Shown here: positions 1-64,000 of the stretch, in pieces
How the letters are laid out: each line of letters opens with the position of its first letter
Numbering within the stretch: the first letter of the stretch is position 1
Assembly (NCBI GenBank): GCA_902783575.1
Contig: CACZRP010000090.1
Span: 1 to 64,000 of the forward strand
DNA: 64,000 nt
Direction of reading: 5' to 3'
DNA from: an uncultured Eubacteriales bacterium
GTDB lineage: Bacteria; Bacillota; Clostridia; Lachnospirales; Bianqueaceae
Program-made: the position numbers and the translations under genes
Notes under the pieces: model-generated
Databases searched by the model: none
The model's input: the letters and a program-made list of their open reading frames with translations, nothing else
Told to the model about the DNA's origin: nothing

Positions 1-328
1 ACCAGGGCTCGGTGGCCCAGCCATGTCCCACATCAAAGGGATGATCCTTCAGCCATTCCTCATAGATTTTTCTGACCTTCTCATCCAGCTTCAGGGCGCC
101 GCTCTCTTCCAGCCCTTCCCAGATGCCGATCACCCGGTCCACATTTACCAGACCGCCGGAGCCAGTACCGCTCTTGAAATAGTTGAACTGGGTTCTTCCA
201 AAGACAGCCAGCCGGCTTTCCTTCTGCAGGGGCAGCGCGCCGCAGTCGTTTTTCAGTAGTACGCAGCCCTCAGCCTGAGCCAGGCGGGCAGTCTGTGCAT
301 ATTTTTGGGGATTCCAGATGTTAGCCAT
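1..328 (-). CDS. Glycoside hydrolase family 3 beta-glycosidase, N-terminal fragment
   Basis: This is the first 109 codons of a GH3 enzyme whose remainder lies beyond the window edge. It starts MANIWNPQKYAQTARLAQ and continues with VLLKND, LPL and a SGTGSGGLVNV stretch, the usual N-terminal signature of clostridial GH3 beta-glucosidases and beta-xylosidases, where the first segment is part of the (beta/alpha)8 domain. The ATG at 328 follows an AGGAG site at good spacing. No signal peptide is seen, so the enzyme is probably cytoplasmic and would split imported oligosaccharides. It lies 26 bp downstream of the DUF1294 gene and may share its transcript. The substrate cannot be told from this part, and the catalytic residues are outside the window. 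Confidence 0.85.
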   Translation of the reverse strand, partial: MANIWNPQKYAQTARLAQAEGCVLLKNDCGALPLQKESRLAVFGRTQFNYFKSGTGSGGLVNVDRVIGIWEGLEESGALKLDEKVRKIYEEWLKDHPFDVGHGWATEPW

Positions 329-354
329 GATAATCTCCTGTATATGATGGATTT

Positions 355-621
355 TTAGTGCCTGAAATAAAGATACCAGAGCAGTCCGCCCTCCAGAATC
401 AGGATCAGCGGGACGCCAAGGTAAAACTTGGGCTTTCGGATCTTATGGCGGAAAACCAGCATGCCTAAAAGAGCTGCCGCCGGTGAAAAAACCGCCGCCA
501 GCAACAGCGTCCTTTCAGGAATTCTCCAGGCCCCGGCCTTTGCTTTCGCTTTGTCTGCTCCGTAAAGGATCAGCACCGTCAGGCTGATGGCTCCGTAGAT
601 GATCCAGATGTATTTTTCCAT
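355..621 (-). CDS. DUF1294 family small membrane protein
   Basis: This encodes an 88-residue protein with a transmembrane helix at about 4-20, a conserved YGADKxKAxxGxWRIPE block at about 20-37, a second helix at about 40-57 and a third at about 68-85. This is the layout of DUF1294 proteins, whose function is unknown. The ATG at 621 has GGAGAGG upstream at rather long spacing. A TATACT box sits close upstream at 652-657 without a clear -35. The gene precedes the GH3 gene on the same strand. Confidence 0.8.
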   Translation of the reverse strand: MEKYIWIIYGAISLTVLILYGADKAKAKAGAWRIPERTLLLAAVFSPAAALLGMLVFRHKIRKPKFYLGVPLILILEGGLLWYLYFRH

Positions 622-717
622 ATGATGTCATTCCTCTCCTATTCTTTTGAGTATACCACATTCCAGAGGCAGTTTCCATATACAGAACCCGGCCGGACCG
701 GGAGAATCAGAGAAAAC

Positions 718-746
718 TTGCCAATTTTCCCGGAAAGGACTATAAT
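718..746 (+). promoter_or_regulatory. Sigma-A promoter for the GT4 glycosyltransferase
   Basis: TTGCCA (718-723) and TATAAT (741-746) are separated by 17 bp. The start codon at 782 lies 36 bp further on. Confidence 0.8.
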
Positions 747-781
747 AATTCTGCCGCAGAAGGCAGATAGGAGTGTATTTG

Positions 782-1942
782 ATGAAAATACTTGAGTTTT
801 CCGATTCCTTTATTCCCATTATGGACGGAGTCGGCAATGTCGTTTATCAATATGCCATGAATCTTCCCGCCAAGGGTCACGAGTGCTATGTGGTGGCGCC
901 TCAGACGGATACCGGCTACCGGGGCGGCTACCCCTTTGAGCTGGTGGATTATCTGGGCATGCAGCTCTCCGCCATGAAAAGCTATACCGTGGGCGTACCG
1001 AATCTGGACCCCCACTGTACCAACCGCCTCAATATGATCAAGGGCGATATTGTCCATGTCCACAGTCCCTTTGTCGCCGGGCAGGCCGGACTGCTGTACG
1101 CTGTCCGCCACGATGTGCCTGTGGTGGGCACCTTCCATTCCAAATACCGCGATGACTTTATGCAGGCCACCGGCATCTCCCTGCTGGCCAACATGGGCAC
1201 CAAATTTGTGGTGGATTTCTACAACCGCTGCACCGAGGTCTGGGCCGTCAGCGAATCCTCCGCCCTCACCCTGGCGGATTACGGCTACAAGGGCGAGATT
1301 AAGGTCATGCCCAACGGCACCGATATTCACCCCCTCACCGAAGCGGGCATGAAGGCTTCCCTGGAGCAATTCCCCGTGCCGGAGAATGTTCCGATCCTTC
1401 TTTACGTAGGTCAGATCAACTGGAAGAAGAATCTCCGCTGCACCCTGGAGGCCTGCGGCCTGCTGGCTAAGGAGAAGCCGGAGCAGGACTTCAGACTCAT
1501 GCTGGCGGGACAGGGCCCCCACGAGGAGGAGATCCGGCAGCTGGCGGAGGAACTGGGCATCGCCGAAAAGGTGATCTTTACCGGTCACCTGACGGATCAT
1601 GACCTGCTGAATGCCCTTTATGCCAGAGCATCGCTGTTCCTCTTCCCTTCCCTTTACGATACTTCCGGTCTGGTGACCCGGGAAGCCGCCGCCATGGGTA
1701 CGCCCTCGGTGGTGGTCAAGGGCTCCAGCGCCGCGGAAGGCATGACCCACGGAATCAACGGCTTCCTCTGCGAGGATGATCCCCAGGATCTATGCCGGAC
1801 CATCAGCGGGGCACTGGCCTCTCCCGAAGAACTGAAGGCTGTGGGCGAAAAAGCCCGAGAGACCATTCCCATTCCCTGGAGCCGTCTGGTGGATGATGTG
1901 GTCAAAGAATACGAGAACGTCATTCGGAAATATCATCTGTGA
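782..1942 (+). CDS. GT4 family glycosyltransferase
   Basis: The product is a 386-residue GT-B fold retaining glycosyltransferase. The N-terminal domain begins MKILEFSDSFIP and carries the DGVGNVVYQYAxxL pattern common to GT4 enzymes that act on lipid or surface acceptors. The C-terminal nucleotide-sugar domain includes YVGQINWKKN, LAGQGP, FTGHL and the PSLYDTSGLVTREAAAMGTPSVV segment that holds the E-x7-E type donor-binding motif. There is no signal peptide, so it should act at the cytoplasmic face of the membrane. I chose ATG 782, which has AGGAG eight bases upstream, over an in-frame GTG at 773. The donor and acceptor are not predictable. A terminator follows at 1986. Confidence 0.85.
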   Translation: MKILEFSDSFIPIMDGVGNVVYQYAMNLPAKGHECYVVAPQTDTGYRGGYPFELVDYLGMQLSAMKSYTVGVPNLDPHCTNRLNMIKGDIVHVHSPFVAGQAGLLYAVRHDVPVVGTFHSKYRDDFMQATGISLLANMGTKFVVDFYNRCTEVWAVSESSALTLADYGYKGEIKVMPNGTDIHPLTEAGMKASLEQFPVPENVPILLYVGQINWKKNLRCTLEACGLLAKEKPEQDFRLMLAGQGPHEEEIRQLAEELGIAEKVIFTGHLTDHDLLNALYARASLFLFPSLYDTSGLVTREAAAMGTPSVVVKGSSAAEGMTHGINGFLCEDDPQDLCRTISGALASPEELKAVGEKARETIPIPWSRLVDDVVKEYENVIRKYHL

Positions 1943-1985
1943 TCTGAATAGAAAGCACAGGGCGAAGCCAGCCCTGTATTCAAAA

Positions 1986-2022
1986 ACCCCGAAGCTTTTG
2001 CTCCGGGGCTTTCTGTTTTTCA
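1986..2022. terminator. Bidirectional terminator between convergent genes
   Basis: The stem CCCCGAAGC / GCTCCGGGG has a T-rich tail on the plus strand and an A-rich left flank, so it can serve both the glycosyltransferase and the converging sulfoquinovose operon. Confidence 0.75.
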
Positions 2023-2031
2023 GGCTTTGTT

Positions 2032-3408
2032 TTAACGGTTGTCCAGTTCCTTGCGCAGCTCCTCCACTGCTTTTCTGGTCAGCGGATAGCCGAACTGCAG
2101 CAGCAGGAACATGCACAGATACATGACGAAGGGCACCAGAGTGGCAATGTTGTAGATGCCCTGGTTGACCGCTTCCGTCTGCACCATGGTGCCTTCCGCA
2201 GTCACATAGCCCACGGCCGCCAGCGCCATGGAAGCGCCGATGCCGGCCAGGGTCTGTCCCAGCTTACGGAAGAAGCTGAAGCTGGCGTAGGTGGTACCCT
2301 CGGAACGGCGGTAGGTTTCCTTCTCGTAGTGGTCGATGACGTCGGTAACCATGGCCCAGACCTCCAGGGTAAAGAAGGAAAGGCCAAAGCCGAGAATCAG
2401 GTTCACCGCCAGAAACACATAGGGGCTTCTGGTTTTGATGAAGAACAGAATCAGGAAAGCCAAGGCCGCGAAAATGCTGCCGAAGGAGCAGATCTCCTTC
2501 TTGCCGAACTTCTGGACAAACTTGCCCATGAAAGGCATCAGCACCAGCATAGGGATATAGTTGAATACCGTGACCAGAGAGAACAGGCCCGGAGTCTCAA
2601 AGTAGTTCTTGAACAGATAGTTGAAGATGGTCTGGGTATACATGCTTCCGGCGATCAGCAGCATGGAGGCCAGGCACAGGGTCATGAAGGGACGGTTCTT
2701 CAGCAGAGTGCCGAAGGTTTTCAGCACGTTCTCCTTCTCCTGATGCTCCGGAGCGGGAATATACTCCCTGGTCATCTTGAAGAAGCCGAAGAACACGATC
2801 ACGGAAAAGCCCGCCAGCAGAATGACGCCGGTCTGAAGCTTGGAAGCATCCAGATATTTGGCGCCGGTGTCCACCGCGGTGGAATACACAAACAGAGGCA
2901 GAAGGATCTGTCCGGGCGCGGATCCGAAGCCGGCGCCCAGGGAACGGATGACCGACAGGTTGGAGCGTTCCTTCAGGTCGTTGGTCATGGCCGAGGCCAT
3001 GGAGCCGTAGGGAATGTTCACCGCCGTGTACAGCATGCCGTAGAGAATGTAGGTCACATAGGCGTAGATCAGGTACTGATTCTCGGACAGGCCGGGAATC
3101 TTAAAGAAGGCCAGAATAAAGGCAATGGCCAGCGGGACGGAAAACCACATGATGTAGGGTCTGAAGCGTCCCCACTTGGTGGGCTTTCTCGAGTCAATCA
3201 GCGCGCCGCACAGCGGGTCATTGATGGCGTCCCAGATTCGGGCAATCAGCATCAGCACTGTGATTTTAGCTAAAGAGATATGCAGAATATCCGTATAGAA
3301 CATCTGCAGGAATGAACCGATCGTACCGAAGGTGATAACGCCGCCCATATCGCCGAGGGCGTAACCGATCACGTTCATTTTTGTCAGCTTTCCGGTCTTC
3401 TTTTCCAT
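2032..3408 (-). CDS. GPH-family sugar:cation symporter, probable sulfoquinovose (glycoside) importer
   Basis: This is a 458-residue polytopic membrane protein of the glycoside-pentoside-hexuronide:cation symporter family (MFS superfamily). The N-terminus reads GYALGDMGGVITF, and the WDAINDPLCGALID motif and a following RPYIMW segment are characteristic GPH signatures. About twelve hydrophobic segments are visible. It is the last gene of the sulfoquinovose operon, and E. coli uses two GPH proteins (YihO, YihP) in the equivalent position. I therefore infer import of sulfoquinovose or sulfoquinovosyl glycerol, but the sequence alone shows only family membership. The ATG at 3408 has an AAGGAAGGA site upstream. 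A sulfonate exporter is not present in this operon. Confidence 0.8.
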   Translation of the reverse strand: MEKKTGKLTKMNVIGYALGDMGGVITFGTIGSFLQMFYTDILHISLAKITVLMLIARIWDAINDPLCGALIDSRKPTKWGRFRPYIMWFSVPLAIAFILAFFKIPGLSENQYLIYAYVTYILYGMLYTAVNIPYGSMASAMTNDLKERSNLSVIRSLGAGFGSAPGQILLPLFVYSTAVDTGAKYLDASKLQTGVILLAGFSVIVFFGFFKMTREYIPAPEHQEKENVLKTFGTLLKNRPFMTLCLASMLLIAGSMYTQTIFNYLFKNYFETPGLFSLVTVFNYIPMLVLMPFMGKFVQKFGKKEICSFGSIFAALAFLILFFIKTRSPYVFLAVNLILGFGLSFFTLEVWAMVTDVIDHYEKETYRRSEGTTYASFSFFRKLGQTLAGIGASMALAAVGYVTAEGTMVQTEAVNQGIYNIATLVPFVMYLCMFLLLQFGYPLTRKAVEELRKELDNR

Positions 3409-3428
3409 GGTAGATCCTTCCTTTCTCT

Positions 3429-5351
3429 TTATTGAATTTCTCTAAGCTCTTGGAACACTGCTTTCCAGGAGCTTTCTTTTCTGTAAAACACCGGGATCTG
3501 TCCCAAAGGCGCCTGGACCCGGATCCGCCCTCCCCGGCAGATCTCGCCGGTCCACAGATGAACCCATTCGTCCTCCGGCAGATAGACCTCCCTCTCGCTG
3601 GCTCCTTCTTTGATCACCGGAGCCACCAGCAGATCTCTGCCCAGGAGATACTCGAATTTTTCCTCATAGGCGGACGCCTCGTCATAATGATAGAACAAAG
3701 GCCGCATCATGGGGACGCCCTTTTCCGAGTTATCCGCCTCCAACATCTGCAGATAATCCTTCAGCGCGGTGAAACGCCGCACGCACAGGGACAGGTGCCG
3801 GATCATATCCTCCCTAGCATCGAACTGGATGCTGCGGGAGGGCTGGTTGCCCGGATGGGACCGCATCAGCGGAGAGAACGAATTCATCTCTTCCCATCGC
3901 ATCATCAGCTCGGCGCCCCGGGTCATGGGACCCATGGTGGTATAGCCGCCCACATCGGAATGGGTCATGCCGTAGCCGCTCATGGCCAGGGACAGGGTGG
4001 CGGGAATCACGGAAGCCAGTCCGTCATCCAGCGACCAGTCCACATGCTGATCTCCGTTCCACATCATGGAGGAATAACGGATGGTTCCTGCGGAGCCGGC
4101 CCGGGTGAAGAAGAACACCTCATCCTCTGCTCCGGCCTCCCGGATGGCTTCCTGATTCAGCCTGGCCCAGAGGGCGGGCCAGTCATTATGCAGCTTTTCC
4201 GGATCCTCTCCGGAATGGAGCACACAGTCCGTGGGCAGGTACTCGCCGAAATCCGCCATCCAGCCCGACAGGCCGATGCCGATCATGTTCTCTTTGATCA
4301 GTCCCTTGTACCAGTCCCAGGCCTCGGGATTGGTCAGGTCGATCATGGCCGCGGGGAAGGTGGTGATGGTCACCAGATAGTCCTTTCCATCCTTGTCCTT
4401 CACGCAGTAGCCATGGGCCGTGGCGTAGGCGTAGATATCCTTTTCAATGGCCATAAAGGGATTGATGTAGCCCAGGAACCGGATGCCCTCCTTCCTCCAG
4501 CGCCGGATATGCTCCGGCAGATCGGGGTAAAGGTCTTTGTCGTAGCGCCAGTTCCACATGACCTGATAGCCAAAGCCGGTCCTGCGGCAGCCGCACCAGT
4601 CCTGGGACCAGATGCCCGTCACGGGAGTGCCTGCGGCTTTGACCTTAGCGATTTTCTCGTCAATGGCGGCCGGGCCCTCTTCGATGCCCAGAATGACACC
4701 GTCGTGAACCCAGTCCGGCAGCGGGCGCTGATGGCCCAGCCGGCGGGACAGCTTTCCGGAAAGCTCTTCAAAGGACCGGGCCCGCTCCACATAGATGGGA
4801 GCGTTTTCCCTCAGCTCGATGCCCACATAACCCGGCTCGGTAAAATCGAAGCCCACATAGCCGGTGGTATCCGCATGGAGATAGTATCTCCGGCTGCTGG
4901 TAAAGGTGGGCTGGGCATAATAGGTTTCATAATCGGAGAAGGGCCAGGGCCTTTCCGGCTCGGGACCGTTCTTCTCCCAGAGCTCCAGCTTCCGGGCAAT
5001 GCGCTTGGAGTTCTGATGCTCCGCCACCCAGACCCGGACCTTCTGTCCGGCCAGATCAAATTCGGAAAAGGTTTCTCCGGTGCCGTAGAAATGTTCCTTC
5101 TCTCCCCCGGCCTGAGGGGCTCCCGCCAGCAGATCCGTGGGAACCTTCAGGTAGAACCGGTTCCATTTTTTATCCTGGGGCCGGATCCGCAGCACAAAGA
5201 CTTCTTCTTCGGTACTTTCAAATGTCACCGCTTCCGGATCCGCGTCCCGCTGATCCGAAATATGGTCGATATATTCAAAGCTTCCCTTCTCCATGGGAAA
5301 TTCGGCGCTGCCGCATCCCAGGACCAGGGATATTTTATTTAATTCCGGCAT
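3429..5351 (-). CDS. yihQ: GH31 sulfoquinovosidase (YihQ-like) with altered sulfonate-binding residues
   Basis: The 640-residue protein aligns along its length with E. coli YihQ, which hydrolyses alpha-sulfoquinovosides such as sulfoquinovosyl glycerol to free sulfoquinovose. The catalytic nucleophile is Asp367 in GWMADFGEYLPTD, and the acid/base is Asp434 in MWNGDQHVDWS. Trp266 (VMWNW) and Tyr470 (GGYT) match YihQ Trp304 and Tyr508 of the sulfonate pocket. At the YihQ Arg301 position, however, this protein has Gln263 (FGYQVMWNW), and at the Gln262 position it has Glu223. This departs from the sulfonate-binding signature I recall for the family. No signal peptide is seen, so it is cytoplasmic. 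Its ATG directly follows the stop of the isomerase gene, which implies translational coupling. Another alpha-glycosidase activity is possible, but length, motifs and operon favour sulfoquinovosidase. Confidence 0.85.
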   Translation of the reverse strand: MPELNKISLVLGCGSAEFPMEKGSFEYIDHISDQRDADPEAVTFESTEEEVFVLRIRPQDKKWNRFYLKVPTDLLAGAPQAGGEKEHFYGTGETFSEFDLAGQKVRVWVAEHQNSKRIARKLELWEKNGPEPERPWPFSDYETYYAQPTFTSSRRYYLHADTTGYVGFDFTEPGYVGIELRENAPIYVERARSFEELSGKLSRRLGHQRPLPDWVHDGVILGIEEGPAAIDEKIAKVKAAGTPVTGIWSQDWCGCRRTGFGYQVMWNWRYDKDLYPDLPEHIRRWRKEGIRFLGYINPFMAIEKDIYAYATAHGYCVKDKDGKDYLVTITTFPAAMIDLTNPEAWDWYKGLIKENMIGIGLSGWMADFGEYLPTDCVLHSGEDPEKLHNDWPALWARLNQEAIREAGAEDEVFFFTRAGSAGTIRYSSMMWNGDQHVDWSLDDGLASVIPATLSLAMSGYGMTHSDVGGYTTMGPMTRGAELMMRWEEMNSFSPLMRSHPGNQPSRSIQFDAREDMIRHLSLCVRRFTALKDYLQMLEADNSEKGVPMMRPLFYHYDEASAYEEKFEYLLGRDLLVAPVIKEGASEREVYLPEDEWVHLWTGEICRGGRIRVQAPLGQIPVFYRKESSWKAVFQELREIQ

Positions 5352-6698
5352 TTACTTCACCACAGTGACAGGCAGGTTCAGCATCCGGCCGAGGATTTCG
5401 ATCTCCCCGGTCACATCGCCGAAGACCACCGCGTAATGGGGCTCCCAGCCTGCCTCCAGCAGAGACTGTACGGTCTCCCTCACCGGCGCGCTGAGCTTTG
5501 TCACACAGGAGGTGCCCAGGAACTGTTTGGGTTTATCCAGCACCTCTGCGGGAATCACCAGCAGGCGGAAGGCGCCGTTTCGGTCTTTGCCGACCCGGAG
5601 AATGGAAGCCTTTGCAGCGGCCCGGGTACCAAATTCCATGGTGGGACCGATCTTGCGGTTGGGATGAACGCCCACCGCAGCTCCCTCTTCCGGTTTGGCC
5701 AGGGAGCAGGCAGCCATGCCGCAGTGCCAGAAGGTCAGGGTGTTCTCTTCCTCATCCAGAGCCACGGGATCACCAAAGAAGCAGGCCTGGTCAGTCAGCT
5801 GCTGTCCGATCCACATGCTGAGGGCTCCATAGGTGTCCGCCTCGCAGGCGCAGGGAGTGCCGACAGCATTCAGAATGGAAAGCACCGAGCACACCGGCGT
5901 TCCGTATTCCACAAAGAAATCCGGCCAGCAGCGGGAGGAAAGGGCTCCGATGCCGTTTTCGCCGACCCAGTCCTGATAAGCCTTCAGCAGGCGATGGAAA
6001 TCCCGGACGTTCTTCTCCGGCGTCTTTTCCATGCCCCGGATCCATTTTCCGGCTTCTTCCTGAGCCGGCAGACTCTCCTCATCCGTGAGGGCCAGGGCCC
6101 GTCCGATGAGCTCCCGGGCTTCGATGGAAACAAGCTCCGCTCCGAAGGTTTTCTGAATTTCCGCATCCAGGCCCCGGCCGAAGCCAAAGCCCTGAGGCGT
6201 ATGTCCCACCTGGGCGATTTTCAGGCTTCTCATTGCCTTCATCAGCCGGACGACATGGCAGATCTTCTGGAGCTGATCCGCCACCGCCGCTTCCTCGGGA
6301 CTGCCGAAAATCAGCTCCGGCACATCGCTGCGGATCTGATGATAGGTGTTGGCGGCGGAGAAGGTGCCGGTCAGAGAGTTCAGCTTCAGCCTTCCACCGG
6401 CCTCCCCCACGGGCTCCCTCAGGGTCCAGAGGACCATGGGGCCCTCATAGTGCCGGAGGGCTTCGGAAATATAGGCGGCGTTGGCAAAGGTAATGTTCTG
6501 AAGAATCACCAGATCGGGACTGGCGCCCTTCATCTGCTCCTTCACCGCGTCGGGAGAAAACAGAATATCTGCGGGGATGACTACTTCATCGCCGAAGAGA
6601 TGCTTCAGAAGCTCCGCGGATTTCTCAAAGGCCTCATGGGCCGTTTCCATATGATAGGTGCCCACGCCAATGGGCAGATACACGATTTTCAGGTTCAT
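5352..6698 (-). CDS. sqvD: Sulfoquinovose isomerase (SqvD/SftI-like, fucose/arabinose isomerase superfamily)
   Basis: This 448-residue protein belongs to the L-fucose/L-arabinose isomerase fold group, not to the AGE-fold isomerases (YihS) of E. coli. Recognisable blocks are LPIGVGTYHMETAHEAF at the N-terminus, VILQNITFANAAYI, VGHTPQGFGFG and ALSSRCWPDF, the last containing the usual metal-site region, followed by CACEADTYGALSMWIGQ and the C-terminal substrate-side domain. In the sulfo-TAL pathway such a protein interconverts sulfoquinovose and 6-deoxy-6-sulfofructose. The start overlaps the stop of the upstream dehydrogenase by four bases (ATGA). The function is inferred from the fold plus the neighbouring sulfofructose-type transaldolase and sulfoquinovosidase. 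In isolation it would only be called an uncharacterised sugar isomerase. Confidence 0.78.
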   Translation of the reverse strand: MNLKIVYLPIGVGTYHMETAHEAFEKSAELLKHLFGDEVVIPADILFSPDAVKEQMKGASPDLVILQNITFANAAYISEALRHYEGPMVLWTLREPVGEAGGRLKLNSLTGTFSAANTYHQIRSDVPELIFGSPEEAAVADQLQKICHVVRLMKAMRSLKIAQVGHTPQGFGFGRGLDAEIQKTFGAELVSIEARELIGRALALTDEESLPAQEEAGKWIRGMEKTPEKNVRDFHRLLKAYQDWVGENGIGALSSRCWPDFFVEYGTPVCSVLSILNAVGTPCACEADTYGALSMWIGQQLTDQACFFGDPVALDEEENTLTFWHCGMAACSLAKPEEGAAVGVHPNRKIGPTMEFGTRAAAKASILRVGKDRNGAFRLLVIPAEVLDKPKQFLGTSCVTKLSAPVRETVQSLLEAGWEPHYAVVFGDVTGEIEILGRMLNLPVTVVK

Positions 6699-7597
6699 TG
6701 CTCGGCTCCTTCCGACGCGCCAGAGTTCCTCACCACTTTGATGGTGGCGGAGAAATCTTCCTTGCCAAAACCCTTTTCCATGGCCCGGTCATAGACCCGC
6801 ACCGCGTTCTCCTCGCCGGGCATGGCTACGCCGTAATCCTGGGCCAGACCCAGGCAGATATGCACATCCTTATGCATGTTTTCGATGGAAAATGCCGTGG
6901 TAAAGTCTTCCGCGCTGATGACATTCTTTTTGCTGTCCAGATAGAAGTTCTGGCCTCCGCCGTAGGAAATGGCCTGAGCGAAGGTAAGAATATCAATTCC
7001 GGCGGCAGCCGCCAGCGTGGAGGTTTCATTGACGCCGTTCTGAATCTGGGATACCAGGGCGTTGTGGCAGATTTTCATTACCAGGCCCTTGCCGTTTTCT
7101 CCCATGCGGATGACATTCTCGCCCATGTAGGAAAGGACGGGAAGGATCCGATCGAAGAGCTTCTCTTCGCAGCCCACGTAAATACCCAGCTTGCCGGCCT
7201 CGGCCGCCGGACGGGATTTAACCACCGGAGCGTCGGCAAAGTCGGCGCCGGTCTTCTTCACCATTTCCGCGATTTCCACAGAGACAGAAGGATCGATGGT
7301 GCTCATATCGATGCAGATCTTGCCTTCTTTAAGCTCGGGCAGAATCCCGGTATAGACGCTGCGGCTGTGCTCTGACTTCGGAACCATGGAGATAATCACA
7401 TCCGCGTTTTTCGCCAGCTCCCGGCTATCCTTGGCAACGATGGCATTCGTAAAGCCATCCTTGGCCGCAGCCTCGGCCAGAGCGGCCGCTTTGGTCTCTT
7501 CCACATCGTACAAATAGACCTGGTCATCATGCTTGCGGATGATATTGCCGCACATGGCCTCGCCCATGATGCCCAGTCCGATAAATCCGATTTTCAT
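6695..7597 (-). CDS. 3-sulfolactaldehyde reductase-like beta-hydroxyacid dehydrogenase
   Basis: This is a 300-residue member of the 3-hydroxyisobutyrate dehydrogenase family. The Rossmann motif GLGIMGEAMCGNI lies at 7-19, and an Asp at about 31 in LYDVEE suggests NAD preference. The substrate-side segment DAPVVKSRPAAEAGKLG is at about 122-138, and the catalytic lysine is Lys175 in MKICHNALV. In YihU the matching loop holds an arginine used for the sulfonate; here Lys127 and Arg129 are nearby basic residues. Within this operon the expected reaction is reduction of 3-sulfolactaldehyde to 2,3-dihydroxypropane-1-sulfonate, regenerating NAD under anaerobiosis. No sulfolactaldehyde oxidase is encoded nearby. 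The ATG at 7597 is preceded by AAGGAA. It could be another hydroxyacid dehydrogenase if the operon assignment is wrong. Confidence 0.75.
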   Translation of the reverse strand: MKIGFIGLGIMGEAMCGNIIRKHDDQVYLYDVEETKAAALAEAAAKDGFTNAIVAKDSRELAKNADVIISMVPKSEHSRSVYTGILPELKEGKICIDMSTIDPSVSVEIAEMVKKTGADFADAPVVKSRPAAEAGKLGIYVGCEEKLFDRILPVLSYMGENVIRMGENGKGLVMKICHNALVSQIQNGVNETSTLAAAAGIDILTFAQAISYGGGQNFYLDSKKNVISAEDFTTAFSIENMHKDVHICLGLAQDYGVAMPGEENAVRVYDRAMEKGFGKEDFSATIKVVRNSGASEGAEQ

Positions 7598-7619
7598 AGC
7601 TAAGTTCCTTCCCGCAGCC

Positions 7620-8306
7620 TTATTCGGTCACCGTATTGTCCCAGGCGGCGCAGAAGGTGCCGATGCCCTGGGTGGTATAGGCATGCTTCATGCTTTCCTT
7701 ATAGACATCCAGTCCGGTGGTGATGATATCCGCTCCGGCCACGGCGCAGTCCACCATCTGTTTGGGAGTGCGGATGGCGGCGCAGATGATCTGGGTCTTG
7801 CCCAGATAGCCGTAGTTGCGGTAAATATCTACGATATCACGGATATACTGGCGGCAGTCTTCGCCATTGGCCTCTTTCCAGCCGATGAAGGGAGACACAA
7901 ACAAGGAGCCGTTTCTGGCAGCCCAGATGGCCTGAGCCGGCGAGAACACCAGGGTCAGGTTAGTGCGGATTCCCTCCTTCTCCAGCTCTCTGGCTGCGGC
8001 CACACCGGCCTCGGTGCAGGGAATCTTAATGGCAAAGTTGGGGCTGATGGGCGCGATCTTCTTCGCTGCCTCCACCATCTCTGCCGCATCTTCGATATGA
8101 GGATTGACTTCCACGGATACCGGGAACCGGTCAATGCCGGTCAGGCCGTTCTTTTCCACCCAGTCTGCGATTCCATGGATCGCTGTCAGAAAGGGCTTCC
8201 CGCTGAGCATGATATGCCTGGGGTTGGTAGTAACGCCGTCGATACCGAAAGTTCTGTACGCATAGTCAATTTCATCCAGCTTGGCGCTGTCTAAAAAGTA
8301 CTTCAT
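7620..8306 (-). CDS. sqvA: 6-deoxy-6-sulfofructose transaldolase (sulfo-TAL, FSA/TalA-like)
   Basis: The 228-residue protein belongs to the small transaldolase/fructose-6-phosphate aldolase family. Asp6 (FLDSA), TTNP at 26-29 and the Schiff-base Lys94 in FAIKIPCTEAG are all present, and NLTLVFSPAQAIWAA and SPFIGW follow as in the family. In the sulfo-TAL pathway this enzyme splits sulfofructose, moving a dihydroxyacetone unit to glyceraldehyde 3-phosphate to give fructose 6-phosphate and releasing 3-sulfolactaldehyde. It is the first gene of the operon, just behind the promoter and operators. The ATG at 8306 has a strong GGAGGAG site. An ordinary FSA-like role cannot be excluded from motifs alone, but the neighbours make the sulfosugar role likely. 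Confidence 0.8.
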   Translation of the reverse strand: MKYFLDSAKLDEIDYAYRTFGIDGVTTNPRHIMLSGKPFLTAIHGIADWVEKNGLTGIDRFPVSVEVNPHIEDAAEMVEAAKKIAPISPNFAIKIPCTEAGVAAARELEKEGIRTNLTLVFSPAQAIWAARNGSLFVSPFIGWKEANGEDCRQYIRDIVDIYRNYGYLGKTQIICAAIRTPKQMVDCAVAGADIITTGLDVYKESMKHAYTTQGIGTFCAAWDNTVTE

Positions 8307-8330
8307 GATCTCCTCCAGAAAAACATTCTA

Positions 8331-8375
8331 TTGTTTTCAAAACAATTGTTATCAAAGCAATTGCTTTCAATGCAA
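8331..8375. promoter_or_regulatory. Three contiguous 15-bp palindromic operators of the sulfoquinovose operon
   Basis: Three head-to-tail 15-mers, TTGTTTTCAAAACAA (8331-8345), TTGTTATCAAAGCAA (8346-8360) and TTGCTTTCAATGCAA (8361-8375), share the pattern TTGYTWTCAAWRCAA, each a near-perfect palindrome about a central base. They lie immediately downstream of the predicted transcription start and upstream of the transaldolase start codon, the classic position for a repressor. No regulator gene is present in the operon, so the repressor must be encoded elsewhere. Confidence 0.75.
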
Positions 8376-8383
8376 CACACATC

Positions 8384-8412
8384 ATTGTAACATTTTAACA
8401 AAGAAAAAACAA
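8384..8412 (-). promoter_or_regulatory. Sigma-A promoter of the sulfoquinovose operon
   Basis: On the minus strand, TTGTTT (8412-8407) and TACAAT (8389-8384) are 17 bp apart. The -35 box lies inside the downstream arm of the preceding gene's terminator. Confidence 0.75.
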
Positions 8413-8453
8413 GCAAACACGAAATATTTGTCATTTCGCACTTGCTTGTTTTT
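8404..8453 (-). terminator. Rho-independent terminator of the DUF885 gene
   Basis: On the minus strand, a stem built from AAACAAGCAA and GAAAT with their complements ends in a run of Ts. It sits 17 bp after the stop codon at 8470. Confidence 0.75.
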
Positions 8454-8469
8454 CATTAATAACTGTTAA

Positions 8470-10848
8470 TTACTGTTGATTCTGATCCTCACCCGTCTCA
8501 TCAGCCTGAGGCGCCGGCTGGACAGGTACCTGCTGGTAAACCTGCTGCTGATAAGGTGCCTGCTGATACGGCTGTTGTTGGTAAGCTCCCTGCTGATACG
8601 GCTGCTGCTGATAAGGGTTCTGCTGATACGGCATCTGCTGATTTGGCATCTGCTGATATTGTCCCTGCGGGTAAGGCTGCTGATTCGCTCCCTGTTGGTA
8701 GGGATTCTGCTGGTAGGGCATCGCCTGACCCTGCGGCTGATTGTAGAAGTTCTGCTGGTTCATCCACTGGATTCTCCGCATCTCCTCTTCCCTGCGGCGT
8801 TTGCCGCTGCGTTTTACAAGGACCACAATCAGAACAACCACTCCAATCACCACCACCAGGAAAATGATTCCCCCGATCAGCAGCGCTTTGCCGATTCTTT
8901 TCAGCATGTCCGCGGTTTCGCCGCCATCCCCGTCCAGCTGATCGATAATCCCGAAGGGATCCTCGGGATCTTCTGGAAACTCATAGTCTGAATCTTCTCC
9001 GTAGGTAATGGAAATCTCCGACTCCTCCTCCGGCACCGGCGTTCCCTGCTCTACCACAGGCACGCCGTAGGCTTCGATCTCGTAGGCCGCGTAGCTGCTG
9101 GGCACTTTGTAGCCCTGACGGGCGATGTAATTTTCCACATCCGCCTGGAGCATCTCGAACTGACGGGGACCGCCTTCCAGGAGCACCTCATGGAAGCCCA
9201 CCTCATCAAAGTACTGGCCCATGGCCTTCTGTGCCATGGCGCGCAGGTTCATAAAATAGGCATCGCCAAAGCCGTAGGAAATCATGGTGCCGGGCATGGA
9301 GCGCATCTGGTCATAGATTTCCTTCAGCTCCGCCGCGGTGTATCCGCCGCCATCGCCATTCATAAATTCGCCGAATTCCTTCAGATCCCAGCCCAGGCCG
9401 TTGATGCCAAACTCCATCAGCGCGTTGTACACGTAGCCATAATAGGTGTTGGCCTCCGCGTCCACGTAGGACATTTCGTCCAGGCCGGACTTGCGGATCA
9501 TCAGGTTTTCCACATACATGGCCCAGCCTTCCTGGTAGCCCATGACGGAAATGGCGGTGCGGATGGGATGGGGATTGGTGTTGTAATACCAGGTGAACTG
9601 ATACAGATGGCCCGGGAATCCCTCATGGGACAACGTCATATACAAATCATTGATATCATCCTGCACGGAGGAACCGTTGATCTTGATGGCATTTTCACTG
9701 ATATCGTCCAGGGGAGGCGTCAGGTAATAAGCCACCACCGAGGGATTTTCAATGCTCTTATCCAGATATTTGGCAGTGTAGTTGACGGTGGGACCCACGG
9801 GGAAGTCCTCCAGATGGGAGGACAGATAATCCAGAATCTCCTCCGCAGTGGAGAAGGGAACCGTGGCAGGCGCCTGGAAATCCCGGTTCTTCATATATGC
9901 CTTGCGGTAATACTGGAGCACATTGTCAATGGAGGCCTCGCAGTAATCGTACATTTCCTGAACGGTCATGTCCGCGCTGGCTTCGTATTTCGCCAGGGCC
10001 GCGTAGTACTCTTCTCCTCCGGGATAACCGCAGATACCCTTATCATTCTGACGGCTGCCCCGCAGGGTCTCCAGGTTTTCCGCAGCCTTCTCGTAGGCGG
10101 GAAGCACCTGATGCAGCACCAGGTCGGAGTTGCGGGTTTTGTAGGAGGCTTTCTCCTCATCGGAAAGGCCAGAGAAGGCATCTACATTTTCATCAAAAAT
10201 GACAATCAGCGGGTTTTCGGTGCCCTTGGCCACAAATTCACTGATCTCTGTGAGGGCTTCATCCAGGGTAGCGTCCGGCATGAAATAGCCCTCCGCCGCC
10301 TGATCCTTGGTGAAGGCCCACATCTCATCAATGAACCGGGGATAGTCCGCGATCAGCGTCAGATAATCCTCGAAATCTTCCTTCTCGTAGAACACGAACT
10401 CAGTGAAGTTGGTCACCAAGTTAGTGAGATAGCCGTTGTAGGGATTGAACAGCTCCTCAAACTGGGGATACTGATTCAGAATGACCATCTGCTCCAGGTA
10501 AAACATCAGTACATCATAGGTTTGCTGATTCTCTCTGGACAGGGCATCGTAGTTGAAGCCCTTCAGCTCATCGATGCTATCCTGATTGTCCTGGACGCCC
10601 AGGGCGTAATCCTCCTTGTTGATGGTACCCAAGGTCACCTCCGGCTTTTCAATGCCGTAGGCGCGGTAGTCGCGGACGCTGAAATGCATGTTCAGATAAT
10701 CCGCCTCCATGGTTTCCACCCATTCCTCTGTCAGCCAGGCCTCAAAGGCCTCATCCTCGCCGGCGGCCTTTGCTGGGGCGGGGAACAGCATGGTGAGAGC
10801 CATGCACAGACAGATCAGAAGGGCAAAAAACTTCGTGCTTTGTTTCAT
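8470..10848 (-). CDS. Secreted, membrane-anchored DUF885 (putative metallopeptidase) protein with PYQQ-rich tail
   Basis: The product has 792 residues: a signal peptide (about 1-29, ending PAKA), a DUF885 domain carrying HEGFPGH at 408-414 with GYQEGWAMYVE downstream, one transmembrane helix near 640-665, then a basic stop-transfer segment and a cytoplasmic tail of roughly 100 residues made of PYQQ/NPYQQ-type repeats. DUF885 proteins carry a HExxxxH-like zinc motif resembling that of M32-type peptidases, but few have been tested. The topology places the catalytic domain outside and the glutamine-rich tail inside. I chose the ATG at 10848, which has GGAGAAAG upstream and opens a clear signal peptide, over an upstream in-frame start. 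The gene follows the dCMP deaminase gene by 37 bp. Confidence 0.75.
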   Translation of the reverse strand: MKQSTKFFALLICLCMALTMLFPAPAKAAGEDEAFEAWLTEEWVETMEADYLNMHFSVRDYRAYGIEKPEVTLGTINKEDYALGVQDNQDSIDELKGFNYDALSRENQQTYDVLMFYLEQMVILNQYPQFEELFNPYNGYLTNLVTNFTEFVFYEKEDFEDYLTLIADYPRFIDEMWAFTKDQAAEGYFMPDATLDEALTEISEFVAKGTENPLIVIFDENVDAFSGLSDEEKASYKTRNSDLVLHQVLPAYEKAAENLETLRGSRQNDKGICGYPGGEEYYAALAKYEASADMTVQEMYDYCEASIDNVLQYYRKAYMKNRDFQAPATVPFSTAEEILDYLSSHLEDFPVGPTVNYTAKYLDKSIENPSVVAYYLTPPLDDISENAIKINGSSVQDDINDLYMTLSHEGFPGHLYQFTWYYNTNPHPIRTAISVMGYQEGWAMYVENLMIRKSGLDEMSYVDAEANTYYGYVYNALMEFGINGLGWDLKEFGEFMNGDGGGYTAAELKEIYDQMRSMPGTMISYGFGDAYFMNLRAMAQKAMGQYFDEVGFHEVLLEGGPRQFEMLQADVENYIARQGYKVPSSYAAYEIEAYGVPVVEQGTPVPEEESEISITYGEDSDYEFPEDPEDPFGIIDQLDGDGGETADMLKRIGKALLIGGIIFLVVVIGVVVLIVVLVKRSGKRRREEEMRRIQWMNQQNFYNQPQGQAMPYQQNPYQQGANQQPYPQGQYQQMPNQQMPYQQNPYQQQPYQQGAYQQQPYQQAPYQQQVYQQVPVQPAPQADETGEDQNQQ

Positions 10849-10885
10849 TACTCTTTCTCCTTGAAAAATAATCAGCGTCCTGAAC

Positions 10886-11374
10886 TCAGACCGTAAAGTT
10901 GATCTCCTTGCCGGAATTCTCATAAGCAATCAGCTCCACGCCGGCAGCATTCAAAATCATCCGGGAAGCGATGAACTTGTCCGTATGGGCATATTTGTCT
11001 GATTCGTAGATCAGGGTCCGGATGCCGGACTGGACAATGGCCTTGGCGCACTCATTGCAGGGGAAAAGGGTCACATAGAGCTTCGCTCCCTGCAGGGATC
11101 CGCCGCTGAAATTCAGAATCGCGTTTAATTCCGCATGCGTAACGTACATATATTTGGTATCCAGCTCCCGCTCCGCTTCCCTGGCCCAGGGGAATTCATC
11201 ATCAGAGCAGCCCCGGGGAAAACCGTTGTAGCCTATGGAAAGGATTTTATTGTCCTCTCCCACAATACAGGCTCCCACCTGGGTTCCCGGGTCTTTGGAT
11301 CTTAAAGCTGCCAGCTTGGCAATTCCCATAAAATATTCATCCCAGCTGATATAGTCCTGACGTTTTGATACCAT
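10886..11374 (-). CDS. Deoxycytidylate (dCMP) deaminase family protein
   Basis: This 162-residue zinc-dependent cytidine deaminase-fold protein has the zinc/proton-shuttle motif HAELNAILN and the second zinc motif PCNECAKAIV, and begins DYISWDEYFMGIAKLAALRSKDP as in dCMP deaminases (ComEB-like). It should convert dCMP to dUMP, feeding thymidylate synthesis. The ATG at 11374 follows AAGGAGG; an in-frame start 15 codons upstream lacks a good site. Transcription starts from the promoter at 11435-11463, and the DUF885 gene follows on the same strand. Confidence 0.88.
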   Translation of the reverse strand: MVSKRQDYISWDEYFMGIAKLAALRSKDPGTQVGACIVGEDNKILSIGYNGFPRGCSDDEFPWAREAERELDTKYMYVTHAELNAILNFSGGSLQGAKLYVTLFPCNECAKAIVQSGIRTLIYESDKYAHTDKFIASRMILNAAGVELIAYENSGKEINFTV

Positions 11375-11434
11375 GGCGGTCCTCCTTCGATGGTTGGGGG
11401 TATGGGGTCGTACGGGCATGTGATATTCTTATCC

Positions 11435-11463
11435 ATTATAGAAAAAACCACTGCGTTTGGCAA
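11435..11463 (-). promoter_or_regulatory. Sigma-A promoter for dCMP deaminase
   Basis: TTGCCA and TATAAT on the minus strand are 17 bp apart. The box overlaps the terminator hairpin of the upstream antiporter gene. Confidence 0.7.
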
Positions 11464-11471
11464 TGGTTTTT
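11442..11471 (-). terminator. Terminator of the CPA2 antiporter gene
   Basis: The minus-strand stem AACCATTGC / GCAGTGGTT (one G-T pair) has a five-base loop and a run of six Ts. It lies just past the stop at 11504. Confidence 0.65.
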
Positions 11472-11503
11472 CGAAGATTTGGTCAGGAAATAAGCGTATT
11501 CTG

Positions 11504-12817
11504 TTAGTGGCTGCGGACGATTTTCTCTTTCTTCTGGAAACGCTGACGGTGCACCGTATCGGAAGCCTTGGTTTCGATTTCGCCTGCCTTGCCCAGCGCC
11601 CACTTGGTAAGCATGGGGCCGAACAGCTCATAAACCAGAACACTGAACAGAATAATATTCCGGATGATGGCACCATGGGCCGGGCCCAGAGCCTGGGCGG
11701 AGACCACCATGCCCAGCGCCACACCGGCCTGGGGGAACAGGGTCACTCCCAGATAATCCACTACCTTCTTCTCGCACTTCATGGCCTTCGCGCTCAGTCT
11801 GGCGCCAAAATACTTACCCACGCAGCGCATAAGGATATACACAAGACCCACCACAATGGTCAGCGGAGACTTGAATACGGACAGCTCCAGCTCGGCACCG
11901 GACAGGACGAAGAATACCGCGTAAACCGGCGCGGTCCATTTGGCGGAACGCTGCATGATATCCACGGAATACTCGCTGAGGTTGCAGAAAATGGTACCCA
12001 GCATCATGCAGACGAGCAGTGAAGAAAAGCCGATTCTTACACCGCCGCCCAGTTCAAATTTCAGGGTGGACAGAGCAATGGTCATGATGACGAAGGCAAT
12101 GGTCAGGGACAGACGGTTGGAGTTGGAGAAGAACAGCTTTTCCAGCTTCGTCAGCAGCCATCCCATGATGGAACCCAGAATCAGAGAGAAGATAATCTCC
12201 AGGATGGGATTCAAGGCCACGGAAACAATGCTCAGAGAGCCGCCGTCAATGGCCTGGGCAATGCCGAAGGACACCGCGAAGACCACCAGACCCACGGCGT
12301 CATCCAGAGCAACGATGGGCAGCAGCAGGTCCGTCAGAGGACCCTTGGCCTTGTACTGACGGACAACCATCAATGTGGCGGCAGGGGCGGTGGCGGAAGC
12401 AATGGCACCCAGGGTAATGGCTACGGGCAGGGGCAGAATTTCAGGACCCAGCACAAAATGAAGGGCCACCAGAACTGCGTCCACCATCAGAGAAGCCAGG
12501 ACGGACTGGAAAATACCGATGACGGTAGCCGTCTTTCCGGTGTGTTTCAGCTGACCCAGCCGGAACTCGTTGCCGATATCAAAGGCGATGAAGCCCAGAG
12601 CCACACTGGAGATGACACTCACGCTCTCCACCTGCTCCACGGTGCCGAAGCCAAGACCCGGAACCTTCAGGGCACCCAGCACATAGGGTCCCACCAGGAC
12701 ACCGGCGATCAGAAATGCGGTAACATCAGGAAGACGAAGATTCATCTTCTTGAAAATACGGGTCATCATCAGACCCGCAAAGAGAGCAAATGCCGTTGAA
12801 AGCAACATGCTGTTCAT
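11504..12817 (-). CDS. CPA2-family cation:proton antiporter (Na+/H+ exchanger domain)
   Basis: This 437-residue membrane protein has about twelve hydrophobic segments. Family signatures are LPDVTAFLIAGVLVGPYVLG near the N-terminus, GFIAFDIGNEF (the unwound helix region), ASATAPAATLMVVRQYKAKGP and VALDDAVGLVVFA, whose Asp pair forms the ion-binding site in this family. It lacks the C-terminal TrkA-N/KefC-type regulatory domain and ends in a short basic tail. The likely role is exchange of Na+ or K+ for protons. The gene is monocistronic, with a TTGCTT-17-TAGAAT promoter at 12857-12885 and its own terminator. The start at 12817 has AAGGG at somewhat long spacing, so a downstream Met three codons later is possible. 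Confidence 0.85.
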   Translation of the reverse strand: MNSMLLSTAFALFAGLMMTRIFKKMNLRLPDVTAFLIAGVLVGPYVLGALKVPGLGFGTVEQVESVSVISSVALGFIAFDIGNEFRLGQLKHTGKTATVIGIFQSVLASLMVDAVLVALHFVLGPEILPLPVAITLGAIASATAPAATLMVVRQYKAKGPLTDLLLPIVALDDAVGLVVFAVSFGIAQAIDGGSLSIVSVALNPILEIIFSLILGSIMGWLLTKLEKLFFSNSNRLSLTIAFVIMTIALSTLKFELGGGVRIGFSSLLVCMMLGTIFCNLSEYSVDIMQRSAKWTAPVYAVFFVLSGAELELSVFKSPLTIVVGLVYILMRCVGKYFGARLSAKAMKCEKKVVDYLGVTLFPQAGVALGMVVSAQALGPAHGAIIRNIILFSVLVYELFGPMLTKWALGKAGEIETKASDTVHRQRFQKKEKIVRSH

Positions 12818-12856
12818 ATATCAGAAAACCCTTCTTTCTTTAAAGTCCAAGCAGAT

Positions 12857-12885
12857 ATTCTACCACCTTTCCGCGGTAAAAGCAA
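12857..12885 (-). promoter_or_regulatory. Promoter for the CPA2 antiporter
   Basis: TTGCTT (12885-12880) and TAGAAT (12862-12857) on the minus strand are 17 bp apart. Confidence 0.6.
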
Positions 12886-12899
12886 ATGAAATCAGAGAA

Positions 12900-12955
12900 A
12901 AACCCCCACAAATCTGTCCTGAAAACCAATGACGGATTTGTGGGGTTTTCTATGG
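12900..12955. terminator. Bidirectional terminator beside the larC remnant
   Basis: CCCCACAAATC and GATTTGTGGGG form an 11-bp stem with T-runs on both sides. It follows the larC remnant on the minus strand. Confidence 0.7.
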
Positions 12956-12966
12956 GTCCGAAATTC

Positions 12967-13047
12967 TTACCTGGTCTTTCTCCAGGCCTCTTCTGCGATT
13001 TTCCGGGCCTCCCGGACGTCGGGATTACGCTGAGCGCATTGCAAAAA
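12967..13047 (-). pseudogene. larC: Remnant of a larC 3' end
   Basis: The minus strand reads RNPDVREARKIAEEAWRKTR then TAA, almost identical to the last residues of the intact LarC ending at 15372. Bases 12962-13004 are identical to 15367-15409 (43 of 43), and weaker similarity continues into the non-coding flank (12931-12961 against 15337-15366). No complete gene is attached to this copy. The two copies bracket the AT-rich insert with the lipoprotein and protease genes. Confidence 0.8.
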
Positions 13048-13052
13048 TATAA

Positions 13053-14042
13053 TCAGTCGTCAAAATGATTGTAAAGCAAGTGACTGTTTCCTTCTTCGAG
13101 CTGATAAATTCCCCGATAAAAGTCAGAGAAAGCAAACAGATTAGATGCATCCTTTACCGAAAAACGGTTGACATTTATCAGATACTGTTCTCCTTCTGTC
13201 ATCGGCTGCTGGGTAAGCCCATAAGTTAATTCATGCTGATTCTCAGGATCAAAATTGGCAAAGGGAAGAAGGATACGAATTGTATCCGAAGTAATCAGAT
13301 CCTCACCCTTCTCTATCTCATCGATATAGAATTCTCCAATCGTATATACCCCTGTTGGATTGGATCTGATATCCGTGATCTGCAAATAGCTTTGCGGAAG
13401 CTGATCTGCTTTTCTCACCTCCATGGACATCAGTGTTCCTTTTATCCTGATCATCGCATTGTTTTCAGCTTCTTTCTCCGAGAGCATATCAGGATACTCG
13501 ACAAATGTTTTTAATTCGGGAATGATTCCCTCCCCCTGACTATTAGATGTCACTCCTCGCTTTTCCCCTTGAAATCCACTGTATACATAAACTGAATAGG
13601 CCAAAGGGTCATGCGGAATGGTTATTTTATCCACATGAAGTGCAGCTTCCTCTTCGTTCTGCATGGGATACAGCTTGTTTTTATATAGTAAGTAAAGCGC
13701 TGTCTTTCCCCCAGTTTCACAAGCAGCCAAATCGATTCTGCTGATTTTCTTTCCTTCATGAATCATGATGTAAATAGGATATGGATACATTATGATATTT
13801 TTATTGTATGGCTCGCCGAGCGGACAATTAAGATATGCCAACATTCGGGGAAACAATTCGCTCTCCTGAGATACCTGAATCGTTTGTGAGTATTCTTCGC
13901 AAGTATAAGTCACATCAATTTGTGTTACGGAATCCACATCGATTCCCTGAAGTGAGAAGGTATCGTTTGCAGGATTTTCACGACATCCACTCAGAACAAC
14001 AAGCAGAATGACCAAGCTTACACTAAGAAACGTTGCTTTCAT
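13053..14042 (-). CDS. Putative lipoprotein of unknown function
   Basis: The 329-residue protein has a type II signal peptide with lipobox LSGC at about 17-20, so it should be anchored outside the membrane. The first part (about 30-160) has no recognisable domain. The second part (about 185-325) contains IRIKGTLMSMEV, GEFYIDEIEKG and MTEGEQYLINVNRF, then YRGIYQL, a beta-rich pattern that also occurs in the first half of the neighbouring protease. It is coded 27 bp downstream of that protease gene, in visibly more AT-rich DNA than the flanks, and both probably form one operon. A GGGAG site precedes the ATG at 14042. I do not recognise a family name; immunity, chaperone or sensor roles for the protease are speculation. 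Confidence 0.7.
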   Translation of the reverse strand: MKATFLSVSLVILLVVLSGCRENPANDTFSLQGIDVDSVTQIDVTYTCEEYSQTIQVSQESELFPRMLAYLNCPLGEPYNKNIIMYPYPIYIMIHEGKKISRIDLAACETGGKTALYLLYKNKLYPMQNEEEAALHVDKITIPHDPLAYSVYVYSGFQGEKRGVTSNSQGEGIIPELKTFVEYPDMLSEKEAENNAMIRIKGTLMSMEVRKADQLPQSYLQITDIRSNPTGVYTIGEFYIDEIEKGEDLITSDTIRILLPFANFDPENQHELTYGLTQQPMTEGEQYLINVNRFSVKDASNLFAFSDFYRGIYQLEEGNSHLLYNHFDD

Positions 14043-14069
14043 AGAAATCTCCCGAAATCATATCGTACG

Positions 14070-15089
14070 TTACGGACTACCATATAATAAATACAATCCA
14101 TTTGTCTTATCAAACGTTCTAGGTGTATTATAACTACTCATAAAGTTGGATGCATCACTTTGCATGATTGCTGTATATCCGTCAAAATGACCATCGATCC
14201 CTAACGCATGACCTGCTTCATGGCAAACTATGGCCTTGTATTCGAAAGTTGATAAATCATACATGTTGGAATGATTCAATGAAACATATGCATTTCCCAA
14301 TCCTGTACCAGAATTATTACTAACAGCTACCGTTTTTGCATACCAACCTACGTCACCATAAACGTTTTCTCTAATTTGAACTTGTGTTGACATGCTAGAA
14401 GTATAAGAGTATGTAAACTCCGAATAATTCCAACTAGTAAAAGCTTGGGAAACAGCAGAGGGATATGTAACTCCAGAGTAACAAAAATTAGCGTAATTTG
14501 AAGACCAAGCAATAGGCAAACTTGGCCATCCAGAATAATTATTATCTACCCCGCTTCGTAATAAATCACTCTCACGAATCGAGCCTTTATAAGCAAGGAA
14601 TTGTGTTACATCATCCCCGGAAGAAATTGCATCTGGTTGGTAAATACCTTGAGTCCCTCCAGAAATCAAATAATACTGACCAAAAACTTGATCTGGTTCT
14701 GAAAGTTGCAAAAATAATAAATATTCATTTCCTGATTCAAGGAGAGGTGCTCCATGTATAGGCACAGTCGTATAATCATTAAGTGTTCCGCCAGTTTGTA
14801 CTATTTCTACTGCATCATTAATCACGTTCTTAGAAGATGTTTTATACACGCACTCCACTTTTACATAACTTCTACTAAACACAAGATCGCATCTCAATTC
14901 GGGTTCTTGAGATAGAACCTTTCCTTTAATGACTAAATCAGAAGCCTGATATAGTTCATCTCTTGAATTAAATTGTTTTTCCCATGATGCACAAGAAAGA
15001 CAGACATTAGAAGGTTCTTTTCTCTCTTTATTTCCTAACAGGGACAAAAATAAGGCAACAATAATCAAAGAAGCAATAACCTTTTTCAT
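14070..15089 (-). CDS. Secreted metzincin-type (matrixin-like) zinc metalloprotease
   Basis: This 339-residue protein has an N-terminal hydrophobic signal segment (about 3-19). An N-terminal domain (about 30-175) has the pattern LVIKGKVLS, LLESGNEYLLFLQL and GGTQGIYQ. The C-terminal catalytic domain carries HEAGHALGIDGH, whose zinc histidines are about 290, 294 and 300, followed by a likely Met-turn, AIMQ, at about 308-311. That arrangement defines the metzincin clan, closest to M10 matrixins. The glutamate of HExxH is present, so it should be active. ATG 15089 is chosen because AAGGAG lies six bases upstream. It has its own promoter at 15174-15202 and sits in an AT-rich insert between two copies of the larC 3' end. 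The substrate is unknown. Confidence 0.82.
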   Translation of the reverse strand: MKKVIASLIIVALFLSLLGNKERKEPSNVCLSCASWEKQFNSRDELYQASDLVIKGKVLSQEPELRCDLVFSRSYVKVECVYKTSSKNVINDAVEIVQTGGTLNDYTTVPIHGAPLLESGNEYLLFLQLSEPDQVFGQYYLISGGTQGIYQPDAISSGDDVTQFLAYKGSIRESDLLRSGVDNNYSGWPSLPIAWSSNYANFCYSGVTYPSAVSQAFTSWNYSEFTYSYTSSMSTQVQIRENVYGDVGWYAKTVAVSNNSGTGLGNAYVSLNHSNMYDLSTFEYKAIVCHEAGHALGIDGHFDGYTAIMQSDASNFMSSYNTPRTFDKTNGLYLLYGSP

Positions 15090-15173
15090 TTTCAACTCCT
15101 TTTCTTATTTCGTTCAAGTAAAATCCACAATCAACCTCTGTCAGTATTTCCGTAAAGCACTTGTCCTACTATC

Positions 15174-15202
15174 AGTATACTCTTTATTCATACAAAAAAC
15201 AA
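15174..15202 (-). promoter_or_regulatory. Promoter for the metalloprotease-lipoprotein pair
   Basis: TTGTTT (15202-15197) and TATACT (15179-15174) on the minus strand are 17 bp apart. Confidence 0.7.
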
Positions 15203-15275
15203 TATCTTTTACGTATGCTGCGGGGTTGTTTCATGATGTTCTGAAAATACGTTTTTAGCTGATTTTTCAATGAGA

Positions 15276-15330
15276 ATGCTCCCCCTACGAGAGACAGTGT
15301 TTTTTTCACTGTCTCTCGTAGGGGGAGCAT
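15276..15330. repeat. Perfect 24-bp inverted repeat with T7 loop
   Basis: Arms 15276-15299 and 15307-15330 are exact reverse complements over 24 bp, separated by seven Ts. Neither strand has a T-tract after the stem, so it is not a standard terminator. It sits at the border between larC and the AT-rich insert. Confidence 0.9.
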
Positions 15331-15371
15331 ATCAGTGATGGATTTATAGGGTTTTAATGGATCCGGAATTC

Positions 15372-16724
15372 TTACCTGGTCTTTCTCCAGGCCTCTTCTG
15401 CGATTTTCCTTGCTTCTCTGAGATTGATATTCTGCTCTTTCGCAATGCGGGAAAGATCGTCAAATTCGAACTTTTCTCTTTCAGTATCGTAACCCGCTAC
15501 CTTTTTCAGCCGCACGGGACCATAGGGGGTTTCCACGGTTTCAAATTCCCGCTTCAGCACATTGCGGTAGGTAACCGCCTCCCGGACGCCAATGGTGGTG
15601 GTATGCTTGAAGATCACCTTCACCAGATCCGCCTTCTGTTTTTCGGAGCAGATCACCCGCAGCAGGGTTCCGGGACGGTTCTTCTTCATGCCGATGGCAA
15701 TGGTGTATACCTCGGAGGCTCCCGCCTCAAAGAGGCGCTCCATGGCAAAGCCCAGTTCCTCCGCCGTCATATCATCCACATTGCAGGAGAGCTCCAGCAC
15801 CACATCCTCGGGCGTTTTGCCGGAGGGAATCACGGTTCTCTGAACCGCGGTCTCTGGTGCGTGGAATTCGGGCTGTCCCGCCACAGCGGGTTCCATGGTC
15901 TCGCCCAGAAGAAGCCTCACGCAGTTGGCCCGGGGGAAATCCTTCTTGCCCATGCCGTATCCGATGGCGGACACGCTCATGGTGGGCATCACATCAAAGC
16001 GGTTGACAAAATGCTTCAGCAGCGCAGCGCCGGTGGGGGTGCAGAGCTCGCCCCGGATATCGGTGCTGTAAATGGGCATGTCCTTCAGAATCAGGGCAGT
16101 GGCCGGAGCCGGCACCGGCAGGATTCCGTGGGCGCATTTCACGGTGCCGCTGCCCACATGCACAGGGCTGGCAATAATCTGATCCACCTTCAGGTTGTTG
16201 ATCAGATAGCTCACCGCCACCACATCCGCCACCGCGTCCATGGTGCCTACCTCGTGGAAGTGAATCTGGTCCATGCTCTGACCATGCACCTGGCTCTCCG
16301 CCTCAGCGATAATGCGGTAAACCGCCAGCACATCCTTCTCTACCTTCTCCGGCAGATGCAGATCCCACACGATATGCTCGATGGCATGCATGCCGGTATG
16401 GGTATGGCTGTGGCCGCCATGGGAATGTTCATGCTCATGGTCGTGCTCATGATGATGGTCATGCTCGTGTTCATGGTCATGCTCGTCGTCATGATGATGA
16501 TCATGCAGATGCTCATCCTCTTCGATGCCGTTCACCTTCACGGACATGTGGGAGCCAGTGATGCCGCATTTGACAGCCTTCTCCAGCTCGTAGGTCACGC
16601 CGGGAATCTTCAGGGCGTTCAGCCTGGCCACATAAGCGGCCTTCAGGGGGGAAAGGTCCAGCAGAGCCGCCGTCAGCATATCGCCGGCCGCACCCATGCC
16701 GCAGTCAATATACAGAGTTTTCAT
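15372..16724 (-). CDS. larC: Nickel-pincer cofactor synthase LarC
   Basis: This 450-residue protein (DUF111) starts MKTLYIDCGMGAAGDM, the CTP/nickel-binding N-terminal signature. LarC inserts nickel into the pyridinium dithiocarboxylic acid mononucleotide used by lactate racemase and related enzymes. A histidine/acidic tract at about 75-110 (many HDH, EHEH and HHH groups) probably stores nickel. IHFHEVGTMDAVADVV and GELCTPTGAALL are further family blocks. The gene is one uninterrupted frame, unlike the Lactobacillus gene, which needs a frameshift. It is last in an operon with a CbiMNQO nickel/cobalt transporter, 15 bp behind cbiO; larA, larB and larE are not in the window. ATG 16724 has GGAG six bases upstream. 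Confidence 0.92.
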   Translation of the reverse strand: MKTLYIDCGMGAAGDMLTAALLDLSPLKAAYVARLNALKIPGVTYELEKAVKCGITGSHMSVKVNGIEEDEHLHDHHHDDEHDHEHEHDHHHEHDHEHEHSHGGHSHTHTGMHAIEHIVWDLHLPEKVEKDVLAVYRIIAEAESQVHGQSMDQIHFHEVGTMDAVADVVAVSYLINNLKVDQIIASPVHVGSGTVKCAHGILPVPAPATALILKDMPIYSTDIRGELCTPTGAALLKHFVNRFDVMPTMSVSAIGYGMGKKDFPRANCVRLLLGETMEPAVAGQPEFHAPETAVQRTVIPSGKTPEDVVLELSCNVDDMTAEELGFAMERLFEAGASEVYTIAIGMKKNRPGTLLRVICSEKQKADLVKVIFKHTTTIGVREAVTYRNVLKREFETVETPYGPVRLKKVAGYDTEREKFEFDDLSRIAKEQNINLREARKIAEEAWRKTR

Positions 16725-16739
16725 TCTAATCTCCAATCC

Positions 16740-17519
16740 TCATTGGGTCCTTTGGTCAGCGCTGCTTGCCAGCCTCTGTCCCTGTATCAGCAACGGCAGT
16801 TCCAGGCCGTTTGCTTCTAATAATGACTGATCTCTCAGAATCGTTTCTGTATCCCCGTCGGCGACGATCCGTCCCTCCGACAGGAGGATGATCCTTCCGC
16901 AGGTCTCCAGCAGCAGATCCAGATCATGGGATACGATGAGATGGGTTCCGCCAAGCTCCGGCAAAATCCGGATAAACCGGCGGCGGTTGCCGGGATCCAG
17001 GGCGATGGTGGGCTCATCGAAGAGCAGAATATCCGGTCTCATGGAAAGCACTGTTGCCAGAGAGACCAGCTTTTTCTGACCACCGGAAAGCTCCAGCACC
17101 GATCTCTTTCTCAGGTCTTCAATTCCCACCAGAGACAGAGCTTCCTCCACCCGCTTCTGTGTCTGGACAGCATCAAGACCGTAGTTTTTCGGGGCAAAGG
17201 CCACATCCTTCTCCACCGTGGGCATAAACAGCTGGGCATCGCTGTCCTGAAACACATAACCGATTTTCTGCCTCACGGCGGCCAAGTTTTTCTTCGTCAC
17301 CTGGATCCCGTCAATCCCGATCCATCCGCTCTCCTGCGGCGTTTTTCCCATGGGATCGGGAAATAAAAGTCCCACCAGCAGCTTTAAGAGCGTCGATTTG
17401 CCGGCACCGTTGGCTCCGGCAATTCCAACCCTCTCCCCCTTTCCTATCTGTAGGCTGACATGGGAAAGCACCGGCCGGGATCTGTCATAAGCAAAGGAAA
17501 TATCGTTCAGTCTGATCAT
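16740..17519 (-). CDS. cbiO: ECF nickel/cobalt transporter ATPase CbiO
   Basis: This 259-residue ABC ATPase has Walker A GANGAGKST, Q-loop region VFQDSDAQLF, signature LSGGQKKL, Walker B DILLFDEP and H-loop VSHD. The DSDAQLF motif is typical of energy-coupling-factor ATPases of the CbiO/EcfA type. It energises the CbiM/CbiQ permease. ATG 17519 lies 8 bp after the cbiQ stop, with AGGA upstream, so the proteins are made together. A longer open frame upstream is only an extension through cbiQ in another frame. Confidence 0.92.
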   Translation of the reverse strand: MIRLNDISFAYDRSRPVLSHVSLQIGKGERVGIAGANGAGKSTLLKLLVGLLFPDPMGKTPQESGWIGIDGIQVTKKNLAAVRQKIGYVFQDSDAQLFMPTVEKDVAFAPKNYGLDAVQTQKRVEEALSLVGIEDLRKRSVLELSGGQKKLVSLATVLSMRPDILLFDEPTIALDPGNRRRFIRILPELGGTHLIVSHDLDLLLETCGRIILLSEGRIVADGDTETILRDQSLLEANGLELPLLIQGQRLASSADQRTQ

Positions 17520-17527
17520 GGTCTGTC

Positions 17528-18328
17528 CTAATTCATTACCAGGGATCCAAGAAAACTGAATATCGGGATAAAGCGCAGCAGCGCCATACTGATCAGGCAG
17601 AGGATCAGATACAGGCTGCTGGTCCCGTTCCAGGGCGTGGAATCCGTAAAAGCGTATTCCGGCTGATAACCCCGAAGCTCCATACTCTGATACACTGTCT
17701 CCGCCCGGTCCATACTGCGCAGCAGCATGGAACCCACCAGAGAGCCCCAGACCGAGAAATGAAGACCCCTCTGTCCAGGCGCCCGCAGCCGGTAAGCGGT
17801 GAAAACCCGGGACGCCTCCTCCAGCAGGAGGGTCAGGTATCGGTAAATCAGATAAATCACGTTCAAAAGCACCTGGGGTACATGCACCGCCTTCAGCGCC
17901 GAAAGAATATTCAGCATGCCGCAGGAAACGGCCAGAAACCAGGCGCTGAACAGGGTCAGAGCCCCCTTGAGAAACAGGCTCAGCATGGAAATCATGCCCG
18001 AGGTAACATTCACGCGCCCCATCACAAACAGCACCTTCCGGTCCAGGATGGGATTCGTAATGCCCACAAAAAACAGCAGCAGAAACAATCCCCAGAGCCT
18101 GCGCAGGCACTCTCCGGGACTCAGCCTGAAAAAGACCGCATAGCCATACAGCCAGACACCCATGGCAAAGCACAAATCCAGGCGGTATTTAGGCACGGAA
18201 GTCACCAGCACGGCAAATACCAGGGCTGTCACCAGCTTAGCCAGCGGATGGACCTTCGCCAGGGGGCTTTGGTCATCGGCCTCGTCCAGTTCGCGGACAG
18301 TTCGGATCGCGTCGTCCAGTTTATCCAT
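17528..18328 (-). CDS. cbiQ: ECF nickel/cobalt transporter transmembrane subunit CbiQ
   Basis: This 266-residue EcfT-type membrane protein has about five hydrophobic segments and the coupling-helix pattern with AxRLRA-like basic motifs (FTAYRLRAPGQRG and YQSMELRGYQ) that contacts the CbiO ATPase dimer. The ATG at 18328 overlaps the cbiM stop by one base (TGATG), which indicates translational coupling, and this start is preferred over an in-frame codon 75 bp upstream that would lie inside cbiM. Confidence 0.9.
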   Translation of the reverse strand: MDKLDDAIRTVRELDEADDQSPLAKVHPLAKLVTALVFAVLVTSVPKYRLDLCFAMGVWLYGYAVFFRLSPGECLRRLWGLFLLLFFVGITNPILDRKVLFVMGRVNVTSGMISMLSLFLKGALTLFSAWFLAVSCGMLNILSALKAVHVPQVLLNVIYLIYRYLTLLLEEASRVFTAYRLRAPGQRGLHFSVWGSLVGSMLLRSMDRAETVYQSMELRGYQPEYAFTDSTPWNGTSSLYLILCLISMALLRFIPIFSFLGSLVMN

Positions 18329-19326
18329 CAGGCGGTTTTTTTCCGGTCTTTCATCTTCATCAGCGTGCCAGCTCCCGCCAGTACTCCAAAGGTGATGAGG
18401 CATCCCACCACGCCGGAGACGGTGGTTCCGGCAGCGCTGTCGGAATTCTTGAAGGCGTAATCCGGCAGGAAGGAAGTGGATTCCTGGATTCCCGCGGCCG
18501 TGCTGTAAACGCCGGTCTCTTCACTTTCCAGTTCGGTGTCACCAGTCAGCCTTTCGATGGACCACTCCAGTCCGTCAGGATAGGAGGATGCCAACAGAGA
18601 AACGCCGCCGCCAATCACCAGAAAAGCACAGATCAGGATAACCAGGGTTGTCCTGTAGGAGAACCTTCCTTCCTTAGCCGCTGTATCCGCATTCCAGAGC
18701 AGGGACGGTCTCGCCTCATGGACGAAGCAAAGCACCGCAGCCGTAATCAAGCCTTCCACCAGTCCGATGGCCAGATGAATGGGCAGCATAGCCGCCAGGA
18801 ACGTGCCGAAGGGCAGCTCCGTCACTCCCGACAGCAGGGTTTCCAGCGTCACGGAAAAGGCGCCCATCTGCAGGGTAAGAACGGAACCCAGCACCGAGGC
18901 AAGAACGATTTTTCCTTTGGAAGCGCCCGTTTTCATGATTCCCTTCCAGATCACGGATCCGATAAAGCAGCCGTAGAAAGCCATGTTCCACACGTTGGCG
19001 CCCAGGGCCAGCAAGCCGCCGTCGGCAAAGAAAAGGCACTGAATCAGCAGGACGCCGATCATGCTCAGAAAACCGGCATAGGGCCCCAGGATTGCTGTCA
19101 GCAGCAGGCCTCCGCAGAGATGGCCGGAGGAGCCGGTGCCGGGAATGGTAAAATTAATCATCTGGGTGGCAAAAACAAAGGCACCCATAACACCCATAGC
19201 GGGAATTTTCTTTTTAAAATCCGGGTCCTCCACCACTTTTTTGATGGAATAACCCGCCGCGGCTGCGCTGGCCGCGATCATCACGCCTCCCACTGCCGGG
19301 GAAAGCAGCGCGTCTGCCATATGCAT
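18328..19326 (-). CDS. cbiM: CbiM-CbiN fusion, substrate-binding subunit of the nickel/cobalt ECF transporter
   Basis: The protein has 332 residues. It begins MHMADALLSP; the free N-terminus and His2 are metal ligands in this family, which supports the start at 19326 (GGAG seven bases upstream). Residues 1 to about 210 form the CbiM/NikM domain with GSSGHLCGGLL holding a further metal histidine. A C-terminal part (about 225-332) with two hydrophobic segments around SSYPDGLEWSIE is the CbiN/NikN-like unit, often separate. Nickel is more likely than cobalt because larC is co-transcribed, but the sequence does not settle the metal. Confidence 0.9.
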   Translation of the reverse strand: MHMADALLSPAVGGVMIAASAAAAGYSIKKVVEDPDFKKKIPAMGVMGAFVFATQMINFTIPGTGSSGHLCGGLLLTAILGPYAGFLSMIGVLLIQCLFFADGGLLALGANVWNMAFYGCFIGSVIWKGIMKTGASKGKIVLASVLGSVLTLQMGAFSVTLETLLSGVTELPFGTFLAAMLPIHLAIGLVEGLITAAVLCFVHEARPSLLWNADTAAKEGRFSYRTTLVILICAFLVIGGGVSLLASSYPDGLEWSIERLTGDTELESEETGVYSTAAGIQESTSFLPDYAFKNSDSAAGTTVSGVVGCLITFGVLAGAGTLMKMKDRKKTA

Positions 19327-19341
19327 AACAAAACTCCTTCT

Positions 19342-19887
19342 TTATTCTTCGATGGTCAGCTTTGCCTTCTTCAGCGCAAAGAATATCAGAGGAATTACGA
19401 TGAGATGAATCACCATGCCTACGCTGGTGTTCACAAAATAGGCGGTGGCGAAAAGCTGAAGAGAATAGCCTTCTCCCCTGAAGCCCAGCAACAGAGCCTG
19501 AGCGATGCCTCCCACCACGCGGCCGATCAGCATGGCCGCAATCAGGGAAACGTAGGTTCTGGGCCAGAAGTTCATCTTCTTCAGCGCCTTGTAGAGAAGT
19601 CCCGTCACCAGGCCATAGGTGCCCAGTTCAAAGGCCATGGCAAGGGCGGTGGGATACATCTTGGGCATGGTGAAGACCAGCGATCTCAAAATGGGGCTGA
19701 TAAGACCCACGGCCAGTCCGTACCAGGGGCCGCAGAGCAGGCCGCAAAGCAGCGCCGGAATATGCATGGGAGAAATACCCTGCATAAATACCTGGACCTG
19801 TCCCAGAAACAGCGGCAGGACCATGGCCAGAGCGATGCATACCGCGGAATAAACCAGCTTCAGGATTCTTTTGTGATTGTTTTTCAT
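19342..19887 (-). CDS. ECF transporter S component-like membrane protein
   Basis: This 181-residue hydrophobic protein has five to six membrane segments and the motif SPMHIPALLCGLLCGPWYGLAVG, characteristic of ECF S components. It is the first gene of the metal-transport operon and lies 15 bp before cbiM. It could bind a small ligand and use the CbiQ/CbiO module or a general ECF module elsewhere. The substrate is unknown. ATG 19887 is chosen because GGGAGA lies just upstream; an upstream in-frame start would lie in the structured leader. Confidence 0.75.
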   Translation of the reverse strand: MKNNHKRILKLVYSAVCIALAMVLPLFLGQVQVFMQGISPMHIPALLCGLLCGPWYGLAVGLISPILRSLVFTMPKMYPTALAMAFELGTYGLVTGLLYKALKKMNFWPRTYVSLIAAMLIGRVVGGIAQALLLGFRGEGYSLQLFATAYFVNTSVGMVIHLIVIPLIFFALKKAKLTIEE

Positions 19888-20095
19888 AATTTCTCCCGTG
19901 GGAAAAGTGTCAGATTTTGCCAAAACAAAAAGGCATCCACCTTTCCCGTTTCTATACACAGGGCCGCTTCTGCGGCACAGGCTGATACCTTCAGAATATC
20001 TGTTCTATCATTTAATTAGTTATATCTTCGCAGGCTTACAGGCAGGCCTGCTGCTCAGGGCTTACAAGCCCTTGTGCATTTCTTCATGAAACGCA
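19888..20095 (-). promoter_or_regulatory. Structured 5' leader of the nickel/cobalt operon, candidate riboswitch
   Basis: About 208 nt separate the predicted transcription start from the first start codon. On the minus strand several hairpins follow one another: AGGGCTT/AAGCCCT, GCAGGC/GCCTGC, CAGA/TCTG, GCCGC-AGAA-GCGGC and GGGAAAG/CTTTTCCC enclosing TGCC/GGCA just before the ribosome-binding site. I see no B12 box. A CTGAGCAG string near the start recalls the NiCo (czcD) riboswitch as I remember it, but I cannot confirm the class. Confidence 0.45.
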
Positions 20096-20101
20096 ACCAT
20101 A

Positions 20102-20131
20102 ATTATATAGGAAATGGAAGGGAGCTGTCAA
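20102..20131 (-). promoter_or_regulatory. Strong promoter of the nickel/cobalt operon
   Basis: TTGACA (20131-20126) and TATAAT (20107-20102) on the minus strand are 18 bp apart. Confidence 0.8.
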
Positions 20132-20180
20132 GTGATTCTTCCGTCAGGTTAGCGGTGCATTACCGGCAGAGAAAAAACAG

Positions 20181-20209
20181 TTGGAAAACCGAGGGAAATG
20201 GGATATACT
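20181..20209 (+). promoter_or_regulatory. Promoter for the ThrE-family gene
   Basis: TTGGAA (20181-20186) and TATACT (20204-20209) are 17 bp apart. It diverges from the nickel/cobalt operon promoter. Confidence 0.7.
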
Positions 20210-20255
20210 ATGGGGAATTGATTAAACTATTATCCTTTATGGGGTGATTATTTTT

Positions 20256-21521
20256 ATGAAAGACCGTTCCTACTATTCTTCTCATTATAAAGATATCTGC
20301 CGCATCGCTCTGCGGGCCGGCGAGGTCATGGCCTCCCACGGCGCCGAAGCCTACCGGATCGAGGATACCGTCTGCCGGATTCTCGGCACCACCGGCTTTG
20401 AATATATCGAAGCCTACGTTTCCGTCACCGGCCTGATCCTGACCCTGTCGGACAAAAGCCTCGATCAGGAGGTCACGCTCACCAAGCGCATCAGCAACCG
20501 GGGCAGCGATCTGTCCCAGATCTCCCTGGCCAACGACATTTCCCGGCGCTTCGTGGAAGGAGAGCTTTCCATCGAAGAGGCGGAAACTCTGCTGAACGAA
20601 CTTCACGGAAAGAAAAACTACAGCTGGGGAATCCAGCTGCTCTGCTATGGTCTTACCAGCGGCATCTTTTGCCTGATGTTCGGAGGCATGCCCCTGGACG
20701 CCCTGTCCTCGGCCCTCATCGGGCTCTTCTTCGGCGCCATCGGCCTGGGACTGAAAAAGCTTCATCTGGCTGCCTTCATGTGGAATTTCCTCTGCTCCGT
20801 TCTCCTGGGTCTGGCCTTTGTGTTTATCTATTCCCTCTTCGGACAGCACCTGAACCCGGGCCCTATCCTTTCCGGTGCCATCATGCCCCTGGTGCCGGGC
20901 ATGCTGCTGACGGTAGCCATCCGGGATCTACTGAAGGGCGACTATATGTCCGGCGTTTCCCGGGGCATTGAGGCAGTCATCACTGCCCTTTCCATCGCCG
21001 CCGGCATGAGCATCGTGCTACGGTTGTTTGAGTCCTCTGCCGGTGCCCTGTCCCTGGAATCTCCCAGTCGCTGGCTGGGGGACTCCCTGCTGCTGTATCT
21101 TCCCTTTCAGGCCCTTTGCTCTTTTCTTTCCACCGTCAGCTTTGTGGTGCTTTTCGATGCGGAAAGAAAACATCTGGTGCCCTGCGGCATCGCCGGGGCC
21201 TTCACCTGGCTGATTTACTGCCTGTTTACCGAATTCGGCCTTTCGGGCATCGCCTTGTTTTTATCCGCCTTCGGCGCCAGTATTCTGGCCTTCATCTTTG
21301 CCCGTACAAAAAAAGCTCCCGTGACGGTTTTCTTCACGGGAGGGATTCTCTGTCTGGTGCCGGGAGCCGGCATTTTCCAGACCATGTACTATCTGGTGGG
21401 CCGCCATATTGCCGAGGGCTCGGAGCAGCTGCTCACCACCCTGGAAACCGCCGGGCTGATTGCGATAGCCATGGCTGTGGCCACCTTCATATTCATGCTG
21501 CTTATTCCAAAGAAAAAATAA
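20256..21521 (+). CDS. Threonine/serine exporter (ThrE) family membrane protein, both halves fused
   Basis: The 421-residue protein contains the N-terminal cytoplasmic ThrE domain (about 1-110, with RAGEVMASHGAEAYRIEDT, the conserved small alpha/beta domain), a first set of about five membrane helices (DUF1212-like), and a second helix set with FFTGGILCLVPGAG, the ThrE_2 (DUF3815) half. In many bacteria these halves are two genes. Export of threonine, serine or small dicarboxylates has been proposed for the family. ATG 20256 follows GGGGTGA at eight bases and is preferred over GTG 20244. A terminator follows directly. Confidence 0.8.
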   Translation: MKDRSYYSSHYKDICRIALRAGEVMASHGAEAYRIEDTVCRILGTTGFEYIEAYVSVTGLILTLSDKSLDQEVTLTKRISNRGSDLSQISLANDISRRFVEGELSIEEAETLLNELHGKKNYSWGIQLLCYGLTSGIFCLMFGGMPLDALSSALIGLFFGAIGLGLKKLHLAAFMWNFLCSVLLGLAFVFIYSLFGQHLNPGPILSGAIMPLVPGMLLTVAIRDLLKGDYMSGVSRGIEAVITALSIAAGMSIVLRLFESSAGALSLESPSRWLGDSLLLYLPFQALCSFLSTVSFVVLFDAERKHLVPCGIAGAFTWLIYCLFTEFGLSGIALFLSAFGASILAFIFARTKKAPVTVFFTGGILCLVPGAGIFQTMYYLVGRHIAEGSEQLLTTLETAGLIAIAMAVATFIFMLLIPKKK

Positions 21522-21539
21522 CAGTCAATTCTTTTACCG

Positions 21540-21578
21540 ATCCTGCTGAGGCTATGGCTTCAGCAGGATTTTGTTTTC
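21540..21578. terminator. Terminator after the ThrE-family gene
   Basis: ATCCTGCTGA (21540-21549) pairs with TCAGCAGGAT (21560-21569), followed by TTTGTTTT. It overlaps the 3' end of the convergent phosphatase gene. Confidence 0.8.
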
Positions 21579-22364
21579 CGGTTCATTTTCGGGACAGACT
21601 TCCCTCAGGGAATGGATGGCGCCGATTCTCCGGAAGGGATCCGACGCGCATTCCTGGAACAGTCCGGAGCCTGATAACGGCTCTCCGGCCAAAGCCAGGT
21701 GGGGCGTGGAGCCCATGAAATTCATGCGGAAATAGGCAATGCCGGGATCCCTCTCCTCCGTCTGCAGCAGGGTGATGCCGGTGGGCGGAATGAAGCTTCC
21801 ATTCAGGAAAGCCACCGGAGACAGATTCAGCAGATGGCAGATCAGCATGGATGCCACCCCGAAATGACAGAAAATGCAGATGGTCTGATGATTGCTTTCC
21901 CGGACGCGGTAGAACCGGCCGTCCCTTTGATAGCCGTATTGCTGAATGAGCTCGTCCAGTCTGCCGCCGATCTCGTGGAAATAGGCTGCGACCTCGGGGC
22001 TCTCCTCAAAGATGGGCATCGTTTCCCAGCGAAGGCCGTCAAAGGCCCGCTCGTCCTTTGTCCAGTCCGCGGGATAGTAATCCCAGGGAATGCGTTTTTT
22101 CCCGGTTCTCGGATCGATGGCCTCCCGGTTGAACTCCCGGAAAAAGTCATAAATATCCGCTTTGGCCCCCAGCGCCCGCAGGGTCGGCCCCGCGGTATCC
22201 CTGGCTCTTCCCAGGGGAGAACAGTAAAAATGGTCGATGTCCCAGCCCATGCCGCCGGGAGCGGTTAAAAAGGCCGCCAGCGCCTTCGCTTCCCTCCAGC
22301 CCTTGGGGGTCAGGGAATCCTTCGCATAGTCCGGATCTCCATGGCGTATAAAAATGATTTTCAT
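21552..22364 (-). CDS. Histidine phosphatase (phosphoglycerate mutase) superfamily protein
   Basis: The 270-residue protein begins MKIIFIRHGDPDY, giving the RHG catalytic motif with nucleophile His8. SPLGRARDTA supplies the second conserved arginine, and FCHFGVASMLI at about 165-175 provides the distal histidine. These belong to the branch-1 histidine phosphatases, which act on sugar phosphates, nucleotides or small phospho-metabolites. No additional domain is seen and the substrate is open. The gene stands alone, convergent with the ThrE-family gene, divergent from the glutaminase-like gene. Confidence 0.85.
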   Translation of the reverse strand: MKIIFIRHGDPDYAKDSLTPKGWREAKALAAFLTAPGGMGWDIDHFYCSPLGRARDTAGPTLRALGAKADIYDFFREFNREAIDPRTGKKRIPWDYYPADWTKDERAFDGLRWETMPIFEESPEVAAYFHEIGGRLDELIQQYGYQRDGRFYRVRESNHQTICIFCHFGVASMLICHLLNLSPVAFLNGSFIPPTGITLLQTEERDPGIAYFRMNFMGSTPHLALAGEPLSGSGLFQECASDPFRRIGAIHSLREVCPENEPENKILLKP

Positions 22365-22423
22365 CAGATACTCCTTATTTTTTGATACTCTATTCTACCA
22401 TAAGCCCTTTGCAAAAGAAAGGC

Positions 22424-22452
22424 TTGCAATCGTCCTGAAAACAGGATATATT
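22424..22452 (+). promoter_or_regulatory. Promoter for the glutaminase-like gene
   Basis: TTGCAA (22424-22429) and TATATT (22447-22452) are 17 bp apart. Confidence 0.6.
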
Positions 22453-22496
22453 TGACCAAAAGCCCCTAAGGCTGAATACTTCAGGGAGGTATTACC

Positions 22497-24560
22497 ATGC
22501 TGATTTCCCGCGCGGCGGCGATTCCGCTGATCACCCACGATCCCTATTTTTCCATCTGGTCCGGAGCCGATCATCCCTCCGACAAAGATCCCATTCACTG
22601 GTCCGGACTGCCCCAGTGCCTGCGGGGCCGGCTTTCCATCGGAGAGCGCACCTGGTCCTTTCTGGGCGAGCCCCAGGGACTGCCAAAGCTTCCGTTAATC
22701 TCCACCGATGTGACCGCCACCTCCACCACCTTCTGCTTTGACGCCGAAGGGCTGCAGCTGACGGTCCGGTTTGTCTCACCTCTCATCGCCTCTGATCTGC
22801 TGCTTCTCTCCCGTCCCTGCACCTACATTGATGCTTTTCTTTCCCTGCCGGAGGGCGCTTCCGTGCCCGAGGAGAAGATTTCCCTCACTCTGTATATGGG
22901 CAGCACCATCGTATCCACCGACAATTCACTGCTGATCGGCCTTAACGGCAGCTATCCTTCCGAAGAAATCACACTGCCCTCTCCCATCAGCCGGACGGTT
23001 TCCACCGCTGCCTACCAGTATGCCATGTTCGGGCGGGCCTTCCAGAAGCCCCTGGGCCACAGCGGCGACAATCATACCATTGACTACGGCTATGCCTATC
23101 TGGCCTCGGCCGACCCGGAGGCCTGTCTCTTCTTCTGTGCGGACAATCAGAGAATTGTCTTTACTGAGGCCTTCGATCCTGCTGCCCTCCAGAAGGGCGA
23201 AGCCGCCGTCCATCTGATGGCTGCCTACGATGATACCGTATCCATCAACTACTTCGGCGAGTGGTGCCGGGGTTACTGGACCCGGACCTATGGAACCATT
23301 GAAAAAGCCATCGGGGCCGCCATCGCGGATAAAGAACTCATTCTGAAGCTTTGCCAGGACCAGGATCAGCGAGTCGAAAAGGCGGCTCTTGCCAGCGAAG
23401 GTGAGGATTACGCTTTTCTCTGCATCATGGCTTACCGCCACACCCTCTGCGCCCATAAGCTGATTCTCACCTCTGGTGGCGAGCTGGCTTTCCTGTCCAA
23501 GGAAAACGACTCCAATGGCTGCATCGGCACGGTGGATGTGAGCTACCCTTCCACGCCTCTGCTTCTGCTGGAGAATCCCGACCTGGTGAAGGGACTGGTG
23601 AATCCGGTATTCCGCTTTGCCGCCTGCCCGGTATGGGAATATGATTTCGCGCCACACGACGTGGGCCGTTATCCCTATGCCTGGGGACAGGTGTACGGAG
23701 TCAATCCCGAGCATCACAAGCTGTCCTTCGCCCATGCGGAAGGCGCGGTGTATCCGCCCTTCTATCAATATCCCGCGGGCCTGGAAACTTACTCGCTGCG
23801 GGGACAGATGCCCGTGGAGGAATGCGGCAATATGCTGATCATGACCGCGGCCGTCTGCCTGAAGGAGAAGTCGGCGGAGTTCGCCCTTCCCCACATGGAA
23901 ACCCTCCGCACCTGGACCGGATACCTGCTGACCTACGGGGAAGATCCCGGCGAGCAGCTCTGCACCGACGATTTTGCCGGTCATCTGGCCCATAATGTGA
24001 ATCTTTCCGCCAAGGCCATCATGGGTGTCGAAGCCTACAGCCAGATCCTCCGGCTGATGGGAGATGGCCCTCAGGCCGATGAATACCATCAGAAGGCGGC
24101 TGCCATGGTCGAGAGCCTGAAGAAGCGCGCCTTTGCCGGCGATCACTACACCCTGGTCTATCCTTCCCCGGAGAGAAGCCCGGAGGAAACCGCGGCCACC
24201 TGGAGTCTCAAGTACAACATGGTTTGGGACCGACTCTTTGGATCCGGCCTGTTTGGAGAAGAAGTCTTCGAAACAGAAACCGATACCTATATTCGGAAGA
24301 TGAATGCCTTCGGTACGCCGCTGGACAACCGCAGCACCTATACCAAGAGCGACTGGATCCTCTGGTCCGCGGCTTTAACGGATGATATCGAAAAGAGAAA
24401 GGCCCTCATCTCTCCGGTGGCAAAATTTGAGCGGGAAACTCCCAGCCGCTATCCCTTCTCCGACTGGTACTTCACCGATACCGGCCGCTTCCGCGCCTTC
24501 AAGGGCCGCAGCGTCCAGGGCGGCATCTATATGCCTATCCTGGTGGATCAGGGACTGTGA
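22497..24560 (+). CDS. GtaA-type glutaminase domain protein (DUF5127/DUF4965/DUF1793)
   Basis: The 687-residue protein begins with AIPLITHDPYFSIWSGADHP, the conserved opening of the DUF5127-DUF4965 glutaminase A family. The middle section contains CIGTVDVSYPSTPLLLLENP and FAPHDVGRYPYAWGQ, and the C-terminal section KYNMVWDRLFG, TYTKSDWILWSAAL and PFSDWYFTD, which form the (alpha/alpha)6-like toroid common to the family. The fungal namesake is a secreted glutaminase; bacterial members are mostly untested and may act on glycans. No signal peptide is present, so this one is probably cytoplasmic. The ATG at 22497 has GGGAGG upstream. Confidence 0.8.
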   Translation: MLISRAAAIPLITHDPYFSIWSGADHPSDKDPIHWSGLPQCLRGRLSIGERTWSFLGEPQGLPKLPLISTDVTATSTTFCFDAEGLQLTVRFVSPLIASDLLLLSRPCTYIDAFLSLPEGASVPEEKISLTLYMGSTIVSTDNSLLIGLNGSYPSEEITLPSPISRTVSTAAYQYAMFGRAFQKPLGHSGDNHTIDYGYAYLASADPEACLFFCADNQRIVFTEAFDPAALQKGEAAVHLMAAYDDTVSINYFGEWCRGYWTRTYGTIEKAIGAAIADKELILKLCQDQDQRVEKAALASEGEDYAFLCIMAYRHTLCAHKLILTSGGELAFLSKENDSNGCIGTVDVSYPSTPLLLLENPDLVKGLVNPVFRFAACPVWEYDFAPHDVGRYPYAWGQVYGVNPEHHKLSFAHAEGAVYPPFYQYPAGLETYSLRGQMPVEECGNMLIMTAAVCLKEKSAEFALPHMETLRTWTGYLLTYGEDPGEQLCTDDFAGHLAHNVNLSAKAIMGVEAYSQILRLMGDGPQADEYHQKAAAMVESLKKRAFAGDHYTLVYPSPERSPEETAATWSLKYNMVWDRLFGSGLFGEEVFETETDTYIRKMNAFGTPLDNRSTYTKSDWILWSAALTDDIEKRKALISPVAKFERETPSRYPFSDWYFTDTGRFRAFKGRSVQGGIYMPILVDQGL

Positions 24561-24611
24561 GACTTCCCCGTCTTCCTGATTTTTGTTTTTCCAGATAAGC
24601 AGAGATAATGG

Positions 24612-24640
24612 TTGACGAATCATCAATTTTGCTCTATAAT
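24612..24640 (+). promoter_or_regulatory. Promoter for the first degV gene
   Basis: TTGACG (24612-24617) and TATAAT (24635-24640) are 17 bp apart. Confidence 0.85.
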
Positions 24641-24682
24641 GAAGAGGTTCAATATAAAAATTCACTTCTTTAAGGAGTTCAT

Positions 24683-25540
24683 ATGAGTGTTAAGATTCTC
24701 GCAGACAGCACCTGCGATCTGTCTCCGGAGCTGATTGAGCGTTACGGAGTGACGATCCTGCCTCTGCATGTTCTGCTGGGGGAACGTGAGTTTCAGGATG
24801 GTGTCGATATCACCCCTGCCGAAATTTACGAATGGTCTGATTCCAACGGACAGACGCCGAAAACCTCTGCCCCTTCCATTGATGATACCATGGCCCTGAT
24901 TCGCCGGTTCACCGATGCGGATCCGGAGCAGGAACTGATTTTCTTTTCCATTTCCGCTTCCATGTCCGTGTGCAACAACATCATGCGCATGGCAGCCGAA
25001 AATCTGCATGTTTCCGACCGGGTATTTGTGATTGACTCCGCCAATCTGTCCACCGGTATCGGTCTTCTGGTCATCGAGGCTTCCATCATGGCCTCTGAAG
25101 GAAAAACCGGAGCCGAGATCGCGGCCCGCCTGGAGGAGCTGAAGCCCAAGGTGAGAGCTTCCTTCGTGGTGGATACCCTGACATATCTGCATCGCGGCGG
25201 CCGCTGCAGCGGCCTGGCTGCCCTCTTCGGAGGCGCCTTCCGTATTCATCCCGAGATCGTAGTGGAAGACGGAAAAATGCATCCTGCCCGCAAATACCGC
25301 GGCAAATATGATCAGATCATTCTGAAATACGCCAAGGATCTGGAGCCGGAGCTTCTGAACGCCAAACCTGACAGAGTGTTTATCACCCACTCCCCCGCCG
25401 AAGAGGAAACCGTCAAAAATGTCCGGGCCTATCTGGAATCCCTGGGCTACTTCAACGAAATCCTGGAAACGCGCGCCGGCAGCGTCATCTGCAGCCACTG
25501 CGGTCCCGGCACCCTGGGCGTTCTGTTCATCAGCAAATAA
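24683..25540 (+). CDS. DegV family fatty-acid-binding protein
   Basis: This 285-residue protein starts VKILADSTCDLSPELIERY, the DegV signature with the Ser/Thr that hydrogen-bonds the bound fatty acid carboxylate. Further family blocks are SASMSVCNN, VIDSANLSTGIGLLV, LTYLHRGGRCSG and SHCGPGTLGVLF. DegV (FakB) proteins present fatty acids to the FakA kinase for phospholipid synthesis. FakA is not in this window, but a second DegV is at 50952. It has its own promoter, an AAGGAG site and a strong terminator, so it is monocistronic. Confidence 0.92.
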   Translation: MSVKILADSTCDLSPELIERYGVTILPLHVLLGEREFQDGVDITPAEIYEWSDSNGQTPKTSAPSIDDTMALIRRFTDADPEQELIFFSISASMSVCNNIMRMAAENLHVSDRVFVIDSANLSTGIGLLVIEASIMASEGKTGAEIAARLEELKPKVRASFVVDTLTYLHRGGRCSGLAALFGGAFRIHPEIVVEDGKMHPARKYRGKYDQIILKYAKDLEPELLNAKPDRVFITHSPAEEETVKNVRAYLESLGYFNEILETRAGSVICSHCGPGTLGVLFISK

Positions 25541-25552
25541 GAAAGCTTGTCA

Positions 25553-25600
25553 AAAAAGCATCTTTTCGAAACCTGTATGCTTCGAAAAGATGCTTTTTTA
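25553..25600. terminator. Strong terminator after degV
   Basis: AAAAAGCATCTTTTCGAA and its reverse complement form an 18-bp stem followed by TTTTTTA. It is probably also used by the convergent M20 gene. Confidence 0.85.
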
Positions 25601-25637
25601 TTTAGTCCAGATAGCCCTTGGGGGGCCAGCTGGCTTT

Positions 25638-26849
25638 TTAATCCAGCAAGCCTTCCAGGTATTCCACCGCATATATGGTATAGATAGAAACCGCTGTCTC
25701 CAGAGCTCCCTCGTCGATATCGAACCGGCAGCTGTGCTGGGCTTCCACGGTATCTGGTTTCTCCGGATTGCCGGAGCCCACATAAACATATACGCCGGGT
25801 ACCTTCAATATATACTCCGCAAAATCATCACCGGTGAGGGATGGCTTGCGGCTGGTAATGACATTATCGCTTCCAAAAATGGAAATCGCCGCCTTCTGCG
25901 CTTCCCGGCTGGCCTGGGGATCATTCAGCAGCGGCGAGGTATAGTCCTCAAATTCGACTTCACAGCTGCCGCCGTAGATTCTGGCCGTGGCCTCAGCCAG
26001 TTCCTTCAGTTCTTTCTTGATTTTCGCCCTCAGCTCCGGCAGCATGACCCGGATAGTTCCTTCCAGCAAAGCCTCCTGAGCCACCACATTGTAGGCCGTT
26101 CCTGCCGTCATTTTCCCGATGCCGATCAGGGCGTTATCCATGGGACTGGTGCGCCGGGTCACCAGCGCCTGGGCTCCCACCACGATCTGGGAAGCGATAT
26201 AGGCTGCATCCACTCCCCTCTCCGGAGTGGAAACATGGGCCCCCAGTCCGTGAACCCGGATGCGGAACATATCCACACTGGCATTGTTGGGTCCTTCCAT
26301 CACCACCACTTTTCCCACCGGAACATTGGATGCGGTGTGAATACCGAAGGTGCGGTCAGCGCCGTCCAGCTTTCCCTCATCCACAATCACTCTTGCTCCG
26401 TATCCGATTTCCTCACCCGGCTGCCAGGTGAACCTTACCGTGCCGCTGAACAGATCCCGGTGAGAAGCCAGAATCCTCGCCACTCCGATGAGAGAAGCGT
26501 TATGGGCATCATGGCCGCAGGCATGCATTTTCCCAGGAGTCAGGCTGTGATAAGGAACATCATTTTCCTGGGTAATGGGCAAAGCGTCGATATCGGCCCG
26601 CAGGACGATGGTCCGCTTCTTCGCTCCCTCCTTCAAGGGCTTTGTTCCCGTAATCTCGGCATAGACGCCGGTGCCGGCGGTGCGCTGATGCTCAATTCCC
26701 AACTTGTCCAGCTCTTCTTCGATTTTCTGCTGGGTCTCGAATTCTTCCTTGGCCAGCTCGGGATGCTGATGAAAGAACCTGCGCAGATTAACTATATATT
26801 CGTGATCTGCTTTCTGTGCCTCATAGAGCACCTGTTCCAGTTTCGTCAT
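25638..26849 (-). CDS. M20 family metal-dependent amidohydrolase
   Basis: The 403-residue protein carries RRFFHQHPELAKEEFET near the N-terminus and the metal-binding motifs LRADIDALP, HACGHDAHNA and QPGEEIGYGA, typical of the M20D amidohydrolases (hippuricase, IAA-amino acid hydrolase and N-acetyl-diaminopimelate deacetylase relatives). It should remove acyl groups from N-acyl amino acids in the cytoplasm. ATG 26849 has GAGGAA upstream and is preferred over an upstream in-frame start that precedes the promoter. The promoter TTGACA-17-TATAGT lies at 26880-26908. Confidence 0.88.
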   Translation of the reverse strand: MTKLEQVLYEAQKADHEYIVNLRRFFHQHPELAKEEFETQQKIEEELDKLGIEHQRTAGTGVYAEITGTKPLKEGAKKRTIVLRADIDALPITQENDVPYHSLTPGKMHACGHDAHNASLIGVARILASHRDLFSGTVRFTWQPGEEIGYGARVIVDEGKLDGADRTFGIHTASNVPVGKVVVMEGPNNASVDMFRIRVHGLGAHVSTPERGVDAAYIASQIVVGAQALVTRRTSPMDNALIGIGKMTAGTAYNVVAQEALLEGTIRVMLPELRAKIKKELKELAEATARIYGGSCEVEFEDYTSPLLNDPQASREAQKAAISIFGSDNVITSRKPSLTGDDFAEYILKVPGVYVYVGSGNPEKPDTVEAQHSCRFDIDEGALETAVSIYTIYAVEYLEGLLD

Positions 26850-26879
26850 GGGATTCCTCTTTCCGGGTATACTGGTGGT

Positions 26880-26908
26880 ACTATAACACTCGCATTTTTG
26901 CTTGTCAA
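26880..26908 (-). promoter_or_regulatory. Promoter for the M20 amidohydrolase gene
   Basis: TTGACA (26908-26903) and TATAGT (26885-26880) on the minus strand are 17 bp apart. Confidence 0.75.
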
Positions 26909-26921
26909 GCAAGGACCCTGG

Positions 26922-26989
26922 GCCGCGGTGCCTGATGCTTTTCCCTTGTTGGGCATGGGCCTCTTGCCGCGGTGCCTGATGCTTTTCCC
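26922..26989. repeat. Two 24-bp direct repeats
   Basis: The same 24 bases, built on GCCGCGGTGCCTGATGC and TTTTCCC, occur at 26922-26945 and 26966-26989, with a degenerate third trace near 27010. They are GC-rich and lie between divergent genes; no function is apparent. Confidence 0.6.
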
Positions 26990-27052
26990 CCGTCAGGCAG
27001 TCGCCACGGGCCGCGGCGCTCAGCAGTTTTTCCTCGGTTTCTCAGATGTTCC

Positions 27053-27081
27053 TTGTTTTTTCCCGGCAAATCAGGTATGAT
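27053..27081 (+). promoter_or_regulatory. Promoter for the small lysine-rich gene
   Basis: TTGTTT (27053-27058) and TATGAT (27076-27081) are 17 bp apart. Confidence 0.6.
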
Positions 27082-27135
27082 AGTGACAAAGCAGGACTTC
27101 GTCATACTGATCATCCTTCAAGAAAGGCGCAACCC

Positions 27136-27564
27136 ATGAGCAGGAATACCAAAAAGGAAAAAGTGAAAAAAGAATCCCTGAAAAACCGGGTTCTCACCCG
27201 CATGAAAGAACCCATCAACAAGCAGCTGGATGAATATCTTGAGCGGGGCGATTCCCTGACCAAGGGGGATCTGGTGCGTTTTGCCAAAGGAATGATCAAA
27301 AAAGAAATCGATCAGAAGGTGCCGGCTCCCCTCAAGAAAACCGCCGATCCCACTGGGCTGAAGGGGCCCCTCTCCCGCTCCTCGGGCATCGGCAGCACCG
27401 GCGCCGGAGCCAAAAAGCTCACAAGAGCGGAAAAGAAAACCCAGCGAAAAGCCCGCAAAGCCAAAAAGAAGCAGGCCAAGCGCCGCGACCACGCCATGGG
27501 ACTGGCTGCCTTCGCCCTGGCCCTGGTCGTGGGCGTGGTTTACAAGCTTACCAGCAAGTTTTAA
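27136..27564 (+). CDS. Small lysine-rich protein with C-terminal membrane anchor
   Basis: The 142-residue protein has a very basic N-terminal two thirds (many K, R and E residues, e.g. MSRNTKKEKVKKESLKN and KKTQRKARKAKKKQAKRR) and a single C-terminal hydrophobic segment at about 120-138. No family is recognised. The topology suggests a cytoplasmic basic domain tethered to the membrane, possibly touching acidic phospholipid, RNA or DNA, but that is a guess. ATG 27136 has AGAAAGG upstream, and the promoter at 27053-27081 supports expression. It borders the hairpin array at 27595. Confidence 0.65.
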   Translation: MSRNTKKEKVKKESLKNRVLTRMKEPINKQLDEYLERGDSLTKGDLVRFAKGMIKKEIDQKVPAPLKKTADPTGLKGPLSRSSGIGSTGAGAKKLTRAEKKTQRKARKAKKKQAKRRDHAMGLAAFALALVVGVVYKLTSKF

Positions 27565-27594
27565 CCCCTGTTTCTGCCTTCCATTGTCCTCAAC

Positions 27595-27955
27595 GAGTTT
27601 CACATCTTCTGGCTATTCGCTGGGTTTTGTGAAACTCTTGTTTTTTGTTGTCACAAAACCCTGTATTTCAGCCTCATGTGTGAAAATCGGTCTGTCACAA
27701 AACCCGGCCCTCAGACCCGATCTGTGACAATCAGCCAGACGAGTTTCACAAAAAGCCATCCGGCTGCTTCTCAGTGACAAAAATAAAGGGCAAAACAGCG
27801 ATATTTAACGAAATAGCCTTATTTTTGTCACAGGAGAAGATCATCCGCCTCTCCTGTGACAGCATTCTGTCACAGGAAGACCAGACTGTTCATATATGTG
27901 AAACAAAATTGCTTTTTTGTCACTGGAGCATGAGTATTCACTCAATTTGTGATAA
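27595..27955. repeat. Array of 36-37 nt inverted-repeat units with TGTCACA/TGTGACA arms
   Basis: At least four clear units occur: 27598-27634 (TTTCACA/TGTGAAA), 27693-27729, 27826-27861 and 27868-27903 (TGTCACA with TGTGACA or TGTGAAA), plus degenerate ones at 27648-27684, 27744-27780 and 27918-27954. Some stems extend beyond the basic arms, as in the 13-bp stem GTGACAAAAATAA at 774-786 and 819-831 of this 27-kb stretch. There is no coding gene here. The architecture matches the arrays at 50161-50876. Confidence 0.75.
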
Positions 27956-28087
27956 TCAAGAATTCCAAAGAATCATTTCACCTTATGACGTCACCGGCAG
28001 TACTTGGACGCCAGGCCAAAACCCACGAAAAAGTAGACCACTGAAAAAGGGAATCCAGGTGGAAAAAGCCGACCTCGGCAGAAGTAT

Positions 28088-28263
28088 CCTTTGCTTGGCT
28101 TAATTATATAATGCCACAAGTCTTCCGCCTGTCAAGGCTTCATTCACTTCGTGAAGCAAAGCGAAGCTTCGAATTGCTTCACGAAGTGAATGAACCGCAA
28201 TGCGGCTGCGCCTTGACAGAGCAGGAAGATCTTGTGGCAAAGGTTCATTAAGCCAAGCAAAGG
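28088..28263. repeat. 176-bp interrupted palindrome
   Basis: Outer arms 28088-28104 and 28247-28263 are perfect 17-bp complements. Inner arms TGCCACAAG / CTTGTGGCA and CTGTCAAGGC / GCCTTGACAG follow, and the centre (about 28139-28194) pairs over 21 bp (TTCATTCACTTCGTGAAG and complement). The whole could fold into one long hairpin, or be a small inverted-repeat mobile element without a gene. Confidence 0.8.
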
Positions 28264-28364
28264 ATTTATAGGTTTCTTTGAAACCTGTTTTCACAAAATA
28301 TACCTGACAAATATTCAGCAATATAGCGAGATTGTTATTTTATTATTGCTCACTAAGGTCTTCC

Positions 28365-29162
28365 TCAGGATCCAAAATGAAATTGAAGAAGTGTATCCAG
28401 ATAGGCAAAGTTCAAAGGCTGAGAATCTGTTTCAAAAGTCAAAATTAGGTTACGGGAAGGAATAATGCCCTTCAGCCCATATGCAGCGATTTTCTTCGCC
28501 GCATCCCGGGCATATCTGGGATTATCCATCATCCCCAGATGCTCCAGAAAACTCTCAGAGTTGTCATGGATATCCAGTAAAGTAAAATCCGGGTAGATCA
28601 CACTTCCACTTAAGTCCAGGGGATATTCATACAAAAATGGAATATTCCTGTTCAACAGTACCGAGACAATTCCTGCTTCAGATTTAGATCTGACCATCAA
28701 GCCATTGACTGCCCGGATCCTTCTTTCTTCCTGAAAAGGTGCCATGGATGAATATGGTCTGGACAGCCAGTATTCAGTGTACTGACTGAGTTCAGGAATC
28801 TGATTCATCAGAAGAGGCTTGATTAAGGGATTGGACAGAACTTTTTGCGCTTCCGATGAAGTCTTTTCGCCATTTTTAGAACCATGGATCTTCATAAGCA
28901 TTTCAATTCCTTTGAGATTTCTTTGCTCATCCTCAAGCCTGGCTGTCAGATACACTTTCATGGCAAGCTGTTTAGCAAGCTCCTCACTCTCCTTAGAGAG
29001 ATAGACCCGTTTTCCTTGATCATATTGGACGTACCATCTAACATGCTGGCCATTTTTGTACACCATCAACTTACCCGGCGGTAAGACAGCAATTTGCTTT
29101 TTCAGTTCTCTAATAGTAGTTTGCAAGCTTTCCCGTTCATCATTAAGTGAATTGTATGTCAT
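28365..29162 (-). CDS. Protein of unknown function with PD-(D/E)XK nuclease-like core
   Basis: The 265-residue protein has an N-terminal coiled-coil stretch (about 5-28), a GKLMVYKNGQHVRWYVQ segment, then a core VRSKSEAGIVSVLLNRNIPFLYEYPLDL, VIYPDFTLLD and SFLEHLGMM ending in NLILTFET. The order Glu, YPDF Asp, Glu-His resembles the PD-(D/E)XK endonuclease fold, in which the acidic residues bind metal. Similar hypothetical proteins recur in Lachnospiraceae, to my knowledge without an assigned role. Its DNA is more AT-rich than the flanks, and it lies beside the hairpin array and the long palindrome, so transfer is likely. The ATG at 29162 has a strong AGGAGG site. Confidence 0.65.
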   Translation of the reverse strand: MTYNSLNDERESLQTTIRELKKQIAVLPPGKLMVYKNGQHVRWYVQYDQGKRVYLSKESEELAKQLAMKVYLTARLEDEQRNLKGIEMLMKIHGSKNGEKTSSEAQKVLSNPLIKPLLMNQIPELSQYTEYWLSRPYSSMAPFQEERRIRAVNGLMVRSKSEAGIVSVLLNRNIPFLYEYPLDLSGSVIYPDFTLLDIHDNSESFLEHLGMMDNPRYARDAAKKIAAYGLKGIIPSRNLILTFETDSQPLNFAYLDTLLQFHFGS

Positions 29163-29263
29163 CGATGACCTCCTGATTTTTTGATATTTTCACTATACCA
29201 TGCCTGTCAATAGTCAAACTTGTTAACTATTTGAAAAAGATAACCCAGCCTGCATATTTCAAC

Positions 29264-29315
29264 ACAAAAAACCGGTTTTGGATCAAATATATTGACCAAA
29301 ACCGGTTTTATTTAA
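29264..29315. terminator. Bidirectional terminator
   Basis: A near-perfect stem based on AAAACCGGTTTTGG and its complement CCAAAACCGGTTTT has T-rich ends on both strands. It ends the G3E GTPase operon. Confidence 0.85.
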
Positions 29316-29361
29316 CAAAATATTTACAAATCGCGAACAGCGGCAGCCGCTGCTTCCTTCA

Positions 29362-30321
29362 TCAGAAGAAGGTGGCGACCTCCTGCTCGGGAGCGGCGCA
29401 GCGCTGAATGCTGACCACGTTCAGGATCGGACCCTTGCGGCCATAGAGCTTGTGGAACTTGAAGTCGATTTTCAGTACGGCTTCATACCAGCTCTGGGTT
29501 TCCAGGGAAAGATCCTTCTTGCCGATGCCCACCAGGGAGCAATACTGGATATCCTGGACGCAGCAGGTCATAATCTGCCGGCCGAAAGCGAAAACGCCGG
29601 GCTCGAAGCGGGGATTCTTCACCACAACGCCTTTCATCTGAACCGTCTTGCCGATCCACTTCTTGGGCTCTTCGGTGATATCCCTGTACCAGAGAGCAAA
29701 GTCTTCGTCCTTGACTTCCACAATATCCGCATCCATGTTGAAGGGCAGCGGATCCTCGATCATGTCCTCTTCCACATTGCCATCGGTATATTCGTAGACA
29801 ATCTGCGCCCGACGGGAAGAACCGCGGACAATCTTATGGAAGGCCATCTTGTCCATATCCGCCGTGAAGCGGCTGAACACCACCATCTCGGCGCTCTGGA
29901 GCTTATCCACCACCAGGGAACGCATATTGGCGTTGTAGGTCAGGAACGTGGTGGAATCCACCAGGAAGAACTCCTGGTAGACAGCCCAGTCGTCAGGCAT
30001 GTTCTGATAAAGGGAATTCAGCTGCCACATGCCGTTAAACTCTACGATGACCTGCTTGCAGTTGTTTTTCTTCAGCAGATAGGTCAGGATTTTCTCGGAA
30101 AGATCGATCTCCTGCTCCACCAGCTCCACAAAAACATTCTGCTTTTCCAGTTCCTTGGCATCGTACTCTTCTTCACCCTCTTCGCACACCAGAAGCAGTG
30201 TCCGTTCCGCGGAGCGGAAGGCGGGATCCGTCAGAGCCACCTGTTTGATGAAACGGGTCTTGCCCGCTTCCAAAAAGCCGGTAAACAGGAATACCGGTAC
30301 ATCCTGCTGTTGCTGGGACAT
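29362..30321 (-). CDS. G3E family GTPase with C-terminal DUF1980-like domain
   Basis: The 319-residue protein has Walker A GFLEAGKTRFI at about 15-25, VEFNGMW in the G3-like region, and lacks the CxCC metal motif of ordinary COG0523 proteins. Residues about 215-319 (VQMKGVVVKNPRFEPGVFAFGRQIMTCCVQD) match the OB-like domain of DUF1980/TIGR03943 proteins, which are linked to metal or membrane permeases. It is encoded 34 bp downstream of the His-rich G3E GTPase gene and clearly co-transcribed, so the two probably work as a pair in metal handling. The exact function is unknown. Confidence 0.75.
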   Translation of the reverse strand: MSQQQQDVPVFLFTGFLEAGKTRFIKQVALTDPAFRSAERTLLLVCEEGEEEYDAKELEKQNVFVELVEQEIDLSEKILTYLLKKNNCKQVIVEFNGMWQLNSLYQNMPDDWAVYQEFFLVDSTTFLTYNANMRSLVVDKLQSAEMVVFSRFTADMDKMAFHKIVRGSSRRAQIVYEYTDGNVEEDMIEDPLPFNMDADIVEVKDEDFALWYRDITEEPKKWIGKTVQMKGVVVKNPRFEPGVFAFGRQIMTCCVQDIQYCSLVGIGKKDLSLETQSWYEAVLKIDFKFHKLYGRKGPILNVVSIQRCAAPEQEVATFF

Positions 30322-30355
30322 TCGTTATCTCCTTTTTCGAATCAACGGGACGGGA

Positions 30356-31519
30356 TCAGGCAAAAAGCTGCTCAATGGCTTCTTCCTTAAGCTGGGAACC
30401 GATCACGCAAAGGCGGCCGGTGACAATGGCGCTGCCCAGACGGACATTGGTCTCGCCCGGAACATAGTCAAAGTGAATCCAGCTTCCATCCTCGGCCTGA
30501 ACAATACCCTTGGCGCGAAGAACGATACCGTAGGTCTCAGCGTCATCCAGGGCTTCCAGGGCATGCTCAATCTTGGCAACGGTGAATTTATGGCTGGTCT
30601 CTTTGCCCCAGCTCTCAAAGATCTCATCGGCGTCGTGGCCATGATGATGGTGATGATGCTCATGCTCATGCTCATGCTCATGCTCGTGATCGTGATCGTG
30701 GTCGTGGTCGTGCTCATGATCATGTTCATGCTCGTGATCGTGATCGTGGTCGTGGTCATGCTCGTGCTCATGATCATGTTCATGCTCATGTTCGTGCTCG
30801 TGGTCATGATCCTCATGATCGTGATCGTGGTGATGATGGTGATGCAGCTTTTCGTGCTCCTCAGCGGCGATCTCGTTCAGGCGGGCGGTCTCATCGGCCA
30901 GGGCCTTCAGTTCCTCGGTCAGAGTGCTCTTGTGCTCCATGGCTTCCAGAATCTGAGCGCCGGTCAGCTGATCCCAGGGAGTGGTAATAATGGTAGCAAT
31001 CTGGTTCTGCTCCTTCAGCAGGGCCACGCAGGCATCCAGCTTTTCCTGGGAAATTCCGTCGGTACGGGACAGGATAATGGAGTTGGCATGTCCGATCTGG
31101 TCGTTGTAGAACTCACCGAAGTTCTTGGCATACATTTTGCACTTGTTGGCATCGGCCACGGTGGTGAAGCTGTTCAGTTCAACGCCGTCAATACCCAGAT
31201 TCTGTACGGCACGGATAACGTCAGAAAGCTTGCCCACACCGGAGGGCTCGATCAGGATACGGTCCGGAGAGAACTGAGCCATCACCTTCTTCAGGGCTTC
31301 GCCGAAGTCACCCACCAGAGAGCAGCAGATGCAGCCCTGGCTCATTTCAGTGATCTCAACGCCGGAATCCTGCAGGAAGCCGCCGTCAATGGCAATCTCG
31401 CCGAACTCATTCTCAATGAGCACCAGCTTCTCACCCTGGAAAGCCTCCGCAATCAGTTTCTTAATCAGTGTAGTCTTTCCGGCACCCAGAAATCCGGAGA
31501 AAATATCAATCTTAGTCAT
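30356..31519 (-). CDS. COG0523/CobW-like metallochaperone GTPase with long His/Asp/Glu tract
   Basis: The 387-residue protein has Walker A GFLGAGKTTLIKKL at 10-23, the CxCC metal site in GCICCSLVGD at about 65-74 and the GTPase base-recognition region. Between about 220 and 295 runs a tract of HDHDHEHEH type repeats flanked by polyhistidine, followed by the CobW C-terminal domain. This tract should hold many Zn or Ni ions. COG0523 GTPases deliver zinc, nickel or cobalt to client enzymes. The operon has its own promoter with an inverted repeat just upstream (31600-31619). Whether zinc starvation or nickel controls it cannot be read here. Confidence 0.85.
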   Translation of the reverse strand: MTKIDIFSGFLGAGKTTLIKKLIAEAFQGEKLVLIENEFGEIAIDGGFLQDSGVEITEMSQGCICCSLVGDFGEALKKVMAQFSPDRILIEPSGVGKLSDVIRAVQNLGIDGVELNSFTTVADANKCKMYAKNFGEFYNDQIGHANSIILSRTDGISQEKLDACVALLKEQNQIATIITTPWDQLTGAQILEAMEHKSTLTEELKALADETARLNEIAAEEHEKLHHHHHHDHDHEDHDHEHEHEHEHDHEHEHDHDHDHDHEHEHDHEHDHDHDHDHEHEHEHEHEHHHHHHGHDADEIFESWGKETSHKFTVAKIEHALEALDDAETYGIVLRAKGIVQAEDGSWIHFDYVPGETNVRLGSAIVTGRLCVIGSQLKEEAIEQLFA

Positions 31520-31567
31520 CAGTTATATTCCTTGCCTTTCTAATAATATTCAAAATTCCAAATAAGT

Positions 31568-31619
31568 ATTGTACCTCTTTTTTTCATCAAATGCAATAGG
31601 TAAACGCTAATTAGTTTAC
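31568..31619 (-). promoter_or_regulatory. Promoter of the G3E operon with upstream inverted repeat
   Basis: TTGCAT (31596-31591) and TACAAT (31573-31568) on the minus strand are 17 bp apart. Immediately upstream, GTAAAC (31600-31605) and GTTTAC (31614-31619) form an inverted repeat with an 8-bp spacer, a possible metal-regulator site shared with msrA. Confidence 0.6.
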
Positions 31620-31645
31620 ATAGAAACTATATTTCCGCTTTCCAC

Positions 31646-31674
31646 TTGTCAAAAGGCAGCGGGCCTGCTATGAT
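31646..31674 (+). promoter_or_regulatory. Promoter for msrA
   Basis: TTGTCA (31646-31651) and TATGAT (31669-31674) are 17 bp apart. Confidence 0.7.
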
Positions 31675-31703
31675 ACAAAATCATACACAAAACGAGGTAC
31701 CCT

Positions 31704-32255
31704 ATGTCATCTGATCATCAATCTTCTAATACCCTTCGAAAGATCTTCCTGGCCGGCGGATGCTTCTGGGGCGTTCAGCAGTATATGGCAGGAATCCGGG
31801 GCGTTGCCGCCACCGAGGTGGGCTATGCCAATGGCGATCCTTCCATCGAAAACCCTTCCTATGAAGCGGTCCGCTATGAAAACACCGGCCATACCGAAGC
31901 AGTCCGCATTGATTATGATCCGGCCCTCTGCCCTCTGAAGGCTCTGCTTAGGCTGTTCTACGAGATCATCGATCCCACCGAGGTGGACCGTCAGGGCCAC
32001 GATATCGGCCACAACTACCGCACCGGCGTCTACTATACCGACCAGGCCGATCTCCCTGTCATTACCGAAACCGTCCGGGAGCTGGCGGGCAAATACGAGA
32101 AACCCCTGGCCATGGAGGTTCTTCCCCTGGCCAATTTCTGGACCGCGGAGGAATATCATCAGGACTACCTGGAGAAAAACCCCACCGGCTACTGCCATGT
32201 TCCCTTAGCCAAAATCCGCTGGGTCAAGACCGTCGACCCGATGGACTTCGCCTGA
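31704..32255 (+). CDS. msrA: Peptide methionine-S-sulfoxide reductase MsrA
   Basis: This 183-residue protein has the GCFWG catalytic motif (AGGCFWGVQQY at about 16-26) whose cysteine attacks the sulfoxide. VGYANGD, YE(A)V and HTEAVRIDYDP are further family motifs. It repairs oxidised methionine in proteins using thioredoxin. No fused MsrB domain is present and no msrB lies nearby. It has its own promoter and is divergent from the G3E operon. Confidence 0.95.
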   Translation: MSSDHQSSNTLRKIFLAGGCFWGVQQYMAGIRGVAATEVGYANGDPSIENPSYEAVRYENTGHTEAVRIDYDPALCPLKALLRLFYEIIDPTEVDRQGHDIGHNYRTGVYYTDQADLPVITETVRELAGKYEKPLAMEVLPLANFWTAEEYHQDYLEKNPTGYCHVPLAKIRWVKTVDPMDFA

Positions 32256-32277
32256 GGCAGGGCCGGCCTTCGCCCGG

Positions 32278-32355
32278 CACGGTCGCCCGGCACAACGGCC
32301 CGACGAAGTCGCCCGACACGGTCGCCCGGCACAACGGCCAGACGAAGTCGCCCGG
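32278..32355. repeat. Two tandem 39-bp repeats downstream of msrA
   Basis: 32278-32316 and 32317-32355 are head-to-tail copies of a GC-rich 39-mer (built on CACGGTCGCCCGGCACAACG and ACGAAGTCGCCCG) with only two differences; partial copies flank them. The stretch is non-coding. Confidence 0.75.
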
Positions 32356-32382
32356 CCCTGCCGGTTGCATCAAACAAAACGA

Positions 32383-32427
32383 AAAAAAGCTGCAGCAGGA
32401 ATGCTTCATTCCTCTGCAGCTTTTGTA
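32383..32427. terminator. Bidirectional terminator between msrA and the acyl-CoA ligase operon
   Basis: GCTGCAG-C-AGGAATG pairs with CATTCCT-CTGCAGC, with A-rich left and T-rich right flanks. Confidence 0.8.
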
Positions 32428-32428
32428 T

Positions 32429-34330
32429 TTACTTTTCTTCCGGCTTTTTGCTGGCCTTGGCAGCTTTGGCGGCACGCTCGGCGGCCAGCTTGGCCTCCTG
32501 AGCGGCTTTCTGCTGCTCGGCTTCCATCTTCAGGCGCTGATCCAGCTCCTTCTGCGCATCCTCACGCTCGGCAGCCAGCACCTTCTCCTTCTCGATCTTG
32601 GCCAGCTCCTCTTCCTCCAGCACTCGGTAAGCCACCTTACCCACCAGGGTCTTGGGCAGATCATCGCGGAACTCGATGTCGTAGGGAAGAGCGTACTTGG
32701 CGATATGCTTCTTGCAGTACTCAAGGATTTCCTTCTTCACCGCCTCGGTGGGCGCATATCCGCTCTTCAGCACGATAAAGGCCTTGACCTTCTGCACCTT
32801 CAGGGAATCCGGCACACCGATGACGCAGCTCATCTGGACATATTCATTGCCGTCCAGGATGTTCTCCATCTGGGAAGGATATACGTTGTAGCCGTTGGTA
32901 ACGATCATACGCTTGATTCTCTGACGGAAATAGATGAAGCCCTCCTCATCCATGACGCCCAGATCTCCGGTGTGGATCCAGATCCGTCCGTCAGCGTGAA
33001 GCCGGCGGGTGTCCGCGGTCTCGCCCGGCTGATTGATGTACTCCAGCATTACGGTGGGACCGGACAGGCAGATCTCGCCCTCCTCGCCGTAGGGTACTTC
33101 CTTCTCGGTGCCGGGCTCTACAATCTTGTAGAAGGTATCCGGGAAGGGAATACCGATGGAGCCTTCCTTCTGCTTGTGCATGGGAGTCAGGCAGCTGGCG
33201 GTAACGCACTCGGTGGTGCCGTAGCCTTCACGCACGGTAATGGTGGCGTGATGATCCTTCAGGAACTGGTCGAACCGTTTTTTCAGTTCGATGGGCAGGG
33301 AATCGCCGCCGCTGAAAACGCCCTTCAGGCAGGAAAGATCCAGATCCGCAATTTCGTCGTTGCGCAGCAGCGCCTCATACAGGGAAGGCACGCCGGCGAT
33401 GAAGTTGGGACGGAATTTGCCCAGCATCTCCGCGTAGGTCTTGGCGTTGAAACGGGGCACAAGAATGCAGCGGCCGCCGTTGGCCAGCATGCTGTGGATG
33501 GAAACGCCCAGGCCGAAGCCGTGGAACATGGGCATAACCGCCAGCATCTTGTCACCGGGCTTGAAGATGGGGTTCGTGGCCACAATCTGCGCGCCCAGGG
33601 CGTTGAAGTTCAGGTTGGAAAGAGCGATGCCCTTGGAAACGCCGGTGGTGCCGCCGCTGTACAGGATTGCCGCGGGATCGTCCTTCTGGCGCTTTACCTT
33701 GTAAATCTCGATGGTCTTGCCGCGGTGCAGGAAATCCTTCCACATCACAACTCTGGGCTTGATGGGCACGGGCGCAATCTTGCGGCCCTGGGTCAGGAAA
33801 TAACCGACCTTCATCACGGGCTTCAGCTCATCCGCCACAGAGGTGACAATCACCACGGGCAGATCCACGGTCTTCATAACGCTATCAAACTTCGGATAGA
33901 ACTGATCCAGAGTCAGGGCTGCCACCGAGCCGGAATCTCTCAGATAGAAAGCAATCTCGCTCTCAGCGGACAGGGGATGCACCATGCTGGCCACGGCGCC
34001 CACCATGTTCACGGCATAGAACATATTCAGGCACTGGGGGCAGTTGGGCATACAGATGGTCACCCGGTCTCCCTCACGGACGCCGATGGCCTTCAGGGAT
34101 TTGGCGCAGGCAGTGATCTTCTCCCACATCTCGGAGTATGTGGTCTTCTTGCCCATGAACTCATAGGCGATATAGTTGGGGTACCGGTCCACCATCTCCT
34201 TGACCCGGCCCACCATGGTCAGCTCGGAATATTCCAGATGCAGCGGCACCTCGGGATCCTTGCTGGATGCCCAGGGCATACGCTCGGTAATGGGGGTATC
34301 AAAAGCCCCCTGAAGAACTGCTTCACTCAT
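32429..34330 (-). CDS. Long-chain fatty acid--CoA ligase-like AMP-binding enzyme
   Basis: The 633-residue ANL superfamily enzyme has the P-loop motif YSGGTTGVSKGIAL, GYGTTECVTA (A5) and the hinge/A8 region GDLGVMDEEGFIYFRQRIKRMIVTNGYNVYPSQ, with a C-terminal lysine (LPKTLVGKVAYR) for adenylation. It should activate fatty or other carboxylic acids to CoA thioesters via an acyl-adenylate. The last 60 residues form an alanine/lysine/glutamate-rich, probably coiled-coil tail not found in standard FadD. The start overlaps the upstream acyltransferase-like gene by 8 bp, so the two proteins likely work on the same substrate. Confidence 0.85.
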   Translation of the reverse strand: MSEAVLQGAFDTPITERMPWASSKDPEVPLHLEYSELTMVGRVKEMVDRYPNYIAYEFMGKKTTYSEMWEKITACAKSLKAIGVREGDRVTICMPNCPQCLNMFYAVNMVGAVASMVHPLSAESEIAFYLRDSGSVAALTLDQFYPKFDSVMKTVDLPVVIVTSVADELKPVMKVGYFLTQGRKIAPVPIKPRVVMWKDFLHRGKTIEIYKVKRQKDDPAAILYSGGTTGVSKGIALSNLNFNALGAQIVATNPIFKPGDKMLAVMPMFHGFGLGVSIHSMLANGGRCILVPRFNAKTYAEMLGKFRPNFIAGVPSLYEALLRNDEIADLDLSCLKGVFSGGDSLPIELKKRFDQFLKDHHATITVREGYGTTECVTASCLTPMHKQKEGSIGIPFPDTFYKIVEPGTEKEVPYGEEGEICLSGPTVMLEYINQPGETADTRRLHADGRIWIHTGDLGVMDEEGFIYFRQRIKRMIVTNGYNVYPSQMENILDGNEYVQMSCVIGVPDSLKVQKVKAFIVLKSGYAPTEAVKKEILEYCKKHIAKYALPYDIEFRDDLPKTLVGKVAYRVLEEEELAKIEKEKVLAAEREDAQKELDQRLKMEAEQQKAAQEAKLAAERAAKAAKASKKPEEK

Positions 34331-35222
34331 ATTGAACCTCCTCAGAAAGCGGCTTCTCCAGTTCCTGGGGATGCTCGCACAGATATTTCAGTAATTTGAT
34401 GCTCTTGGAATAATAATAACCATCAGCCAGACGCTCATCCACCGTCAGGCCCAGATCCAGAAACTCATGCATTTCCTTGGATCCGTCCTGATGCCAGACG
34501 GGACGCCATTCCTTCTCACCCACAATACAGAAAACCGAAGTGGTTCCCCAGTTGGAGAGATGGTGGTATCCGGATCTGATCTTGATGGATCCCAGGTTAG
34601 AGATCAGGCAGGAAGCCTGATTGGGATCATCGGAAATGATGGACTGAGGCACCCAGCCGTGCTTGTCGAGCCACATCAGGATGTGAACGACAAACTTGCT
34701 CAGGAAACGGGGCAGCTTCTGGGCAAAAAAGTCCATGGCCACCTCGGTGCCGTTGGCGCTGGAATCCGTATGCTTTCTTTCCTTGGTAACAATCTCCTTG
34801 ATCCGGTTATGCACGGACTCAAGGTTATCGTCGCCGTGGGCCACCAGCCAGGCCAGTCCCTCGCCGCCCTCGTCGGAGAAAACCTTCTTCACCATAAAGG
34901 CAGCGGAAACGTCGTTTCGCTGATACATGTTTTCATTGACAATAAACCGGTTCATCTTGGGACGCAGATAAATGGTCTTCAGAATCGCGGCAACAATAAT
35001 GTGGAAAAAGGTATATTTGAAGTCGATACCTTCCACATTCAGGGTCTTCAGATACTCGTTCATGGCAGTCAGATCGATGTTCTGAGAGATGTAGGCCTCA
35101 TTGTCGGTCCTCTTGCCATAAATGATATTCATAATGAAATGCAGTCCGTCCAGGTCGCGGATCAGCGTGCCGTCGCGGCGGTCGCCCAGGCGGCGTTTAG
35201 GTTTGTTCGCAGGCTTGCTCAT
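34323..35222 (-). CDS. E2/CAT-superfamily acyltransferase-like protein lacking the catalytic histidine
   Basis: The 299-residue protein matches the catalytic domain of 2-oxoacid dehydrogenase E2 and chloramphenicol acetyltransferase over its length, without lipoyl or peripheral-subunit-binding domains. Blocks are MNIIYGKRTDNEAY, FFHIIVAAILKTIYLRP, SCLISNLGSIKI and, at the C-terminal active site, LTVDERLADGYYYSK. There the usual HxxxDG reads ERLADG, so the catalytic histidine is replaced by glutamate at about 263. It may bind acyl-CoA without classical transferase chemistry. It is co-expressed with the acyl-CoA ligase from the promoter at 35262-35290. Start 35222 has GGGGGAG but close spacing; an ATG 12 bp upstream lacks a site. 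Confidence 0.7.
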   Translation of the reverse strand: MSKPANKPKRRLGDRRDGTLIRDLDGLHFIMNIIYGKRTDNEAYISQNIDLTAMNEYLKTLNVEGIDFKYTFFHIIVAAILKTIYLRPKMNRFIVNENMYQRNDVSAAFMVKKVFSDEGGEGLAWLVAHGDDNLESVHNRIKEIVTKERKHTDSSANGTEVAMDFFAQKLPRFLSKFVVHILMWLDKHGWVPQSIISDDPNQASCLISNLGSIKIRSGYHHLSNWGTTSVFCIVGEKEWRPVWHQDGSKEMHEFLDLGLTVDERLADGYYYSKSIKLLKYLCEHPQELEKPLSEEVQYE

Positions 35223-35261
35223 AGTCTCCCCCATTGAGTTTTTTCAAGTACCTAAGAATTG

Positions 35262-35290
35262 ATGATACCACAACTATTTCAGAATATCAA
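35262..35290 (-). promoter_or_regulatory. Promoter of the acyltransferase/acyl-CoA ligase operon
   Basis: TTGATA (35290-35285) and TATCAT (35267-35262) on the minus strand are 17 bp apart. Confidence 0.65.
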
Positions 35291-35323
35291 CCATTTTACC
35301 AAAACAGGGATGACAATTGTGGA

Positions 35324-35352
35324 TTGTACCAATCCGGCAGGAATGCTATAAT
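35324..35352 (+). promoter_or_regulatory. Promoter for the ribulokinase-like gene
   Basis: TTGTAC (35324-35329) and TATAAT (35347-35352) are 17 bp apart. Confidence 0.7.
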
Positions 35353-35386
35353 TTTGATAAATGAATCAATCTCAAAGGATCATTCT

Positions 35387-36949
35387 ATGGAAAAAACATA
35401 TACCATCGGTCTGGACTACGGCACCCTCTCCGTGCGGGCCGTGCTCCTGGATACGGCGGAGGGAACCATCGTCTCGGAGGCCTCCGCCTTTTACCCTTCC
35501 GGCGTCATCGAGGGCAGCCTGTCCACCGGCGAAAAGCTGCCCGAGGGCATGAGCCTGCAGGATCCGGCGGACTATCTTTCCGTTCTTCCCGGACTCATGA
35601 GGGACCTTTTCGCTCATCATCAGGACGCGGCCTCCAGGGTGGCCGGCATCGGCGTGGACTTTACCTCCTGTACGCTGCTGCCCGTGGATTCTCATCTCTG
35701 TCCCCTGTCCCTTAGGGACGAATATGCCCATCATCCCCAGGCCTGGTGCAAGCTCTGGAAAAGCCACAGCGCCCAACCCTGGGCCGACCGGATCAATGAG
35801 GTGCTTTCTAAAGAAGACCCCGAGCTGCTCTCCCTCTACGGCGGCTCCGTATCCTCGGAATGGGCTCTGTCGAAAATGCTGGAAACCTTTCACGCTGACC
35901 CTCAGGTCTGGCAGGCAGCGGACAGCATTCTGGAAGCCGGCGACTATGTGGTGAACTGGCTCACGGGCCGCAGCGCCCAGGACCCCCGGGAATTGGGCCC
36001 CGACCATGAAATTCTCATCAGCAGCTGCGGCGCCGGCTATAAAGCCCTCTGGCAGGAGCCGGATCCGGAGCGCATCGCCAGGGGTCTGCAGGATCCCTCC
36101 GGCTACCCCTCTTCCCGGGTTCTGGAAAAGATCGACCCCGCCTTCAAAAATCTTCTCGAAACCAAGCTCCGTCATCCGGTGATTCCCCTGGGCCAGAAGG
36201 CCGGAACCCTTTCCGCCGCTGCCGCCGAATTGCTTTCCCTGCCTGAAGGTATAGCAACAGGTATTCCCACAGGTATTCCCACAGGTATACCTGTTGCTTC
36301 CTTCATGGTGGATGCCCACGCATCCCTGCTGGGATCCGGCATCGAAAAACCGGGAGAACTGTTTCTGATTCTGGGCACCTCCGGCTGCAGCATGATCTGC
36401 GATGAAAACCGCATTCCTGTGCCCGGCATCTGCGGCAGCGTCAAAGGAGGCATCCTCCCCGGTCTCTATGGCTATGAAGCGGGACAGCCCTCCCTGGGTG
36501 ATCTCTTCGGCTGGTTCGCGGATGGTTTTCTGAACGCCTCCCTGCAGGCGGAAGCGGATGCGCGGGGCCTTGGTGCCCACGAAATTCTCACAGAAAAGGC
36601 CTCCCTGCTGAAGCCTGGCGAAAGCGGGCTGGTGGCCCTGGACTGGTGGAACGGCAACCGCTCCACTTTGGATGATTCCACTCTTTCGGGACTGATTCTG
36701 GGTCTCACCGGCCGCACCCGGCCAGAGGAAATCTACCGGGCTCTGCTGGAGGCCGCGGCCTGCGGCCTGACAGTGAAAAAGGCTGACATACCGGAAAAGA
36801 TATATCAGCCTCAAAAAGAACATATGGAAATATACGAACAGCTCTATGGTATTTATTCCGAACTCTATGGCCATTTCGGCAAGAAGGCGCCGGCACTGAT
36901 GCACCATCTGAAGGATATCAACGCCAAGTCCCGCACCGGTTCAGACTAA
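35387..36949 (+). CDS. AraB-like ribulokinase with internal deletion, probably inactive
   Basis: The 520-residue FGGY kinase matches ribulokinase: IGLDYGTLSVRAVL at the N-terminus, GIGVDFTSCTLLPVD, WCKLWKSH, EAGDYVVNWLTG, VDAHASLLGSG, GTSGCSM and LDWWNGNRS. After EIYRALLEAAACG, however, the protein jumps to ADIPEKIYQPQKEH, which belongs near the C-terminus. About 70 residues normally in between are missing, including the GGIA-x-KN ATP-binding segment and the following AlGAA helix. The reading frame is intact. A run of 12-bp repeats at about 36256-36291 (TGIPTGIPTGIP) is inserted before VASFMVDAHA. Without the adenosine-binding part the kinase should be inactive or altered. No araA, araD or regulator is adjacent. 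Confidence 0.8.
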   Translation: MEKTYTIGLDYGTLSVRAVLLDTAEGTIVSEASAFYPSGVIEGSLSTGEKLPEGMSLQDPADYLSVLPGLMRDLFAHHQDAASRVAGIGVDFTSCTLLPVDSHLCPLSLRDEYAHHPQAWCKLWKSHSAQPWADRINEVLSKEDPELLSLYGGSVSSEWALSKMLETFHADPQVWQAADSILEAGDYVVNWLTGRSAQDPRELGPDHEILISSCGAGYKALWQEPDPERIARGLQDPSGYPSSRVLEKIDPAFKNLLETKLRHPVIPLGQKAGTLSAAAAELLSLPEGIATGIPTGIPTGIPVASFMVDAHASLLGSGIEKPGELFLILGTSGCSMICDENRIPVPGICGSVKGGILPGLYGYEAGQPSLGDLFGWFADGFLNASLQAEADARGLGAHEILTEKASLLKPGESGLVALDWWNGNRSTLDDSTLSGLILGLTGRTRPEEIYRALLEAAACGLTVKKADIPEKIYQPQKEHMEIYEQLYGIYSELYGHFGKKAPALMHHLKDINAKSRTGSD

Positions 36950-38457
36950 AAGTTCATGGAAGCAACCCAGCGTTTTTCAAATTCCTTGAAAGCATTCAGG
37001 TCAATCACCTGGATGCTTTTTGCTATCTGGCAGGCCTGGGCGCGGTTTTCAGAATCCAGGCACCGGACGGCGCCGTCCAGGCTCGCATTGCCAACGGCTT
37101 CCATATCCTCCGCCAGAGCTTCGGGAATCAGTCCCGCCCGCACCGCGGATTCGGTTCTCAGATAGTAACCCAGGCCACCGGCGATCAGCACCTCATCCAC
37201 ATCGGAGAAGCTGCAGCCCGCAGCCTCCAGCAGGGTTTCGATACCGGCATTGATGGCGGCCTTGGCCAGCTGGAACTTGCGGATATCCTGCTCGGACAGA
37301 TAAACCTCATCTGTCAGATAAAGCCTGCCGTCCCTGATCCGGTTCTTCAGCTGCCTTCCGGGGCCCGGAGGCACCTGCTCGGCAAATCTTCCATCCTTGG
37401 TCATGACGCCGGTTTCCAGCAGCAGCGCAATCAGGTCAATGAGACCGCTGCCGCATATGCCGGACGCCGTATCGGCGTCAATCAGCTTCATCTGGAAAGG
37501 ACTGTCATCCATAAAGGCTTTGAGATAGCCCGTCACCGGCGGGGCCAGCCGCACATGGGCAATGGCTCCGGGGACGCCGCCCATCCCGCATTCAATCTCC
37601 GCTCCCTCCAGGCAGGGTCCCGCCGCGGTGGAAGCGGCAAACAGCTGTCCGCTGTTATTCAGTACCATTTCTCCGTTGGTTCCCAGATCGATCAGCAGGG
37701 AGCCGCTTTCTCTGGAAAGCTCCTGGGCCAGAACGCCGCAGACCACATCCGCGCCGATATAGGCGGAAACGGAGGGCAGCACAAAGACCTTTTCCGCCTC
37801 CAGCCCCACTTCGCTGCCGGGAACTTCCTTCATGTCGGTGAACACCGGCTCAAAGGGATAAACGCCCAGAGAAGTCGGATCGACGCCCATAAACAGATGC
37901 AGCATCACGGTATTGCCGCTGATGACGACCTGAGAGAGCTGATAGCCGGAGAGCATATCCCTGATTTCTTCACGGATCAGCCGGCACAGAAGCTCCAGCT
38001 TTCCCTCCGAGGCAGCCTTGATGCGGCTCACCACATCGGCGCCGCAGATCTCCTGGGCATTCAGCCTGGTGGTGCTTAAAGCCACCACGCCTTCCGAGTC
38101 AATCACCTGCACTGCCACCGTGGTGGTGCCAATGTCCACTGCGGCCTGATAAAGGCCCTCCTGCCGGGCTTCCTCCAGCACGGATCTGGATTCGTATCCG
38201 CTGCTGTAATCCGGCACCCAGACATCGCAGTCCTCCATGACCTGCGTGGTGCAGGCCCGGTGCTGGACAGTTTCCATCTGTCCCGTGACAGCATTGGTCT
38301 GAGTCATGGTAATACGGCATTTGCGGCACGTGCCGCGTCCGCCGCAGGGGGTCCTGACGGGAATCTGTTCCCGCTGGAGAATATCCAGCATCAGTTCGCC
38401 CTGGGCAGCCTGAACCTTGGTGGTCTGATCTTTCTGATGGATAGTGACAGTAATCAA
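36946..38457 (-). CDS. RACo/RamA-like corrinoid protein reductive activator (2Fe-2S + ASKHA ATPase)
   Basis: The 503-residue protein starts at TTG 38457, with GGAAAGGAG six bases upstream; the frame could be read further upstream but lacks a site. Residues about 1-90 form a plant-type 2Fe-2S ferredoxin domain with CGGRGTCRKC and a later HRAC. Then comes the DUF4445 ASKHA ATPase domain: DIGTTTVAVQVID, ISGNTVMLHLFMG, SVSAYIGADVV, LLIDLGTNGEMVL and LIAGGLGYYLR. Such proteins use ATP to reduce oxidised corrinoid cofactors of methyltransferases. No corrinoid protein or methyltransferase is next to it, so the partner is elsewhere. It converges on the ribulokinase gene, with a 4-bp overlap of stop codons. 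Confidence 0.82.
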   Translation of the reverse strand: MITVTIHQKDQTTKVQAAQGELMLDILQREQIPVRTPCGGRGTCRKCRITMTQTNAVTGQMETVQHRACTTQVMEDCDVWVPDYSSGYESRSVLEEARQEGLYQAAVDIGTTTVAVQVIDSEGVVALSTTRLNAQEICGADVVSRIKAASEGKLELLCRLIREEIRDMLSGYQLSQVVISGNTVMLHLFMGVDPTSLGVYPFEPVFTDMKEVPGSEVGLEAEKVFVLPSVSAYIGADVVCGVLAQELSRESGSLLIDLGTNGEMVLNNSGQLFAASTAAGPCLEGAEIECGMGGVPGAIAHVRLAPPVTGYLKAFMDDSPFQMKLIDADTASGICGSGLIDLIALLLETGVMTKDGRFAEQVPPGPGRQLKNRIRDGRLYLTDEVYLSEQDIRKFQLAKAAINAGIETLLEAAGCSFSDVDEVLIAGGLGYYLRTESAVRAGLIPEALAEDMEAVGNASLDGAVRCLDSENRAQACQIAKSIQVIDLNAFKEFEKRWVASMNF

Positions 38458-38589
38458 AGCGGACTCCTTTCCCTCAGCGGATCTTTCAGGTGTCGACATG
38501 CGTCTCCGGCCGGAAACAGCCGGAGTTAACAAGAAAAACAGATAGGTAAACTTATAGTATCATAAAATGCAATCTGTGTCAAAAAGATG

Positions 38590-39972
38590 TTAGGCCAAAT
38601 CCGGATTTGTGATCTTCAGCACCAGCGGATTTCTCCACTGGGTGCCGCAGTAGATCCGCTGGGCATTCATCACACAGACGTGAAGGCCGTCGTCCTCCTG
38701 ATGGAAGTAAGGAGCGGCATCCAGCTCGGGATGATATTCCGTCAGCTCGCCGCTCTGTCCCAGCACGGAAACCGCAGTTTTTGCGGTGGCCCGGACGGAA
38801 TGGAGGATGAATTCCCTGCGCTGGGTGCGGTCCCAGCTTTTCTCTCCAAAGATGACCCCGTAGACACAGGAGCCGTCTTTTTTCTTCAGCAGATAAATCT
38901 TTCTCTCCGCATCCTCCTCGCAGAGCACCCTCCAGGGCCTCACGGAGTGAATGCATTCGCCGTTGATGAAGTGCCACAGCGCCAGCTCCCGGAGGATGTT
39001 TTCCTGCTCCCGGCAGAGAATGCCCCTGGCGTCCGGCCCGATATTCAGCAGCAGGGTGCCGCCCTTGGCCCGGGTATCCGTCAGCAGGCGGATCACCTCT
39101 TCCCCGGTCTTGTAGGTTTCATTGGTGGGCTGATACTGCCAGGCCGTTCCCAGGGTGACGCAGCCCTCCCAGGTCTGGTCCTCCCCATCCTCCGGCAGCT
39201 TCTGCTCCGGCGTGGGAATGGCGCCCCGGGTGATCAGGAGCTCCGGCTGCAGATCCCAGGCGATATTCATGCAGTACTGCTGCAGACTGATGCCGTCTTC
39301 TCCGTACATGGTCTCGCCCCCGTCGAAGAACATCACATCCACCGGCCCGTAGTTCTCCATCAGCTCCCGCATCTGGATGCCCAGATGCCGGCGGTAGGCT
39401 TCCATGACTTCAGGGCCATAGGGTTCCTTGGGGCTGCGGGTGATGGTCAGTCCCTCTCTTCTCAGAAACCAGAAATCCTCCGGGGAGAAGTAAAAGCCCA
39501 CCTTGATTCCCTGCTTCCGGAAGGCCTCGGCGTACTCTCTGACCAGGTCCCTTCCGATTTCCGTATTGCCCACATGGAAATCGGTGCTTTCCGAGGGCCA
39601 CAGGCAGAAGCCGCAGTGATGCTTGGTGGTCAGCACCGCGTACTGAAAACCGGCCAGCTTTGCCACGTGGGCCAGATGATCAAAATCCCACTCGCCCTTT
39701 TCCAGGGTCCGGGGCAGCTCGGTATAAAACCGTTCCACATAGTCGCTGCTGGCTCCCACCAGAGAGTGGGAAATGACGCAGCCCAGCTGGGAATCCACGG
39801 ACCAGTGAATAAAGAGTCCCATCCCGGCGTCCCGGAGCCATTCCAGCTTTTCCGGCTGGTTTCTGGTCTCAAAGGCCTTTTCAAACATGTTTTCCGCCAT
39901 ACGGATTTCATCCGCCGAGGCCTTCTGCTCCGGCTTCATTTCCGGCAGCAGATGAGAATGGACATTCAGCAT
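38590..39972 (-). CDS. GH29 alpha-L-fucosidase
   Basis: The 460-residue protein has the GH29 pattern: WLRDAGMGLFIHWS near 45-58, TTKHHCGFCLW at about 115-125, GFYFSPEDFW and VDVMFFDGG with the predicted nucleophile Asp217. The C-terminal quarter (about 355-460) is a beta-sandwich typical of the family. At the usual HHDGF the Asp is Cys (HHCGF), and HWG is HWS, so the fucose site is not fully standard. No signal peptide is seen, so imported fucosyl-oligosaccharides are the expected substrates. The ATG at 39972 has CAGGAGGG upstream. It stands alone. Confidence 0.8.
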   Translation of the reverse strand: MLNVHSHLLPEMKPEQKASADEIRMAENMFEKAFETRNQPEKLEWLRDAGMGLFIHWSVDSQLGCVISHSLVGASSDYVERFYTELPRTLEKGEWDFDHLAHVAKLAGFQYAVLTTKHHCGFCLWPSESTDFHVGNTEIGRDLVREYAEAFRKQGIKVGFYFSPEDFWFLRREGLTITRSPKEPYGPEVMEAYRRHLGIQMRELMENYGPVDVMFFDGGETMYGEDGISLQQYCMNIAWDLQPELLITRGAIPTPEQKLPEDGEDQTWEGCVTLGTAWQYQPTNETYKTGEEVIRLLTDTRAKGGTLLLNIGPDARGILCREQENILRELALWHFINGECIHSVRPWRVLCEEDAERKIYLLKKKDGSCVYGVIFGEKSWDRTQRREFILHSVRATAKTAVSVLGQSGELTEYHPELDAAPYFHQEDDGLHVCVMNAQRIYCGTQWRNPLVLKITNPDLA

Positions 39973-40033
39973 GGTTTCCCTCCTGTTTTCCGCAGTGTCT
40001 ATGCGGCTTATGGTCAAATTAAGAATTCGTTTA

Positions 40034-40062
40034 TTGCTTTTAAAGCGCTAAAAAGGTATAAT
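40034..40062 (+). promoter_or_regulatory. Promoter for the phosphatidyltransferase/RluA pair
   Basis: TTGCTT (40034-40039) and TATAAT (40057-40062) are 17 bp apart. Confidence 0.75.
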
Positions 40063-40124
40063 GGTTTTTGTAGCATTTGTTATGACTAACAAACGCTGTT
40101 TTCGTACACTGAAAGGATTATGGC

Positions 40125-40772
40125 ATGCTTCGTTTTAAAAAGCAAGAGCTTTTCTATATCCCCAACCTGCTGACCTATCTGCGGTTTGCTCTGGTTCCCG
40201 TCTTTGTGGTGCTTTATTTTAAGGGCTACAACAACTGGGCGGTGGGAGCTCTCATGATGTCCATTGTCAGCGATTTTCTGGATGGCAAGGCCGCACGCCT
40301 GCTGAATCAGGTTTCCGAGCTGGGCATCCTGCTGGACCCCGTGGCTGACAAGGTCACCCAGGGCGTGGTGGTCATCTGCCTGGGCATCCGCTATCCCATG
40401 CTCTGGTATCTCTTCGCCATCGAATTTGTCAAAGAGGCCTTCATGGCCATCGCCGGCGCCGTTACCATTAAAAAGAAGCGCATCAAATTCGGCGGTGCCA
40501 AGTGGTACGGCAAGGTGGGCACCGGCATCACGGATTTTACCCTTCTTCTGCTGCTTCTCTTCCCGGATATGCCCGAGAATATCCGCCTGTCCCTGGTGGT
40601 TTTCTGCGGCACCTGGATGCTCGTCACCCTGATGCTTTACGCCCACAACTACTGGGGCATGTGGCACGGCCGCACGGAAGGCACCCTCACGGTGGAGCCC
40701 AAAGGCCAGAAAACGGAACCCCAGCCCTTCAAGCCGGATCCTGAAGATCCCACCCTTCACGACTATCGCTGA
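40125..40772 (+). CDS. CDP-alcohol phosphatidyltransferase family protein
   Basis: This 215-residue membrane protein has the CDP-OH-P motif D-G-xx-A-R-x8-G-xxx-D-xxx-D (LDGKAARLLN and LGILLDPVADK) around residues 48-76 and about five further hydrophobic segments. The family joins CDP-diacylglycerol to an alcohol: glycerol phosphate (PgsA), phosphatidylglycerol (cardiolipin synthase) or inositol phosphate. The motif does not tell which. The C-terminal 40 residues are polar. The pseudouridine synthase gene begins two bases after its stop. Confidence 0.85.
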   Translation: MLRFKKQELFYIPNLLTYLRFALVPVFVVLYFKGYNNWAVGALMMSIVSDFLDGKAARLLNQVSELGILLDPVADKVTQGVVVICLGIRYPMLWYLFAIEFVKEAFMAIAGAVTIKKKRIKFGGAKWYGKVGTGITDFTLLLLLLFPDMPENIRLSLVVFCGTWMLVTLMLYAHNYWGMWHGRTEGTLTVEPKGQKTEPQPFKPDPEDPTLHDYR

Positions 40773-40774
40773 TT

Positions 40775-41701
40775 ATGAATAAACACATCACCTACACCGT
40801 CACCCCGCAGGAGGATGGCTGGCCCCTTGAAAAGGTTCTCCGGGAGAAACTTTCTCTAAGCGCCGGTCAGATCCGCGGGGTGAAATTTATGCCCTCGGGT
40901 ATGCTTGTCAACCAGCAGACCTTCCTGCGGGGCCGCCCCGTCACCACCCGGTTTGTGATGCGGAGCGGCGACCGGATTGATCTGAATTTCACGGACCAGG
41001 GCCCCAGTGTGCTGCCGGCCGCCGGTCCCCTGTCCATTCTCTGGGAGTCCGAGGACCTGCTCTTTGTGAACAAAGAAGCCGGTCTGGCCGTCCATCCCGC
41101 CCATGGACACTACACCGACACCCTGGTGAACCGCCTCGCCGCCCGCTATTCCGAGCCGGTGCGCCTCATCGGACGGCTGGACAAAAACACCTCTGGGGTG
41201 CTGGCCGTGGCCAGAAATACCCTGGCCGCCACCCGGCTGGAGCATCAGCGGGACGAGGGAATCCTCAAGCGATATTATCTGGCCCTGGCCGCCGGGACAA
41301 TGACCGGCACCGGCCTCATCGACCTGCCGCTGCTGGAGACCAGCGACGGAACCCCCGTGGGTGAAAACGGCCATGCCCTGCGGCTCATGAAGGCGGATCC
41401 CGCCGGCAGGAGCGCCGCCACGGAATACGAAGTGCTGGAAGCCCATGAGGATTTTTCTCTGCTGAAAATCCATCTTCTCACTGGCCGCACTCATCAGATC
41501 CGGGCCCATCTGGCGGCCCTGGGCCATCCCCTGCTGGGGGACGAGCTCTACCAGGAGTTCTGCGGCATCCGCCCGGCGCTGGCGGCGGCCCGTACCATGC
41601 TTCACTCCCATGAAATCCGGTGCCTGCACCCCTTTACCGGGGAGCCTCTTTCCATCACCGCACCCCTGCCGGAGGATTTCCGGCAGCTGATAAGTCAATA
41701 A
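40775..41701 (+). CDS. RluA-family 23S rRNA/tRNA pseudouridine synthase
   Basis: The 308-residue protein has an N-terminal S4-like RNA-binding segment (SLSAGQIRGVKFMPSGMLVN) and the catalytic core with HPAHGHYTDTLVNRL, GRLDKNTSGVLAVARN holding the catalytic aspartate, and LLTGRTHQIRAHLAALGHPLLGD (three stretches quoted separately). It converts uridine to pseudouridine in rRNA or tRNA; RluC/D or a related specificity cannot be chosen. It is translationally coupled to the phosphatidyltransferase gene and followed by a terminator. Confidence 0.88.
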   Translation: MNKHITYTVTPQEDGWPLEKVLREKLSLSAGQIRGVKFMPSGMLVNQQTFLRGRPVTTRFVMRSGDRIDLNFTDQGPSVLPAAGPLSILWESEDLLFVNKEAGLAVHPAHGHYTDTLVNRLAARYSEPVRLIGRLDKNTSGVLAVARNTLAATRLEHQRDEGILKRYYLALAAGTMTGTGLIDLPLLETSDGTPVGENGHALRLMKADPAGRSAATEYEVLEAHEDFSLLKIHLLTGRTHQIRAHLAALGHPLLGDELYQEFCGIRPALAAARTMLHSHEIRCLHPFTGEPLSITAPLPEDFRQLISQ

Positions 41702-41752
41702 GTTTTCGGCCACTGCTGGGCCAATCAATTTCCGGCAGCTGCTGAACCAATA

Positions 41753-41807
41753 AAAAACCGATCGGGAAACTTTCCTTTCCATGGAAATTCCTCGATCGGT
41801 TTTGTTT
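41753..41807. terminator. Bidirectional terminator between rluA-like gene and ATP synthase operon
   Basis: AAAACCGATCG pairs with CGATCGGTTTT, extended by GGAA/TTCC, with T-runs on both strands. Confidence 0.85.
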
Positions 41808-41816
41808 ATTCTCTGC

Positions 41817-43696
<1,880 letters not shown>

Positions 43697-43702
43697 TCAT
43701 CC

Positions 43703-44575
43703 CTACTTTTTCTTTCCGGCCGAAAGCTCCGTAATCTCCTGGGTGATGCCGGACTGCCGGATATGGTTATATTCCCTGGAAAGCTCATCCAGCATCTCGG
43801 AGGCATTGTCTCCCGCCGCCTTCATGGCACTCATCCGGGACTGCTGCTCCGAGCAGAAGCTGTCCACCAGGGCACTGTAGATATTGCTGGAAACGTAGCT
43901 GGGAACCAGCTGGTTCAGCACCGCCTCCTCCGAGGGCAGAAAAACAAAAGAGGTTTTAATGGCCCTCTCCGCCGCCGTGGACGCGAAGGCGGAACGGTGG
44001 AACGGAAGCAGACGGGTGAATACCGGCTCGGTTTTCATGCCGTTGACCAGGTCCGTATAAAGAATATACAGCTTCTGAATCTTTCCCTCATCGAAGGGAG
44101 TCAGCATGGACAGGCAGATTTCTCTGGCCCGGCTGAAGGTGGGATTCTGGGCTGTATACTGGAAATTTTTCTCCACCGGAATTTTGCGCCGCTGAAAATA
44201 CTGTCTTCCGTATTCGCCCACCACAAAAAGCTTGGTGTCCGGATGGGCCCGGAGGATATTCTCAGCCTTTTTCAGCACGTTCTGGTTGTAGGGGCCTGCC
44301 AGCCCCTTGTCCGCCGTGATTACCAGCAGCCCATAGGTTCCCCCTGTGGGCTCTTTGTCATCCAGCGGGAAGAAATAGCGGCTTTTGACATTGCCGGCGG
44401 TTCGGAAAACACGTTTAATCTCCTTGCTGACGGCCTCGAAGTAGGGTCTGGTGCCATCCAGCTCCTTCTTGGCCTTCCGCATTTTCATGGAGGCGATCAG
44501 ATACATGGCGTTGGTGATCTGCCGGGTGTCCTCCACGGAGCTGATGCGGTTCTGGATCTCTCTGGTGCCAGCCAT
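43703..44575 (-). CDS. atpG: F1Fo ATP synthase subunit gamma
   Basis: The 290-residue rotor-shaft protein begins with EIQNRISSVEDTRQITNAMYLIA and carries the conserved ITADKGLAGPYNQNV segment and a C-terminal helix with SRMSAMKAAGDNASEM, followed by YNHIRQSGITQEITE. The length is typical. Its start overlaps the alpha subunit stop by one base. Confidence 0.93.
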   Translation of the reverse strand: MAGTREIQNRISSVEDTRQITNAMYLIASMKMRKAKKELDGTRPYFEAVSKEIKRVFRTAGNVKSRYFFPLDDKEPTGGTYGLLVITADKGLAGPYNQNVLKKAENILRAHPDTKLFVVGEYGRQYFQRRKIPVEKNFQYTAQNPTFSRAREICLSMLTPFDEGKIQKLYILYTDLVNGMKTEPVFTRLLPFHRSAFASTAAERAIKTSFVFLPSEEAVLNQLVPSYVSSNIYSALVDSFCSEQQSRMSAMKAAGDNASEMLDELSREYNHIRQSGITQEITELSAGKKK

Positions 44576-46323
44576 CAGACCACTTCCTTCAGAATCTCAT
44601 CACAGGCGGAAAGAATCGAAGATTCTTCCTCCTGGGTGAGCTTTTTCCCGTCACTGAGGGAAACAATAATCTCCGGATACCGGTCCTCGATTTCCTTAAT
44701 CAGGGTAACCTTCACCCGGTCCAGGGTCCGGGGATCCAGATGCTGCAGCTTATGTCCCAGGGCGCAGACCAGCAGGATCACCTGCTGCTCGTTGGTCAGG
44801 GGGCTGTGCTGGGGCTGCCTTAACAGCCTCATCAGGCACCGGCCGTACTCCAGCTGGGATTTGGTCAGATCATCCAGATCCGAGTCAAATTGGGTAAACA
44901 CCTGCATCTCCCGATACTGGGACAGATCCAGCCTCAGGGTGCCGGTGGCGGATTTCATGGCTTTGGTCTGAGCCGCGCCTCCCACACGAGATACGGACAG
45001 ACCCACATTGACCGCCGGCCGCTGACCGGAGAAGAACAGGTCGCTCTCCAGGAAAATCTGGCCGTCGGTGATGGAAATGATATTCGTGGGAATATAGGCG
45101 GAAACGTCCCCCGCCTGGGTTTCCACAATGGGAAGAGCTGTCAGACTGCCGCCGCCCAGTTCGTCGGACAGATGGGCGGAACGCTCCAGCAGCCGGGAAT
45201 GCAGATAAAAGATATCGCCCGGATAGGCTTCCCGGCCGGGGGATCTGCCCAGCAGCAGGGAAATGGTCCGGTAGCTGGTGGCATGCTTAGAAAGATCGTC
45301 ATAGACGATCAGCACATCCTTCCCCTTGTGCATGAAATATTCTCCCATGGCGGTGCCTGAATAGGGAGCGATATACTGCATAGGTACAGGATCGCTGGCC
45401 CCTGCCACCACCACGATGCACTGGTTCAGCAGCTGATATTTTCTCAGGGTCTCCACCGTCTGGGCCACGGAGCTGTTCTTCTGTCCGATGGCCACATAGA
45501 TGCAGATCACATCCTTGTCTTTCTGATTCAGAATGGTATCCAGGGCAATGGTGGTCTTGCCGGTCTGCCGGTCGCCGATGATCAGCTCTCTCTGCCCCCG
45601 GCCAATGGGAAACATGGCGTCAATGCAGAGAAGACCGGTCTCCATGGGCCTGTCCACCGGCTGCCGGTCAATGATGCCCGGTGCCTTGCATTCCAGCGGA
45701 CGGAAGCCCTCGGTGCGGATGGGGCCCATGTCGTCGATGGGCTGTCCCAGGGGATCCACCACCCGGCCCAGCAGCTGGTCTCCTACAGGAATCCCGGCCT
45801 GATGATAGGTCCGGTATACCTTGCCGCCGGCTTTGATGGGTTCATCGCTGCCGAACAGGATACAGCCAATATAATCCTTCTTCAGGTCCTGGACCATGCC
45901 CTTGATGCCGTTCTCAAAGGCGATAATCTCGCCATAGCAGGCGCCCTGCAGGCCTCCCACCGTGGCGACGCCGTCTCCCACCGTCAGCACCTTTCCCACC
46001 TCCGTGGGCTCCGCTACCATGCGGAAATTCTCAACGCTTTCGCGGATCAGGCTGATGACGGAAACCCCGGGCCTCTCCGGCGCGGAGTTGATCTGATTCT
46101 TCATCTGCTGGAGACGTCCTTCGATGCTCCAGTCATAGACATCGGACCCGGCGGTCAGAATAAAGCCATCCACCACCGAGGGATCCTTGTCCCAGGACAT
46201 GCGGATTTCACCGTGATAACGGCTGGCCAGGAAATGAACGAGTTTTTCCCGCTGCTCCCTGGTGGGGGGCTGGGCGGAACGGATCAGGGCATGGATGACG
46301 CGGCGCTCAAAATTTTCACTCAT
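44575..46323 (-). CDS. atpA: ATP synthase alpha subunit with fused delta C-terminal domain
   Basis: The 582-residue protein is about 75 residues longer than normal alpha. Residues 86-582 are a complete alpha subunit: [19 protein letters not shown]-loop [27 protein letters not shown] and the arginine-finger region [15 protein letters not shown]. Residues 1-80 ([36 protein letters not shown] and IEGRLQQM) match the C-terminal domain of the delta subunit (AtpH), which in other bacteria clamps alpha to the b stalk. No separate atpH exists between atpF and atpA, where it normally lies, and the delta N-terminal helical domain is absent. The fusion gives a covalent link in place of the usual delta-alpha contact. 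Confidence 0.9.
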
Positions 46324-46328
46324 GGCGC

Positions 46329-46808
46329 TTATCTCCTATCGTTGGCAGCGTTCTCCAGAAACTCATCATAGACGCCGCTGACGGATTCTCTCACCAGCTT
46401 CTCGGCGGCTTCGGCGGCGATGGACCGGATTTCCTTATGAGCCTCTTCCATCATGACGCTCCGTTCCTTTTCCGCATCCTGACGGGCCCGTTTGAGATAA
46501 TCGGCGGCAGCCTTTTTGGCTTCCTCCTCCATCTCCTTGCGCTCGGCGGCGATTCTCTGCTCAGCTTCGGACTGTTTCTTCCGGATCTCTTCGTTCACCT
46601 GGGTAATCTTCTGCTGATAGTCCGCCATGACGGCCTCGGCCTCTTCCCAGACCTTCTTTGCTTCATCCATCTGATCCCGGATGGTCTTCTCCCTTTTCTC
46701 CATAAACTCTCTTACAGGCTTGTAAAGGAGAAAATACAGTCCGCCGCCGAGGATGACAAAATTGAACAGATGCAGCAGCACCTGCTGAAAATCAATGTTT
46801 AAGGGCAT
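46329..46808 (-). CDS. atpF: F1Fo ATP synthase subunit b
   Basis: The 159-residue stalk protein has an N-terminal membrane helix (about 8-28, [19 protein letters not shown]) and a long charged coiled coil ([21 protein letters not shown] and on). It would bind the delta-like domain fused to alpha. The start has a GGAGG site upstream at 46815-46820. Confidence 0.92.
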
Positions 46809-46835
46809 GTCAGCCTCCTTACCATGGACGTGGGA

Positions 46836-47201
46836 TTAAAGGACAAATACAATCAGTATGGCGACGATCAGCGCGTAAATAATAGCGGTTTCAATGAAAA
46901 CCAGACCCAGCATGAGGGTTGTCCTTATGCTGCCCTGGGCTTCCGGCTGGCGGGCAATGCCGTCGGAGGCTTTGGAAATGGCCATGGCCATGGCCAGAGC
47001 GCCGGCACCGGCTGCCACAGCAATGGTAATGGCGGCCGCCACGGCCTTGGTATTGGTGGTGGAGGCTTCCGCCTGAGCCAGGGCGGCCTCAGTGGGAATG
47101 GGTTCTCCTTCTCCCTCCGCGGCCAGCGCGGGAACGGTCATGCCTGCCATCATAACAGCAATCAGCAGGGCAACAAGAATTCTTTTCAGCGTGGTTTTCA
47201 T
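46836..47201 (-). CDS. atpE: F1Fo ATP synthase subunit c with N-terminal presequence
   Basis: The 121-residue protein is about 45 residues longer than usual. Residues 1-28 look like a cleavable signal peptide (KRILVALLIAVMMAGMTVPALAA), then an acidic linker and the c hairpin: first helix at about 53-78, loop ARQPEAQG and second helix with the ion-binding Glu in FIETAIIYALIVA. The Gln seen in the first helix of Na+-binding rings (I. tartaricus) is Met here, and the residue after Glu is Thr, so proton coupling is more likely, though not certain. The N-terminus of c faces outside, which fits an exported leader. The start overlaps atpB by four bases. Confidence 0.88.
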   Translation of the reverse strand: MKTTLKRILVALLIAVMMAGMTVPALAAEGEGEPIPTEAALAQAEASTTNTKAVAAAITIAVAAGAGALAMAMAISKASDGIARQPEAQGSIRTTLMLGLVFIETAIIYALIVAILIVFVL

Positions 47202-48019
47202 GATTTGGCTACCTCTTTTTTCTTGATATGTCGTTCCGTTACTTCCCCGTAAAAAACGGAGGTAAGCATTGTCAGTACATAGGCCTGTATAATGGCGTGC
47301 AGCAGGGTGAACATAATACCCACCAGCACAGGGACCACAAAGCTCAGACTCATGGTGAAGTACACCAGCTCGGTGACCAGCAGTCCCGAAAGCAGCGCTC
47401 CGAAGAGACGGAAGCTCATGGATATGGGAAGGGAAAAGTCCTTCAGGGCCTGTCCCGCGCCCTTCAGTCCGTTGCAGATCAGTCCGCCGAACAGAATCAC
47501 GCCGTAAGACAGACAGCCCAGGGCGATGGCCCCGTTGATATCGGACAGGGGTGCCGGCAGGGCAATGCTGTGTCCCTCAGTGGTCAGCCACTGGATTCCG
47601 AAGAGTTCAAAGCAGGTTCCGAAGAAAATATAGATGCCGGCAAACAGCAGATAACCACCCAGAAAACGGTTTTTGTGGGGGCTGTTCTGCTTCGCCAGAT
47701 CCGTGAAGAAGCCCACCAGGGTCTCAATGAGGGTCTGGAATTTTCCCGGTACCGTCTGAAACTTCGGAATGGCAAAAATCCGTATCAGCAGTGCTCCCAC
47801 CAGGAGTACCGCCATAATAATCCAGTCCGAGGCCAGGGATGGATTCACCTCCATCCCCAGGAAACGGATCCGGTTGGTTTCGTGAAGCACCGCGTCCTTC
47901 ATGGCCTCCTGGATGCTCTCGTGCTTCGTCACCGAGGGCACCAGGAAAACCGCGGCAAGGATCAGGATCAGAAGACCAACCCACAGGATCAGAAAGACTT
48001 TTTTCTTCTTTGGGTCCAT
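47198..48019 (-). CDS. atpB: F1Fo ATP synthase subunit a
   Basis: This 273-residue membrane protein has about six helices and the essential arginine in SMSFRLFGALLSG, with LLHAIIQAYVLTMLTSVF near the C-terminus. It forms the ion half-channels against the c ring. ATG 48019 has GGAGGAG upstream; an in-frame start 30 bp upstream has no site. It is the first gene of the operon; no atpI precedes it. Confidence 0.92.
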   Translation of the reverse strand: MDPKKKKVFLILWVGLLILILAAVFLVPSVTKHESIQEAMKDAVLHETNRIRFLGMEVNPSLASDWIIMAVLLVGALLIRIFAIPKFQTVPGKFQTLIETLVGFFTDLAKQNSPHKNRFLGGYLLFAGIYIFFGTCFELFGIQWLTTEGHSIALPAPLSDINGAIALGCLSYGVILFGGLICNGLKGAGQALKDFSLPISMSFRLFGALLSGLLVTELVYFTMSLSFVVPVLVGIMFTLLHAIIQAYVLTMLTSVFYGEVTERHIKKKEVAKS

Positions 48020-48047
48020 AACGTCTCCTCCGATATTTGATTCTGTC

Positions 48048-48053
48048 ATTGTA
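48048..48053 (-). promoter_or_regulatory. Probable extended -10 promoter of the ATP synthase operon
   Basis: The minus strand carries TGCTACAAT (TGn plus TACAAT) about 29 bp before the atpB start. No good -35 is seen. Confidence 0.45.
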
Positions 48054-48093
48054 GCACAAATTCTCAGGGAATTACATAGCCCAGAGGAACCAA

Positions 48094-49674
48094 TTACGCT
48101 TTTTCCAATTTGTCATCCTCTTTTTCTTTGCCCTTTTTCATGCAGAAATATGCAAGGGCCAGCTGAATCAGAAGAATCACGACCATGAGAATGGTCCACT
48201 TGTCCAGCAGCCTCATGGTATTGGACATATCCTCCGTCAGGATGAAGGCCAGGGCGGAACCGATCACAGGAATCACGCTGAGCCAGGTGAGCCGGATATG
48301 CTTTCTTCTCTCCTCCTCGGTCTCTTCCTCTTCGATTTCTTCCTGTTTCTCCTCGTCCTCTTTATTCTTCTTGACGAAGACATAGACAAAGAACAGATAA
48401 ATCATCACAAAGGCAGTGACAATCACCAGAATCAGATTGACGAGGGCCCAGTAGCCGGCGGGCGCCTTGGCCAGAGGAATGGTGGGCTCCGCAATTTCTT
48501 CCACGGGTGCCTGTGCCTCAATGGTCAGGGTTCCGTTTTCGATGACCACCGCCACCTGGTCGGTGACATCGCGGCCATCGGCATCGTACACCTTGGGGGT
48601 GCCGATAATCTTGGAAGTATAGGTGCCGGGCTCCTTGCCGGAAGTCACCGTCTGTACTCCCTCGACGGTATAGGTCTGTCCATCCACCTCGAAGGTGGTA
48701 GTGGTGAAGCCCGTAACCTCCTGCTCCTCTCCGTTCTCCGGAACAGTGACGCTCTCGGGTGTCAGCACCACAGTAATCTCCGCCTCGGCCGGCGTCACAT
48801 TCAGGCGTCCGAACTGAGTGGTGAAGATGTAGTTCTGTTCTTTCGTGCCCTGCTTCAGGATCCATTCAAAGACATTGTCCACGCTGCCAGGCAGAATCAG
48901 CTGGCTCCGGGAGATGAAGAAGGCTCCCTCGGACGGGGCGAATCCGTCGCCGCCCACGGTGACATTGCTGTCATACAGCGCTGTTCCGTCGTAGGGCTTG
49001 CTCAGGGTCTGGGACATAATGGTCACCCGCCTCGGCATGATGGTCATCTTGCCGTCAAGGCTCCTGACGGTGAACTGGCTGGAAACGTCATTGCCCTTTT
49101 CATCGACGATCTTCGGAATACCGGTCACCTTCACCGTATACTCTCCGGCGTCGGTGGCGGAGGCTCTGGCGGTAAGGCCGGTAACCTCATATTTGACTCC
49201 CTCCAGTTCGAACCGGGTGGCTGCCAGACCCTCCACAGTTTTTTCCGTACCATCGTAGAGGAAGCTGCCGCTGTTGGCGGTCACGGTAATCTCATATGCC
49301 GCGTCTCTGTTGCGGATGGTCAGGCTGCCGTATTCGGCGGTAATCACATAGTTGGCTGCGTTGGTGCCGTTGTTCAGCTCATAGGTGAAGACATTCTCGC
49401 TGATGCCCACCATGGAGCGGCTGGCGGTAAAGGTATAGGAAGCGCCTTCGCCCTGGGCAAAGCCGTCTCCCTCCACTGTCACAGTATTGTTGGAAATGCT
49501 GCGGCCATTGAAGGCATGCTCGGCGGATCCCGATACCAGGCGTACCTGCCTGGGCTGGATCTGCAGGGTTCCGGGCTCCAGATGCACCAGGAATTCCTCT
49601 GTTACATCCGAACCGTTTTCATCCGTAATCACAGGAGTGCCTACGGGGTTCACCGGATAGGAGCCCGCATCCAC
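48094..49674 (-). CDS. MBG-repeat cell-surface protein, truncated at the 5' end
   Basis: The 526-residue frame contains repeated Ig-like MBG domains with motifs such as YDGTALYDSNVTVGGDGFA, AGEYTVKVTGIPKIVDEKGNDV and PGTYTSKIIGTPKVYDADGRDV, repeating about every 85-90 residues. After that come a membrane helix (about 405-430), an acidic/basic linker and two further helices to the end. It begins inside a repeat (GTG at 49674) with no signal peptide; a TGA lies in frame about 25 bases further up. The 5' part is therefore lost, and upstream DNA belongs to another frame (49619-49798). It is most likely a non-exported relic of a surface protein. Confidence 0.75.
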   Translation of the reverse strand: MDAGSYPVNPVGTPVITDENGSDVTEEFLVHLEPGTLQIQPRQVRLVSGSAEHAFNGRSISNNTVTVEGDGFAQGEGASYTFTASRSMVGISENVFTYELNNGTNAANYVITAEYGSLTIRNRDAAYEITVTANSGSFLYDGTEKTVEGLAATRFELEGVKYEVTGLTARASATDAGEYTVKVTGIPKIVDEKGNDVSSQFTVRSLDGKMTIMPRRVTIMSQTLSKPYDGTALYDSNVTVGGDGFAPSEGAFFISRSQLILPGSVDNVFEWILKQGTKEQNYIFTTQFGRLNVTPAEAEITVVLTPESVTVPENGEEQEVTGFTTTTFEVDGQTYTVEGVQTVTSGKEPGTYTSKIIGTPKVYDADGRDVTDQVAVVIENGTLTIEAQAPVEEIAEPTIPLAKAPAGYWALVNLILVIVTAFVMIYLFFVYVFVKKNKEDEEKQEEIEEEETEEERRKHIRLTWLSVIPVIGSALAFILTEDMSNTMRLLDKWTILMVVILLIQLALAYFCMKKGKEKEDDKLEKA

Positions 49675-49798
49675 AGCCTCGGCCGACGCGCTCGATCACA
49701 AATCGGAACAATAAAAACACGCCCACCACAGCCACAATGAAAAAAATCGAATCATGCAGCCAGCCCAGTTTCAGGCTATTGTATTTTTCAAGAAGCAT
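49619..49798 (-). pseudogene. N-terminal membrane-anchor fragment, possibly of a type I signal peptidase
   Basis: ATG 49798 with AAGGAA upstream opens MLLEKYNSLKLGWLHDSI and a hydrophobic helix FFIVAVVGVFLLFRFVI. The frame then runs at about 49690 into the MBG DNA in a different frame and stops at 49619. The helix resembles the anchor of signal peptidase I, which would continue with a GDSM motif that is absent. It looks like a deletion joint between two neighbouring surface-related genes. Confidence 0.55.
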
Positions 49799-49923
49799 AT
49801 ATCAATTCCTTCGAGAAATTCGGGTATAGATGCTTTTATTATATGAATAAATTAATCCTCCTGCAAGTACAATTATTATATATTGCTAATCAAAAAACCC
49901 ATCTAATTATAAAAAAAATGGGG

Positions 49924-49953
49924 GTTGACTTTGATTCTGATCTTTGCTATAAT
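49924..49953 (+). promoter_or_regulatory. Strong promoter for tRNA-Ala
   Basis: TTGACT (49924-49929) and TATAAT (49948-49953) are about 18 bp apart, 12 bp before the tRNA. Confidence 0.8.
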
Positions 49954-49965
49954 ACATTCTCGCAC

Positions 49966-50038
49966 GGGGCATTGGCGCAGTTGGGAGCGCGCCTGAATGG
50001 CATTCAGGAGGTCAGGGGTTCAAGTCCCCTATGCTCCA
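49966..50038 (+). tRNA. tRNA-Ala (anticodon GGC)
   Basis: The gene has 73 nt: acceptor stem GGGGCAT / ATGCTCC with the alanine-specific G3-U70 pair, D-arm around GGCGCAGTTGGGAGCGC, anticodon stem-loop CCTGA-ATGGCAT-TCAGG giving GGC, and T-arm GGGGTTCAAGTCCCC. The 3' CCA is not encoded. A hairpin terminator follows. Confidence 0.95.
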
Positions 50039-50051
50039 CTTTTTATTGCTC

Positions 50052-50098
50052 AAAAAGCGGTCTGACATTTTCAGGCCGCTTTTCTGTTTTGCCATAGC
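50052..50098 (+). terminator. Terminator after tRNA-Ala
   Basis: AAAAGCGGTCTGA pairs with TCAGGCCGCTTTT (one G-T pair), followed by CTGTTTT. Confidence 0.85.
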
Positions 50099-50160
50099 AG
50101 ATGTCTCATCACTGCAGATGTCCGCCGTTAAGATATCCTGTCCCTGTTCACGCCAGGCTG

Positions 50161-50494
50161 TCGAGGAAATTTGCCATATTTATGAAAAATCCTCGATCGC
50201 CCGTTTTTTGTCGAGGATTTTTCACGTATGACGCAGTTTTCCTCGACAGCATTTTTATGTTTCGAGGAGATTTCAATTCTGAGGCAGTTTTCCTCGAACA
50301 CCAATCCACGTCAACTTGATTTTTTCGAGGAATTTTCCTGTATAGCTGAAAAATCCTCGAAGCCAGAGCCTCATGGCCTGGCTTCGAAAATCAGGATCGA
50401 GGAAAACTGCATGTGGCAGGAAATATCCTCGACAAAAAAAGAGAAAAAGTTCGCAAATTCGAGGAAAACTGCAAGTATCTGGAAATCTCCTCGA
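50161..50494. repeat. Array of six 36-nt inverted-repeat units, arm type TCGAGGA
   Basis: Units at 50161-50196, 50211-50246, 50262-50297, 50325-50360, 50397-50432 and 50459-50494 are each exactly 36 nt and begin TCGAGGA and end TCCTCGA. Inside, most share GATTTC after the left arm and GCAGTTT before the right arm; the last two units are in the opposite orientation, and units 1 and 4 carry TGAAAAA in place of GCAGTTT. Gaps are 14-36 nt. No coding gene is supported here. An extra 10-bp hairpin (TCGAAGCCAG) lies at about 50357-50386. Confidence 0.9.
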
Positions 50495-50542
50495 TTGCAT
50501 TGCTCTTTTACATACGGCGGTCTTCTTTACAGATGATGTCCG

Positions 50543-50876
50543 TAATGAAAAAATACTCATATCAGGAATGATTCATGATCGCCTCATTTTTGTAGTGAAT
50601 ATTTCACCCTACAGGCAGTTTATCATTACAGGATTTTTTTGAGTAATGATGATTTCACGCATGAGGCAGTTTCTCATGATCATCCGCCTGACGCAGCCTG
50701 CTTTTGTAATGAAGATTTCTTATATAGATGAAAAGTTCATTACAACAAGGCAGCCTCACCTGACTTAAAAAAACAAGATAGTGAGAAACTGCCAATATCA
50801 GGAAACCTACATTACGAAAAATAAGCAGAAAAAAGAAAAATAATGAAAAACTGCTTATATCAGGAAATCTTCATGA
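50543..50876. repeat. Array of six 36-nt inverted-repeat units, arm type TAATGA
   Basis: Units at 50543-50578, 50593-50628, 50644-50679, 50707-50742, 50779-50814 and 50841-50876 are each 36 nt with arms TAATGA or TAGTGA and TCATTA or TCATGA (the fifth unit ends imperfectly, ACATTA). The inner GATTTC and GCAGTTT blocks of the neighbouring TCGAGGA array recur in at least units 3, 5 and 6, and unit 4 has the TGAAAA variant. Orientation is mixed. Confidence 0.85.
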
Positions 50877-50883
50877 AAGCACG

Positions 50884-50912
50884 AAAAAGGGACACATTTC
50901 TGTGCCCCTTCA
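50884..50912 (-). terminator. Terminator of the second degV gene
   Basis: The minus strand reads AAGGGGCACAGAAATGTG then TCCCTTTTTC, a hairpin with a T-run. Confidence 0.65.
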
Positions 50913-50951
50913 GATTGTCGAAAGCTTATTGTGCTATTCCTATTTACCTGA

Positions 50952-51836
50952 TTATTCCGGGTTGCGTCCATTGCAAAGATAAAAGACAGTCAGCAGACCC
51001 GGACCGCAGTGAGCGCCGATCACCACGCCCAGAGAAGTGATGGTGATCTCTCCCGCTTCCGGATGGGCCTGTTTAATTCCATCCCGGATGAAAGCCGCAT
51101 CCTCCCGGCAGTCCGCCTGAAGGATATGAATCCTTTTCCCGGAAATATCCTCACCGGAAAGGTCGTGCAGCACGCCGGACAGAATCGAGTTCAGCGCTGC
51201 CTTGCGGCCCCGGGCTTTCTTCACCACATCCAGAGTTCCTCCGTCCGGCACATACAGCACCGGCTTGATGTTCAGCAGAGAACCCACCAGCGCTGAAGCG
51301 TTGGACACACGGCCGCCCATTTTCAGATATTTCAGATCGTCCACTGTAAACCGGTGGGCGATTTTCAGTTTATTCTCTTCTCCCCAGCGGATGACTTCAT
51401 CAAAGCTCATGCCCTCTTCCATCCGGAGTATCATTTCCTCCACCAGCAGGCCCAGGCCGCCAGAGATGCAGCGGGTATCCATAACATACAGCTGCTGTGC
51501 GGGGAACTCGGTCCGGATCCGTTCTGCCGCCTCCGCGCAGTTGGTGTAGGAAGCGGACATTTTCTGGGACATATCCAGGAAGATGACATTCTTTCCCGAA
51601 GACATCAGCACCCGGAAGAAATCAAAGTATTCCTGTTCATTGATCATGGAGGTCTTTAAAAGATCTCCCCGGCGCATGCCCTCATATACCTTCTGTCGGC
51701 TCTCTTCTCTGCAGTCATCTTCAAAGAGCTGATCCCCCACCGTATAGGAATACGCGATAAAGGGAATCTGATGCTTATCCAGCCAGGTGCGGGGCAGATC
51801 GGAGGTGGAAGAAGTCGCAATAATATAATCAGCCAT
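50952..51836 (-). CDS. DegV family fatty-acid-binding protein (second paralogue)
   Basis: The 294-residue protein starts ADYIIATSSTSDLPRTWLD, with MSQKMSASYTNC, VMDTRCISGGLGLLV, LKYLKMGGRVSNASA and GAHCGPGLLTVFYL, all DegV family blocks. The sequence is clearly different from the copy at 24683, so the two may carry different fatty acids (FakB1/FakB2-like division). It has its own promoter and terminator. Confidence 0.9.
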   Translation of the reverse strand: MADYIIATSSTSDLPRTWLDKHQIPFIAYSYTVGDQLFEDDCREESRQKVYEGMRRGDLLKTSMINEQEYFDFFRVLMSSGKNVIFLDMSQKMSASYTNCAEAAERIRTEFPAQQLYVMDTRCISGGLGLLVEEMILRMEEGMSFDEVIRWGEENKLKIAHRFTVDDLKYLKMGGRVSNASALVGSLLNIKPVLYVPDGGTLDVVKKARGRKAALNSILSGVLHDLSGEDISGKRIHILQADCREDAAFIRDGIKQAHPEAGEITITSLGVVIGAHCGPGLLTVFYLCNGRNPE

Positions 51837-51876
51837 ATTAGTTCTCCTCGCAGAACTCTATTGTTTTATGGAGTCA

Positions 51877-51905
51877 ATTATAAGATAACTCTTCTTCCCT
51901 GTCAA
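51877..51905 (-). promoter_or_regulatory. Promoter for the second degV gene
   Basis: TTGACA (51905-51900) and TATAAT (51882-51877) on the minus strand are 17 bp apart. Confidence 0.85.
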
Positions 51906-51987
51906 GAGCGAGACCAGTCTTTGCGTCTTGCCAGGCGGCCGGCCTTCACGATTTCCTAGGCGGCCTCAGGGCTCCAGTCTTCCAGCC

Positions 51988-53220
51988 TCAGCGGTCCAGC
52001 TTCCGGATATTCATCTCTCCGCTGACGGTTTCCAGGCTGATTTTGCAGGAACCATCGCCGGCAATCATCGTGTCACCCCGGTTGGTGACAGATACGCTGA
52101 CGTTGGTATCGCCGGACACGCTTTCTGTCTCCATCGTGAAGCCCAGTTCCTCCGGTACATACAGATTGATATCTCCGCTGATCATTTCGATTTCCACCTT
52201 CTCAGCGCCCGGCAGAAGCTCCATGCTGAAATCGCCGGAAACACCTTCCACTTCGATCTCCCTGGCGGTCACGCCTGCCACGTTCACATCGGCGGCAACC
52301 ATCTTCACATCCAGCTTTTTCAGACTGATATCTCCGGAAATCATCACCGGCGAGGATACGGTTTCGATCTCCACCTCCTCCACGGTTTCAGGCACTGTCA
52401 CCATCACGTGTTTGGAAGCCATGCTGGTGATGGTATTGAGGTTGATTCCCAGTGAAAACTCAAAGGACTGATCATATTCCTTGATGACCAGCGTATCGCC
52501 GCTGAGCTCGTAGACGGTCTTGTACTTCTGCTCGATTCCTTCCGGCTCCTTCACTTCAAAAGAGGCGCAGTCGCCGGGAATCATTTCGATCTCGCCCGCC
52601 ACCCATTCGATCTTAATTTTACGGATCGTCACATCCTCGAAGCGCTGGGACGATGCCTGCGACACCTGGGCCTGGCTTCCCTGCCCCTCGGAGGCGCTCT
52701 CCGTCTTTTCAGAGGCAGTACCAGTCTCATGCCGGTAGGCATAATTGTCAAAGAATATTTTCCAGCCCAGCAGCCAAATCAATATAACGGCGGCTACCAC
52801 GCCCAGGATAATCCAAATGGCTTTCTTTGTCTGGGGACTCAGGCCGCTTCTGGCCGGTTCGAAGGGCTGTGAAGAGGAAGCCGGCTGGGAATTGCCCATA
52901 AAGGATTCAAAGCGGCTGCCCGCGCCATTCAAAGCCTGACCAGCGCCGGACGCTTTGCCGGCGGATCCATTACCAGCGCCCCTTGTACCCCCGGAAAGCT
53001 GGCTGATCAGCCCGGAAATATCGCCGATGCCGCGGATGGCGGTGCGGTATGCCTCCTCCGGAGCCTTTCCCTCTGCCAGCAGATCATGGTATTTATCGAT
53101 CACATTCTGAAGCATCTCTTCCTTCAGGTCATCCGCCTCCCGGGTTTTCGGAGCGGCGGCGAACAGGCGGTCCATATGCTGCTTCAGCTGCTCTTCCAAA
53201 CGAAGTCTTTCTTCCATCAC
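51988..53220 (-). CDS. HAAS-domain/DUF4097 membrane protein
   Basis: The 410-residue protein has an N-terminal helical HAAS-like domain (about 1-75: EERLRLEEQLKQHMDRLFA, LLAEGKAPEEAYRTAIRGIGD), a low-complexity linker, one membrane helix (about 135-155: AIWIILGVVAAVILIWLLGW) and an external beta-helical DUF4097 domain rich in repeating V-x-I/V patterns (VSGDFSM, VSGDTNV, MVAADVN, MIAGDG). Such proteins are usually encoded beside a PadR regulator, as here (ATGA overlap), and are thought to sense envelope stress. Confidence 0.85.
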   Translation of the reverse strand: MMEERLRLEEQLKQHMDRLFAAAPKTREADDLKEEMLQNVIDKYHDLLAEGKAPEEAYRTAIRGIGDISGLISQLSGGTRGAGNGSAGKASGAGQALNGAGSRFESFMGNSQPASSSQPFEPARSGLSPQTKKAIWIILGVVAAVILIWLLGWKIFFDNYAYRHETGTASEKTESASEGQGSQAQVSQASSQRFEDVTIRKIKIEWVAGEIEMIPGDCASFEVKEPEGIEQKYKTVYELSGDTLVIKEYDQSFEFSLGINLNTITSMASKHVMVTVPETVEEVEIETVSSPVMISGDISLKKLDVKMVAADVNVAGVTAREIEVEGVSGDFSMELLPGAEKVEIEMISGDINLYVPEELGFTMETESVSGDTNVSVSVTNRGDTMIAGDGSCKISLETVSGEMNIRKLDR

Positions 53221-53549
53221 TCCTGCACCTCCACCAGTTTTTCTATCGTCAGTTTAGCCTCTTCCCATTCGTTCTTCATCTGCGTAAACGCGTTCCGTCC
53301 CGCTGGCGTAATCCGGTAATACCGCCGCCGGGCGCCGGTGTTCTCATCTCCCCAGTAGGAGGAAATCAGCCCCGCGCTCTCCAGCCGCCGAAAGGCGGTA
53401 TACAGGGTAGCCTCCTTCAGTTCGTATCGGCCTTCCGTCTTGTCCAGGATCGCCTTGTTAATCTGATAGCCATAGCTGTCTTCTTTGATAAGCTGAGCCA
53501 GGATAATGGTATCCGTATGGCCACGGATCAGATCTCCCGTGATTGACAT
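53217..53549 (-). CDS. PadR family transcriptional regulator
   Basis: The 110-residue protein is a typical short PadR: winged helix with HTDTIILAQLIKEDSYGYQINKAI, ATLYTAFRRLESAGLISSYW and GARRRYYRITPAGRNAF, then a C-terminal dimerisation helix. It probably represses its own operon with the HAAS/DUF4097 protein. Three 23-bp tandem repeats at its promoter are likely operators. Confidence 0.92.
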   Translation of the reverse strand: MSITGDLIRGHTDTIILAQLIKEDSYGYQINKAILDKTEGRYELKEATLYTAFRRLESAGLISSYWGDENTGARRRYYRITPAGRNAFTQMKNEWEEAKLTIEKLVEVQE

Positions 53550-53574
53550 CTTGTTCTCTCTCTTTCCTTGAATG

Positions 53575-53643
53575 TGCGCCCATCAAATCCTTGACGCTGC
53601 GCCCATCGCATCCTTGAAGTTGTGCCCATCATATCACGATATA
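53575..53643. repeat. Three 23-bp tandem repeats at the padR promoter, probable operators
   Basis: Units 53575-53597, 53598-53620 and 53621-53643 begin TGCGCCCATC, TGCGCCCATC and TGTGCCCATC; the first two share ATCCTTGA downstream. The third covers the -10 box. Confidence 0.8.
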
Positions 53644-53656
53644 CCTCGCCTGTCAA
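53628..53656 (-). promoter_or_regulatory. Promoter of the padR operon
   Basis: TTGACA (53656-53651) and TATGAT (53633-53628) on the minus strand are 17 bp apart; the -10 lies inside the third tandem repeat. Confidence 0.75.
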
Positions 53657-53674
53657 GGTATCTCAAAAGAAAAA

Positions 53675-53707
53675 TATCCAAGGATGGGCATCTGCCCTTT
53701 CTTTTTT
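53675..53707 (+). terminator. Short terminator-like hairpin upstream of purO
   Basis: GGGCATCTGCCC followed by TTTCTTTTTT lies between the padR promoter and purO. With no plus-strand gene just upstream, it may be an attenuator or a leftover. Confidence 0.4.
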
Positions 53708-53786
53708 CATCATTTGTGTGCATTGAAGTTTGGTTTGTCTCATGTTACCATTATCACAGTTTTCTGAATTATATTTGGAGGTATTT

Positions 53787-54503
53787 ATGAAACCAGTCTG
53801 CTTAGCGAAAGAACTCTCCGGCAATACCTATCCCGGCCGCGGCATCATTATGGGCCTGTCCAAGGACGGCACCAAGGCAGTCACCGCCTACTTCATCATG
53901 GGCCGCAGCGTGAATTCCCGCAACCGTATTTTTGTGGAAGACGGCGAAGGTATCCGTACCGAAGCCTTTGATCCTTCCAAGCTTGTGGATCCCAGCCTGA
54001 TTATCTACGCGCCGGTCCGGGTCCTGGGCAACAAAACCATCGTCACCAACGGCGATCAGACCGACACCATCTACGACCTGATGGACAAGCAGCAGACATT
54101 TGAACAGGCGCTGCGCACCCGCACCTTCGAGCCCGATGCCCCCAACTACACTCCCCGTATCAGCGGCATCATGCACATCGACGGCGGCAAATATAACTAC
54201 GCCATGTCCATTCTGAAATCCGACGACGGAGATCCCGCCTCCACTCTGCGTCAGAACTTCGCCTATACCAATCCGAAAGCCGGCATCGGCCGCTTCATCC
54301 ATACCTACAGCTCCGACGGAGATCCCCTGCCCAGCTTTGAAGGCGAGCCCACTCCCGTGGCTGAGATTCCCGATTCCATCGATGAAATGACCTCTCTGGT
54401 CTGGGACAACCTGAACGAGGACAACAAGGTTTCCCTCTTCGTCCGCTACATCGACATTGCCACCGGCAAATATGAAACCCGCATCGTCAACAAGAATCAG
54501 TAA
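53787..54503 (+). CDS. purO: IMP cyclohydrolase (PurO-like)
   Basis: The 238-residue protein belongs to the archaeal-type IMP cyclohydrolase family: NTYPGRGIIMGLSKDG, YFIMGRSVNSRNRIF, PRISGIMHIDGGKYNYAMSI. It closes FAICAR to IMP, the final purine-ring step that in most bacteria is done by bifunctional PurH. The AICAR transformylase gene follows 22 bp on, so the two steps are encoded by two proteins. ATG 53787 has TTGGAGG upstream. Confidence 0.9.
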   Translation: MKPVCLAKELSGNTYPGRGIIMGLSKDGTKAVTAYFIMGRSVNSRNRIFVEDGEGIRTEAFDPSKLVDPSLIIYAPVRVLGNKTIVTNGDQTDTIYDLMDKQQTFEQALRTRTFEPDAPNYTPRISGIMHIDGGKYNYAMSILKSDDGDPASTLRQNFAYTNPKAGIGRFIHTYSSDGDPLPSFEGEPTPVAEIPDSIDEMTSLVWDNLNEDNKVSLFVRYIDIATGKYETRIVNKNQ

Positions 54504-54525
54504 TTCTGCAGGAAAGGAATCCATC

Positions 54526-55704
54526 ATGAACGAACTTCAGCTCAAGTACGGTACCAACCCCAATCAGAAACCCGCCAGAGTCTTCATGGAAGACGGCACT
54601 GATCTTCCCATCACCGTCCTGAACGGCCGTCCCGGCTACATCAACCTGCTGGACGCCCTGAACGGCTGGCAGCTGGTTAAGGAACTGAAGAAGGTCAGCG
54701 GTCTGCCCGCAGCCACCTCCTTCAAGCATGTCTCCCCCGCCGGCGCTGCCATTGGCCGCGAGATGAGCGATACCCTGAAAAAGATCTACTGGGTTGACGA
54801 TGTCAAAACCCTGACTCCCCTGGCCACCGCCTATGCCCGTGCCCGCGGTGCCGACCGTATGAGCTCCTTCGGCGATTTCATCGCCCTTTCCGATGTCTGT
54901 GACGTAGCCACTGCCCGCCTGATCCGCCGCGAGGTTTCCGACGGTGTCATCGCTCCCGGCTACGAGCCCAAGGCTCTGGAAATGCTGAAAAAGAAAAAAC
55001 AGGGCGGCTACTGCGTCCTGCAGATTGATCCCGACTATGTGCCCGCTCCCCTGGAGAGAAAACAGGTCTTCGGCGTTACCTTCGAACAGGGCCGTAACGA
55101 GCTCGTCATCGACGAGAATTTCTTCTCCAATATTGTTACCGCCAACAAGAACCTGCCCGAGGAGGCCAAGCTGGATCTGGCCATCTCCATGATTGTTCTG
55201 AAATATACCCAGTCCAACTCCGTCTGCTACGTCAAGGATGGTCAGGCCATCGGTATCGGCGCCGGACAGCAGTCCCGTATTCACTGCACCCGCCTTGCCG
55301 GCCAGAAGGCTGACAACTGGTGGCTGCGTCAGAGCCCGAAGGTGCTGAACCTGCCCTTCCGCGAGGATATCGGCCGTCCCGACCGTGACAACGCCATCGA
55401 CCTGTACATCGGCGACGAGTACGAGGACCTGCTGGCGGACGGCGTGTGGGAGAAGACCTTCACCGAAAAGCCCTCCGTTTTCACCCGCGAGGAAAAGAAA
55501 GCCTGGCTGGCCCAGAACACCGATGTGATTCTCGGCTCCGACGCCTTCTTCCCCTTCGGCGACAATGTGGAACGCGCCTTCAAGAGCGGTGTCAAATACA
55601 TCGCCGAGCCCGGCGGTTCCGTCCGTGATGACAACGTCATCGCCGCCGCAGATGGCCACGATATGGTCATGTGCTTCACCGGCCTGAGACTGTTCCATCA
55701 CTAA
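54526..55704 (+). CDS. purH: AICAR formyltransferase (monofunctional PurH-type)
   Basis: The 392-residue protein has the formyltransferase domain only: LKYGTNPNQKPARVF, the catalytic Lys-His in TSFKHVSPAGAAIG, GAGQQSRIHCTRLAG near the middle and DAFFPFGDNVERAF towards the end. The N-terminal MGS-like cyclohydrolase domain of normal PurH is missing and is replaced by the separate PurO upstream. It uses 10-formyl-THF to make FAICAR. A strong terminator follows. Confidence 0.92.
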   Translation: MNELQLKYGTNPNQKPARVFMEDGTDLPITVLNGRPGYINLLDALNGWQLVKELKKVSGLPAATSFKHVSPAGAAIGREMSDTLKKIYWVDDVKTLTPLATAYARARGADRMSSFGDFIALSDVCDVATARLIRREVSDGVIAPGYEPKALEMLKKKKQGGYCVLQIDPDYVPAPLERKQVFGVTFEQGRNELVIDENFFSNIVTANKNLPEEAKLDLAISMIVLKYTQSNSVCYVKDGQAIGIGAGQQSRIHCTRLAGQKADNWWLRQSPKVLNLPFREDIGRPDRDNAIDLYIGDEYEDLLADGVWEKTFTEKPSVFTREEKKAWLAQNTDVILGSDAFFPFGDNVERAFKSGVKYIAEPGGSVRDDNVIAAADGHDMVMCFTGLRLFHH

Positions 55705-55748
55705 AAAGAAGCGCCCATAAGGCGCTCCTGATTCCCTTCGTTATAGCG

Positions 55749-55796
55749 ACCCCTGAGGCCATGCTTCGCGCTGTCTTCGGGGGTCTGCTTTTTTTA
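55749..55796. terminator. Terminator after the purO-purH operon
   Basis: GACCCC pairs with GGGGTC around a GC-rich loop and is followed by TTTTTTT. A smaller AGCGCC/GGCGCT hairpin precedes it at 55711-55727. Confidence 0.75.
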
Positions 55797-56489
55797 TTCT
55801 ATTGATTTCTTCTTTCTGCAGCCGTTGATAATCAGGATCAGACAGCTGATAAGAATCAGCGCGACGATCATCAGCATGAAATTCAGAAATACCTGCTCCG
55901 GCAATATGTTGATGACCTGATCCACCCGTGGATCAAATATCCAGTTGGATTTGCCCGGGAAGAAAACATGATGGAAAGCCGTAAAGAACTTGTTAAAATC
56001 GATCAGGCAGAAAATACCAATCAGCGCGAAGAGCGCCAGCGGCAGAACTCCGGTCCAGAACCCTGCGCCCTTGCCGAGAATCCTTTTGGGCTGCAGGGGA
56101 ATATACTTCTTAAACATCACCCAGCACAGCATCAGCAGGCCGGTAATGATCAGCACCCACAGGTCCAGCAGAAACAGACCCCTCACATCCACAAAGTGGA
56201 GTCTGCCCTCCTCGGAGAAGGAAAGGACGCCGGTGCTGAAGGTGCCCTTGAGACCGATGCTGTAATCCATCATCTCGTTGTATGCAGTGATGATTTCCGC
56301 CCGGGTGAGGGTCCTGGCTCCCTCCGCCAGCTGGACTGTCACATTCTCCAGTCCCAGGGGACCGATCTGCATATAGTAAAGGGGCCGGATCAGGATCGGC
56401 ACAGCGATGGAACCGCTGATAATCAGCAGCATACCCGCCAGCATCAGAACCAGGCTCAGAAGGACACTTTCTTTCTTATCTTTATTCAT
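55794..56489 (-). CDS. TIGR01906/DUF1461 family integral membrane protein
   Basis: The 231-residue protein has four membrane segments with the family pattern: an N-terminal helix (VLLSLVLMLAGMLLIISGSI), an external loop with ITAYNEMMDYSI and LSFSEEGRLHFVDV, and a later HHVFFPGKSNWIFDPRVDQVI motif. The family function is unknown. Start MNKDKKES at 56489 has GGAGAAA upstream. Confidence 0.82.
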   Translation of the reverse strand: MNKDKKESVLLSLVLMLAGMLLIISGSIAVPILIRPLYYMQIGPLGLENVTVQLAEGARTLTRAEIITAYNEMMDYSIGLKGTFSTGVLSFSEEGRLHFVDVRGLFLLDLWVLIITGLLMLCWVMFKKYIPLQPKRILGKGAGFWTGVLPLALFALIGIFCLIDFNKFFTAFHHVFFPGKSNWIFDPRVDQVINILPEQVFLNFMLMIVALILISCLILIINGCRKKKSIE

Positions 56490-56532
56490 ACATTTTCTCC
56501 GCATTTTTTTCATTAAGAGACCAGCAAAGGCC

Positions 56533-56583
56533 ATTATACTCTCTTTGTTTTTCATTGACAAGGCACCTGAGTTCATGTAAACT
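56533..56583. promoter_or_regulatory. Divergent promoters sharing one -35 region
   Basis: Plus strand: TTGACA (56555-56560), 17 bp, TAAACT (56578-56583). Minus strand: TTGTCA (56561-56556), 17 bp, TATAAT (56538-56533). The two -35 boxes overlap by five bases, so the two polymerases cannot bind at once. Confidence 0.7.
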
Positions 56584-56626
56584 TATTTCAGCAAATTTTT
56601 TTATTCCGTTTAAGGAGGAAAAACTC

Positions 56627-57439
56627 ATGATGACTAATTTACCCATCGGCGTACAGGTATATTCTGTCCGTGATTATGCTGAAAAAGACTTCCGCGGCAC
56701 CATGCAGGCCCTGAAGGATATGGGTTACGATTTTGTGGAGCTGGCTGGCCTTTACAACTATTCCGCGGGTGAAATCCGCCAGATTCTTGACGAAGTAGGC
56801 ATTCCCGCCATCAGCGCCCATGTTCCCTATGTGGAGCTCCTGGCTGATCCCGCCGGCACCATTGCCAAATATCAGAAAATCGGCGTCAAATTTATCGCCT
56901 TCCCCTACCTGAACGACGATGTGCGCCACGGCACCCCCGCCTTCCCCCAGACCCTGGAGAACATGAGAAAGATCTGCGAAGTCGCGAAGGAAATGGGCAT
57001 GACCATGCTCTACCACAACCACGACTTTGAATTTGTCAAAATGGAAGACGGCAAATATGCCTTCGACTATATGTATGAAGCCATCCCCGCTGACCTGCTG
57101 CAGACCGAAATCGACACCTGCTGGGTCAACGTCGCCGGAGAGAATCCCTCCGAATATATCCGCAAATATGCCGGCCGCTGCCCCGTGGTCCATCTGAAGG
57201 ACTTCTACAAAGAAGGCAAAGCTGAAGGCATGTACGAGCTCATCGGCGTGGAGAAGAAAGAAGAGTCCAAGGGCGTCTTCGAGTTCCGTCCCGTGGGCTA
57301 CGGACTTCAGGATATTCCTTCCATCGTCAAGGCCTCCGAAGAATCCGGCGCCGGCTATCTGGTGGTGGAACAGGACCGCAGCATCGGCCGCACCTCTCTG
57401 GAAGCAGTGGAACTTTCCATAAAGTATCTGAAAGGCTGA
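56627..57439 (+). CDS. Sugar phosphate isomerase/epimerase-like TIM-barrel protein
   Basis: The 270-residue protein has the AP-endonuclease-2-type TIM barrel: IGVQVYSVRDYAEKDF, MGYDFVELAGLYN, AHVPYVELL, GMTMLYHNHDFEF with metal-ligand histidines, TEIDTCWVNVAG, VVHLKDF and LVVEQDRS. It resembles IolE- and epimerase-like enzymes that bind one divalent metal. The substrate is unknown. ATG 56627 has TAAGGAGG upstream. Confidence 0.85.
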   Translation: MMTNLPIGVQVYSVRDYAEKDFRGTMQALKDMGYDFVELAGLYNYSAGEIRQILDEVGIPAISAHVPYVELLADPAGTIAKYQKIGVKFIAFPYLNDDVRHGTPAFPQTLENMRKICEVAKEMGMTMLYHNHDFEFVKMEDGKYAFDYMYEAIPADLLQTEIDTCWVNVAGENPSEYIRKYAGRCPVVHLKDFYKEGKAEGMYELIGVEKKEESKGVFEFRPVGYGLQDIPSIVKASEESGAGYLVVEQDRSIGRTSLEAVELSIKYLKG

Positions 57440-57480
57440 TCTGTCAACAAAAATAATTTGCAGACTGCTTCAAAAAACGA

Positions 57481-57509
57481 TTGCAGTACCTGCGTTTCTA
57501 TGATATAGT
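57481..57509 (+). promoter_or_regulatory. Promoter for the rubredoxin gene
   Basis: TTGCAG (57481-57486) and TATAGT (57504-57509) are 17 bp apart. Confidence 0.7.
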
Positions 57510-57542
57510 CATGAAAAATGAACGAAGAAGGAGGCAGGTCAA

Positions 57543-57704
57543 ATGAAGTACGTCTGCAATATCTGCGGTTACGTCTATGACGAGGAACTGGGCGATATCG
57601 AGAACGATATCGAAGCCGGAACCAAATGGGAAGAACTTCCTGAAGATTTCCTTTGCCCGCTTTGCGGCGCCGGAAAAGAAGACTTCTCTGAAGAAGAAGA
57701 ATAA
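57543..57704 (+). CDS. Rubredoxin
   Basis: This is a 53-residue protein, MKYVCNICGYVYDEELGD onward, with CNICG and CPLCG as the two pairs of iron ligands, WEELPEDF between them, and an acidic tail. Rubredoxins carry one electron, for example to rubrerythrin-type oxygen or peroxide reductases. AAGGAGG lies upstream of ATG 57543, and its own promoter and terminator make it a monocistronic gene. It is short enough to be missed by length filters. Confidence 0.95.
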   Translation: MKYVCNICGYVYDEELGDIENDIEAGTKWEELPEDFLCPLCGAGKEDFSEEEE

Positions 57705-57718
57705 TTTCCATAAAACTA

Positions 57719-57752
57719 AGGGCCGGCCGGATACGGTCGGCCTTTTTTATCT
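57719..57752 (+). terminator. Terminator after rubredoxin
   Basis: GGCCGGCCG / CGGTCGGCC stem followed by TTTTTTA. Confidence 0.8.
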
Positions 57753-57769
57753 TAGAACAGGAGCTGTCC

Positions 57770-58201
57770 ATGATCCTTCTTTTTGAACTCGAAAACCATC
57801 CCCTGCTGCCCTCCATCAATCTGACGGCGGGCCTGATGGGCCAGGAACTGGTCCATGTGGCCAAAGAAGAGTACCAGACCCCTCTGAAGGATATTCTTCA
57901 GGGCGACCGTACCATGCCGGATAACCCCCTTTCAAAGGCAGCGCCTTTGGCTATGCCTTCCGCTGAGGGTCTCATGCCTTCCGCAGACATCCAGATTGAG
58001 CCCATGATGATTTTCACCGGCATGAATCCCGACCAAGTCAGTGACTTTGTGGATCAGCTGAAAATTCAGTCCAGGGGCCAGTCCGGCGCTGTCCTGAAAG
58101 CCATGCTGACTCCCACCAACCTGCACTGGAGCGCCCTTTACCTCTGCTCCCACCTGCGGGAAGAAAGAGCTTACCATCAGCAGCGGCGGAACCGCAAATA
58201 A
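57770..58201 (+). CDS. DUF3783 domain protein
   Basis: The 143-residue protein has the DUF3783 pattern in its C-terminal half: MMIFTGMNPDQVSDFVDQL, then VLKAMLTPTNLHWSALYL. The N-terminal half has no recognised domain. Function unknown. It lies directly behind the rubredoxin terminator. Confidence 0.75.
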   Translation: MILLFELENHPLLPSINLTAGLMGQELVHVAKEEYQTPLKDILQGDRTMPDNPLSKAAPLAMPSAEGLMPSADIQIEPMMIFTGMNPDQVSDFVDQLKIQSRGQSGAVLKAMLTPTNLHWSALYLCSHLREERAYHQQRRNRK

Positions 58202-58293
58202 TAGCAGCGCTGACCGCTTCAGCTGTGGCGGGCCGCTGACTTCACCTGCAGCAGAACTGCTTTTGAAACGATACTCATCACAGGAGATTTCAT

Positions 58294-60483
58294 ATGATTC
58301 TCGTATCTAAAGAAAAACATATTTTCCATCTGAGCTGTGAAAATTTCAGCTACGTGCTGGCCGTCCGGGAGGGACGGCTGCTGAATCTGTATTTCGGCAG
58401 ACCTCAGCCGGCAGAAGCCGATCTTGATTATCTGATTCCTTCCTTTTATTCGAATTCCTCCTTCGAGCAGCTGGAGCAGCATCTGCCCCTGGAGCTGCCT
58501 TCCGCCGGCACCGGCTGGTACGGCGATCCTGCCCTCCAGGCCATCGGGCCCGACGGCAACAATATCACCTCACTGAAATATCAGGATTATAAGATCCTGC
58601 CCCATAAGGAATCTCTGGAAGGCCTGCCTTCCACCCAGGATCCGGCAGCGGAAACGCTCCAGATCCACATGAAAGACGAATACACCGGCCTTTCCGCCGT
58701 TCTTTCCTATACAGTCATCGCGGGAGCCCTGGCCCGTTCCATGAAGCTTATGAACGGAGGATCTGCTCCTCTGAACCTGACCCATATGGCTTCCGCTGCC
58801 CTGCCTCTCTTCGGTCGGGACTATGAAGTCATTCATTTACGGGGCGCCTGGGCCCGGGAACGCCGTCTGGTAAGAACGCCTCTGGGTCAGGGCACCTATC
58901 GTGTCGAATCCCAGCGGGGCGCCTCCGGCCATGAGGAAAATCCCTTCATTGCCCTGGTCCGCCCCCAGACCACCGAGTTTTCCGGCGATGTCTACGGTCT
59001 CAGCCTCATCTACAGCGGCAGCTTCCTGGCGGAGGCTCAGGTAGGCGATTCCGACAGCCTGCATCTGTCCATCGGCCTGAATCCCATGACCCACCGCTGG
59101 CTGCTGGGAAGCGGCGAATCCTTCCAGACGCCCGAGGCGGTGCTGGTTTATTCCGCCGACGGCCTTAACGGCATGTCCCACATCTATCACGTCCTCTACC
59201 GGGATTACCTCTGCCGGAGCCCGTGGGCCCACAGGGAGCGTCCCGTCCTCATCAACAACTGGGAAGCCACCTACTTCGATATCAATGAATCCAAGATTCT
59301 GGCCCTGGGCAAGAAAGCCGCCGAGATCGGCGTAGAGCTGCTGGTCATGGATGACGGCTGGTTCGGCAACCGGTATGATGACCACCGGGCCCTGGGAGAC
59401 TGGTATGAGAATCCCGTCAAGCTGCCCCATGGTCTGAAGGGTCTGGCGGAAAAGGTGAACAAGCTGGGCCTGAAATTCGGCCTTTGGGTGGAGCCGGAAA
59501 TGATCTCTCCCGACAGCGATCTTTACCGGGCTCATCCCGACTGGTGCCTCCACGCGCCGAACCGTCCCAGGACTCTGGGCCGCAATCAGCTGATTCTGGA
59601 TCTCTCCAGAGAGGATGTCCAGGATTTCATCATCCAGATGATGAAGCATATTCTTTCCAGCGCCAATATTTCCTATATTAAATGGGATATGAACCGCAAC
59701 ATGACCGAGAGCTTCTCCGCCCTGCTTCCTCCCGAGCGGCAGCTGGAGACCCAGCACCGCTACATGCTGGGACTGTACCGGGTGCTGGAGGAGGTTACCT
59801 CCGCCTTTCCCGAGGTACTGTTTGAAAGCTGCTCCGGTGGCGGCGGTCGCTTTGACCCCGGCATGCTGTATTACATGCCCCAGACCTGGACCTCCGACGA
59901 TACGGACGCCGTGGAACGGCTGAAGATCCAGTACAGCACTTCCCTGGTGTATCCTGCTTCCGCCATGGGCGCCCATGTGAGCGCCTGCCCCAACCATCAG
60001 GTGGGCCGCGTCACACCCTTCCGCATGCGGGCGGATGTGGCCGTCGGCGGAAACTTCGGATTCGAGCTGGATCTGGCCAAGCTGCCCCCGGAGGAGCTGG
60101 CCACGGCCAAAGCCTATGTGACCAGACTGAAGCAGATTCGTTCCCTGACCGCCCGGGGTTCCTTCAGCCGCCTGCTCTCCCCTTACGACAAAGAGAGCGT
60201 TTATGGAGGCAACTATGCCGCCTGGCAGTTTGTCAGCGACGATCAGCTGCTGCTCTGCTATTACCGGGTGCTGGCGGAAGCCAATCCCGTCACCCGCCGG
60301 GTATTCCTGACTGATCTTGATCCTCAGGCCATCTACAGACTTGAAAAAACGGAAGATCTGCCGAAGGGTCTGGCTGCCCGGGAGTTTTCCGGCGCCGCGC
60401 TGATGCAGGCTGGTCTGCCCATGGTCTTTGATCAGCCGGGCGATTTCAACAGCCGGACTCTCCTGTTTACTAAAGTTCGCTGA
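58294..60483 (+). CDS. GH36 alpha-galactosidase
   Basis: The 729-residue protein has the N-terminal beta-supersandwich, then NNWEATYFDIN, LVMDDGWFGNRYDDHRALGDW and GLWVEPEMI. The nucleophile is Asp465 in KWDMNRNM and the acid/base lies in TSDDTDAVER (Asp535-536). FESCSGGGGRFDPGML precedes it. It hydrolyses alpha-1,6-galactosides such as raffinose and melibiose. No signal peptide, so cytoplasmic. No transporter is adjacent; the D-2-hydroxyacid dehydrogenase follows. Confidence 0.92.
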   Translation: MILVSKEKHIFHLSCENFSYVLAVREGRLLNLYFGRPQPAEADLDYLIPSFYSNSSFEQLEQHLPLELPSAGTGWYGDPALQAIGPDGNNITSLKYQDYKILPHKESLEGLPSTQDPAAETLQIHMKDEYTGLSAVLSYTVIAGALARSMKLMNGGSAPLNLTHMASAALPLFGRDYEVIHLRGAWARERRLVRTPLGQGTYRVESQRGASGHEENPFIALVRPQTTEFSGDVYGLSLIYSGSFLAEAQVGDSDSLHLSIGLNPMTHRWLLGSGESFQTPEAVLVYSADGLNGMSHIYHVLYRDYLCRSPWAHRERPVLINNWEATYFDINESKILALGKKAAEIGVELLVMDDGWFGNRYDDHRALGDWYENPVKLPHGLKGLAEKVNKLGLKFGLWVEPEMISPDSDLYRAHPDWCLHAPNRPRTLGRNQLILDLSREDVQDFIIQMMKHILSSANISYIKWDMNRNMTESFSALLPPERQLETQHRYMLGLYRVLEEVTSAFPEVLFESCSGGGGRFDPGMLYYMPQTWTSDDTDAVERLKIQYSTSLVYPASAMGAHVSACPNHQVGRVTPFRMRADVAVGGNFGFELDLAKLPPEELATAKAYVTRLKQIRSLTARGSFSRLLSPYDKESVYGGNYAAWQFVSDDQLLLCYYRVLAEANPVTRRVFLTDLDPQAIYRLEKTEDLPKGLAAREFSGAALMQAGLPMVFDQPGDFNSRTLLFTKVR

Positions 60484-60569
60484 TACTGTATAACAGAAAA
60501 GAAATACATCTACAGATTTGCACAAACGGCAATAATCAAATGCCAAACATATTCAAAGGAGGAAACGCG

Positions 60570-61565
60570 ATGCCGATCATCGGAATCTGGGCTGATTATC
60601 TGGGCCATCGGGCAGCGAAAATTGAAGATACCCTGGCCAGGGGCAACGCCTATCTGATATCTCAGGGCAAGGAGCCCTATACCATTCATTATTTCCACAG
60701 CAAAGAAGAAACCGAGCAGGGCATCGGCGAGTGCGAGGTCCTCTACGGCTATATTCCTGCTCCCATGATAAAAAACGCGGAGAAGCTGCGCTGGCTGCAC
60801 GCCGCCTCCGCCGGTGTTGATGCCTATCTGGCTGACAGCGTCTACGCCCATCCCGAGAGCATTATTCTAACCCATTCCAACGGCTCCTACGGCATCACCA
60901 TTTCGGAATATATGGTGATGATGATCCTCATGCTGATGCGCCGTCAGATGGAATACGTCCATCTTCAGGAGGAGCGGGTCTGGAAGAATGTGGGAGAAAT
61001 CCGTTCCATCTACGGAAGCCGGGTTGTCATTGTGGGTACCGGCGACATCGGCACCAACCTGGCCCGCCGCTTAAAGGCCATGGGCGCCTCCAAGATCATC
61101 GGCATCCGCCGCACTCTGAAGGCCGCGGACCCCGCCTTTGACTCCATCGGCACCACCGATCATCTGGCCGAGGCCGTGGTGGACGCGGATGTGGTGGCCC
61201 TGTGCGTACCCGCCACCAACGAGACCAACGGTCTCCTCTCCCACCGGATCATCAGCCGGATGAGCCCCAAGACCTTCGTGGTCAATGTGGGCCGCGGATC
61301 CGCCATCGATCAGGCTGCCCTGACCGAGGCCCTGAAGGAGGGACGTCTGGCCGGCGCCGCCCTGGATGTGTTTACTCCCGAGCCTCTCCCCAAGGATGAT
61401 CCTCTCTACTCTCTGCCCAATGTCATTCTTACTCCCCATGTCTCCGGCAACATGTCCCTGAGCTACACCTCGGACATCAATGTGGATATCTTCTGCCGCA
61501 ACATGGAGCGCTATTTCCACGGGGAAGAACTGCACCACGCCGTGGACCGGAAAATCGGATATTGA
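60570..61565 (+). CDS. D-isomer specific 2-hydroxyacid dehydrogenase
   Basis: The 331-residue protein has the NAD-binding motif VGTGDIGTNLARRL at about 157-170, VALCVPATNETNGLL, VVNVGRGSAIDQ and LTPHVSGNM with the catalytic histidine. The substrate is open: D-lactate, glyoxylate/hydroxypyruvate or phosphoglycerate type. The N-terminus MPIIGIWADYLGHRAAKI is distinctive. ATG 60570 follows AAAGGAGG. Confidence 0.87.
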   Translation: MPIIGIWADYLGHRAAKIEDTLARGNAYLISQGKEPYTIHYFHSKEETEQGIGECEVLYGYIPAPMIKNAEKLRWLHAASAGVDAYLADSVYAHPESIILTHSNGSYGITISEYMVMMILMLMRRQMEYVHLQEERVWKNVGEIRSIYGSRVVIVGTGDIGTNLARRLKAMGASKIIGIRRTLKAADPAFDSIGTTDHLAEAVVDADVVALCVPATNETNGLLSHRIISRMSPKTFVVNVGRGSAIDQAALTEALKEGRLAGAALDVFTPEPLPKDDPLYSLPNVILTPHVSGNMSLSYTSDINVDIFCRNMERYFHGEELHHAVDRKIGY

Positions 61566-61610
61566 GCCACCGCCAGCCTGACGGGCCAGCCTTACAACTG
61601 AATTTCACAT

Positions 61611-61644
61611 AAAACAAGGACGCTGATCACTCAGCGTCCTTGTG
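61611..61644 (-). terminator. Terminator of the L,D-transpeptidase operon
   Basis: CAAGGACGCTGA (61615-61626) pairs with TCAGCGTCCTTG (61631-61642), and the minus strand continues TTTTAT. The right arm overlaps the last codons of the gene. Confidence 0.75.
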
Positions 61645-63058
61645 ACGTTTCATAGACAATACAGGGAATTCCGATCTCCACCCGCTCGTAAAGCTCCTTG
61701 GCGGTTTCCAGAGGCGCGTTCACGCAGCCGTGGGACCCGTTGTAGGTATAGTAATCACTGCCGTACTTGGTTCTCCAGCGGTAAGCGTCGTGGATGCCGT
61801 AGGTCTGTCCCCAGAAGCCTATCCAGTAATCGCACACGGAACCGCCCTCCAGCAGGTTCCAGTCCTCATCCTTGTTGCATACGCTGAAGACCGCGCAGGG
61901 CGTATCCCAGATGCCCTGGTAACCGGTAATGACATCCGATTCCAGGATCAGCTCGCCCCTCTCGTAGTACCACAGATGCTGATCGTCAATGGAGATCTCA
62001 ATATAGGTTCCGCCGGCGGGAGTGCCCACACCGAACTCGTTCACCGTCAGTCCCGGAATGGAAGGCTCGGAAAACACAGTGGAATCCTCATCGATATCTT
62101 CCTCTTTGACGGTTCTGGCCTGACGGATCCAGCCCACGGGACAGAGGGTATCCTCCGCCGCCACCAGGCTGTCCAGAAGATGCTGTCTGGTCAGATCCGC
62201 ATCGAAGGTGTAGTTGAATACATCCTCCTCCACCCCGACGTAGACAATCTTACCGGAGCCGCTGTAAAGGGCCCGCCGGTGATTATTGACCCGGGGATAT
62301 TTTCTGCCCAGATCCGCGACGATCTCATCCACCATTTCTTCGTTGACGGTGAAGGTCAGGTCGTCATTCATGGTCACCATCTGCTCCAGCTGCTCCCGGC
62401 TGATGGGAATGGTCAGATCATCATAGACATGGATTTTCAGATCCTTATCATAGACATGCATGATCTGTCCCGCCAGGGTCAGCTTTTCCTCATCCGTCAT
62501 TTCCCGGTCCAGCAGGAAGCCGTCCCTCACCAGGAAAACCGTCATGTTTTCCTGCTCAATGGCTGTCTCCAGCAGCTCCGAGGTCCGCTCAATATCCAGG
62601 GTGCTGCCGATGACCTGAGACACCTGAAGTACCTTGCCGGAGTCATGGGTATCGCCTGTTTTTTCCAGCTTGTAGGATTTTTCGGCCGTCAGCAGCCGGG
62701 GCCAGTTAAAATGGGGCTGTGAAAGCAAAAGCTTCTGGGTATCGTAGGAAGCCATATAGCCCACCTGTTCCAGATTCAGGGTCTGGAGCCGGGGCTGGCC
62801 GCTGCCGGTATCTTCGGTGATGATGGTCATCTCCGGACGGATCTGCTGCAGAACCTCTTCCGCCGCCGGGGCATCCATCATGCCCACCTCCTGTCCGTTC
62901 ACCGTGGTGCCCGGCCAGAAGCGAAGGTAGGAAAGGGCCACGCCTCCGCCGTAAATCAGAAGAATCACAACCAGATCAAAGAGTATCAGCTTCAGCGGAT
63001 TCTTTGGCTTCTTCTTAAAGTGCTTGGGCTTCTTTTTACCTGCCTGTCGAGAGTTCAT
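61631..63058 (-). CDS. L,D-transpeptidase (YkuD) with peptidoglycan-binding domain
   Basis: The 475-residue protein has a cytoplasmic basic N-terminus (about 1-22), one membrane anchor (LKLILFDLVVILLIYGGGVAL), an external PG_binding_4 domain of two repeats (about 60-310), and a YkuD catalytic domain ending with SHGCVNAPLETAKELYE, whose Cys is the nucleophile and His its partner. It cross-links peptidoglycan at 3-3 bonds or attaches proteins. The start overlaps the upstream paralogue by 23 bp. Confidence 0.9.
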   Translation of the reverse strand: MNSRQAGKKKPKHFKKKPKNPLKLILFDLVVILLIYGGGVALSYLRFWPGTTVNGQEVGMMDAPAAEEVLQQIRPEMTIITEDTGSGQPRLQTLNLEQVGYMASYDTQKLLLSQPHFNWPRLLTAEKSYKLEKTGDTHDSGKVLQVSQVIGSTLDIERTSELLETAIEQENMTVFLVRDGFLLDREMTDEEKLTLAGQIMHVYDKDLKIHVYDDLTIPISREQLEQMVTMNDDLTFTVNEEMVDEIVADLGRKYPRVNNHRRALYSGSGKIVYVGVEEDVFNYTFDADLTRQHLLDSLVAAEDTLCPVGWIRQARTVKEEDIDEDSTVFSEPSIPGLTVNEFGVGTPAGGTYIEISIDDQHLWYYERGELILESDVITGYQGIWDTPCAVFSVCNKDEDWNLLEGGSVCDYWIGFWGQTYGIHDAYRWRTKYGSDYYTYNGSHGCVNAPLETAKELYERVEIGIPCIVYETSQGR

Positions 63059-64000
63059 AAATGACTACCGCCGTCTCCTTTTCAATATCCACCAGCTCGT
63101 AAAGCTCCTCCATTTCTTCCAGAGGCATATTCACGCAGCCGTGGGAACCGTCCCAGGTATAAATATCTCCGCCGAATTCTCTTCTCCAGCGGTAAGCGTC
63201 GTGGACGCCGTACTGGCCGCCGATGAAGCCAATCCAGTAATCGGAAATGGCGCCGCCCTGAAGCACATTGTGGGTGCTCATATTCATGACGTAGTAAACG
63301 CCGCAGGGGGTATCCAGCCAGTCCTTCTCGCCGGTAACCACATCCGACTCCAGCCGGAGTTTTCCGGTGGCGTCATAATACCACAGATGCTGATCGTCGA
63401 TGGAAATCTCGATATAGCCTCCGTCCCATTCGGCAGCGGGGCAAAACTCATTTTTGTTCAGACCCTGGGTTCCGTTTCTGGTCCAGGAGGCATAGCAGGA
63501 AACATTGCCGAACTTCAGCAGCTGCTCTCTCACCGATTCAGACGTCCCCTTGATATCGAAGGTATATTCATAGACATCATCGGGCAGGCCCACATAGACC
63601 ACCTCTCCTTTGGTGGTGATAATGCTTCTGCGGTGGGTCACCTTGGGATATTTTTCACCGATCTTTTTCACCTCGTCCATGAGGGCCGTTCCCTCGATGC
63701 GGTAGGTAAGATCGGGATTGATTTTGACAATCTTTCTCAGCTCCGAACCGTCGATTTCGTAGGTCACGTCATCGTAGAGGATCACGGAGATTTTCTTGTT
63801 GTAGACGCTTTCCACCATCTTGGCCTTGGCCTGGAACAGCTGATCCTCTTCCGACAGGTCGGCGGTCACATAGCAGGTGGAGAAAAGATCCACATTGTCC
63901 TCTTCCATGTCCACCGCGTTTCGGATCAGGATCCGGGCTTTTTCTTCCATGATCTCGCAGCCATCATCAGCAGGCAGAATTCTCACGGCATTGTTGTCGT
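63036..64000 (-). CDS. Second L,D-transpeptidase (YkuD), 5' end outside the window
   Basis: At least 321 residues are visible; the frame continues past the window edge (DNNAVRILPADDG at the cut end). It has the PG_binding_4 pattern (VYNKKISVILYDDVTYEID, GEVVYVGLPDDVYEYTFDI) and the YkuD domain with IDDQHLWYYD, DYWIGFIGGQYGVHDAYRW and SHGCVNMPLEEMEELYE, including the catalytic Cys. It is a tandem paralogue of the next gene, and the two are probably co-transcribed. Confidence 0.88.
   Translation of the reverse strand, partial: DNNAVRILPADDGCEIMEEKARILIRNAVDMEEDNVDLFSTCYVTADLSEEDQLFQAKAKMVESVYNKKISVILYDDVTYEIDGSELRKIVKINPDLTYRIEGTALMDEVKKIGEKYPKVTHRRSIITTKGEVVYVGLPDDVYEYTFDIKGTSESVREQLLKFGNVSCYASWTRNGTQGLNKNEFCPAAEWDGGYIEISIDDQHLWYYDATGKLRLESDVVTGEKDWLDTPCGVYYVMNMSTHNVLQGGAISDYWIGFIGGQYGVHDAYRWRREFGGDIYTWDGSHGCVNMPLEEMEELYELVDIEKETAVVIYELSTGR

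Follow-up and report, generated by a model that had tools for sequence, protein, structure and literature searches.

Dispersed, helically phased arrays of 36-bp inverted-repeat units with alternative arm sequences in a Bianqueaceae genome

Between positions 50161 and 50876 of the window (the whole analysed stretch of 64,000 nucleotides from an uncultured Eubacteriales bacterium, contig CACZRP010000090.1) lie two non-coding modules of 334 bp, each composed of six units of 36 nt. Upstream is a tRNA-Ala(GGC) gene (49966–50039, plus strand) with its 3′ end towards the array, and downstream, convergent with the tRNA, an open reading frame (50952–51836, minus strand) for a putative DegV-like protein, a name read from the sequence, which has distant homologues in every searched genome except one. 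Module A (50161–50494, plus strand), of the TC class, has arms TCGAGGA/TCCTCGA and consists of exact TCGAGGA-N22-TCCTCGA units at 50161, 50211, 50262, 50325, 50397 and 50459. Module B (50543–50876, plus strand), of the TA class, has arms T[AC]ATGAA/TTCAT[TG]A, with TAATGA-type units at 50543, 50593, 50644, 50707, 50779 and 50841, and is separated from module A by a spacer of 48 bp (50495–50542, no strand). The twelve 36-nt units reported in the preliminary description were all recovered at these positions. For the TCGAGGA unit, allowing two mismatches, the chance expectation in the window is 0.33, and six were reached in none of 100 shuffles.

The two modules follow a common ruler, with start-to-start distances of 50, 51, 63, 72 and 62 bp (unit starts at 0, 50, 101, 164, 236 and 298). 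The mixed orientation and varying gaps that had been described are a misreading, as order, orientation and spacing are the same in both modules. The core proposed to be common to the two arm types is indeed present, and reads nATTTC-N9-GCAGTTT on one strand: the plus strand (rightward) for units 2 and 3 and the minus strand (leftward) for units 5 and 6; the other two, 1 and 4, are near-symmetric or mixed. Because of this reversal, each module is a quasi-palindrome in consensus, with units 1–3 facing units 5–6 around a central unit 4. In the aligned consensus of both classes the linkers carry T-tracts between units 1–2, 2–3 and 3–4, including a T6 tract in the first linker of module A (50197–50210, plus strand), and A-tracts between units 4–5 and 5–6. 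Homology between modules stops at about units 1 and 6. At the left edge of TA modules (50535–50542 in the window) the last bases before unit 1 are also conserved, GATGTCCG, from which the copied TA block may start some 8–14 bp ahead of unit 1.

In order to find further copies in the same assembly (2.5 Mb, 86% complete), the core pattern was searched with one mismatch allowed, giving 114 occurrences versus 2 for the reversed control, and the exact TCGAGGA-N22-TCCTCGA unit occurs 96 times. The genome-wide search irrespective of arm sequence that the preliminary description had suggested was performed with a covariance model of units 1–3, in which the arm letters were randomised yet kept complementary. 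It retrieved 28 modules at E-values of about 1e-14 or better, 17 of the TC and 11 of the TA class. This is a lower bound, since several modules sit at or near contig ends (C97, C100, C107, C108 and C92); some are truncated there, and two contigs start within a further TC module. Eight of the 11 TA modules adjoin a TC module in identical orientation. Each step of the ruler deviates by at most 1 bp in the 27 modules where the spacing was read, with the single exception of a TC module (C27; L045 3829–4151) in which the 72-bp step is 61 bp, 11 bp or about one helical turn having been lost between units 4 and 5 with all arms intact. The arms are thus not locus-specific, as had been thought, but family-specific, TCGAGGA recurring in 16 other full modules of the genome. 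The suggestion that arms changed together within an array holds for families, where one ruler and related cores are kept and the full set of 12 half-sites differs. A TC–TA pair is sometimes copied together with about 270 bp, in blocks of 1.1 kb. This additional stretch (L043 5120–5390 and L050 4905–5180) has an open frame of 54 codons in one copy that is broken in the other; this frame, peptide-like in appearance, was considered as an autonomous gene and rejected, given the stops in one copy and the lack of a Pfam match and of relatives.

The degree of conservation differs sharply along the modules. Pairwise comparison of nine complete TC modules gives a mean divergence of 0.26% for the arms, 32% for the cores and 38% for the linkers. 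Nearest TC pairs have 26–104 non-arm differences versus 0–1 at the 84 arm sites, so that 10–42% of the other sites differ while the arms are intact. Intact arms amid diverged cores and linkers are not the pattern expected of copies that decay after insertion, and the internal units are as conserved as the terminal ones. Conservation is far lower in the TA class (12% divergence in the arms versus 18–21% outside), and selection may be relaxed there. The covariation of arms anticipated in the preliminary description was checked in the TA class, and was not found: at arm position 2, the most variable (A or C), the two sides behave independently, and are paired in 20 of 54 units versus 27.1 expected under independence. 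As these variants are unmatched across the unit, the arm letters appear to matter half-site by half-site and pairing does not.

Gene calls around 16 arrays placed nine between convergent genes, six between codirectional genes and one between divergent genes. The neighbours are ordinary metabolic genes, and a common functional theme was discarded, the four GH3 genes among 30 neighbours being judged a chance occurrence. At one locus, between a MarR and a GH3 gene (C22), the congener G006 has the same gene pair with order and orientation unchanged; its intergenic region measures 226 bp and lacks an array, versus 1133 bp here. The junction with this array-lacking sequence lies about 25 bp from the module and fits either gain or loss. 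From this comparison, modules thus seem to come or go as blocks. A clean empty site was also sought at tex, tsaD and degV, where synteny is not kept. The modules have terminal inverted repeats and sharp ends, and their right half resembles an inverted left half. In 24 modules no target-site duplication was detected (no match of at least 4 bp within 3 bp of the edges; mean 0.00 versus 0.13 by chance), and no autonomous copy or transposase was found beside the arrays examined in this incomplete assembly.

The TC and TA classes are not the only families in this genome, which also has arrays with arms GTAGGAAG, TGTGA[AC]A, CCTTTGA and TTGTACACA, in a tally that is incomplete and thus a lower bound. 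The GTAGGAAG arrays (L052 3356–3634, L106 159–532 and L116 400–733) have six to eight 36-nt units at spacings of 42, 53, 42, 64, 42, 53 and 42 bp, and represent an independent family without the shared core. Run on an array-enriched sample of 593 kb from this genome, an array detector found 22 arrays of at least four units, and none in three Markov-shuffled copies or in a reversed, not complemented control of the same 593 kb. A second array is present in the window itself (27594–27960), with half-sites TTGTCACA/TGTGA[AC]A converging at 30–31 bp and the remaining steps being about 13, 50 and 52 bp; the same family is found in C92 (L053 3400–4200), C119 (L119 5900–6400) and C3 (L125 5400–5950).

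Congeners, sampled at 40–270 kb each, carry arrays with yet other arms: TTACGTA and TAATCTC in G002, TACATCC, AATCTTGTTAA and CTTGTCA in G004, and TAGCAAG, probably with AGACGCA and TGTATAA, in G005. No arrays were seen in the samples of G001, G003 and G006, nor in five sampled genomes of other genera, bar one weak irregular match. In G002 (L183/L207) the array behind tex has the palindromic arm TTACGTA; a TA–TC pair occupies this place in the own genome, and the next gene differs. The exact TC unit is absent from 145 relatives, bar one chance unit, and the arm-blind model found nothing certain either in 391 relatives, with the best eight candidates per genome scored, or in 19 relatives scored more fully. 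This model reaches the TC/TA type only, since sister species carry arrays that it misses. Over all families the only arm-independent inner feature is A/T-richness, AWYTSC being common to TC and TA alone.

In the regular families, converging and diverging half-sites alternate strictly, with 28–32 bp between converging half-sites and 11–15, 21–25, 29–36 or 43 bp between diverging ones, as in the series 28/14/28/25/28/14/28/36 and 30/23/30/13/30/23; the TGTGA-type arrays are less regular in geometry. Across 12 families in four species, the 35 distinct unit spacings concentrate near whole multiples of 10.5 bp (Rayleigh R of 0.715 and p of about 1.7e-8; this p value is indicative, as the list of spacings was compiled manually from the arrays detected, and those within one array are partly dependent on one another). 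The best period is 10.5–10.7 bp, and the family-weighted R of 0.72 was matched by none of 20,000 random sets.

Starting from the observed geometry, phasing, conservation and dispersal of the arrays, we propose, with somewhat more confidence than doubt, that a family of DNA-binding proteins, dimeric and of diversifying specificity, docks on them, and that the arrays spread as modules and are kept by selection. Each subunit of a sequence-specific protein would recognise a half-site of 9–14 bp (TCGAGGAnAWYTSC in TC, T[AC]ATGARnAWYTSC in TA), and a dimer would occupy the 36-bp unit, in which two half-sites converge at a distance of about three helical turns (28–32 bp between centres). Whole-turn spacing between units would place the dimers on one face of the DNA, where they may stack, or wrap about 330 bp that also bear A-tracts. 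The binding proteins would form a paralogous or fast-evolving family, because arm families and sister species use different half-sites. Modules would be copied between loci as blocks, mostly to gene 3′ ends, with selection then holding the half-sites and the ruler. Paired protein sites with half-sites about 29 bp apart, one of the roles raised in the preliminary description, are in our view the best-supported idea, the phasing of the spacings, the near-absolute conservation of TC arms and the freedom of TA arms from a pairing constraint all pointing in this direction. The role is likely architectural, in the form of a nucleoid or insulator-type complex between genes, which is suggested over control of single promoters by the position mostly behind 3′ ends and the chromosome-wide spread.

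The main rival explanation is a MITE-like non-autonomous element, in which each end has about three units bound by a transposase or recombinase, the arm families represent lineages that depend on different enzymes, and only copies with good arms move. It accounts well for the dispersal of 28 sharp-ended copies, for quasi-palindromic halves that look like long terminal inverted repeats, for the array-free locus of the congener (226 bp versus 1133 bp between the same two genes), for the absence of TC and TA arms from congeners and for the 1.1-kb blocks copied together, but not for the missing target-site duplications in 24 modules or the intact arms of old copies. Nearest TC copies that differ at 10–42% of other sites and keep their arms are hard to explain under decay after insertion, the internal units are conserved like the terminal ones, and neither an autonomous copy nor an encoded gene was found beside the arrays examined, the 54-aa frame next to two copies being without relatives. 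We consider this explanation unlikely, although it deserves serious weight. For the self-spreading palindromes envisaged in the preliminary description the evidence is divided: modules have been copied round the genome and one congener locus lacks the array, but there is no target duplication and no mobilising gene was found. REP or BIME-type repeats spread by a REP-associated (RAYT) transposase would likewise be short palindromic extragenic units in high copy number, with inverted arrangements and a bias to 3′-end intergenic regions. According to PMC3733652, REPs are palindromes of 20–40 bp, most of them tagged at one end by GTAG or CGTC; the TC and TA units begin with TCGAGGA and TAATGA and have no such tag, although a separate GTAGGAA family does start with GTAG. 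Their arms are conserved as letters and not as a compensated stem, and the six-unit ruler holds to the base pair and in phase with the helical turn, which leaves this origin very improbable.

RNA or single-stranded DNA hairpins at gene 3′ ends, acting as terminators, mRNA-end or processing signals, would be in keeping with the location of most arrays, with the 7-bp stem possible in each unit and with modules that fold far better than shuffles (z of −9.9 and −5.1). Strong predicted folding is expected from inverted repeats, and RNA would fit it too, but the unpaired TA position 2 argues against hairpins despite this folding, since arms vary there without compensatory changes. In addition, TC arms keep their letters and not merely their pairing, the spacing tracks the 10.5-bp turn of B-DNA, core units occur in both orientations, and there is no Rfam match. 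On the grounds of phasing, conservation in place and lack of compensation, double-stranded protein-binding arrays are preferred over hairpins, a role that the preliminary description had listed and that we now find improbable. Centromere-like partition arrays of the sopC or parS type, or decoys for the binding proteins of plasmids or phages, are the least probable of all. Arrays in which inverted sites are phased at roughly 43 or 53 bp do resemble plasmid centromeres such as F sopC, whose 12 repeats of 43 bp place inverted sites in tandem roughly every four turns of the helix. The likeness is one of working only, since sopC is a single plasmid locus of one specificity and the arrays described here are 28 dispersed chromosomal copies, within a set of many specificities, with no partition genes among the neighbours tested. 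Searches of 72,556 plasmids, 50,697 phage records and viral contigs likewise gave no match.

Two other known systems invite comparison with the proposed docking arrays. The res sites of the Tn3 family, and other multi-subsite recombination sites, have dimer-bound inverted half-sites in subsites of 25–34 bp, with spacing sensitive to the helical turn, and are alike in working only, having three subsites beside a recombinase gene and not six units in 28 copies with no recombinase gene among tested neighbours. The neisserial intergenic mosaic elements (dRS3 arrays) are also intergenic inverted-repeat arrays with constant arms and variable centres, but dRS3 is one 20-bp repeat, without a 36-bp unit, a six-unit ruler or a range of alternative arms. 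CRISPR shares the 36-nt repeat length and inverted ends, and was rejected because the units differ internally and occur in both orientations, and the linkers are conserved between modules rather than being unique spacers. Rfam covariance models matched one tRNA and one lysine riboswitch, and none matched the arrays. Two matches to the same arms in genome contigs of other species, Paenibacillus and Burkholderiales MAGs, were rejected as single chance units. A description of such arrays was not found in the literature covered, most subscription journals being outside it, and within these comparisons the arrays matched no known repeat or machine.

Dispersed repeats in bacteria are usually interpreted as hairpins or as remnants of transposons. 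The non-coding blocks described here each hold about 84 near-unchanged letters, together with a helix-set ruler, and from one family or species to the next the recognised letters are exchanged completely. More speculatively, and with doubt prevailing, the arrays could belong to a chromosomal system, so far seen in four species of a single genus, in which DNA-binding proteins of one family, with fast-changing specificity, would each assemble a fixed, helically phased nucleoprotein particle on their own dispersed arrays, architectural or insulator-like and with swappable recognition codes. If a protein family does read the arrays, they would form a new type of element that organises or insulates the chromosome, and the natural arm sets would offer a ready table for how a DNA-binding domain changes its specificity.

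A separate dispersed element is also present in the window (28086–28267), a near-perfect palindrome of about 150–180 bp (TCCTTTGCYTGGCTTAA...CCTGTCAAGGC...GCCTTGACAG...TTAAGCCARGCAAAGGA), MITE-like and often located beside an array. Further copies are found at L041 5518–5672, L053 4213–4355, L063 1–60 and L111 near 315–380.
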